DNA of 33,340 bases from a virus. Positions 1 through 33,340 of the stretch are shown here, one piece after another. Both the position numbers and the translations under genes were made by a program. A model generated the notes under the pieces. The model was given only the letters and a program-made list of their open reading frames with translations, had not been told where the DNA came from and did no database searches. Every line of letters starts with the position of its first letter. Position 1 is the first letter of the stretch. The stretch covers positions 1 to 33,340 of IMG/VR virus record IMGVR_UViG_3300036985_002839; one strand, given 5' to 3'.

Positions 1-1593
1 AAATGGTATGATGATCCTATCACTGATGTTAAAACTTTGGCTAACAATGCAGGTTCTGGCTGGATATACGTATATGATTTGCAGGGTAACTCAGGAGTTG
101 TCGTAAGCAACAAGGTATACCAGGATACAGGAAACAACGTACTACAATCAGCTACAGCATCAGGTGGAACGGTTCGTGTACTTGTTCGAGCTTCCTATCC
201 ATTAGTAACGATTAACAGTGTTGCAGCACAGTTAACGCGAGCTGTTGACAACGGTTTTTATTACGGTTATGTAGACCTAACCCTTGTGTCAAGTGCAGAT
301 ATTGTTGCCAAAGTTACAACACCAGATGACACAGACGGTCCACACGACACCATACACATTGCATTAGACTTACCTCCCGAAATTTTAACACTTTCGTTTA
401 CAGGATCCTATCCAGGTTCACAAACCGAACTAAAATCAGGAGATACTTTCAGTATCACAGGTACTACGTCAGTACCTGCTGTTGGAGTAGAGATTTTAGA
501 CTATGAAGCTTGTTCTAACGCAGTTATAACATTCGCATCCAACACTACATTTACTGTATCAGGTACAATAGCTAATCGCGGTAACACTGCTATAATGCGA
601 CCAGCTAGAGTTAAAGCCAAAAATGCAGCAGGTGCTTATGGTGCTACACGAGACACAAACACAGGTGGTGGAAGTACCGATGGTGTAAATGTTGTTCAAT
701 GCAACAACCTCCACCCAACTGTAACATTCGGTTCAGTAACATATCCAAGTAGCCAAACTGCATTAAAAAACTCAGAAACTGCTACAGTAGCCGTTACCAC
801 AGCTAACTTGGATACTATATCCTACACCAGCCCCAACTCACAGCTTTCCATAACCAACCCAAGTACGATCGAAAGTCCAAAGACAGTTCAAAGAATTGCA
901 GGAAATTACAACGTCAGCACTGCAAACTTACAAGCTGAAGCAGTTCGTTCAGCTAACGATGCACACACTACCTCTACAGCAGTAGTGCGTATTGCACACG
1001 TAGCAGCAACAATCTCAGTTAGTGAACCGTATACCAGATTACGTCTGGGCAATCCTAACGCAGACTATACAATCACTATTACAAGTAACCAGGAAATACC
1101 TAGTGCCCCAACTTTAGACAGTGACACTGCTCCAAACTCAGGAGTATTACAAGGCACTGCGTGGGTAGGGGGTCTTTTGACGTATACGAGGACTTTACGA
1201 GTTGCGAATACCTCGGTACCAGGAACATACTCCTGGTTGAACCTAAGCGCAACCAACCGTGCTGGAATCGAAACTACGTCTATCACAGGAGATGCAAGTT
1301 ACGTAATAGGTGGTTCAGTAGCTCGAAGTGTAACATTCCCACCCTTCAGCCAAACTACATCGTTAGATGTACCTGTAACAAACTACAACAAGCTTCAAGC
1401 AGGTATCTTTACTGCAACCAATCAACAATCTGCACGAAACGCAACTCTAGGTAACCATTCGAACCTAACAGACACGTATACCATAGAAGCCACAGGAGTC
1501 AATCCAACCACAATATTTTGGAATGACTTAGCAGCAGCAAATTCTAACTCTTCTGGAACTGCGCAACTTCTTAACATTGAGGAGATTGTGTAG
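1..1593 (+). CDS. Tail fibre/adhesin with Ig-like repeats (5' partial)
   Basis: The reading frame is open from base 1, so the gene starts upstream of the window. It ends at TAG 1591-1593. The visible 531 residues are rich in Thr, Ser, Asn and Val with almost no Cys, and have the alternating pattern of beta-sandwich modules. Two modules share the pattern SYPGSQTELKSGDTFSITGT and TYPSSQTALKNSETATVAVT (roughly residues 140-160 and 245-265), which indicates tandem Ig-like domains. This is typical of phage tail fibres, baseplate decorations or host-surface adhesins. Role as a virion surface protein is inferred from composition and repeats. The next gene's GTG overlaps this stop by one base. The exact structural position cannot be told from sequence. 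Confidence 0.75.
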   Translation, partial: KWYDDPITDVKTLANNAGSGWIYVYDLQGNSGVVVSNKVYQDTGNNVLQSATASGGTVRVLVRASYPLVTINSVAAQLTRAVDNGFYYGYVDLTLVSSADIVAKVTTPDDTDGPHDTIHIALDLPPEILTLSFTGSYPGSQTELKSGDTFSITGTTSVPAVGVEILDYEACSNAVITFASNTTFTVSGTIANRGNTAIMRPARVKAKNAAGAYGATRDTNTGGGSTDGVNVVQCNNLHPTVTFGSVTYPSSQTALKNSETATVAVTTANLDTISYTSPNSQLSITNPSTIESPKTVQRIAGNYNVSTANLQAEAVRSANDAHTTSTAVVRIAHVAATISVSEPYTRLRLGNPNADYTITITSNQEIPSAPTLDSDTAPNSGVLQGTAWVGGLLTYTRTLRVANTSVPGTYSWLNLSATNRAGIETTSITGDASYVIGGSVARSVTFPPFSQTTSLDVPVTNYNKLQAGIFTATNQQSARNATLGNHSNLTDTYTIEATGVNPTTIFWNDLAAANSNSSGTAQLLNIEEIV

Positions 1594-2084
1594 TGGCTAC
1601 CGCATTCGAAATTTTCGTTAACACAGAATTGCCGCAACGCGCAGTAATGCTCACAGATTTGAACACTGGGGGTTATGTCGGTAACCCTAACTCAGCAGTA
1701 CTAGACAAAATAAAATATGCTCCTAAAGGAACTTGGTTTATTGATGCTACTTCAGGAAATCTTTGGCAGAAGTTAGAACAAACAGATCCATCATCTTGGG
1801 TTAACCGAAGTACTGGAGGAGGTGGTGTAGAACGTTATTATAATCAAGCACTAACAGGTGACATAGACGGAACTAACTTAGTTTTTACTACTTCTGTTAA
1901 ATTTGTTCACGCAACAAGTACACACACTGAGTCTTTGTATTGGAACGGAGTAAAATTAAAACACGGGTCTGGTTATGATTACGTAGCATCAGAATCTGTA
2001 GGTGGGTCAGGCTACGACACTATTACTATGGCATTAGCACCTGTAACAGGCGATACACTTTTAATTGACATCACGCCACTATAA
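1593..2084 (+). CDS. Small virion-type structural protein
   Basis: A 163-residue protein starting at GTG that overlaps the previous TAG by one base (TAGTG), with a GAGGAG Shine-Dalgarno upstream. The N-terminal half carries a KGTWFIDATSGNLWQK segment like short beta-rich caps in tail-associated proteins. After a Gly hinge (TGGGG) the C-terminal half has the pattern SLYWNGVKLKHGSGYDY then IxMALAP and a short beta strand. The same pattern occurs in the next two genes. I infer a tail or baseplate accessory protein, translated with its neighbours. No enzymatic motif is visible. Confidence 0.65.
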   Translation: MATAFEIFVNTELPQRAVMLTDLNTGGYVGNPNSAVLDKIKYAPKGTWFIDATSGNLWQKLEQTDPSSWVNRSTGGGGVERYYNQALTGDIDGTNLVFTTSVKFVHATSTHTESLYWNGVKLKHGSGYDYVASESVGGSGYDTITMALAPVTGDTLLIDITPL

Positions 2085-2311
2085 TGGCAGCCAACACACC
2101 CATACTAGAACCTGCTGTAGGTGTAAAAGACGGTGTTAACACCATCTTTGGAACCAATGCATCATATGTTACTAGTACGTTATTTGTATACATTAACGGT
2201 CAGTTACAAAGTAAAGATTTTATTGTAGAATTAACCAACACAACGTTTTCAGTGGAATACCCTCCTTTAGCTGAAGATATTGTAATTGTTCGTTACTTAT
2301 CGGTTATATAA
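2084..2311 (+). CDS. Single-domain virion-type protein
   Basis: A 75-residue protein whose ATG overlaps the previous TAA (TAATG). It consists of essentially one domain with the pattern LFVYINGQLQSKDFIVE, then PPLAEDIVIVRYL. This matches the C-terminal half of the 1593-2084 product and the N-terminal part of the 2311-3003 product, so the three are likely duplicated beta-rich modules. Its place in a run of coupled genes behind the adhesin suggests a minor tail or fibre component. The function is not proven by any catalytic motif. Confidence 0.6.
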   Translation: MAANTPILEPAVGVKDGVNTIFGTNASYVTSTLFVYINGQLQSKDFIVELTNTTFSVEYPPLAEDIVIVRYLSVI

Positions 2312-3003
2312 TGTCAGCCTTAGAAGTTTTTGAAGACGTCAAAGAACATATAAGTGCTTTTCCTGTAATAACCCTTACAAAAAGTTACATACCTAACAGT
2401 GTAAACATCTTCATTAACGGACTCCTGCAAACTACCGATTCGTTCACAGAAACAGATCCAGCTCATGGTAAAGTTACAGTTACGAATGATACCTTTATAG
2501 TTTCTCCAAATAATGATCACAATCTAGTTGTAAGCTATCTAACTGAAGAATTATTCATTGTAAATCCTTACGCTCCTGTACACATCAGCAAACTCAAAGT
2601 AGGAGATGTAGTTCGAGTAGCTATGAAAGCAGGTATGCACCTAAATCCTGTACCTCCTGTACGCAAAGGAGAACCACCTGGATTAGAGTCCAACAACCGA
2701 AATCGGTCCGCTCAGAATTTTAGTGTCACTGTGTTATTAGGTTGGGTAACAGATAATGATTCGCGTAATGGAATTTTAACAGTACAAACAGATCAACGAA
2801 GCAGAAGTTCTTCACAACTTTTTAACGCTGTGATACAATATGCGCATATAAAAATTATACGAAAATATGTCACACCAACTAGAAAACTAACACGAAACGT
2901 TCCTGTATCAGCTGCAAGTAATGCGTATAGACGTCCTGGTGCTTTAGCAAGAGGCGTGCTAGATTCTAAAGGTATGATGGATTTAGTTAAAGTATTTTTT
3001 TAA
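2311..3003 (+). CDS. Virion-type protein with duplicated NG-L module
   Basis: A 230-residue protein coupled to its neighbours at both ends through TAATG overlaps. Residues about 15-75 contain NIFINGLLQTTDSFTE followed by NNDHNLVVSYL, the module also seen in the two upstream genes. Residues about 90-190 form a second beta-rich region beginning HISKLKVGDVVRVAM, loosely similar in layout to the start of the 28583-29308 product (DQLTVGTLLRVYF). The C-terminus is basic and ends in a short helix. It is probably a tail, baseplate or connector-type structural protein; this is inferred from context. Confidence 0.6.
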   Translation: MSALEVFEDVKEHISAFPVITLTKSYIPNSVNIFINGLLQTTDSFTETDPAHGKVTVTNDTFIVSPNNDHNLVVSYLTEELFIVNPYAPVHISKLKVGDVVRVAMKAGMHLNPVPPVRKGEPPGLESNNRNRSAQNFSVTVLLGWVTDNDSRNGILTVQTDQRSRSSSQLFNAVIQYAHIKIIRKYVTPTRKLTRNVPVSAASNAYRRPGALARGVLDSKGMMDLVKVFF

Positions 3004-3476
3004 TGCAAATAGAATGGAAACATAGACCACCATGTTGGTTTGAAGTACACGGAGTTACTTCGGGTCCATTCATACAAAATATTCAAGCTAAGTTAAAAAG
3101 ACCATTTCGATTTTGGGACACAGCGACAAATTGTTGGGTTGTGCATTGGGCATACATTACGTGGGTTACCTCTGAAGCAAAAAAATATTTCTTCGATGTC
3201 ACATACAACACACTACCTGATGAGTGGCAAATGAGAGCAGCTGGTGCGGTACCTATTACAAATACTATACCGATAGGTATACCAGATCTTCCTAGTCCTT
3301 TTTCTATTTTGCATTTAGCAGATAACGCTCCAATATCAGTTGTACGTGCAGCCTATAAGGCTTTAGCAATGACACACCACCCAGATCATGGCGGATCTAC
3401 TGAGAAATTCCAAGAGCTTGAAGATGCATATCAGCGGTGTTTAGAAGTTTTAGAAAAAACACAAAATCATAGTTGA
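3003..3476 (+). CDS. J-domain (DnaJ-like) protein
   Basis: A 157-residue protein with a C-terminal J domain: a helix II-like segment VVRAAYKALAMTH, the diagnostic HPD in HHPDHGG (near residue 125), then the helix III segment EKFQELEDAYQRCLEVLE. The J domain starts near residue 100 with PFSILHL, equivalent to the usual DYYxxLG start. In the family, HPD stimulates the ATPase of Hsp70 (DnaK). The N-terminal 95 residues are rich in Trp and aromatic residues and I do not recognise them. ATG overlaps the preceding TAA, so it is translated with the virion genes. A role recruiting host DnaK to virion protein folding or to origin remodelling is inference. Confidence 0.8.
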   Translation: MQIEWKHRPPCWFEVHGVTSGPFIQNIQAKLKRPFRFWDTATNCWVVHWAYITWVTSEAKKYFFDVTYNTLPDEWQMRAAGAVPITNTIPIGIPDLPSPFSILHLADNAPISVVRAAYKALAMTHHPDHGGSTEKFQELEDAYQRCLEVLEKTQNHS

Positions 3477-3502
3477 CTATATAGGTAGAGATCCTGTATT
3501 TT
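3473..3502 (+). promoter_or_regulatory. Candidate sigma70-type promoter
   Basis: TTGACT at 3473-3478 overlaps the stop of the J-domain gene. An 18-base spacer leads to TATTTT at 3497-3502, placing initiation near 3509, ahead of the gene at 3534. The -35 box is good and the -10 box is weak. This is pattern matching only. Confidence 0.35.
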
Positions 3503-3533
3503 TATAAGTTACACTTCACAATAGGACAATTCT

Positions 3534-5447
3534 ATGACAATTCCTTCAGAGCAAACTCTAGCGCAATTAGAAAAATTATTTACAAAGTTCGGTCAGCTCT
3601 ACGTAGATGAAAATTTTAACTTTCAGTTTAAGGAAGGTGATGTGGCACATATTTTGCATCACAGAACTCTACGGTCAGTAAAGTCTATAACCGATCTTGC
3701 AGAGAAGTTGGGTTGGCTTGTGGGTTGGAAGAAAAGTCAATGGAGACTTACTAATACAGGACGTATGGAAGCTTACACTTGTAGAAGAAAAAAAGTGTCA
3801 TCAGATCCTAACGAGCCTAACCTATCAAAATTTTCTTTTAAAGAACGCGTTATGAATGAATTTAAACGTCAAAGCTTATTCGTGTGTGTAGACGAAGTTA
3901 GATATCTTAGAGATAATCCTATTCTCTACTCACTTTTACCTGAAGAAGTTGTTCAACAAATAAACTCACCACAAAAAGCAGATTATCCAACAAAATTCTA
4001 CACTCCAGATAGTAGACACTACAACAAATTTAAGGAACTTCAAGAAAGTAAACTAAACGAACTAACGCAACTTACTGAAGAATTTAACGGTTACGAGATT
4101 GAAAAGCAAAAACTACAAGAACAAAATACACCAGTCGCAGAATCCCAAGAAAAAACAAGCACTTCAGACCAAATCAAAGATCAAATTTTACCTAGCACAG
4201 AAATAAATAATAATAATTTACCCAAAGTCGCAGAATCCCAAGAAAAAACAAATACTTCGCCTGTTACCAAAACTTTTAGACGCAAACCAAAATCTTCTAC
4301 ACTTGCTAGTACACAACCCCAAGTACTAAACACTAATCCTTCAGTAAGTACTCCTATACAAACAGCGACAGGTCTGCCTGTCGCTGGGGGCGAAGCCCCA
4401 AGTACTGTGTCAGTACGTGATCCGGATCCGGATAAATTATTAAATAATAATTTATATTATATATATAAGCCTTCGGAAGAGATATATATTAATAATAAAT
4501 TATTAATATATATCTCTGATCCGAGATCTCCAGATCCGGATCCGGATCTTAATAAATTAATAAATAATATATATATTAATCCGGATCCGGAAAAGATCGC
4601 GTTGAGCGATTCCTGCAAAGCGAAAAACGAAATACAAAACCAAATCTTAACACACTCAGGCAACGAAATTTCAAAAACACAAATTCTTAACACACCAAAT
4701 CAAGTTAATAACACACCAAATCAAGTTAATAACACACCAAATCAAGTTAATAACACAGAAACACAAATTCTTAACACACCAAATCAAATTAATAACACAG
4801 AAGCACAAATTCTTAACACACCAAATCAAATTAATAACACAGAAGCACAAATTCTTAACACACCAAATCAAATTAATAAACAAACTCCTGAAAATCCAGA
4901 ATTATCAGAACGCATAAAAATATTACAAGTTGCATCAATTTACGATTCTTATTTAACTAAGTACACACATAACAGACACAAATTTACACCTACAAAATTT
5001 TTAGAACCAGGACAAAGAAAACATGCAATATTTCAACGAGTTATACAAAATGCCGAAAGTTTAAGTATTTCTTTTGACACGTACATGAAAGCCCAATTTT
5101 TTTACTTTGACAAATGGTTTTCGAGACCCCCGAAAGTACAAGAAATTGCAAGCTATACATCCAAAAATAACGCACTAGAAAGAGCAAAAGCTTTCTTATC
5201 AGAATCAGAGTTTGGGTTAGACCGTGCTGTGGTAGGGAAAGTAATACCACAACCAAAGGTATCTCAAAATAAACGCTTTGAGTTATCTATACGTGCACTG
5301 CAAAGCATTATGAAAAATTATAGTGCGTCTGAGGAGGAGGTGCTAGCACGCTTTGCCAAAGGCGCTACAGCGTTTTCTTACTTCGACAAGGAGTGGCTCT
5401 ATCAAAACCCAACATATCAGCGCCTACGTGAATCTGGAGTGGTTTGA
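3534..5447 (+). CDS. Putative replication initiator with embedded origin-like DNA
   Basis: A 637-residue protein just upstream of the DnaB-type helicase gene. Residues about 20-85 could be a winged-helix DNA-binding domain (HHRTLRSVKSITDLAEKLGW, then a WRLTNTGR wing). Residues about 190-450 are a low-complexity linker containing a twice-used VAESQEKT segment, a DPDPD-rich stretch and nine 7-residue units of the type NTPNQVN or NTETQIL. Residues about 455-637 are a helical, basic and aromatic C-terminal domain. DNA-binding head, disordered linker, second domain, origin-like DNA inside the gene and helicase next door match lambda O-type initiators. I do not recognise sequence homology, so initiator or helicase loader is inference. 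The DNA encoding the linker is described separately. Confidence 0.6.
   Translation: MTIPSEQTLAQLEKLFTKFGQLYVDENFNFQFKEGDVAHILHHRTLRSVKSITDLAEKLGWLVGWKKSQWRLTNTGRMEAYTCRRKKVSSDPNEPNLSKFSFKERVMNEFKRQSLFVCVDEVRYLRDNPILYSLLPEEVVQQINSPQKADYPTKFYTPDSRHYNKFKELQESKLNELTQLTEEFNGYEIEKQKLQEQNTPVAESQEKTSTSDQIKDQILPSTEINNNNLPKVAESQEKTNTSPVTKTFRRKPKSSTLASTQPQVLNTNPSVSTPIQTATGLPVAGGEAPSTVSVRDPDPDKLLNNNLYYIYKPSEEIYINNKLLIYISDPRSPDPDPDLNKLINNIYINPDPEKIALSDSCKAKNEIQNQILTHSGNEISKTQILNTPNQVNNTPNQVNNTPNQVNNTETQILNTPNQINNTEAQILNTPNQINNTEAQILNTPNQINKQTPENPELSERIKILQVASIYDSYLTKYTHNRHKFTPTKFLEPGQRKHAIFQRVIQNAESLSISFDTYMKAQFFYFDKWFSRPPKVQEIASYTSKNNALERAKAFLSESEFGLDRAVVGKVIPQPKVSQNKRFELSIRALQSIMKNYSASEEEVLARFAKGATAFSYFDKEWLYQNPTYQRLRESGVV
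4134..4251 (+). repeat. 25-base direct repeat pair
   Basis: The 25-base sequence beginning GTCGCAGAATCCCAAG is at 4134-4158 and again exactly at 4227-4251, encoding VAESQEKT twice in the linker of the putative initiator. The spacing is 93 bases. It marks the start of the repetitive section of the gene. Confidence 0.8.
4363..4416. repeat. Three consecutive hairpins, GC-rich
   Basis: Three inverted repeats follow one another with almost no gap. The first is CAGCGACAGG at 4363-4372 pairing with 4377-4386 around a TCTG loop. The second is GGGGC at 4387-4391 pairing with GCCCC at 4395-4399 around GAA. The third is GTACTG at 4402-4407 pairing with CAGTAC at 4411-4416. They are markedly more GC-rich than the rest of the gene and look inserted. 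They keep the reading frame open. Confidence 0.8.
4419..4598. other. Candidate replication origin core (AT-rich unwinding region with palindromes)
   Basis: Palindromes built on CCGGATCCGG occur three times: 4420-4433, 4532-4549 (18 bp, perfect) and 4580-4591. Between them lie AT-only tracts of 37 bases (4432-4468), 32 bases (4482-4513) and 32 bases (4549-4580). A near-perfect palindrome with 19-bp arms (4478-4496 and 4499-4517, two-base loop AA) fills the middle. Nine GATC sites fall in 4419-4598. AT-rich melting DNA bounded by protein-site-sized palindromes next to direct repeats is the usual layout of theta-type origins. Origin activity is inferred; in-frame insertion of palindromic mobile repeats is the main alternative. 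Confidence 0.55.
4689..4877 (+). repeat. Nine tandem 21-bp units (iteron-like)
   Basis: Nine uninterrupted 21-base units start at 4689, 4710, 4731, 4752, 4773, 4794, 4815, 4836 and 4857. Two variants are present: AACACACCAAATCAARTTAAT (six copies) and AACACAGAARCACAAATTCTT (three copies, alternating with the first in the second half). All start AACACA, and a partial unit precedes them. 21 bp equals two helical turns, so the common AACACA core falls on one face of the DNA, as in iterons bound by initiators. It also encodes 7-residue protein repeats. Confidence 0.85.
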
Positions 5448-5499
5448 CAACGTGTTTTGAGAGTGTATAGTGTTTCAGTTCCGAGTAGTCTAAAAATTT

Positions 5500-5518
5500 C
5501 CTAGTAACCTGCTATATA
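5500..5518 (+). promoter_or_regulatory. Conserved 19-bp motif, copy 1 (putative phage promoter)
   Basis: CCTAGTAACCTGCTATATA, preceded by AAAAATTT, lies 19 bases before the GTG start of the helicase gene. The same motif recurs at 30790, 31703 and 33046, each in front of a gene. It contains TGCTATATA, which resembles an extended -10 box, but no -35 box is visible. The CTATA segment would also suit a single-subunit phage RNA polymerase promoter. Confidence 0.6.
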
Positions 5519-5537
5519 CGCCAACAGGTGGTATGCC

Positions 5538-6983
5538 GTGTCAGAACCTCGTTTTGTATTCGATAGAGAATTTCAAATAAATATTTTGGCTTTGATGTTA
5601 CAGCGTCACGAATTTTTATTGACGTGTCAAGACATTCTTAAGCCAGAATACTTCGAAGATAAAATCTTGATCTGGTTTTACCAAACCATGGTTAACTTTT
5701 ATCAAAAAACAAAGGAACAACCTACCCTATCTCCGGTGTTATCAAACGAACTGCGTAAATCTATCCAAAACAACGAAATAAGGGCTTCAGAAAAAGATAA
5801 GTACATAGAAGTATTAAGCATTTTAAAGAACGCAGTATTTTCACCTGAATATATTGCCGAAGAATTGGTGAATTTTTGTCGTAGGCAAGAAACCAAAAAA
5901 GTGATGCTAGCGTGCGCTACACGACTAGATACAGCATCAGATACCGATTGGGATAATTTTATAGACGCGTTTAGGAAGGCTGTAAAATTAGGTAGTGGTA
6001 AGTCCAAGAATTTAATGGATTACTGGAGTGGTATAGAAGATCGCGTTAAATACAGAGAAGCTGAGTCTGGTAGACGCGTTATTCCTACAGGTATTCCTCC
6101 ACTAGACGCAAAGTTGAATGGAGGTTTGATAGAGGGTCAGCTGGGTTGCTGGCTTGCGTCAACAGGGATTGGAAAATCCATCGTTTTGCCTTTTTGTGGT
6201 AAAACGGCTGTGGAAATGGGGTATCGTGTATTACATTTTACATTAGAGTTAAATCATAATGAAGTTGCTCAACGTTATGACGCGAATTGGGCTAATATAC
6301 CTGTACATGATCTTTTATTTAGGAAAGAAGAAGTAGTAAGGAATCTTACTAATAAATCGAATTGGTTGTTAGAGCATTATAATTTTAATGATAATTTACG
6401 AATTCAATTTTACCCAACAGGTACAGCTACTGTACCAATGCTCGAAGCTGATATTCGTAACTTTATTGCAGCAGGATGGGTTCCTGATCTTGTCATTGTT
6501 GACTATGGAGATTTGCTAAAGCCAACTACAAGTTACAATGATGAATATGCTGACCTAGGTAGAATTTTCGTAGATTTACGTGGTCTAGCTGGTATATTCA
6601 ATGTTCCTATATGGACTGCGACGCAAACAAATCGTAGTGCTATGTCTCTGGAAGTGGTAGACATGGATACTATTGGAGATAGTTGGAAAAAAGCCCAAAT
6701 TAGTGATGTGATTTTGACACTATGCCGTAACAAAGAAGAATATGAGCAAAACATTATACGTGTCTTTGGTGCTAAAAATAGAAATGGTACGCCAAATTGG
6801 ATTATAAAAATTCCTACGGCATTTGATAGAATGAGGTTTTTTGATCTAGATACTTGGGATGTTTGGAATAAAACTAAAAGTCATCTGGATAAACTACCAT
6901 CTATACCTCCACCACCTTTACCAGTAACACCGTTAAATGTTATACCTACTGTAACTAGACGGAAACCCAAAGTTAAAAAATAA
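5538..6983 (+). CDS. Replicative DNA helicase, DnaB-like
   Basis: A 481-residue protein with an N-terminal helical domain (residues about 1-130, DnaB N-domain-like, opening FDREFQINILALMLQ) and a RecA-fold motor domain. The motor starts with TGIPPLDAKLNGGLIEGQLG, followed by the Walker A sequence ASTGIGKS near residue 210. Walker B is LVIVDYGDLL near residue 320, and a TATQTNRSA segment follows. Hexameric DnaB unwinds DNA at the fork. Start is GTG 5538, chosen by AGGTGG at 5526-5531 and by the family N-terminus. The C-terminal 30 residues are Pro-rich and basic. The conserved motif at 5500 probably drives it. Adjacent initiator and polymerase genes support a replication role. Confidence 0.9.
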   Translation: MSEPRFVFDREFQINILALMLQRHEFLLTCQDILKPEYFEDKILIWFYQTMVNFYQKTKEQPTLSPVLSNELRKSIQNNEIRASEKDKYIEVLSILKNAVFSPEYIAEELVNFCRRQETKKVMLACATRLDTASDTDWDNFIDAFRKAVKLGSGKSKNLMDYWSGIEDRVKYREAESGRRVIPTGIPPLDAKLNGGLIEGQLGCWLASTGIGKSIVLPFCGKTAVEMGYRVLHFTLELNHNEVAQRYDANWANIPVHDLLFRKEEVVRNLTNKSNWLLEHYNFNDNLRIQFYPTGTATVPMLEADIRNFIAAGWVPDLVIVDYGDLLKPTTSYNDEYADLGRIFVDLRGLAGIFNVPIWTATQTNRSAMSLEVVDMDTIGDSWKKAQISDVILTLCRNKEEYEQNIIRVFGAKNRNGTPNWIIKIPTAFDRMRFFDLDTWDVWNKTKSHLDKLPSIPPPPLPVTPLNVIPTVTRRKPKVKK

Positions 6984-6993
6984 GGATTTGAAA

Positions 6994-7278
6994 ATGATTA
7001 TGTATGATTTTGCGTGTGAAACTTGTGGAATTTTTGAGTCTTTAGTTAATAAAGACCAAATTACAGAATTGTGCCATACGTGTGGTGCTGTAAGTAATCG
7101 TATGATTAGCGCACCGTATATAGGATCTATGAATGATCCTGTTAAACGGTCGGAAACATTGAAGAAACGATCCAAAGATCATTCACTAAAAGAAGCCAAA
7201 AACAATCCTGAAAAGTTGGCGAGTCAAATTGGTGGTAAACCAAAAGTACAGAACTCTTGGAATGTTCGTAATCGCTAG
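6994..7278 (+). CDS. FmdB-like zinc-ribbon protein
   Basis: A 94-residue protein beginning MIMYDFACETCGIFE, with a second CHTCG about 20 residues later, forming a four-Cys zinc ribbon of the FmdB/CxxC regulatory type. The C-terminal half is basic and Lys-rich (KKRSKDHSLKEAKNNPEKLA). ATG 6994 is preferred because AAGGA lies seven bases before it; TTG 6988 and ATG 7000 are alternatives. It sits between helicase and polymerase genes, so a nucleic-acid-binding accessory role is plausible but not shown. Confidence 0.75.
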   Translation: MIMYDFACETCGIFESLVNKDQITELCHTCGAVSNRMISAPYIGSMNDPVKRSETLKKRSKDHSLKEAKNNPEKLASQIGGKPKVQNSWNVRNR

Positions 7279-7290
7279 AGTTTAAATCCA

Positions 7291-9519
7291 ATGCAAATTC
7301 ATACTCCTCCAGGAGAGTTACATATTTTAAGGTCGTGGAAGTCTAATGGACAGCGATCTTGGAAAGGTGTACAAGGTGGCCGGTATTGGTTGGTAGATAA
7401 TATGCAGTGGTTTAACGAATTTTATGCAAAACTTAAAACTCAAAAAGTAATTGCTATAGACACCGAAACTAGTGGATTGAATTGGGTACACAGTCATACT
7501 GCGGGTATTGTGGTTGGTTGGGATATTGAAAACAACTATTATCTTCCGATAGGACACACAACAGGTGAACCACAGTTAGATATTGAAGAAATTAGAGCAC
7601 CATTACAAGAAGTTTTTGCGGACAGAGAAGTAATTAAGTGGTTTTGGAACGAGAAATTTGACCGACACTTTTTGTGTAAGAGTGGGTTAGAAGTTGTAGG
7701 TCCGCGTTACGATGGAGTCTTACTGGTACACCTTCTGGATGAGAATAGTGAAAAGGGATTAAAAGAACTATCCGAAAGGTATATTGATGAACAATCAAGT
7801 CAATGGGAGCACGCACTAAAAGAATGGCGTGTTGCAGAATCAAAAGCTAGAAGGACTGCTTTTTCCGAGTTTTTGAAATCAGAAATATCATCTAATAGTG
7901 AGACCTATAAGTTATTTCTTGATAAAAATCCAAGCATTACACTGTCGGGTTTTACTAAGCTAGAAATTAACGCGAAGTTAAAAGATTTTGTTAAAGACAT
8001 ACACAAAGATCATCCACTATCTAAGAATAAATTATCAGACATTTCATATGATCAAATTATTTTGGATGTTATAGCTCCATACGCGTGTGCAGATACGCAT
8101 TATACATTGTTGCTAGCTAATAAGTTCAAAACTGATGTGTTTAATCACGAACAATTATGTAAATTATACGCTAATGAAACAGAATTGTCGTCTGTGTTGT
8201 ATGACGTAGAGAAAGGTGGAATCAAAATTGACATACCGTATCTAAAGAAGATTGCACCTGAGTTACAAAAAGAAATTGATGAAGCTGAAGCAGATGTATA
8301 CAAAGAAGTAGGATATGTTTTTGATGTTAGTTCTAATCCTCAGTTAGTTAAAGCTCTTCAAGATAAAGATGTAAGTTTAACAAAGCTAACTAAGAAGGGT
8401 AAAGAAGCACAAAGGAATGGGGATATAGACAAAGTTGCATATGCTGTAGATGCAGAAGTTTTAGACGAGCTAGCGAGTCAGTATCCTGTAGCTGAAAAGG
8501 TGTTAACATATCGAACTAAGACCAAAATTCTTAACACATATGCGTTAGGTATAACTAATCTGGTAGATTCTGTTGATATTATTCATCCAAATTTTAACGC
8601 AAATGTATCTACAGGTCGAATGTCTTCTTCTGACCCGAACTGTCAAAATATTCCGAATCAAGACAAAACAATTAGAAAAGCTTTTATTCTGCCTGATTTA
8701 CAAGATGATGTACATAGTGACTTTTTGTTTTTGTTTTTTGATTTTAGTCAAATTGAGCTTAGGCTCACCGCGTCATGGTCTCAAGATCCGAGTATGTTAG
8801 CTGCTTATTGTCCGACAGCTCCAGGCTGGATTGGCAAAGAGCAAGATTTACACACACTAACCTGTGCTGAGGCTGTACTACGCAAACCTATCGAAGAAGT
8901 ACTGAATATTTTAAAGGATTCCACACACCCAGATTATGATAAGGTCAAATGGGCCCGTAACGTTGCAAAGCGGGTTAACTTTGGTATAGTGTACGGTGCA
9001 GAAGCCCCTACTATTCAACGACAAGTCTCTACACCAAAACAACCAGTATCTGTAGAAGAGTGTGAAGATTACATTAAAGGATATTTTAAGAAATATGTAG
9101 GAGTACATGAATGGATTAAACGTACACACAACTTTGTAAAACAAAACGGTTGGGTGCAGAATTCTTTTGGTAGATATCGTAGATTATCTGATGCAAAAGG
9201 TTATAAAAAATGGGAGGTATCTAGAGCCTGTCGTCAAGCAGTAAATTTTCAAATCCAGAGTGATGCTGCTGACTTATTTAAGCATTCGATCGTTCGTATA
9301 AATAAAATCTTGCAAAAAAACCACGCAAAGACTAGAATAGTGAATTTCGTACACGATGAAGTCCAGTTTTACTGGCACAAGAAAGAGCTAGATTTAATAC
9401 CACAGGTTAAGGATGCATTAGAGAATTGGCCCCAATTCAGTGTACCTATCATTGCAGAAGTAGAAATGTCAACGAGAGATTGGTCTGGAAAACGAAAACC
9501 AAAAGAAAAGAAAGGTTAG
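7291..9519 (+). CDS. polA: DNA polymerase I-type (family A) with 3'-5' exonuclease
   Basis: A 742-residue protein. The proofreading domain shows Exo I AIDTETSG (near residue 55), Exo II NEKFDRHFL (near 120) and Exo III YACADTHYT (near 263), with all acidic residues present. Polymerase motif A is DFSQIELRLTA (near 483), motif B is RNVAKRVNFGIVYG (near 555), where Phe and Tyr are conserved, and motif C is VHDEVQF (near 687). There is no 5' nuclease domain, as usual in phage replicative PolA enzymes. It should be the replicative polymerase working with the DnaB-type helicase. Start ATG 7291 follows the zinc-ribbon gene by 12 bases; its Shine-Dalgarno is weak. Confidence 0.95.
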   Translation: MQIHTPPGELHILRSWKSNGQRSWKGVQGGRYWLVDNMQWFNEFYAKLKTQKVIAIDTETSGLNWVHSHTAGIVVGWDIENNYYLPIGHTTGEPQLDIEEIRAPLQEVFADREVIKWFWNEKFDRHFLCKSGLEVVGPRYDGVLLVHLLDENSEKGLKELSERYIDEQSSQWEHALKEWRVAESKARRTAFSEFLKSEISSNSETYKLFLDKNPSITLSGFTKLEINAKLKDFVKDIHKDHPLSKNKLSDISYDQIILDVIAPYACADTHYTLLLANKFKTDVFNHEQLCKLYANETELSSVLYDVEKGGIKIDIPYLKKIAPELQKEIDEAEADVYKEVGYVFDVSSNPQLVKALQDKDVSLTKLTKKGKEAQRNGDIDKVAYAVDAEVLDELASQYPVAEKVLTYRTKTKILNTYALGITNLVDSVDIIHPNFNANVSTGRMSSSDPNCQNIPNQDKTIRKAFILPDLQDDVHSDFLFLFFDFSQIELRLTASWSQDPSMLAAYCPTAPGWIGKEQDLHTLTCAEAVLRKPIEEVLNILKDSTHPDYDKVKWARNVAKRVNFGIVYGAEAPTIQRQVSTPKQPVSVEECEDYIKGYFKKYVGVHEWIKRTHNFVKQNGWVQNSFGRYRRLSDAKGYKKWEVSRACRQAVNFQIQSDAADLFKHSIVRINKILQKNHAKTRIVNFVHDEVQFYWHKKELDLIPQVKDALENWPQFSVPIIAEVEMSTRDWSGKRKPKEKKG

Positions 9520-9528
9520 ATTTGCACT

Positions 9529-9882
9529 ATGTCTTTTAAATCATCAAATTCCGGTGAGACTAACTCACCACGACAGAGTATGTTAATTTCAGATACAGCA
9601 AAAGAGATTTCCCTGGTAGCTTCTGCTGCTTCCTATACTTTACTTGTAAAGACACTGGAGCTGGTAAAGTCAGAAGAAGACTTGCCCTTAAGTGGTGGAA
9701 AACAAATAGAATTTTTGTTCTATATGGATTCTGCAAAACAAATGTCAGAGATAGCTAAGAATATGTTTGAGTTAGGATCTTCTGCCCGTAAAGAAGCCTT
9801 CGATATGATGGAGTATGTAGATAATCATACTGATTTGTTTTCAAGCGGTAATTTAACTAAAAAGGATGTAAAAGCGTCGTGA
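9529..9882 (+). CDS. Hypothetical protein, helical
   Basis: A 117-residue, mostly helical and acidic protein; not recognised. A GAAAGG Shine-Dalgarno overlaps the end of the polymerase gene. It is rich in Ser, Lys and Glu with no Cys and no membrane segment. Its stop TGA overlaps the GTG start of the next gene (GTGA), so the two are translated together. Position after the polymerase suggests a replication accessory role, but nothing in the sequence proves it. Confidence 0.65.
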   Translation: MSFKSSNSGETNSPRQSMLISDTAKEISLVASAASYTLLVKTLELVKSEEDLPLSGGKQIEFLFYMDSAKQMSEIAKNMFELGSSARKEAFDMMEYVDNHTDLFSSGNLTKKDVKAS

Positions 9883-10061
9883 TTTATGTAGAAAATCTAG
9901 ATGAACGCACAATTCGCAATTTGAAACGCGCGGAACGTGAAGTACGAAGAGAAAACAGAGAACGTAGTCTTAAGGACTATGAATATTTTGATCCTGAAGA
10001 AGATGAAGAATCATTGCGTTATTTAACTAAGAATAATAAATCAAAAAAGAAAGGTAAGTAA
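9879..10061 (+). CDS. Small, highly charged hypothetical protein
   Basis: A 60-residue protein that begins at GTG inside the GTGA overlap. It is strongly charged: a basic, Arg/Glu-rich helix (residues 10-32), an acidic stretch DPEEDEESLRY, and a Lys-rich tail. Its stop TAA overlaps the next ATG (TAATG). A nucleic-acid- or protein-binding adaptor is conceivable; the family is not recognised. Confidence 0.6.
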   Translation: MIYVENLDERTIRNLKRAEREVRRENRERSLKDYEYFDPEEDEESLRYLTKNNKSKKKGK

Positions 10062-10276
10062 TGAAAAAGAAGAAGACTAAGAGGGTATATTTTATTGTCC
10101 GTTCTGATAATAGAAAACCAACTGAAACAGTATATGATGTTGATGGGTATCCTAGTTCTGTTTCTTGTTATACAAATATAAAAGATGCCAAAAAAGATTT
10201 AACATCTCTAAAAGATTCTGCTGGGTCGTCATCGTCAATTAGTCATTGTATTGTAAGTTTTGACCTAGCCTTCTAA
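10061..10276 (+). CDS. Small hypothetical protein
   Basis: A 71-residue protein starting in a TAATG overlap. A basic N-terminus (MKKKKTKRVYFIV) leads into a short alpha/beta pattern with a Ser-rich loop SAGSSSSIS and a terminal beta strand. It is not recognised. It belongs to the coupled set 9529-10276 between polymerase and recombination genes. Confidence 0.6.
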   Translation: MKKKKTKRVYFIVRSDNRKPTETVYDVDGYPSSVSCYTNIKDAKKDLTSLKDSAGSSSSISHCIVSFDLAF

Positions 10277-10295
10277 TTGTGAAAGGATTGTAACT

Positions 10296-10832
10296 GTGAA
10301 ACTTCCTGAAATTAAAATTCAAATTAATGGTATTGAGTACGATAATTCGTATACGTCCGATATTAGGATTGATAGAACTAATTTGGACGAAGAGTTATCT
10401 TCACAAGCTGAAAAGTATAGTTATTACGCATTCTTAGCTGCGGAAGCAGAGTTTATACACGCTTGTAAGAAGCAAGAGTTAGAGCGGTTGTACGGACATT
10501 TAGACTACGAAAAACGCTCTGCGGCAGCAGCTGCCAAAGAAGGTGGTAGTGCCGTGAAGTGGACTGAGAAAATGTATGAAAGTGAAGTAATTACAGACAA
10601 ACGCTATACAGCATTAGCAAAGGAGGTTCTAGAAGCACGCTTGTTAGCTGACCAATTGAAAGTGTGTGCTAACGGCTTCGCACAAAGACGAGAAATGTTG
10701 ATATCTCTAGCATCAGGACACAGAAACTCTCTATTACCACACCGTGTTATAGAAGAACAAACAGAAACAACAAAAGAAATTATTAGACAAAATAGACGAC
10801 ATTCACCTACAACAACAAACAACAATACCTAA
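10296..10832 (+). CDS. Putative recombination mediator (UvsY-like architecture)
   Basis: A 178-residue protein from GTG 10296, with AAGGA upstream. It starts with a short beta segment (IKIQINGIEYD) and continues as two long helices, one EAEFIHACKKQELERLYGHL and another around EVLEARLLADQLKVCANGFA, ending in RREMLISLASGHRN. Two helices with an Arg-rich end (FxxRxxML) are the layout of UvsY-type mediators that load UvsX/RecA onto SSB-coated DNA. SSB and RecA genes lie just downstream. Assignment rests on layout and context; I see no decisive motif. A coiled-coil structural protein is the alternative. Confidence 0.4.
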   Translation: MKLPEIKIQINGIEYDNSYTSDIRIDRTNLDEELSSQAEKYSYYAFLAAEAEFIHACKKQELERLYGHLDYEKRSAAAAAKEGGSAVKWTEKMYESEVITDKRYTALAKEVLEARLLADQLKVCANGFAQRREMLISLASGHRNSLLPHRVIEEQTETTKEIIRQNRRHSPTTTNNNT

Positions 10833-10880
10833 TTAACCAAACAACAACTAACAAATTATCGAAATCATAGGAGAATTATT

Positions 10881-11126
10881 ATGCTTTGGGTTAAACATTT
10901 CAAAGAAAATGGAGATTTTACAACTACGAACTGGAATATAGGGGAAGATACCAGCCCTTTAATGTCTCACTTGTATAACAACAACAACGCAATATATATT
11001 GTAGTAGGTGCGTATGGAGAAGAGTTAGACTATATTCGTAGAGAATTTAACGGATTAGTGCAAAGTAAAAAACCAAATCAAGTATGGTTTGGGGATATTG
11101 CACGTACTATTATTTCAAATCTATAA
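10881..11126 (+). CDS. Small hypothetical protein
   Basis: An 81-residue protein with three Trp and a probable small alpha/beta fold; not recognised. Its ribosome binding region TAGGAGAATTATTATG is identical, including spacing, to that of the SSB gene at 11159, which suggests duplicated or tuned translation signals for abundant products. It lies directly upstream of the SSB gene. Confidence 0.65.
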   Translation: MLWVKHFKENGDFTTTNWNIGEDTSPLMSHLYNNNNAIYIVVGAYGEELDYIRREFNGLVQSKKPNQVWFGDIARTIISNL

Positions 11127-11158
11127 CTCTTTCACATACACACTTTAGGAGAATTATT

Positions 11159-12304
11159 ATGGCTGTAAATTTTGATCGACTAAAAGAACAACAACAAGTT
11201 ATTGATGCTCGTAACGCTCGTGGAGGGTCTTCTGTAAAGTATTTTACCCCCAAGCAAGGTATGAATAGAGTACGCTTATTGCCACCGTGGTTGGAAGATA
11301 ACGTGCAGTGTGAGGATGTATACAAGGAAGTGAGTATGCACTTTGGTGTAGGTCCTAACGGGATGTCGTTTGTTTGTTCATGCCAGGGGTGTCCAATTTG
11401 TGAGTTTGTGGAGCGTTTACGGAATAGCGGTGATCCTTCGGATTTGGAAACTTCTGAAATTATAAAAGCCAAGGTTCGTTATAGTAGCAATATTATTGAT
11501 CTTGATGATCCTATTTATACAGAAAAGGATGTACAAGAATACCGGTCTAAGATGAAGGATCCAACCAAAGAAGTTCCTTTTGCAGTTGGAGACAGTAAGA
11601 TTCAGCTGTTTTCTTATGGTTCTGATGTTTGTGGTAAGCTGTTGCGTCTATTTAACGCCTTAAAGCTTGATATTTCTGACCTAGACCATGGTTACAATGT
11701 AATTATTGACCGAAGTGGTACTGGTCGTAATACCAAGTATAACTCTGTAATGATTCATCCAGAGCAAAAAGGGTGTGTTCTGTCAAAGAAAGGTAAGGAT
11801 TTATCTACAAGTGAAGCATTAAAGGTTATTCCTAATCTTTCTTTAATTTTAATTCCAAAGTCTATGGAAGATATGGTTGCAGCTATTAACGGCACTACAG
11901 TGGGATCGTTGTCGTCTAATAGCTCTGCTTCAAAACCTGTTCTACCTCCACCTGTTAGGGCTCCTGCACTGCCGGCCATTGTTGCCAAACCAGCAGCAGC
12001 CAAGCCTGTATCAGTGACTCCAGTAGCTGGAACGTCTGTGATAGCCGCGCCAGCAGAAGATGACACACCTTCTTGTTTTAAGGATGTTGAAATATGGTCA
12101 GATAAAGATCCAGAGTGTGTTGGTGGTAAGGTGGGAAATGAGGATTTTGATAAGTGCCCATTTTGGCAGGTATGTGGTGAGTCCGTAGGTAAGCTACAAC
12201 AGGTTCGTAAGGGTCGACGCAGTGCAACTAAGCCTGTGGTTGCCGAAGTTAGTAATGAAGCTGGTGAGTTAGAAGCCGAGCTAGCAGCTGCTATTAAGAA
12301 GTAG
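11159..12304 (+). CDS. Single-stranded DNA-binding protein, gp32-like
   Basis: A 381-residue protein. ATG 11159 is chosen because AGGAG lies eight bases upstream and the protein then starts MAVNFDRLKEQQQ. The core has KYFTPKQGMNRVRLLPPW followed by a Cys cluster CSCQGCPIC near residues 72-80, the zinc-binding hallmark of T4 gp32-type SSBs. A Pro/Ala-rich linker (about 260-300) leads to a second set of four Cys in PSCFKDVEIW, DPECVGG and DKCPFWQVCGE (about 305-341), not typical of gp32. The tail is acidic (EAGELEAELA). Family role: coats ssDNA and organises replication and RecA loading. RecA-like and possible UvsY genes flank it. Confidence 0.85.
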   Translation: MAVNFDRLKEQQQVIDARNARGGSSVKYFTPKQGMNRVRLLPPWLEDNVQCEDVYKEVSMHFGVGPNGMSFVCSCQGCPICEFVERLRNSGDPSDLETSEIIKAKVRYSSNIIDLDDPIYTEKDVQEYRSKMKDPTKEVPFAVGDSKIQLFSYGSDVCGKLLRLFNALKLDISDLDHGYNVIIDRSGTGRNTKYNSVMIHPEQKGCVLSKKGKDLSTSEALKVIPNLSLILIPKSMEDMVAAINGTTVGSLSSNSSASKPVLPPPVRAPALPAIVAKPAAAKPVSVTPVAGTSVIAAPAEDDTPSCFKDVEIWSDKDPECVGGKVGNEDFDKCPFWQVCGESVGKLQQVRKGRRSATKPVVAEVSNEAGELEAELAAAIKK

Positions 12305-12326
12305 CATTTTACCCTAAGCATAAACC

Positions 12327-13973
12327 ATGCCAAAAGAATCTAGTATAAATTCTATACTAGATAATCTTCAAGAAGATCTAAATAAAGCATTTGGAGATGA
12401 CTCCGTAATGCGCTTAGATTCTCAGGAAGCATTATCTCGTGTAGACCATTGGGTGTCTACTAGGAGTATTATAGTAGATGCTGTGTTACGTGGAGGTAGA
12501 CCAGCTGGGTCGTCTCTTATGCCGTTTGGGAGACAAGTTGAAATATCGGGACCTAACGGTTGTTTAGACGGAAATACATTTATTCCGTATACTACACACA
12601 ATTCTAATGGAAAAAAAATTAATCATAAAGGTGGTACTATAGAGCACCTGTACAATATATTCAACAAAGGTAAGACAGGAGTTTATTACACCACCACGTG
12701 TATGAAGGATGATGGCTGTTTTTTTAACAACCGAATATCAGGTGTAGTGAAAACAGGAACTAAGACGTGTTTTGAGGTGACAACGATTACTGGTTACAAA
12801 ATAGAGGCTACAGAAGACCATAAATTTTGGGTAGGTACTCGATTTGTAAAACTAAAACATCTACAGGTAGGTGGTGTAGTTTATGTACACAATGGAACTA
12901 GTGTTCATCATCTGGACGAAGATACAACTAACGATGATGTAAATAACTTGGTAGTTATGTCCACAAGTGAGCACACTGCCTTACATTGTAAGGATAAGCC
13001 TAATAGTTTAAGGTATGTGGCGGTAGAGGATACTATTAAGTCTATAACGTGTGTAGGTGTGAAGTCTACTTATGATATTAAAATGGAATCTCCATTTAAT
13101 AATTATGTAGCCAATGGGTTTGTGGTACACAATAGCGGTAAGAGTACATTGTGTGCTCAAATCGCAGCAGAAACACAATCTAAAGGAGGAATTGTAATTA
13201 CAGTAGATACTGAAGAACGTATTGATACAGGGTATTGGACAAAGCTAGGTGTGGACGTAGGTACGATACTGCGTATACAAGCCGGTAGCGTGGATGATGT
13301 TTTTAATAAACAATACACGGCGTTAAATTTATTGAAAGCAAAAGCTCCAGATAAATTGGTTTTGATGGTGTGGGATTCATTAGGAGGCACACGTCCTATA
13401 GATATGGTGGACGATAAAGCAAAAGAAACTCCAATGGAGCAAGCAGAGAAGTTTGCTATGCGTCAAGCTAAACGAATTAGTCAAGGTATGGAGTTGATTA
13501 ACGGTGTAGTGGCGAGTACAAGAGCCTGTTATCTTTACACTAATCATGAATACACTAAAATGGGAGTTACGTACGGTAGTGCAAGAGAGACTAGAGGTGG
13601 AGAAAAACCGAGATATTTAGCTACGGTTAGGTTACAGTTAACCCCTATAGGACACATTTACGAAGAGGATTCAGTAACTGGACAAAAGCAGGTAATTGGT
13701 AATAAAGTACAAGTTAAAGCTCTAAAGAACTCGATGGCGGGGATTTTGATGACGCGGGAAGCTGTGGTTATGGCTAATAGAGGCTTTGTTAACGAATACG
13801 CTGTGTTTGATATTGCAACCAGGTTGGGTTTGATAACAAAGAGTGGTAGTTGGGCCAAGTTTAAGGGTGCAGAAAAAGAGTACAGTTTTCAAGGCTTTAA
13901 CGGGTTTATGGAGTCTGTTGTTCCTACTAAAGATTATGAATCGTTGTTTGCAGATGTTGTTTCTCAGTTATAA
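12327..13973 (+). CDS. RecA/UvsX-like recombinase precursor containing an intein
   Basis: The 548-residue precursor would splice to 357 residues. N-extein ends ISGPNG and C-extein starts SGKSTLCAQIA, so together they restore a RecA Walker A GPNGSGKS. Further RecA features are VITVDTEERID, Walker B LVLMVWDSLGG, and the ssDNA-binding L2-like area followed by ARETRGGEKPRYLATVRLQL. Known role: strand exchange on SSB-coated DNA. The intein breaks the P-loop, so unspliced protein should be inactive. ATG 12327 has no strong Shine-Dalgarno. Neighbours are SSB upstream and a small helical protein downstream, then the SbcCD genes, forming a recombination and repair block. Confidence 0.92.
   Translation: MPKESSINSILDNLQEDLNKAFGDDSVMRLDSQEALSRVDHWVSTRSIIVDAVLRGGRPAGSSLMPFGRQVEISGPNGCLDGNTFIPYTTHNSNGKKINHKGGTIEHLYNIFNKGKTGVYYTTTCMKDDGCFFNNRISGVVKTGTKTCFEVTTITGYKIEATEDHKFWVGTRFVKLKHLQVGGVVYVHNGTSVHHLDEDTTNDDVNNLVVMSTSEHTALHCKDKPNSLRYVAVEDTIKSITCVGVKSTYDIKMESPFNNYVANGFVVHNSGKSTLCAQIAAETQSKGGIVITVDTEERIDTGYWTKLGVDVGTILRIQAGSVDDVFNKQYTALNLLKAKAPDKLVLMVWDSLGGTRPIDMVDDKAKETPMEQAEKFAMRQAKRISQGMELINGVVASTRACYLYTNHEYTKMGVTYGSARETRGGEKPRYLATVRLQLTPIGHIYEEDSVTGQKQVIGNKVQVKALKNSMAGILMTREAVVMANRGFVNEYAVFDIATRLGLITKSGSWAKFKGAEKEYSFQGFNGFMESVVPTKDYESLFADVVSQL
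12561..13133 (+). other. Intein with HNH endonuclease in RecA P-loop
   Basis: This covers residues 79-269 of the precursor (191 residues). It starts with Cys in CLDGNTFIPY (block A). Block B is ATEDHKFWVG, with the conserved Thr and His. Block G is NGFVVHN, followed by Ser as the first C-extein residue. Between B and F is an HNH-type segment: HHLDEDTTNDDVNNLVVM then EHTALHC, with the HH, the Asn pair before Leu, and His residues at the end. It is a small intein with a minimal HNH domain. Splicing boundaries are clear from the restored Walker A. Confidence 0.92.
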
Positions 13974-13987
13974 AAAGGAGAGTTATA

Positions 13988-14272
13988 ATGCGACCTAAGA
14001 AGGATAAGTTTGAGGATTTGACACCTGAATTTAAGGATTCAGTGCAGGTAGCGAAATCTGAAGAAATTAGAAGTAAGTTAGCTAATTTATCGTTAGCTCA
14101 AGTATCGCTCAAGGAAGCGAAGAGCAACGATGAAAAGCTGAAAGAAGCTGTAGAGGTGAAGAAAGAGCTAGAAGCGCCTTATCGTGATTCACTTAAGCAA
14201 CTTCGTTTGCAGACAGAATTTCTTCATTTTACATTGCAAGATCGGGGAGAAGACGTACAAGCCTTTGAATAG
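13988..14272 (+). CDS. Small helical protein next to RecA
   Basis: A 94-residue, highly charged protein, nearly all predicted helix (Lys 17, Glu 14 by eye), with an AAGGAG Shine-Dalgarno. Residues 20-75 look like an antiparallel coiled coil (LANLSLAQVSLKEAKSNDEK, then VEVKKELEAPYRD). Not recognised. Position behind the RecA-like gene suggests a recombination accessory protein, but this is only context. Confidence 0.65.
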   Translation: MRPKKDKFEDLTPEFKDSVQVAKSEEIRSKLANLSLAQVSLKEAKSNDEKLKEAVEVKKELEAPYRDSLKQLRLQTEFLHFTLQDRGEDVQAFE

Positions 14273-14299
14273 ATGTTATTTTTAGAAACTATTTAACCT

Positions 14300-14342
14300 A
14301 ATACCTGCATTATTTCATAAAAAATGGGATAATGCAGGTATT
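14300..14342 (+). terminator. 13-bp perfect hairpin between genes
   Basis: AATACCTGCATTA at 14300-14312 pairs perfectly with 14330-14342 around a 17-base loop. It ends 20 bases before the metallopeptidase ATG at 14363 and is followed by only three T residues in TTTG. It may terminate the SSB-RecA transcript or control translation of the next gene by structure. The U-tract is short, so termination is uncertain. Confidence 0.45.
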
Positions 14343-14362
14343 TGTATGCTAGGATGTGTACT

Positions 14363-14833
14363 ATGAAAAAATGTGACTTTGACTTAAGCTATAAAAAATT
14401 GAAAAAGGTTGCTACAGAACATGGATACAAGATCATGTCTGTATCTCAAAAAGAAATGAATAAGGTACTTATGTTGGGTAGTGGGTATTGTAATCCTATT
14501 ACAAAAGTAATATGTATTACGAATAAGTATAATAGAGAAGAGTCCTTAATATTGTTGTCACATGAAATAGGGCATATGCTAGATTTTTCTAACCGAGACA
14601 AAAAAACTAGAGAACGACTTCTTGACAAGTTGTCTTACATTAACCACAAGTTGAATCATACACATAAGTTTTCTATTAAAGACCAATACTTTTTATATAA
14701 GTGGGAATTAGATGCTTGGAAGTTAGGTAAGGACTTATTGATTAAATTACAAATTCCTGTATTTAAAGATACTTTTAGGTTACTCCGAGGAAAGTCAATG
14801 TTTGGATACTTTTTAATGTGTAACGGAGAATAA
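14363..14833 (+). CDS. Zinc metallopeptidase, ImmA/IrrE-like
   Basis: A 156-residue protein with HEIGHMLDF (H67, E68, H71), the HExxH zinc-binding and catalytic motif, and a later ELDAWKLG that could provide the third ligand. The size and layout match small ImmA/IrrE-type peptidases, which in the family cleave repressors. The start is ATG 14363 (AGGA eight bases before); TTG 14342 and ATG 14354 are upstream alternatives but 14342 falls in the hairpin. It sits between the RecA block and SbcCD. A target in host stress response or a phage repressor is inference. Confidence 0.7.
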   Translation: MKKCDFDLSYKKLKKVATEHGYKIMSVSQKEMNKVLMLGSGYCNPITKVICITNKYNREESLILLSHEIGHMLDFSNRDKKTRERLLDKLSYINHKLNHTHKFSIKDQYFLYKWELDAWKLGKDLLIKLQIPVFKDTFRLLRGKSMFGYFLMCNGE

Positions 14834-14835
14834 CT

Positions 14836-15912
14836 ATGAAAATCCTAATTTTTGCTGACTTACACGCACACCCATTTGGACCGTATTCCACGGTTTTAGA
14901 AAACGGAATGAATAGCAGATTAAATGATGCAGTGAATTGTCTAGAGCAGATATTTACATATGCTGATGATAACGATATAGGAATGGTGTGGTTTGCTGGA
15001 GATATGTTTCATACTAGAAAAACCATCACCATACAAGCACACAAAGCCGTGTACGATGTTCTTAATAAGTTTCATCAAAATGACATATGTGTGATAATGC
15101 TGCACGGCAATCACGATCAAGCTGATAGACACGGTAATGATCACAGTTTACATTCGTTCAGAACACTTAGTACAGTTATTGATAAACCGCAGTGGCTAGA
15201 GTTTAGTGGTTCGGACTTAGATAAAGCGTTTTTGTGTGCTGTACCATATATTGAAGATGTGAGTGTTATAAAGACTTTAATTAACAAAAAGTTAGTGGGT
15301 TCGGATACCAATATTCCTAAGTTTTTCTTAGGACATTTCGGTATTACAGGAGCCAAATTGGGGGCAGATTTTGTGTATGAGAATACACATGACGCGTCTA
15401 TAAATGACTTAAATGCACATATTTTTGACGCAGGATTTTTAGGTCATTTCCATCTACCACAACAGCTAAGTCAGAACTTTTGGTATGTAGGAGCACCTCT
15501 ACAACATACGTGGGGTGATGTAGGACAGACCCGTGGGTTTGCTGTTTATGATACCAACACAAAGCAATACACTATGCACGAACTAAAAGCTCCAAAGTTT
15601 GTACGTATGGTTAGTGATGTGTGTTCTGAATCTACTGATAATTACGTCCAATTGTATGACAAACGTATTTGGTCAGAGGATGAGAAAGAGAATTTTAAGC
15701 ATAAACTAAAAGCAAGGTCGTTTGAAGTGCTTCCTATTTTAAAAGATAAAAATGTAGAAAGTTTACCTCGTATAGACTTTAAGCCGGGTATGGCGTATCC
15801 AGAGATCATAAAGATGTATGTAGCATCTGGGGTGCAGTCTACAGACGAGTTGGATAGTTCCTACCTAACGAAACTTGGTACAGAACTTTTACTAGAAGCG
15901 GAGAAGGTGTAG
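14836..15912 (+). CDS. sbcD: SbcD/Mre11-like nuclease subunit (T4 gp47-like)
   Basis: A 358-residue calcineurin-like phosphoesterase. Metal-binding motifs in order are FADLHAH (residues 6-12), WFAGDMFH, MLHGNHDQADRHG, LGHFGITG and LGHFHLPQ, all intact. The family is the nuclease subunit of SbcCD/Mre11-Rad50, processing DNA ends and hairpins. It begins 3 bases after the metallopeptidase stop, with GGAG before the ATG. The gene for the ATPase partner follows after 5 bases, so the two are co-translated. It could resolve palindromes such as those at 4363-4598. Confidence 0.93.
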   Translation: MKILIFADLHAHPFGPYSTVLENGMNSRLNDAVNCLEQIFTYADDNDIGMVWFAGDMFHTRKTITIQAHKAVYDVLNKFHQNDICVIMLHGNHDQADRHGNDHSLHSFRTLSTVIDKPQWLEFSGSDLDKAFLCAVPYIEDVSVIKTLINKKLVGSDTNIPKFFLGHFGITGAKLGADFVYENTHDASINDLNAHIFDAGFLGHFHLPQQLSQNFWYVGAPLQHTWGDVGQTRGFAVYDTNTKQYTMHELKAPKFVRMVSDVCSESTDNYVQLYDKRIWSEDEKENFKHKLKARSFEVLPILKDKNVESLPRIDFKPGMAYPEIIKMYVASGVQSTDELDSSYLTKLGTELLLEAEKV

Positions 15913-15917
15913 TAGCA

Positions 15918-17837
15918 ATGCGTTTTATAGAACTTGAATTACAGAATTTTTTGAGTTTTGGTAATCCAGCCCAGATAATTTCTCTATCTAACCAAGGTTT
16001 GGTGGGTATTACTGGGGAGTACAAAGGAACTAATAACGCAAGTTCCAATGGGGTAGGAAAGTCTACGATTTACGAAGCTATAGTGTGGTGTTTATACGGA
16101 AAAACACTACGTGGATATGATGGTGACGACGTTGTTAATCGGCACGTTGGTAAGGAATGCTACGTCTCGATCAAAATAGAAGACGAAGGGAAAACGTATA
16201 CTATAAAGCGTACACGTAAGTGTAAGTCAAAACGTCCGAACGATTTGGTGCTAGTGGTGGATGGTGTGGTGTCAAGCCAAGGAATTAACGCAGATACACA
16301 AGAGTTGGTTAATTCCGTTGTGGGTATGTCGTTTGACACATTTATACAATCTGTTTTGTTGTCGCACGGTACTAAACCTTTCGCAGCAATGAATGACAAA
16401 GATCAGAAGGAAGTATTAGAGGATATTTGTCAATATCGTGTTATTGCGAAAGCTAGAGATAAGTGTGCTAAACGGATTAGTGAAAGAAATCAACTTCTTA
16501 CACAAGTTCAAACTAGAATCAAAAGTTTACAAGATCAGTTAGTTGGTGCTAAGTTACAACACTCAAAATATACGGTCGAACGAGATCAACACAATGAGTT
16601 ACTAAAGAAGAATTTGTTTGACCTTAAGTTGAAGAAAATGGATACAGAGTGTTCTCTAGAGTTTGATGATGGTGAGTCTCTTACGCTAGATCAATACTAT
16701 TTAGCGCTAACTGTAGTGAAAAGTAACTTAAACGGTATTGAATCTGAGTATGCAACTATTCTAGATGAAGAACGGACATGTAGACAAAAATACAGTAATT
16801 TAAAAGTTACGATAGCAACTGAAGAAGGAGAATTGTCTAGTCGACTAAAAAGGTTGAATGCAGACTTAGTTGCAGTCTCAGGTATGTCAGGAAAACAGTG
16901 TCCTACTTGTCGTCAGGTATTGGATAAGAATAAAGCAGATGAGTGTATAGTGCTGTGGGATAAAGAGAAAAAAGACCTAGATTGCAAGTATGATTTGTTG
17001 CAGAAGAAAAAAGTTGAATATAATGCGTTAGAAAGAAATGATTTACAGGAGTTAGTGATACGTCGTGATGGGCTCAATAATCGTAAAAAGCTTCTATCTG
17101 ACGCGTTAAGAAATTATGAATTATTGGCGTTGAAGAGAGAGACGTTGCTGCGGGGTATGATTCTTGTTGAAAAGCGTGTGGAAGGTATTAACAGCGAAAT
17201 TGTTTCCGTATTAAACACTAAAAATCCCTACATACAGTTGGTAGCTGATTTAGAGAAGTCCGTAGAAGAGTGTGACAGTAAACTGACTCTAGATAAGGAT
17301 AAAGAGACAGTTTTACTTATTGAGTTAAAACACTTGAATTATTGGTTGCAGGGTTTTGGGAATGGTGGGTTAAAGAGTTTCTTGCTTGATAGTATCATAC
17401 CGTTCTTAAATGAACGTGCACAGTATTACGCTGACATCCTGTATGGAGGGGATTTACGGGTTAAGTTCGCTACTCAGACTCAGTTAGAATCAGGAGAATG
17501 GAGAGAAAAATTTCAGGTTTTGGTGGATAATGTATATGGAGCGGATACCTATAAAGGAAACAGCGAGGGTGAAAAGAGCAGAATCAACATTGCGGTGGGT
17601 TGGGCGTTAGGGGATTTGGCCGCTACTCGTGCTAAAAAACCGATACGTTTCAAAGGGTTAGACGAACCATTCGAGAGTTTAGACGAAACAGGAGAAGATG
17701 CTGTGGTGAGACTATTACACACCGTATTATCTCAATATGAGACGATTTTTTGCACAACACACAGTACACACTTGAAAAACCAGTTTCCAAAGGATATAGT
17801 GGTTGTGAAAGAAAACGGTAAGGCTAAGATTAAATAA
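15918..17837 (+). CDS. sbcC: SbcC/Rad50-like ATPase subunit (T4 gp46-like)
   Basis: A 639-residue SMC-like ATPase. Walker A is SSNGVGKST near residue 45. Long coiled coils run about 170-320 and 335-480 on either side of the zinc hook KQCPTCRQ (C328 and C331). The ABC signature is NSEGEKSRINIAVG near 550 and Walker B FKGLDEPFESLDETGED near 580. It powers the adjacent SbcD nuclease. The coiled coil is shorter than in bacterial SbcC, as is usual for phage gp46 proteins. The gene starts 6 bases after sbcD; GAAGGTG serves as Shine-Dalgarno. Confidence 0.93.
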   Translation: MRFIELELQNFLSFGNPAQIISLSNQGLVGITGEYKGTNNASSNGVGKSTIYEAIVWCLYGKTLRGYDGDDVVNRHVGKECYVSIKIEDEGKTYTIKRTRKCKSKRPNDLVLVVDGVVSSQGINADTQELVNSVVGMSFDTFIQSVLLSHGTKPFAAMNDKDQKEVLEDICQYRVIAKARDKCAKRISERNQLLTQVQTRIKSLQDQLVGAKLQHSKYTVERDQHNELLKKNLFDLKLKKMDTECSLEFDDGESLTLDQYYLALTVVKSNLNGIESEYATILDEERTCRQKYSNLKVTIATEEGELSSRLKRLNADLVAVSGMSGKQCPTCRQVLDKNKADECIVLWDKEKKDLDCKYDLLQKKKVEYNALERNDLQELVIRRDGLNNRKKLLSDALRNYELLALKRETLLRGMILVEKRVEGINSEIVSVLNTKNPYIQLVADLEKSVEECDSKLTLDKDKETVLLIELKHLNYWLQGFGNGGLKSFLLDSIIPFLNERAQYYADILYGGDLRVKFATQTQLESGEWREKFQVLVDNVYGADTYKGNSEGEKSRINIAVGWALGDLAATRAKKPIRFKGLDEPFESLDETGEDAVVRLLHTVLSQYETIFCTTHSTHLKNQFPKDIVVVKENGKAKIK

Positions 17838-17846
17838 GGAGACCCT

Positions 17847-18317
17847 ATGACTGAGGACCTGAAGACTGAGACCCAACCTACTGAAGTTATTAAAGACCGA
17901 ATTGACCCCTTGAAAGCGATAGCTGACGATAAAAGCCCAGAGGACATCCTTAAGGATTCCAATGAAGTTAACAAGAATCGTTGGCTAGCAATATTCATTC
18001 AGCTTACAAGGTCAGAACGCTTTGTGAAGTTTATTGAGGCTAACTATAAAATTCTAGACCGTGTAGACGAGGAGAAGAAGACCATAGATACGATGGTATA
18101 TGAGAATCCCAAGGCTGTAGGGCCTCCTTTGGAGCTTGTGCAGACGGCTAAGATCTTTACACTTCTGAAGATGTATAGTACCCGTCACCCACAAAAAGTT
18201 CTTAAAGAGATTTTAAATGTTCTGGATCAAAACAACGACGGGAATTCGGTTATTTCATCGGCTACAAGCCAAGATATAGATAAAGCAGTCGAAGAGAGTA
18301 TGCTGAAGTTAAGCTAA
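17847..18317 (+). CDS. Hypothetical protein
   Basis: A 156-residue protein with a good Shine-Dalgarno (AAGGAG). The first 45 residues are acidic and probably disordered; residues 45-130 form a helical core (LAIFIQLTRSERFVKFIEAN, VQTAKIFTLLKMY); the tail is Asp/Ser-rich. There is no catalytic motif and no membrane segment. Not recognised. It lies between sbcC and a membrane-anchored protein. Confidence 0.65.
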   Translation: MTEDLKTETQPTEVIKDRIDPLKAIADDKSPEDILKDSNEVNKNRWLAIFIQLTRSERFVKFIEANYKILDRVDEEKKTIDTMVYENPKAVGPPLELVQTAKIFTLLKMYSTRHPQKVLKEILNVLDQNNDGNSVISSATSQDIDKAVEESMLKLS

Positions 18318-18319
18318 AA

Positions 18320-19117
18320 ATGACTCCAAAAAAAGTATTATTGTATACAGTTCCAACTGTATTCATTGTAATTGTTACTGCTGCTTTGACATTATACATC
18401 AATAACAGCAAATATGAAAAACAAATTATGTTGCTTCGCAATGAGCTTGCTCAAAGAGATGCAACTATAGAGATCAAAGAAGGTCTGTACCGAAAGCTTA
18501 GCGAACAATCGAAAGACATCCTAGGTGACCTGAAAGCAAAAGACTCTCAACTAGCACAATTAAGCGACGAACTTAAAAAAGAAAAGGTCAAGGTACTTTC
18601 AGTAAGTACCACAGCGGCTATACTAAAGCGAGCCTTGTCATCCGTGGAGAACTCTACCCAAACTGTAGTTACGGATAATACCAGTGTTAAACGTCTTCGT
18701 GTTGACTTTAGTCATGCGTTAGGTATGTTTCGAGTTAGCGGTTATTCACTGACAGATCCACCGTTTTCATCAGTGGTTCTTACTCAAGTTAGACCTTTAA
18801 AGTTAACTACAGCTGTAACTCAAGACAAAAGTGGTGTGTGGAAAACCTTTGTTAAGGTGAATGAAGAGGATTTTGTAGTAAATGTTGATTATTCAACCGT
18901 GAATCCAACCTTGTTAGATAGGAAGTGGTATGAAAACATTTCAGTAGACTTTACATTAGGTAAAGGTCCTAGTTTAACTAGTGCTATTGGTGCGTCATAC
19001 GATTTTGGTAGATTTAGTCTAGGTGCTATGATAGGTGTAGACGTTAGCGGATTTGGTTCAGGTAGTGTCAGCCAAGCATATTATAGTACTTTTTCCTGGA
19101 GACCTTTTGGGAAATGA
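18320..19117 (+). CDS. Membrane-anchored coiled-coil protein with beta-rich C-terminus
   Basis: A 265-residue protein. After a basic start (MTPKKVLLY) comes one membrane segment (residues about 8-28, VPTVFIVIVTAALTLYI). A coiled coil follows (about 30-105, with LRNELAQRDATIEIKEGLYR). Residues 120-265 are beta-rich with Gly/Ser alternation near the end (SAIGASYDFGRFSLGAMIGV). The topology resembles an anchored stalk with a beta domain outside the membrane, somewhat like an inner-membrane spanin, but it is longer than usual and not next to lysis genes. Its stop overlaps the RuvC start by four bases. Function unknown. Confidence 0.65.
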   Translation: MTPKKVLLYTVPTVFIVIVTAALTLYINNSKYEKQIMLLRNELAQRDATIEIKEGLYRKLSEQSKDILGDLKAKDSQLAQLSDELKKEKVKVLSVSTTAAILKRALSSVENSTQTVVTDNTSVKRLRVDFSHALGMFRVSGYSLTDPPFSSVVLTQVRPLKLTTAVTQDKSGVWKTFVKVNEEDFVVNVDYSTVNPTLLDRKWYENISVDFTLGKGPSLTSAIGASYDFGRFSLGAMIGVDVSGFGSGSVSQAYYSTFSWRPFGK

Positions 19118-19626
19118 TTCTCTCTATAGATCCTGGAACTACTGAATCTGCGTGGATGCTATTCGATGATGTGGATACAAAGAAGCCTGTATTGTTTGCT
19201 AAGGAAGCAAACGACTTAGTTCTAGAGAAGATGCGTTTACATGCAAAAGGACTTGGACCTTTTGCTGTATGCGATATAGCTGTGTGCGAAATGATGCAAT
19301 CCTATGGACGTGTAGGAGCTACTACGTTTGAAACGTGTGTATGGATTGGTAGGTTTAAAGAAGCTTGGAATGGTGATTTTAGATACTTGTATCGATACCA
19401 AGTTAAAAAGCATTTATGTCCAAAACAAAAAGCTAATGATGCCACAGTTCGTAAAGCACTTATAGATAGATTTGGTCAGCCAGGCACTAAGAAAAAACCA
19501 GGTCCTACGCACGGCATTACAGCTGATGTTTGGAGTGCTTTCGCTATTGCTGTTACATTTGTAGAACACAAGGAGCCGGATGTCAAACCGAAAAAACGTA
19601 CCCGAACCAAAAATTCCAGTTTGTGA
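19114..19626 (+). CDS. RuvC-like Holliday junction resolvase
   Basis: A 170-residue RNase H-fold nuclease. Catalytic acids fit RuvC: D6 in LSIDPGTTESAW, E59 in VCEMMQSYG, and H133/D138 in THGITADVWSAFAIA. KANDATVRKALIDRFG matches the conserved helix before the last motif. The basic tail (KPKKRTRTKN) is suitable for DNA binding. In the family this enzyme cuts four-way junctions, needed to debranch recombining phage DNA before packaging. It overlaps the preceding gene by 4 bases. A 34-codon gene starts inside its 3' end in another frame. Confidence 0.85.
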   Translation: MILSIDPGTTESAWMLFDDVDTKKPVLFAKEANDLVLEKMRLHAKGLGPFAVCDIAVCEMMQSYGRVGATTFETCVWIGRFKEAWNGDFRYLYRYQVKKHLCPKQKANDATVRKALIDRFGQPGTKKKPGPTHGITADVWSAFAIAVTFVEHKEPDVKPKKRTRTKNSSL

Positions 19627-19684
19627 AACCTGTAAAAAACCGATGACATTGTGTAAGTGTACGGATAACATTTTGAAAAAGTAG
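19580..19684 (+). CDS. Tiny zinc-binding protein overlapping ruvC
   Basis: A 34-residue ORF: MSNRKNVPEPKIPVCETC followed by KKPMTLCKCTDNILKK. Four Cys in a CxxC...CxC arrangement suit a zinc knuckle. AAGGAG ends four bases before the ATG, a real ribosome site lying inside the RuvC-like gene. Its stop is seven bases before the next gene. It fills an otherwise empty gap, which supports it being real. Function unknown. Confidence 0.55.
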   Translation: MSNRKNVPEPKIPVCETCKKPMTLCKCTDNILKK

Positions 19685-19690
19685 GTAACT

Positions 19691-20398
19691 ATGTCTTTTA
19701 TTGAGAAAGTAACATTTTCGAATACAGAAGTCTTTGGATTTAATGCCGCACTACGTGGTATGCGTAATCCTATGAATTCATGGGATAAAGGAGACTCAGT
19801 ATATCGTAGTGATTCAGTGCCTTCTATTGGACCTAATGATTGTAAGTTAGCCTTAAGTCTTATTAAAGCAGGAACAGAACATCGAAAATTTATTAGGTCT
19901 ATCATTATATGGACGGATATAGAAGCGCCACGTTATGTATGGCAAGAATTGGACACCTATAAGGTGGCTACAGTGCGTAATTCATGTTCTACCATGCATA
20001 AATTGGGTAGTAGGGATCTAGTTTGCGAAGATTTTTCGTGTGGTGTGGTTATGCCCGCAGTGTTAACTGAGTTGAATTTGCTAGCGGGTGATTATCGTCA
20101 TTTAAAGTCTATTAAAGCAGATTCTAATAAAATTGACTGTGTACAAAGACAAATGAAGCAACTTTTGCCTGAAGGTTTTTTGCAAAAAGCTACGTATACT
20201 ATGAATTATGAGACTGCGTTAACTATGTTTAAACAGAGACGAAATCATAGACTTCCTGAATGGAAGTTTTTTACGGAATATTGTCATAAGGATCCTGTCA
20301 TAGGTATAAAAGACGAAGATACGTCAATTACCAATTGGATTTTTAGCCTTCCGTACATGAAGCTAATTATTGAGTCATTGGAGAAGAATGAACAGTGA
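19691..20398 (+). CDS. ThyX-like protein (degenerate flavin-dependent thymidylate synthase)
   Basis: A 235-residue protein. The area GTEHRKFIRSIIIWTDIEAP then RYVWQELDTYK resembles the ThyX fold, and YTMNYETALTMFKQRRNHRLPEW recalls its substrate-binding end. The full ThyX signature RHRxxSxNExSxRY is not present: only scattered Arg and His positions match. It could be a catalytically altered paralog acting on another nucleotide or as a structural relative. The dNMP kinase further on would fit nucleotide metabolism. ATG has a GTAGGTAA ribosome site. Its end overlaps the RNase H start (GTGA). Confidence 0.45.
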   Translation: MSFIEKVTFSNTEVFGFNAALRGMRNPMNSWDKGDSVYRSDSVPSIGPNDCKLALSLIKAGTEHRKFIRSIIIWTDIEAPRYVWQELDTYKVATVRNSCSTMHKLGSRDLVCEDFSCGVVMPAVLTELNLLAGDYRHLKSIKADSNKIDCVQRQMKQLLPEGFLQKATYTMNYETALTMFKQRRNHRLPEWKFFTEYCHKDPVIGIKDEDTSITNWIFSLPYMKLIIESLEKNEQ

Positions 20399-20841
20399 AT
20401 ACTGACTTGATAACTGTGTACTGCGACGGGTCAATACGAGGTAAAAATCCTGGAGGTTACGGCTACTCAGGTTGGGTTGTGTTAGATTCTGAAGGACAAA
20501 CCTTATCGGAAGGATCAGAATGTTTAGGGTCAGACGAGAAAATGTCCAACAATGTCGCAGAGTATAAAGCTGTATACTTAGCGTTAAAGTGGTTAATTAA
20601 CCACCACAAAGAGTCAAAGTTATTTATACAAAGTGACAGTCAGTTGGTTATTAATCAACTTACAGGTGTTTGGAGTTGTGCAGAACCACACCTACAAGTA
20701 TTGCGTAACGAAGTGTTATTGTTGTCCAAACAGTTTAAAAGTGTAGTGTTTTCTTGGATTCCTAGAGAACAAAACAAACTAGCTGATTTTTTATCTAAAC
20801 GTCTTCAACATCGTAGAAAACCTAATAATGCAAATACCTAG
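20395..20841 (+). CDS. rnhA: Ribonuclease HI
   Basis: A 148-residue RNase H1-type protein from GTG 20395. The four catalytic acids are D11 in YCDGSIRG, E56 in NNVAEYKAV, D81 in IQSDSQLV and D131 in REQNKLAD. The enzyme removes RNA from RNA-DNA hybrids, e.g. lagging-strand primers. Here the separate PolA lacks a 5' nuclease, so this enzyme may supply primer removal. It overlaps its neighbours on both sides (4 bases upstream, 14 bases downstream). Confidence 0.93.
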   Translation: MNTDLITVYCDGSIRGKNPGGYGYSGWVVLDSEGQTLSEGSECLGSDEKMSNNVAEYKAVYLALKWLINHHKESKLFIQSDSQLVINQLTGVWSCAEPHLQVLRNEVLLLSKQFKSVVFSWIPREQNKLADFLSKRLQHRRKPNNANT

Positions 20842-21367
20842 AATTGAACCAGTACGACTGAGAGCCATAAATAGGCATATTACAGGAGAGCAGTGGATTG
20901 ATTATCAATCCCAGAAAGATAACAATACCTGTATTGTTAATCTGTACGAACTTAATCACATACTACCAACGGAGGGATTAGACAAAGCTAGGTCGTTTGT
21001 TAGCAATCTGCTAACAACAATACCTGTTGGTGGTCGACTGGTGTGCTTGGCTAGAGTGGCTGACTCAGGTAAGGAACTTGCGGAGTGGCTATTACACACA
21101 GGTACAGATCCAGAATGGACTAATCTAACCAACAATGAAGTGTTGTACCTAAAGCCAACATCGGTAGTTTTGTTGTCTAGCTTTGAGCATTTTAGTTATA
21201 GTGATACCTCTCGTGATTTTGATCATTTTATAGACTATATTAGAACTGTTAGAAAATCATCTAAAGATATTAATGCTAAATTTGAAGGTACACCAAAAAC
21301 TAACTTTACTACATCTATTTTGGACGTGGGTTTAATCTGGGAAAAAGCTAATGACGAAGAACGCTAA
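20828..21367 (+). CDS. Hypothetical protein
   Basis: A 179-residue alpha/beta protein not recognised. It overlaps rnhA by 14 bases and the ParB-domain gene by 17. The middle has a LLTTIPVGGRLVCLARVADS strand-turn-helix and a NNEVLYLKPTSVVLLSSFEH pattern like a Rossmann-type edge, loosely recalling methyltransferase C-terminal strands, but no cofactor motif is visible. Position next to a ParB-domain gene could mean a shared DNA-related task. That is only context. Confidence 0.6.
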   Translation: MQIPRIEPVRLRAINRHITGEQWIDYQSQKDNNTCIVNLYELNHILPTEGLDKARSFVSNLLTTIPVGGRLVCLARVADSGKELAEWLLHTGTDPEWTNLTNNEVLYLKPTSVVLLSSFEHFSYSDTSRDFDHFIDYIRTVRKSSKDINAKFEGTPKTNFTTSILDVGLIWEKANDEER

Positions 21368-22214
21368 AGTAATTACACAGTCTATTTCAATTTCTGACTT
21401 GTTTGAGTTTCCTGGGAATCCGAACGAAGAGTCCGCTATCTCGTTCAACAATTTAATAACGGAAATTGATACAGATGGTTTTGACCAACCTTTACTTGTT
21501 GTGTCAAGAGAGAATATCGAACCAGGTCAATCAGGATACACCGTCGTGTCCGGTAATCATAGACTGAAAGCGTTAAAGAACCTAGATTATAAGAAGGTAG
21601 ATTGTGTTGTAAAGGAGTGGGATGCTGAAACAGCAAAGATTAAGGTTGTTCGGAGAAATCTCCTCTCAGGTGAATTGAACTCTAAGAAGTTTTCAAGTTT
21701 GGTTGATAGCTTGGACGGTTATACTAATGATCAATTGGCAGATGCCATGGGTTTTGAATCCATGGATGAGTTTAACAAAATTTATCAACGTGAGGTAGAG
21801 CAAGAAATACAGAGCGGTAGTGAGTGTGCGTCAAGTGCCGATGATAGTACGAATTTTATAGACGGGTTATCGGATCTGTTGCATAATCTATACAAAGAAT
21901 ACGGAGAGACAGTACCGTATAGCTTTATGTATTTTCTGTTTGGTAAGAAAATTCACCTTGCACTGCACACAAACACTAAACTTAAAAAATTGCTAGAAAC
22001 AATTACGCTGAAATGTGTAGAGAATAGATGGGACATCAATACCGTTATGACTGGGTTACTAAGTATTGGAATTTCTTCAACTAATTTAGAAAGTAACGAA
22101 CCTAAAATTGATGATATTGAGAAGTTAGCACACGAGTGTGACGATGAAGAGTACGAATTGTCTGCTGTGACTAAAACAGTAGATGTAGTTGTTACTGATG
22201 ACACTGAATCTTAA
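21351..22214 (+). CDS. ParB/Srx-domain protein
   Basis: A 287-residue protein. Residues 8-110 resemble a ParB N-terminal (ParB/Srx-type, nucleotide-binding) domain: ISISDLFEFPGNPNEES, then FDQPLLVVS and the signature VVSGNHRLKALK. A helical part follows with DGYTNDQLADAMGF as a possible helix-turn-helix, like the ParB KorB-type region. The C-terminal 130 residues are helical and acidic. In phages such proteins regulate transcription or act on DNA near terminase genes; here it lies two genes before TerL. Specific function is inference. Confidence 0.75.
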   Translation: MTKNAKVITQSISISDLFEFPGNPNEESAISFNNLITEIDTDGFDQPLLVVSRENIEPGQSGYTVVSGNHRLKALKNLDYKKVDCVVKEWDAETAKIKVVRRNLLSGELNSKKFSSLVDSLDGYTNDQLADAMGFESMDEFNKIYQREVEQEIQSGSECASSADDSTNFIDGLSDLLHNLYKEYGETVPYSFMYFLFGKKIHLALHTNTKLKKLLETITLKCVENRWDINTVMTGLLSIGISSTNLESNEPKIDDIEKLAHECDDEEYELSAVTKTVDVVVTDDTES

Positions 22215-22223
22215 GGAGATACT

Positions 22224-22931
22224 ATGATTAAGCCTAAGTTGTTTGAATTTAAAGACAGTTGGATTTGGTTTTTGGTGGTGTTTGGATTTACTGCCATTTT
22301 TGGGTACGCTTATTACTACAATAATTTTGTAGTGTCTAATCAGCTACCTTGGCAGGTTTATCTAATTAGTGCTATGGCGTTGGTTAGTGTGTATGCTGTA
22401 TCCATACTGCGTTATATCATTCGTGTAAGTTACTTACAAGAGATTGATAAGTTCAATCTTGGTATAACAGGTACTTCTCCAGAAGGTGTAGAGGTTTCAT
22501 TTACATGTAGTGCTGAACTTAAGGTTATGGGTAATCTTTTAGGACGAGAAAAACTAAAAGATAAGATTTTTAAAACCATTACTGAGTCTGTAGACTTTTG
22601 GTCTGCATGGGGGTCTAGTGTTCATCAAGTTCCGTCTCGTTCAGAGAACGCATGCAAATCAATTATTACCACCTATCTGAAGAACTCTAGACTACTAGTG
22701 GATACTAAACCTTTCAAAGTAGCGCTGTTACCACAAAAGTTTTCTGGTTTGTCTTTTGGTAATTACGTTTGTGTAGCTTGGGATGGTGAAATCGTGGTAA
22801 CAGAAGATCAACTGATGTCCTTAATTAGACATGAAATTGGACACTCATGTCTAACGGCGTTAGATGTTGATCCTGGTTATCTTGGCTCAAGCCACCACGC
22901 TATCTATGACACATACCACTACGGAGCATAA
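22224..22931 (+). CDS. Membrane-bound HExxH metallopeptidase-like protein
   Basis: A 235-residue protein with two membrane segments (about 11-31, WIWFLVVFGFTAIFGYAYYY, and 42-62), then a soluble domain ending in LIRHEIGHSCLTALD (H203, E204, H207). HHAIYDTYHYGA at the end could supply the third zinc ligand. It is a candidate peptidase held at the cytoplasmic membrane. AAGGAG ribosome site. It lies just before the terminase gene. Distinct from the IrrE-like protein at 14363. Target unknown. Confidence 0.65.
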   Translation: MIKPKLFEFKDSWIWFLVVFGFTAIFGYAYYYNNFVVSNQLPWQVYLISAMALVSVYAVSILRYIIRVSYLQEIDKFNLGITGTSPEGVEVSFTCSAELKVMGNLLGREKLKDKIFKTITESVDFWSAWGSSVHQVPSRSENACKSIITTYLKNSRLLVDTKPFKVALLPQKFSGLSFGNYVCVAWDGEIVVTEDQLMSLIRHEIGHSCLTALDVDPGYLGSSHHAIYDTYHYGA

Positions 22932-22948
22932 TTCTAAAAGAGTAGTAC

Positions 22949-25870
22949 ATGTCTGATACTGTGGACTTTAAACCTAAAACTACACAAAGAAAACCTGTAC
23001 TATTGGAAGATAGTACAGGATCTACAATTACATCAGAAACTGTAATATCCGATACCGAAGAACGTAGAATTATTACTCCGGATGAGTATGATCTCATTCA
23101 ACCTCATCCTAATGCTTCTCCAGCGTTTTTGCAAGGGATTAGACCTTTAGATCCAGTAGAAGAGATGGCAAAATCTCCTATACGTGTGCAGGAGATGTTT
23201 AAGTCTAGTTTTGCATTGTGGTCTCAATTTTCTGGTGTGGAGGTAGACAATAGAGTATTTACGTTTGACGACCATCGTTATCTTCTTCCCATCTACATGT
23301 GTGAAGAAAAAGATGTGGTTTGGATTAAATCAGCACAGATGGGTGCAACCATTTATGAAGTATTGCGTCTTTTGTGGTTTTGTAGATATCATACCGTCAA
23401 GGTTGCGTTGTATTTTCCTACAGCTGACGGCGTTAATAAGATGTCTAAGGACCGACTTGGTCCCATTATTGCATCTAATCCACAGTTAAATAAAGCCTTA
23501 AAATCACAGGAGGATTCTCTTGGACTTAAACAAATTGAGAATATTCATGGTAAAAAGAGTTCTCTATACATGTTATACTTGGGTGGTACTGCGTCTAAAG
23601 ACTCTGTACCGTTGGATGTTCTTGGTTTTGATGAAGTACGGTTGGTAAAGCAAGATGACATAGACCAAGCTATAGAACGTGTTTCACATAGTACTTATAA
23701 ATATAAAATGTTCGTAAGTACTGCTGGTATGCCAAATTGTTTTGCCGGACACGTAAAGCTGTTGGTTCGTAATAAGAAAACTAAAGCTGTTACGAAGATT
23801 AGATTTGACGAACTAGTAGATCAATACAAGAAATACCAGATCTTATCCTACACTAACCGAGATGGTGGTAACCCTACTTGGAGCAATATACTAGCCGCGG
23901 TGTGTAGAGGTAAACGGAAGATGGTTAAAGTGACTTTATGGTCAGGTGACGAGATAGTTTGTACACCCGACCATAGATTTGTTGTAGGGAAGAATAACTT
24001 TGGTGGTTTTAAGTTTCAAGAAATAGGAAAAGTATCTGTTCAGTCATTGGGTGGGGATAATAAACAAGGCATATACTGTTCTAGCCTGTTGTCACCTGGT
24101 TTTGTGAAGAAAATTCACAAGGAAAAACCAAATCATTGGTCTGAGGAAACCTGTCGTGTTTTAGGTTTGTTTGTATCTAACGGAGTTTTGTTAAAGGAAT
24201 ATCCTGGTATCCATTTTTATTGTGATGGTGAAGAGTCTTCATACGTTAAAGACTGGGCTAAATCCAACAATATGTATGCTAAGACAACAGATACTGGTGT
24301 TGTCTTGTATTGTTCTCGTAAGTCCTACTACAAATTATTTACGGATTGTTTTTCAGAAGATACGTGGGAAAAGAAAATTCCCGATGAAATACTCAATTCC
24401 AGTCCAGGTCAATTAGAGAGGTTTCTAGAAGGGTTTTTTAGTACAGATGGTTATGGTTTTGGGCTAGACGATCCTTTATGCCAAAAATTTGACAATAAAG
24501 AGTTATTAGAACAAATTCGCTTTATGTGTCATAGGGTAGGTATTTCTACATCAGTAACTACCAATCCGAGTAAAACGTGTCATATTCTTCGTAGTCCATG
24601 GTGTGGTACGTTAACTAACTTCCCTTACCTTAACAAGATAGCTGTAAAATCTATTGAAGAGGTGGGTGACGAACTAGCCTACGATGTTCAGCTAGTTGGG
24701 GATCCTTGGTTCATGCTAGCTGACAGTGGCGCAGTTGTACACAATTCGGATATCCATAAACGATTCTTACACGGAACCCAATTAACATGGCATGTTAAGT
24801 GTGGTGGTTGTTTAGACGGGTTTGTTCCTTCAGATTGCTTTCCAGATTGTATTGTGAGTCACAACAACGAAGTATATTTACGTTGTCCGAAATGTAAGAC
24901 TCGTGTACATGATACGCAGAATGGTAATTATGTAGCACATAACCCAGGAGGTAGTTATCCTTCGTTCCATGTTAGTCAGTTTATTTCTAAGTTTATGACA
25001 GTTAAGGAGATTTGGGATTTCTATAACCAGACTACTAATAAGAAAGAGTTTTGGAATGCTAAGATGGGACGTCCGTATATTGATGAGGAGAACGTTCCTA
25101 TTACTGTTGATATCTTAGAGAACTGCATCAATCCTGATGTTAAGTGGCTTCTTAATGAAGAAAAAAAGACACGCAAGAATTGTGCCATGGGTGTTGATCA
25201 GCATGGTGGGAATGTTTATGTTACTATTTTGAAACGTGGACATGACGGTAAGCGTCAATTAGCTCATTTAGAGGTAGTTGAAGCTTCTAATCCTAGGTAT
25301 TGGCAAGACGGTAAACCCGTTTCTCCTTTTAGGCGCTTATACGAGCTGATGCGGGAGTTTGACGTGGGTATGTGTATCTGTGACCATATGCCAAACTATA
25401 ACGAAGCTGTGGAGTTTGCACACGCATTTCCTGCAAGAGTATTTTTGGCGTTTTATGGAGAAACACAAAAAGATGTTATAACGTGGATGGATAAACTTCG
25501 TATGAAGGAGTCCATTAAGCGCGGTAGTAAGGTAATTAAGTTGAAATGGCAGTGTACGTTAAATCGGTATGCGTCAATTGACTTGTCATTGTCCTGTTTT
25601 GGGAAGAGAGAAATTGACATACCACACCCAGATGCTTTAGTTCAAACTATAGAAAAAGACGGTAGGTTCGAAGTTCAGCCTGTGTGTAGAAGTAAGTTTT
25701 TTGAGCACTTGAAGTCTATTGTACGACAAAAAACTATAGTTGATGAGAAAACCGGAAGATTTAAGATGGAGTGGGTGTATTTAGGTAAAGACCCACACTT
25801 TGTCCATAGTTTTAATTATGCATTTTTTGCGTATGAACGCTTACGTCGTCAAGCTATTTTGATTATGTAA
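22949..25870 (+). CDS. terL: Terminase large subunit (GpA-type) precursor containing an intein
   Basis: A 973-residue precursor that would splice to 637 residues, close to the lambda gpA length. ATPase features: Walker A variant WIKSAQMGATI (about 125-135), Walker B LDVLGFDEV (D228, E229), and the coupling motif FVSTAGMPN (about 255-263), directly after which the intein is inserted. The C-extein holds a four-Cys zinc-like site (KCGGC and RCPKCK) and the nuclease domain start CAMGVDQHGGNVYV. The enzyme drives DNA packaging and cuts concatemers. The intein sits between ATPase and nuclease parts. It is followed by an HTH protein. Confidence 0.92.
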   Translation: MSDTVDFKPKTTQRKPVLLEDSTGSTITSETVISDTEERRIITPDEYDLIQPHPNASPAFLQGIRPLDPVEEMAKSPIRVQEMFKSSFALWSQFSGVEVDNRVFTFDDHRYLLPIYMCEEKDVVWIKSAQMGATIYEVLRLLWFCRYHTVKVALYFPTADGVNKMSKDRLGPIIASNPQLNKALKSQEDSLGLKQIENIHGKKSSLYMLYLGGTASKDSVPLDVLGFDEVRLVKQDDIDQAIERVSHSTYKYKMFVSTAGMPNCFAGHVKLLVRNKKTKAVTKIRFDELVDQYKKYQILSYTNRDGGNPTWSNILAAVCRGKRKMVKVTLWSGDEIVCTPDHRFVVGKNNFGGFKFQEIGKVSVQSLGGDNKQGIYCSSLLSPGFVKKIHKEKPNHWSEETCRVLGLFVSNGVLLKEYPGIHFYCDGEESSYVKDWAKSNNMYAKTTDTGVVLYCSRKSYYKLFTDCFSEDTWEKKIPDEILNSSPGQLERFLEGFFSTDGYGFGLDDPLCQKFDNKELLEQIRFMCHRVGISTSVTTNPSKTCHILRSPWCGTLTNFPYLNKIAVKSIEEVGDELAYDVQLVGDPWFMLADSGAVVHNSDIHKRFLHGTQLTWHVKCGGCLDGFVPSDCFPDCIVSHNNEVYLRCPKCKTRVHDTQNGNYVAHNPGGSYPSFHVSQFISKFMTVKEIWDFYNQTTNKKEFWNAKMGRPYIDEENVPITVDILENCINPDVKWLLNEEKKTRKNCAMGVDQHGGNVYVTILKRGHDGKRQLAHLEVVEASNPRYWQDGKPVSPFRRLYELMREFDVGMCICDHMPNYNEAVEFAHAFPARVFLAFYGETQKDVITWMDKLRMKESIKRGSKVIKLKWQCTLNRYASIDLSLSCFGKREIDIPHPDALVQTIEKDGRFEVQPVCRSKFFEHLKSIVRQKTIVDEKTGRFKMEWVYLGKDPHFVHSFNYAFFAYERLRRQAILIM
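23738..24745 (+). other. LAGLIDADG intein in terminase
   Basis: Residues 264-599 (336 residues). First residue Cys in CFAGHVKLLVR; block B is IVCTPDHRFVVG; block G ends SGAVVHN before Ser of the C-extein. The endonuclease has two LAGLIDADG helices: VLGLFVSNGVLL (near 405-415) and LERFLEGFFSTDGYG (near 490-503). The first has Asn where the catalytic acid normally is (SNG instead of DG), while the second keeps Asp. So splicing should work, but DNA cleavage may be weakened. The insertion point lies in the terminase coupling motif. Confidence 0.92.
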
Positions 25871-25886
25871 CTTAATGTGTTATAAT
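25859..25886 (+). promoter_or_regulatory. Sigma70-type promoter with extended -10
   Basis: TTGATT at 25859-25864, 16-base spacer, TATAAT at 25881-25886 with TG two bases ahead (extended -10). Start of RNA would be near 25893, with the ATG at 25901, so the leader is very short. It overlaps the end of terL. It is the best consensus promoter on the plus strand and would let downstream genes be expressed by host polymerase. Confidence 0.55.
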
Positions 25887-25900
25887 ACTGGAATAAGACA

Positions 25901-26614
25901 ATGCCTAAAGAAGATCCAACAAAAGAGATGTTGATTGATGAAACAGGTAATGGTGGTATGATTCCGGATGAGGCAGCCGCAGCTAACCGTAAACAAGGAG
26001 TTCTTGGTAAGCTAACCAAGTTCGAGATTGCGGATCGTAGACGTAAAGTTATGCGTTTACGTCTACGGGGGTTAGGGATTCCACAGATAGCAAGAGTCAT
26101 TCAAATATCTGAATCTACTGTGGAAAGTGACTTGTTAGAGGTACAGAAGATCAATCAACAAGCTGTAAATAACTTTGAAAAAAATCAATTCATTGGAGAG
26201 AGTCTTTTAGTATTTTCTGAGTTAGAAGAAAGGGCTTGGGCTGAGTTTTCAGCAGCTGAATCTGGTACTTCACATAGACTTAAATCGTTAGAGTTAATTC
26301 GATCTCTAAATAAAGATAAGATTGATGCGTTGGTAGATACAGGGGTGATAAAGAAGGCTGAGGATGCACAGATTATAGAACATCACCACAGCATTAAATG
26401 GGATGAGGATTTGAAATCTAAGATCGCTAAAGCCATGTTAGAGGCTTCTTTAAAAACTAAACTTTTAGAGCCTACACCAGAAAGTTATACACAACCTTTG
26501 GTTGATATTGTACAATCTGTAGAGGAAGTGACAACAGACATAGAAGGTACTGTGTCTGGAGAAACCGATGAACTTAAGCAGGAAGAAATTAATAATGAAG
26601 AAATTGAGGACTAA
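25901..26614 (+). CDS. HTH protein, possible terminase small subunit
   Basis: A 237-residue protein. Residues about 38-80 hold a helix-turn-helix (KVMRLRLRGLGIPQIARVIQ, then ISESTVESDL), like sigma-4 or Nu1-type motifs. The rest is helical and acidic with an HHHSIKWDED segment. In many phages the small terminase has an N-terminal HTH and an oligomerising helical part, and lies next to terL; usually upstream, here downstream. Alternatives are a transcription regulator. Own sigma70-type promoter upstream suggests it may also be made early. Confidence 0.5.
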   Translation: MPKEDPTKEMLIDETGNGGMIPDEAAAANRKQGVLGKLTKFEIADRRRKVMRLRLRGLGIPQIARVIQISESTVESDLLEVQKINQQAVNNFEKNQFIGESLLVFSELEERAWAEFSAAESGTSHRLKSLELIRSLNKDKIDALVDTGVIKKAEDAQIIEHHHSIKWDEDLKSKIAKAMLEASLKTKLLEPTPESYTQPLVDIVQSVEEVTTDIEGTVSGETDELKQEEINNEEIED

Positions 26615-26622
26615 GTATTAGA

Positions 26623-26823
26623 ATGCCAAATATTTATCGTGAATGTAAACAATGTAATTGTAGCTTTTATATCACAGAAAAAGATCAAGCTTTTTTTAAT
26701 GAAAAGGGATTAGAGTTTCCCAAACGGTGTTTTACGTGCAGGAAGAAGAATAAGAAGTCTCAGGAAGAAGCCGTACATATGCAGACATGGGGTACACCCA
26801 ACACAGATACTGATAAAGAATAA
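26623..26823 (+). CDS. Small zinc-ribbon protein
   Basis: A 66-residue protein with CKQCNCSFYIT and then KRCFTCRKKNK, two CxxC pairs about 27 residues apart, forming a zinc ribbon of the small DksA/zinc-binding type found in bacterial and phage proteins (YRECKQCNCSFYI and FFNEKGLEFPKRC are typical). The rest is polar. Likely binds nucleic acid or a protein; target not known. It lies between the HTH gene and the dNMP kinase. Confidence 0.7.
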   Translation: MPNIYRECKQCNCSFYITEKDQAFFNEKGLEFPKRCFTCRKKNKKSQEEAVHMQTWGTPNTDTDKE

Positions 26824-26859
26824 CGGAATTATTTACCTTTTAATTAGGAGTTTTGAACT

Positions 26860-27459
26860 ATGAAGCCAGTTGTAGTTATGCTATTAGGTCGCGCAGGTTC
26901 TGGAAAGACGTCAGCAGGTCAGTATATTCAAGATAAATATGGTGCTACAGTGGTTAGGTTTGCAGAACCACTTAAGAACTTAGCTATGGAGTTGTGGGGG
27001 TTTTCTCATGAACAAGTTTGGGGTAGCTTCGAAATTAAAGAACAATTAGATCCTAGGGTAGGTATTTCACCAAGAGAGGCTTTACAGCGTCTGGGGGAGG
27101 GGTGTCGTAAGTATGTCAATGCTGGGGTTTGGATTGAAGCCTGCTTTAATCAAATAAGAAAGAAGATAGCAGAGGGGGTAGAGTTGTTTGTTATAGACGA
27201 TACACGTTATGTTAATGAATGTTGTACTCGTTTTATGGATATGGACATACGTGTAGTGAAGTTGATTTGCAGCGATAATATTTCGAAAGTAAATTCACTA
27301 CATCCGTCTGAAGCTGAGGTAGACCAAGTACCTATGTCTTACATCTCATATGTTGTAAATTCGTCGCGTAAGGCGGGGTTACCGGATGTGTATTCTAAGA
27401 TAGATGATTTTATGGCAAACGTCATCCATATACAACCAAAAGGAAATTTAATTGTCTAA
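26860..27459 (+). CDS. Deoxynucleoside monophosphate kinase
   Basis: A 199-residue P-loop kinase with GRAGSGKT at residues 10-17. FAEPLKNLAMELWGF is the lid/substrate helix found in T4 gp1-type dNMP kinases, and FVIDDTRYVNECCTRF carries the conserved DxR segment (usual form is DVRF). The family phosphorylates dNMPs to dNDPs, making phage DNA precursors from degraded or newly made nucleotides. An AGGAG site precedes ATG. It overlaps the amidase start by eight bases. Confidence 0.8.
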   Translation: MKPVVVMLLGRAGSGKTSAGQYIQDKYGATVVRFAEPLKNLAMELWGFSHEQVWGSFEIKEQLDPRVGISPREALQRLGEGCRKYVNAGVWIEACFNQIRKKIAEGVELFVIDDTRYVNECCTRFMDMDIRVVKLICSDNISKVNSLHPSEAEVDQVPMSYISYVVNSSRKAGLPDVYSKIDDFMANVIHIQPKGNLIV

Positions 27460-28180
27460 TCCCAACTTTTCTGCACTGTGTCCTTCAGGTCCTATTCGTA
27501 CAGGAAGCCAAACACCAGTCCGTCAGAGCGAGATTGTAGGAGTTATTGTACACACTACAGGTACCGGTGTGTCTATAACTGCCCAAGAACGTGACGAAGA
27601 TAGTATGGATGTAGCGTGCCGGATATACAAGAATGGAGAAGCGTTTCCAGGATATGTTATAGGTCAACAAGGTCAGATAGCTCAAATTGTTAGTGATGCA
27701 CTGAGAGCACCACACGCAGGTATTTCTTCTGAAGAAAAGACGAAATATAAAAACGGATCTTGGAAGAAAGATTTGTCAGTGGATACAGTTAGGTTGTGGG
27801 TTACGAAGCACAGCAGTAAAGAGTCTCCGTTATGCCTTTTACCTCACAATGCTATAGGGGTTAACGATTGTTATCTTGGAATTGAGTGTATACAGTTACT
27901 TACACCTAACAGTGACGGTACGTATTATACTCCTGCACAAATGAATACACTGATTGCATTGATTAAAGATATTCGTATGCGTCATCCAACCGCTAAACAG
28001 TTGTTAGGACACGAAGATATTAACCCTCTGCGTCGTTCTTCTAAATCTGGAGGATGGGATCCTGGTGCGCTAAGGGATAAGCCTTGGTTTGATTGGAAAC
28101 GTGTTTTGATTGGAATAGGGGATTTACCTCCCGATCCAGTTCCAGAACACGACGATACTACAAATATGTCTTTCTTTTAA
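27452..28180 (+). CDS. N-acetylmuramoyl-L-alanine amidase endolysin
   Basis: A 242-residue Amidase_2 (PGRP-like) protein. It shows VIVHTTG (zinc His 34), GYVIGQQGQIAQIV (the standard YHYVI-type strand), GIECIQ, and GHEDINPLRR with GGWDPG, supplying the other zinc ligands. It cuts the bond between MurNAc and L-Ala of peptidoglycan and releases progeny. TTG 27452 is the probable start, with AAGGAAA before it, and lies inside the kinase gene. No signal peptide, so release would need a holin; none is obvious next to it. Confidence 0.88.
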   Translation: MSNPNFSALCPSGPIRTGSQTPVRQSEIVGVIVHTTGTGVSITAQERDEDSMDVACRIYKNGEAFPGYVIGQQGQIAQIVSDALRAPHAGISSEEKTKYKNGSWKKDLSVDTVRLWVTKHSSKESPLCLLPHNAIGVNDCYLGIECIQLLTPNSDGTYYTPAQMNTLIALIKDIRMRHPTAKQLLGHEDINPLRRSSKSGGWDPGALRDKPWFDWKRVLIGIGDLPPDPVPEHDDTTNMSFF

Positions 28181-28203
28181 AAATTAATATAGGAGGTGGT
28201 ACT

Positions 28204-28440
28204 TTGAAAAACTTTGATAATCAATATGGTTTTGTTTGGGGACCTGCGCTAGTACAGCGTTGTATTTCTAATTGTGCAGACGGCAGAGAATGGGTTTATT
28301 TAACAATTAAGAGTATTAAATCAAATTCAAAACGTAAATTTAATGCATCTGAGATTGGAATATTAGTACATCCTGGTGGTTCTATTACCGTAGGTAAGCT
28401 AAAAGGTCGCGTTAAAGCGTGTGGATTTAAGAAAAAGTAA
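28204..28440 (+). CDS. Small basic hypothetical protein
   Basis: A 78-residue protein starting at TTG 28204, chosen because a strong AGGAGGT lies seven bases before it; the longer frame has no ribosome site. Sequence MKNFDNQYGFVWGPALVQRC continues to a basic C-terminus (KGRVKACGFKKK). The second half (FNASEIGILVHPGGSITVGK) looks like a small beta barrel. Not recognised. It ends two bases from the minus-strand terminator of the candidate small RNA. Confidence 0.6.
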   Translation: MKNFDNQYGFVWGPALVQRCISNCADGREWVYLTIKSIKSNSKRKFNASEIGILVHPGGSITVGKLKGRVKACGFKKK

Positions 28441-28480
28441 AAAAACACCCCTACAAGTAAACCCTAAACTTGTAGGGGTG
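28439..28480 (-). terminator. Intrinsic terminator for leftward transcription
   Basis: CACCCCTACAAGT at 28446-28458 pairs perfectly with 28468-28480 around a nine-base loop, a 13-bp stem. Read on the minus strand it is followed by seven T (28445-28439), a textbook rho-independent terminator. In plus direction there is no T-run. It would end transcription from the minus promoter at 28535-28563, and any leftward read-through from the phosphoesterase gene. Confidence 0.75.
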
Positions 28481-28528
28481 GACCTAAGTGTTTCTCGTAG
28501 AGATCCACGATATCTACGGTAGGTCTAA
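28439..28528 (-). ncRNA. Candidate small structured RNA, about 90 nt
   Basis: A minus-strand unit with no ORF. A promoter at 28535-28563 would start RNA near 28528. The RNA begins with an outer stem GACCTA (28525-28520) pairing with TAGGTC (28486-28481). Inside lies CGTAGA (28518-28513) pairing with TCTACG (28501-28496), extended after one mismatch by two pairs around a five-base loop. It ends in the terminator hairpin. The stem starts three bases after the predicted start. The family is not recognised; it is not a tRNA. Confidence 0.55.
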
Positions 28529-28534
28529 ATTAAC

Positions 28535-28563
28535 ATACTAGCTGATGTGGTATTTTTAGTCAA
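28535..28563 (-). promoter_or_regulatory. Minus-strand sigma70-type promoter of the small RNA
   Basis: On the minus strand, TTGACT (28563-28558), exactly 17 bases, then TAGTAT (28540-28535). Predicted start near 28528. Near-consensus spacing and -35. It points away from the plus-strand gene at 28583 and only the structured segment and its terminator lie downstream. Confidence 0.55.
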
Positions 28564-28582
28564 CAACTGATACACTTTTATT

Positions 28583-29308
28583 GTGGCAGATTTATCAGTC
28601 AAGACGATCGATCAGTTGACCGTAGGAACACTACTACGTGTGTACTTTCCGTCGTCAGCTAACTCTGCGTTAAAATCTTTCGTCCCTAGCCATCAGGGAT
28701 TATTTAGGATTCAGGATGGGGGAGAGAAGACTACACTAAACCACACTGATTGGCGCCGAATTGTTGGCGTTAATCGTAGAAGTTTTACTGCTTATGTCAT
28801 AGTTAATGACACAGTAAATCAACGGTTGTTGTTGGAATTTGAAGAAGCTGGAACTACTAACACAACACACAATCGTTATCAAATTGATGTTCCATACAGA
28901 GCATTTATGCGTTTGTCTAGACTTGTATCTAACGCGAGGGTAATGACTGCCAAGCAAGAAACTAGATACCGTAGACAACACCGTAGGACGCCAGTATACA
29001 AACAGTGTTGGAGTCCGTTTGATCAGTTTGTAGGTGTACAGATTATAGCTTATGCAAGGAGCGGTGACATGACCATTAGTTTCACTTATCAAATCCCAAG
29101 TACCGGTACTTCTTGGGTTATTCCATTACCGTCTGGTGCAGTTGAAGACGAGAGTTACAACGTAGTTGCGTCTTTCAATACTATTGTGGGGGTTCCCTCT
29201 CACATGTCAATTCCAGATGTTCAAAAAACTTCGACATCGTTTGTACTTAACTCAAGTGGTACACTTACATCAGGAACGACTATAGATTTTTTCGTAAAAG
29301 AAAGATAA
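28583..29308 (+). CDS. Probable virion structural protein
   Basis: A 241-residue protein, GTG start, without a clear Shine-Dalgarno. Residues 1-120 start VKTIDQLTVGTLLRVYFPSS, similar in layout to the second domain of the 2311-3003 protein. Residues 140-241 have strand-rich YQIPSTGTSWVIPLPSG and SGTLTSGTTIDFFVKER, the style of C-terminal beta domains in tail or baseplate proteins. I infer a virion component; a receptor-binding part is possible. It is isolated from the other structural genes, between amidase and phosphoesterase. Confidence 0.55.
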   Translation: MADLSVKTIDQLTVGTLLRVYFPSSANSALKSFVPSHQGLFRIQDGGEKTTLNHTDWRRIVGVNRRSFTAYVIVNDTVNQRLLLEFEEAGTTNTTHNRYQIDVPYRAFMRLSRLVSNARVMTAKQETRYRRQHRRTPVYKQCWSPFDQFVGVQIIAYARSGDMTISFTYQIPSTGTSWVIPLPSGAVEDESYNVVASFNTIVGVPSHMSIPDVQKTSTSFVLNSSGTLTSGTTIDFFVKER

Positions 29309-29361
29309 TAGTTTTTAGGACTTTGGACTAAGAACAAAATACTAATATAAGGAGACGCGTC

Positions 29362-29550
29362 ATGTCAAAGATGATTGTTACTTTTTTTGTAACAGATATA
29401 CTAGAGTTAGAAGACATAGACGATGAGGTTCTGGTAGAGAATACTGTTGATAATTCCCACAAGCATCTTAAAGAGCTACTAAAGTCAGACTATAAAATTG
29501 CTGAAGCTGAAGTCGAGCTGATTGAAACGGAACCGGTTTATCTAAACTAG
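29362..29550 (+). CDS. Small acidic hypothetical protein
   Basis: A 62-residue, strongly acidic protein with an AAGGAG ribosome site eight bases before ATG. It starts MSKMIVTFFVTDILELEDID and looks like a small beta-alpha-beta unit. Not recognised. It ends one base before the end of the convergent phosphoesterase gene. Confidence 0.6.
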   Translation: MSKMIVTFFVTDILELEDIDDEVLVENTVDNSHKHLKELLKSDYKIAEAEVELIETEPVYLN

Positions 29551-29551
29551 T

Positions 29552-30682
29552 CTATTGTAGGTCTAGTTTTACGTCTAACCCGTAGTAGGGTTTGACTAGG
29601 GTGTTTAATGTTGAGTCAGTGTATTGCTGCTTTCCGACATTAATAAATCTTGTGTCACCTACAATAAAGTTTTCAACTGACTCAAACATCCATTGTCCGT
29701 TCTGTGTTGAGAAGTAACCGCTACTAATTGCATACGGATCTGGGGGGATTAGGCATCCGTTAGACATAAAGATAGGTCCAGATGGTAGGTGTACCATACT
29801 TGCAGTGTGTACGTGACCTACCATGAACAAATCACACTTTTTGTTAGACCCAGCGTTCCATTCATTTATCTGAGACCTAAGCTTGTTTATGTTTATAGAG
29901 CTTGAAGGGAATCCTGCGTTAATAACTGTGTCGCCATGTGTTGCAAATCCGTGTCGGTTAAACGCTGTATAAGTGTAGTATGGGGTGTAAGGGATTATGA
30001 TTTCTATGTTGGGTATGGAGACTAACGCCATTTTAATTGAGAACATGATCATAGTTTCGTACGAATCCCATTTTTCGTTAGTCGCTCGTTGATCGTGACG
30101 AATTTTTCGTCTACCGTGGTTTCCTGGTACGAAACGTACAATGACTTTTGGAAAAGTTCTAGCTAAGTGTGTTAGTGCCTGTATGAAGTAATAGACTACA
30201 GCACCAAACTGATTTGTTAGGTTAGCACCTGCACGAAGATCGTGTAGTTCTCCTAGGATTAAATCTCCTAGGATATGTACGTACAGTTCAGTTTCATCCC
30301 TATACTGAGTTTTGTAGTTTAATGTTTCTAGTACTACAGAAGCAAGTGCTCTAGATTCTTCTTTCGGACCAAATTGTGTGGGAACTTCTTTTTTATCTAA
30401 TAATGAATGGAAGTGTGTGTCACTTAAAACGAGGTTAAGTATTCTTTTTTTGTTTTTGTTCGTTTTCTTTTTGGAGTAGCCACAAATGGGAATAGTTAGT
30501 GATTTCGAGACGTTAGTTAGTATTTGTTTAAGATTTTCCTGAAATAAAGTTTCGCGAGCCATAACTCCTGTGATATGTCGATCTTGACGTTTTTTGTTTT
30601 TTTGGTATTCTAGGGCAGCTTGTTCTTTTAGGTAGTTGTTTAGATCTATATTCTGTTTTGAGTTCTGGAGAAGTTTGCTCAT
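29552..30682 (-). CDS. Calcineurin-like metallophosphoesterase
   Basis: A 376-residue protein, the only clear minus-strand gene. Metal-binding motifs: LVLSDTHFH, LGDLILGELHD, VPGNHGRR, THGDTVIN and VGHVHTAS, i.e. a complete metallophosphoesterase set. Residues 1-80 form a basic helical N-terminal part. Substrate could be DNA ends, nucleotides or a signalling phosphate; the family is broad. AAGGAAA precedes ATG (minus). It converges with the gene at 29362-29550 with one base between, and no terminator lies between them. It starts opposite the accessory gene at 30829, so the region 30683-30828 holds divergent control signals. Confidence 0.85.
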   Translation of the reverse strand: MSKLLQNSKQNIDLNNYLKEQAALEYQKNKKRQDRHITGVMARETLFQENLKQILTNVSKSLTIPICGYSKKKTNKNKKRILNLVLSDTHFHSLLDKKEVPTQFGPKEESRALASVVLETLNYKTQYRDETELYVHILGDLILGELHDLRAGANLTNQFGAVVYYFIQALTHLARTFPKVIVRFVPGNHGRRKIRHDQRATNEKWDSYETMIMFSIKMALVSIPNIEIIIPYTPYYTYTAFNRHGFATHGDTVINAGFPSSSININKLRSQINEWNAGSNKKCDLFMVGHVHTASMVHLPSGPIFMSNGCLIPPDPYAISSGYFSTQNGQWMFESVENFIVGDTRFINVGKQQYTDSTLNTLVKPYYGLDVKLDLQ

Positions 30683-30789
30683 AAATTTCCTTAAATTTCT
30701 CTAGAGTGTTTTACAACATCGACGGAGTTCGTTAACACTTACCCTATACAGTGCCTTGTTTTTCAGAAATTTTCAACCCCAAAATTTTT

Positions 30790-30808
30790 CCTAGTAACCT
30801 GCTATATA
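30790..30808 (+). promoter_or_regulatory. Conserved 19-bp motif, copy 2 (putative phage promoter)
   Basis: CCTAGTAACCTGCTATATA, with AAAATTTTT before it and AGAGGA plus ATG 20 bases after. Identical in core to the copies at 5500, 31703 and 33046. It lies in the 146-base gap (30683-30828) between divergent genes, which otherwise contains only AT-rich sequence and the minus-strand ribosome site. Confidence 0.6.
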
Positions 30809-30828
30809 CCCACAGAGGATAAACAACA

Positions 30829-31707
30829 ATGTGTGACTTTGTATCTGTTATTGCTAGTACAGAAGGTTCCCTACAACTCTACGCATCACCAGGTCTTAAG
30901 AGTCATGGGGATGCTAGAGTAGGTTGGAACATCGTAGGAGGTGCCGAGGTAGAATGGACAGGGGAACATCATGAATCACTTACTGTAAGACACGAAGACA
31001 AAGATATTAAAGATACTGTACTACAAATGATTAAGGATAAGTATCCTACACGTACAGATCTTATCAATTCTATTACTGAAACAAGAGGCTTAAATAATAG
31101 TAAGCTATACTACAAGAACGGTAGTGTAGTATATTGCAAAGAGACACACGGACCTAAGTACAAAGAAGTAGAGAAACTACTTCAAGATCTACCTAACTTT
31201 CCTTGGTTTAAACCTGTAGAAAAGTTAGACAAAGAGAATATTGTTGCACTAGTACAAGAACATATTCATGTATTAGGTAAGTACGGATATACAGAGAAAG
31301 ACATATCTGTAAAGTTTGTGTATACTTGGGAAGAATACTACGCTGCTAGTGATGCTGTTTCTATTGATGCTGCTGGGAATGCTGCTAGGAATTCTGCTAG
31401 GAATGCTGCTTGGGATGCTTCTAGGAATGCTGCTTGGGATGCTGCTTGGGATGCTGCTAGTGATGTTGCTTGGAATGCTGCTAGGAATGCTGTTTCTATT
31501 GATACTGTTAGGAATGGTGGTAGGGGTGCTGTTTGGGATGCTATTTGGGCCGTTGCTAGTGATGTTGCTTGGAATGCCGCTTGTCTTGTAGCTGACGTGG
31601 ATAACCCGTTGTCTTCTCTTGTAGAGATTTATAGACTAGGGTGTGCACCTATAGGAATTGTAGGGAAAGAGTTTGTTGTATGTATTCCTCCTACCCAGAA
31701 TCCTTAG
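30829..31707 (+). CDS. Accessory protein with Ala-rich tetrapeptide repeats
   Basis: A 292-residue protein, MCDFVSVIASTEGSLQLYAS at the start. Residues 1-165 are a mixed alpha/beta domain; residues 171-250 are a run of 4-residue units of the type AAxN/AAxD, including AARN, AAWD and AASD, which should form a long repetitive helix or solenoid; residues 255-292 return to a normal fold (LVEIYRLGCAPIGIVG). A second copy of the N-terminal domain starts at 33084. Not recognised. Conserved motif 21 bases upstream and a standard ribosome site indicate its own control. A host-takeover or regulatory role is only a guess. Confidence 0.7.
   Translation: MCDFVSVIASTEGSLQLYASPGLKSHGDARVGWNIVGGAEVEWTGEHHESLTVRHEDKDIKDTVLQMIKDKYPTRTDLINSITETRGLNNSKLYYKNGSVVYCKETHGPKYKEVEKLLQDLPNFPWFKPVEKLDKENIVALVQEHIHVLGKYGYTEKDISVKFVYTWEEYYAASDAVSIDAAGNAARNSARNAAWDASRNAAWDAAWDAASDVAWNAARNAVSIDTVRNGGRGAVWDAIWAVASDVAWNAACLVADVDNPLSSLVEIYRLGCAPIGIVGKEFVVCIPPTQNP
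31340..31580 (+). repeat. 12-bp tandem repeat array inside accessory gene
   Basis: Units like GCTGCTAGGAAT and GCTGCTTGGGAT recur every 12 bases about 18-20 times with variation, encoding AARN/AAWD units. Clean copies are at 31368-31500; later ones diverge. Such arrays expand and contract by slippage. Confidence 0.75.
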
Positions 31708-31721
31708 TAACCTGCTATATT
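31703..31721 (+). promoter_or_regulatory. Conserved 19-bp motif, copy 3 (putative phage promoter)
   Basis: CTTAGTAACCTGCTATATT overlaps the TAG of the preceding gene (31705-31707) and ends 11 bases before the transglycosylase ATG. The spacing is shorter than at the other copies, and the upstream A/T tract is weaker. The leader would be very short if RNA starts just after the motif. Confidence 0.55.
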
Positions 31722-31732
31722 TCGTAGAAATT

Positions 31733-32209
31733 ATGAGTATCACAACACTAATTTTTGCACTATGTGCTATTTTTAACACGACTGAAGACTCTCGTATGGG
31801 AAAGCGTATTGCAAAATATGCTCCTCTGATTTACATTGAAGCCTTGGAACAAGGAATAGATCCTGTTATAGTGGGTTCAGTGATTGCTCTAGAATCTGGT
31901 TTTGATAGATTTGCAGTAGGTAAAGAGGGTGAAATGGGGTTAATGCAGCTACACCCAGCAGGACAACCAAAAACTGTGTGTAAAGATTTGTGGCATACAA
32001 TATGGGAACCTAAATTTAACATAAAATGTGGTGTTAGGGTGTTGGCTAAGGCACGAGAAGCGTGTCCACCAGATACCAATGACTTTGCCTGGTTAGGTAA
32101 ATATAACGCTCCAGCTAGATCTTGTGAAGTTACGAGATATGCACGTAAAGTATGGAGATTGTTCAGTAAAGCATTGCCTGTAGTCATGGAAGATAAAAAC
32201 AATTATTGA
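31733..32209 (+). CDS. Lytic transglycosylase (SLT-type)
   Basis: A 158-residue protein. ATG 31733 is preferred because the frame upstream runs through the previous gene. The N-terminus is hydrophobic (SITTLIFALCAIF), possibly a signal or anchor. Family motifs: IALESGFDRFAVG (catalytic Glu), GEMGLMQLHPAG (GLMQ), NIKCGVRVLAKA, and KYNAPARSCE, all in SLT order. It cuts the glycan of peptidoglycan. Either virion-associated for DNA entry or lysis-related; a virion role would be usual for a small SLT. It is under conserved motif copy 3. Confidence 0.85.
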   Translation: MSITTLIFALCAIFNTTEDSRMGKRIAKYAPLIYIEALEQGIDPVIVGSVIALESGFDRFAVGKEGEMGLMQLHPAGQPKTVCKDLWHTIWEPKFNIKCGVRVLAKAREACPPDTNDFAWLGKYNAPARSCEVTRYARKVWRLFSKALPVVMEDKNNY

Positions 32210-32233
32210 TCGTTGGGATCGAGGTATTTCAGT

Positions 32234-32389
32234 ATGGAAACTACGAAAAGACACCCCAAAGAAGATCCACACAAGTTTGTAGAGTCTTGGAACTTAAGAG
32301 GGTGTTGTCGTCTGTGTGGATTTAGGTACAGTGAACATATTGAGTCATTAACGTTATTGATGCGTAGTAAAATCCACTATTTACAGTGA
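32234..32389 (+). CDS. Small Cys-containing protein
   Basis: A 51-residue ORF starting METTKRHPKEDPHKF, with a GCCRLCGFRY Cys cluster and several His, so a small zinc-binding fold is possible. GAGGT lies nine bases before ATG. It fills a gap between transglycosylase and the next genes. Not recognised. Confidence 0.45.
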   Translation: METTKRHPKEDPHKFVESWNLRGCCRLCGFRYSEHIESLTLLMRSKIHYLQ

Positions 32390-32396
32390 TAAATAT

Positions 32397-32522
32397 ATGA
32401 AATCCTTATTGTTTTACGTTGGGTGTTCTTTTGCAATTAGTTATATGACACAGTCCATATGGCTGTCGCTTGTTGTGTGTTGTGTTATAGGATTTGTAGA
32501 TTGGTTTTTTAGTGGGAGGTAG
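32397..32522 (+). CDS. Two-membrane-segment small protein
   Basis: A 41-residue ORF: MKSLLFYVGCSFAISYM, then TQSIWLSLVVCCVIGFVDWF, ending SGR. Two short hydrophobic helices with a turn between them and a basic end. No clear ribosome site at the start. It lies close behind the transglycosylase gene, so a holin-like role is conceivable but unproven; the next gene's ribosome site overlaps its end. Confidence 0.35.
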   Translation: MKSLLFYVGCSFAISYMTQSIWLSLVVCCVIGFVDWFFSGR

Positions 32523-32524
32523 TT

Positions 32525-32740
32525 ATGTGGCACGAACTCCAAGATTACCAGAAGGCGGCATTGGATAATCACAATAAATTGGAGAATTGTAAAAAACATC
32601 ATTTCTACTCAATAGATGATAGGAAGTCAGAATATATTTCACCACATTATAAATGTGCAGATTGTGGTGGGGTTATAGATCATCTTTGTTGGCGTTGGTA
32701 TATAAGAGGGGTTGAAGATGGAGAGAAACACGATGTATAA
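32525..32740 (+). CDS. Small zinc-binding hypothetical protein
   Basis: A 71-residue protein with GGGAGGT before ATG. CKKHHFYSID and then YKCADCGGVIDHLCW, with several Cys and His, suggest a zinc site. Acidic tail. Not recognised; similar small Cys/His proteins are common in phage accessory regions. Confidence 0.6.
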   Translation: MWHELQDYQKAALDNHNKLENCKKHHFYSIDDRKSEYISPHYKCADCGGVIDHLCWRWYIRGVEDGEKHDV

Positions 32741-32741
32741 T
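32712..32741 (+). promoter_or_regulatory. Weak candidate sigma70 promoter
   Basis: TTGAAG at 32712-32717, 18-base spacer, TATAAT at 32736-32741, before the gene at 32753. Initiation near 32748 would leave almost no leader, so this is tentative. Confidence 0.25.
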
Positions 32742-32752
32742 ATAAGTATATC

Positions 32753-33034
32753 GTGAAGCATAAAAAGCAGACTTTAGACGATATTTTAAAGAAATGGCAC
32801 AGTAGAAAAGTTTCTACTGAGTTTAAAGAATCAGTAAGCGATTTGATTGGAAAACCTACTTATAAGTGTATTAAATCAATATATGGATGTTTTTATGACT
32901 TTGGCGACGTTAACAAAGCAATTAAAAGAGTTGCTAAAAATCTACCTTCAACTAAAGAACGACACTATACTACATTGGAGTTCTTAGAATCAATACTAGA
33001 TAATACTGGCTATTTCTGGTTTTATAAGAAGTAG
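32753..33034 (+). CDS. Small basic hypothetical protein
   Basis: A 93-residue protein starting at GTG 32753, with no strong Shine-Dalgarno. It is basic and mixed helical (QTLDDILKKWHSRKVSTEF, later IKRVAKNLPSTKER). Not recognised; no catalytic motif. It ends shortly before conserved motif copy 4. Confidence 0.5.
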   Translation: MKHKKQTLDDILKKWHSRKVSTEFKESVSDLIGKPTYKCIKSIYGCFYDFGDVNKAIKRVAKNLPSTKERHYTTLEFLESILDNTGYFWFYKK

Positions 33035-33045
33035 CCAAAAAATTT

Positions 33046-33064
33046 CTTAGTAACCTGCTATATA
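33046..33064 (+). promoter_or_regulatory. Conserved 19-bp motif, copy 4 (putative phage promoter)
   Basis: CTTAGTAACCTGCTATATA with AAAAAATTT before it, 19 bases before ATG 33084. Downstream sequence to the ATG is almost identical to copy 2, because the gene behind it is a duplicate. Confidence 0.6.
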
Positions 33065-33083
33065 CCCACAGAGGTAAACAACA

Positions 33084-33340
33084 ATGTGTGACTTTGTATC
33101 TGTTATTGCTAGTACAGAAGGTTCCCTACAACTCTATGCAGCACCTGGACTTAAGTCTCACGGAGATGCTAGGGCAGGCTGGATTATCATAGATTGTGCC
33201 GAGGTAGAATGGACAGGGGAACACCACGGAACACTTACGGTAAGACACGAAGACAAAGGTATTAAAGATACTGTACTACAAATGATAAAGGATAAGTATC
33301 CTACACGTACAGATCTTATTAACAGTATTACAGAGACTAG
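33084..33340 (+). CDS. Paralog of the 30829 accessory protein (3' partial)
   Basis: The frame runs off the window end; 85 residues are visible. It starts MCDFVSVIASTEGSLQLYAA and matches the N-terminal domain of the 30829 product almost residue for residue, with a few changes (AGWIIIDCAEVEW against VGWNIVGGAEVEW). A recent duplication including the promoter motif and ribosome site is clear. Whether the copy also has the Ala-rich repeat part cannot be seen. Confidence 0.8.
   Translation, partial: MCDFVSVIASTEGSLQLYAAPGLKSHGDARAGWIIIDCAEVEWTGEHHGTLTVRHEDKGIKDTVLQMIKDKYPTRTDLINSITET

Follow-up and report, generated by a model that had tools for sequence, protein, structure and literature searches.

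Phage lambda makes a leftward RNA, called OOP, which has its own terminator and lies opposite rightward genes. This RNA is antisense to cII and overlaps part of the coding region. OOP RNA is 77 nt long, is transcribed from the pO promoter, and acts in cis (PMC12197685). The antisense RNAs of phage P22 include sar, which is 68/69 nt in length (PMC12197685, PMC13397905). For virulent phages, a 2016 paper named the band C and D RNAs of T4 as the only earlier examples of small RNAs (PMC4933390). The virulent phage PAK_P3 produces small RNAs from intergenic regions, along with many antisense RNAs, most of the latter in the structural region (PMC4933390). In PAK_P4, the endolysin gene is the target of one such RNA (PMC12197685).

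Here, we consider a minus-strand element that, in a preliminary description, was proposed to be a compact small RNA unit of a type not known in phages. The claim of novelty was too strong, since lambda OOP, P22 sar, and the PAK_P3 RNAs are precedents (PMC12197685, PMC13397905, PMC4933390). The window, by which we mean the whole 33,340 nt stretch of DNA analysed, is IMG/VR record IMGVR_UViG_3300036985_002839 (positions 1 to 33,340). It comes from an uncultured phage. All clear genes in the window are on the plus strand, except for a single phosphoesterase/exonuclease gene (29552-30682; PHROG 284), which is the only clear minus-strand gene nearby. The element is located in a gap (28441-28582) between two plus-strand genes. 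Upstream is a 78-aa gene (28204-28440), with a strong Shine-Dalgarno (SD) sequence and no match in Pfam and PHROG comparisons. Downstream is a 241-aa gene (28583-29308), referred to below as gene 28583. The start of this gene is conserved among three phages (the window and two relatives) and, in the window, it has no SD sequence. Our best reading, to which we give something approaching an even chance, is that the gap encodes a phage-specific minus-strand small RNA. Its likeliest role would be as a cis-antisense regulator of the gene 28583 leader, comparable to OOP and sar.

The gap contains the strongest intrinsic terminator in the 33-kb fragment, and this is far beyond chance expectation. As first described, a perfect 13 bp hairpin (28480-28446 on the minus strand; 7 G-C pairs, 9-nt loop, -22.6 kcal/mol) is followed by exactly seven T, read directly at positions 28445-28439. 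The corresponding run of seven U completes the terminator, and its last two bases fall within the 78-aa gene's stop codon. No other hairpin in the window has at least 12 bp with at least 6 of 8 T behind it, and none with at least 12 bp was found in 20 shuffled windows. Even a weaker class (at least 8 bp, with 6 of 8 T) occurs only 0.1 times per shuffled window. Note that the U run is 3' of the hairpin on the minus strand only; the plus strand continues as GACCUAAG. A plus-strand terminator was ruled out because the U run is absent on that side. An intrinsic terminator would generate a short discrete RNA, and this feature of the OOP and sar type is present here. For Hfq-binding small RNAs, seven U is the stated minimum, hairpins are moderate, and stronger hairpins shorten the U tail (PMC5558911). 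The U7 tract of the candidate reaches the length stated for such RNAs, which are of the SgrS and RyhB type. However, the candidate hairpin is strong, and plain termination accounts for it no less well than Hfq binding would.

The candidate promoter is on the same strand, at 28563-28535. As stated in the preliminary description, and as read directly from the sequence, a -35-like hexamer (TTGACT, 28563-28558) is separated by 17 nt from a -10-like hexamer (TAGTAT, 28540-28535). Together, these match the consensus at 9 of 12 positions, although the -10 hexamer is weak, at 4 of 6. Counted by consensus, promoters are not in excess: the window has 35, compared with 38.9 expected from shuffles, and a second count gave 54 compared with 59.4. 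We also scored sites with an approximate sigma-70 weight matrix. On this approximate scale, the candidate ranks 24 of 66,608 positions, is by far the top-scoring site in its gap, and belongs to a class expected about 0.03 times per 90 nt, whether whole-window or intergenic composition is used. By the same approximate measure, the gaps of this phage contain 6 sites of that score, compared with 1.25 in shuffles. Such enrichment in gaps suggests that the phage probably uses sigma-70-like promoters. Looser composite units, in which a promoter is combined with a terminator, number two in the window and 0.27 in shuffles. Overall, the candidate is a moderate promoter-like site.

It is quite possible, if somewhat doubtful, that only the terminator matters. 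If so, it would stop leftward transcripts that originate from the phosphoesterase gene, or from a second promoter-like site (29368-29339, minus strand), and the promoter hexamers and upstream stem would be incidental. The function would be to prevent such transcription from entering the late genes on the plus strand (amidase, dNMP kinase, and TerL). Consistent with this, the phosphoesterase gene is the sole minus-strand gene nearby, and its transcript would read into the hairpin at 28480-28446. This is the first strong minus-strand terminator downstream, with no other between the phosphoesterase end (29552) and 28480. The second promoter-like site, TTGACA-18-TAGTAT, around the gap after gene 28583, is also high-scoring and has the same -10 hexamer as the candidate promoter. 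A transcript from this site would be antisense to gene 28583 and would stop at the same terminator. That promoter counts by consensus are at the chance level also fits. However, the terminator is 1.07 kb past the phosphoesterase stop codon, beyond two plus-strand genes, which is far for the gene's own terminator. Furthermore, a promoter-like site would be found this near upstream by chance in only about 3% of cases. The two explanations, a small RNA and a terminator acting alone, are close, and they are not mutually exclusive. The promoter-like site close by and the layout favour the former; the latter has the advantage of requiring the terminator alone. Were the terminator all there is, it would mark a boundary that excludes leftward transcription from late genes, which is ordinary.

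If, instead, a small RNA is made, we infer both its transcription and its start position from the sequence. With a start 7 nt past the -10 hexamer, and an end at the last U, the predicted minus-strand RNA would span 28528-28439 and be about 90 nt long. Between the -10 hexamer and the terminator hairpin are about 55 nt that bear inverted repeats. The preliminary description placed the first stem three bases after the start. This agrees with our coordinates; a start at 28528 puts GACCUA at 28525. We also agree that the unit has no open reading frame, since none of at least 40 aa is found on the minus strand inside it, and no coding alternative was found on that strand. Across the whole window, Rfam release 15 gave no match at the gathering cut-off, and a search for tRNA and tmRNA genes returned none. 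When the region was searched with a lax Rfam threshold, the best hit was the L10 leader, with 23.3 bits where 44 are needed. Since no minus-strand gene lies beyond the terminator, a minus-strand riboswitch, attenuator, or leader is excluded by position. A ribozyme was dropped as no known core was recognised by eye. We also dropped the idea of -1 frameshifting, or of bypass, where the 78-aa gene ends in an A-rich stretch; chance can account for an open minus-one frame of about 28 codons.

Upstream of the terminator is a structured element (28525-28481 on the minus strand), for which two nested stems had been proposed. The outer stem, GACCUA/UAGGUC (28525-28520/28486-28481), stands, with a pairing probability of at least 0.92 in the predicted minus-strand fold, and it forms on either strand. 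The inner stem, CGUAGA/UCUACG (28518-28513/28501-28496), does not stand as the main minus-strand form. It is predicted to be populated in only about 9% of minus-strand RNA because an alternative, UCGUGG/CUACGA (28510-28505/28500-28495), is favoured. Over 49 nt, the favoured minus-strand fold has a free energy of -14.6 kcal/mol, compared with -12.7 kcal/mol for the form described earlier, including a 3-bp extension. Conversely, on the plus strand, the minimum-energy fold consists of the two stems as described (-16.0 kcal/mol for the same 49 nt, and -17.1 kcal/mol for 53 nt). The layout fits the proposal of a self-contained promoter, structure, and terminator, while the inner stem as described is a minor form in the minus-strand RNA. 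The full RNA (28436-28528) folds with -37.2 kcal/mol and a z score of -5.1, mainly because of the terminator, which accounts for -22.6 kcal/mol alone. The upstream 49 nt, taken alone, are mildly unusual (z of -2.3, with 4 of 200 shuffles equally stable), and about 1% of 46-nt windows on the minus strand, and 2% on the plus strand, fold as well.

These results bear on a further possibility, which we consider improbable. The structure might act in plus-strand mRNA, as an element for RNase cleavage or stability, or as a regulatory leader of gene 28583. The plus-strand minimum-energy fold, with both stems directly beside the 13-bp hairpin, favours this, as does the lack of an SD sequence for gene 28583 despite its conserved start. 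However, SD sequences are weak in about a quarter of the genes of this phage, so their absence is not distinctive. The run of T behind the hairpin also serves the minus strand only. Finally, inverted repeats fold on both strands, and hence a difference of about 1-2 kcal/mol tells little. The stems are present as inverted repeats in DNA, and a single sequence does not reveal the strand on which they act.

We now return to a minus-strand small RNA and its possible role. Like OOP, the candidate would be a leftward phage transcript of small size, encoded opposite rightward genes, with a promoter and terminator of its own, though here these are predicted from sequence. No sequence relationship between the two was found. 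While the overlap of OOP extends to part of the coding region of cII, the candidate touches just the last two bases of the 78-aa gene stop codon. It does not overlap the coding region or ribosome-binding site of a target. The sar RNA, too, is small, structured, and antisense, and is transcribed from a promoter of its own (PMC12197685, PMC13397905); the predicted candidate would be similar in these respects. However, sar pairs with the ant mRNA and hinders translation initiation, whereas the 5' end of the candidate would be 55 nt upstream of the gene 28583 start codon, leaving the start uncovered. The PAK_P3 RNAs differ from the candidate: all antisense RNAs but one are within genes, the small ones have a mean length of 176 nt, and they were seen by RNA-seq, whereas the candidate is predicted only. 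The preliminary description called the unit antisense to nothing but the gap. This is correct for coding sequence. However, should the gene 28583 leader be transcribed from upstream, the RNA would be complementary to it over its whole length, and so a cis-antisense role is the natural inference. In this scheme, a sigma-70-like promoter would drive production of the non-coding RNA of about 90 nt, consisting of the upstream stem-loop and then the very strong intrinsic terminator. The RNA could pair with the gene 28583 leader as plus-strand late transcription crosses the gap. Pairing could then alter folding of the leader, its stability, or its cleavage by a double-strand RNase. Taken on its own, this cis-antisense role is unlikely at best. 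As for action in trans, no convincing target was found among the 38 gene starts in the window, the best z score being -2.6.

To find relatives of the locus, we used several searches. By DNA similarity in the phage collection, a 600-base query had no match and a 141-base query gave chance matches only. Scans of viral contigs with single proteins (the 241-aa protein, amidase, TerL, and phosphoesterase) returned nothing. We then built two alignments of terminase large subunits, one with distant phages and a second with the closer phages that had been found. The first alignment gave distant relatives, all without this neighbourhood. The second identified relatives with TerL up to 65% identical. 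Their common gene run comprises DNA polymerase, RecA, SbcC/D-like, RNase H, TerL, an HTH protein, a zinc-finger protein, and dNMP kinase, although not every gene is present in every relative. Two relatives encode orthologues of gene 28583, namely L135 (with the orthologue 44% identical) and the 171-kb contig behind L136. In L135, the GTG start of the orthologue overlaps the 3' end of a 116-aa gene. In the 171-kb contig, the open frame of the orthologue overlaps an HNH-type gene. Neither has an intergenic gap at this place, and neither has a comparable hairpin or RNA-like element.

A covariance search over related phages had been suggested as a check on the stems. With a model of the 45-nt structured part, run over the contigs of the relatives, only the window's own copy was credible, and none of the related phages found has the element. 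It follows that neither conservation nor compensatory change is available as support. A 21-bit match in Myxococcus phage Mx1 was rejected, as it is inside an annotated CDS and aligns poorly. Separately, a scan for the stem pattern gave 20 chance-like matches, at loci that encode no close relative of any window gene. One of these (L130) has a weak, 26%, phosphoesterase match. The locus with the most similar hairpin (L127) was discarded because the bulge is absent.

Like the element, the 78-aa gene and the phosphoesterase gene are missing from the relatives found. For the phosphoesterase, this is what would be expected if gene and terminator were acquired together, and so is consistent with the terminator acting alone. 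In place of the amidase, the 78-aa gene, and the gap, L135 has an unrelated 117-aa gene, a different predicted lysis enzyme, and the 116-aa gene. The segment that comprises the amidase, the 78-aa gene, and the gap therefore resembles a replacement peculiar to this phage, and the candidate RNA unit would be specific to this phage within the collections searched. This specificity of the gap is also what a junction scar would give, left by exchange of the lysis module and with a functionless chance hairpin; we give this only a very slight chance, as a perfect 13-bp hairpin with 7 G-C pairs and an exact U7 tract was not reached in shuffled windows. The chance is slim, too, for the most ambitious form of the small RNA proposal, namely a new minus-strand regulatory RNA with a defined fold that controls the leader of a gene conserved in relatives, though without an SD sequence in the window, and that arrived along with the amidase and phosphoesterase genes nearby.

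Overall, several observations point to a small RNA: a terminator beyond chance, a high-scoring promoter-like site nearby, enrichment of such sites in the gaps of this phage, an outer stem that is near-certain in the predicted fold, no minus-strand gene following, and precedents in phages. Counting against it are the lack of promoter excess by consensus, the weak -10 hexamer, absence in relatives, an upstream fold that is only mildly unusual, the slightly more stable plus-strand fold, and the lack of a convincing trans target. In addition, leftward transcription, whether from the phosphoesterase gene or from the site at 29368, accounts for the terminator just as well. If made, the RNA would add to the few small RNAs known from virulent phages, and would do so from a poorly sampled phage group. 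It would also sit where the leader of gene 28583, which is conserved in relatives, could be acted on.

Several other features of the relatives and the window were recorded. Four different contigs (L089, L090, L091, and L092) in a single Myxococcales MAG (nzgw250) encode TerL proteins that share 42-44% identity with that of the window, in each case with a helicase relative just upstream. These look like several related phages binned in one MAG. Among related phages, large arrays of tRNA genes are present in L136 (14769-21646, 22 genes) and L010 (7408-9903, 15 genes, on a partial contig); L134, L135, and the window have none.

The window has another minus-strand unit at 23111-22994, within the 5' portion of the TerL gene, in which a promoter-like site precedes a 10-bp hairpin and a T-rich tail. 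This unit is weaker than that at 28563-28439 and is possibly due to chance. At 14300-14342 (plus strand), a hairpin with as many as 19 consecutive pairs occupies the short gap before gene 14342 and reaches its TTG start; the stem has a low GC content and no long U run behind. Intein-like insertions are apparent in TerL (22949-25870) and a RecA-like protein (12327-13973), both on the plus strand. They match the Pfam intein splicing domain and a LAGLIDADG or HNH-like domain, with weaker matches below the cut-off. The TerL insertion is absent from the TerL of most relatives.

Repeats are present too. A 20-23 bp motif, CYTAGTAACCTGCTATATAC, is found at 5497-5519, 30787-30809, 33043-33065, and 31700-31722. 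All copies are on the plus strand, shortly upstream of a gene start; three are near-identical and one is degenerate. The motif is absent from the relatives and from the other viral contigs searched, and looks like a phage-specific promoter or operator. A 266-nt plus-strand repeat, 88% identical between its copies (30820-31085 and 33075-33340), duplicates the start of gene 30829. Both copies have the CYTAGTAACCTGCTATATAC motif upstream, and the second runs off the window end. Lastly, there are plus-strand coding repeat arrays in gene 3534 (4651-4923, with a 21-nt unit) and gene 30829 (31318-31595, with a 12-nt unit), the latter rich in Ala, Trp, Asp, and Asn.
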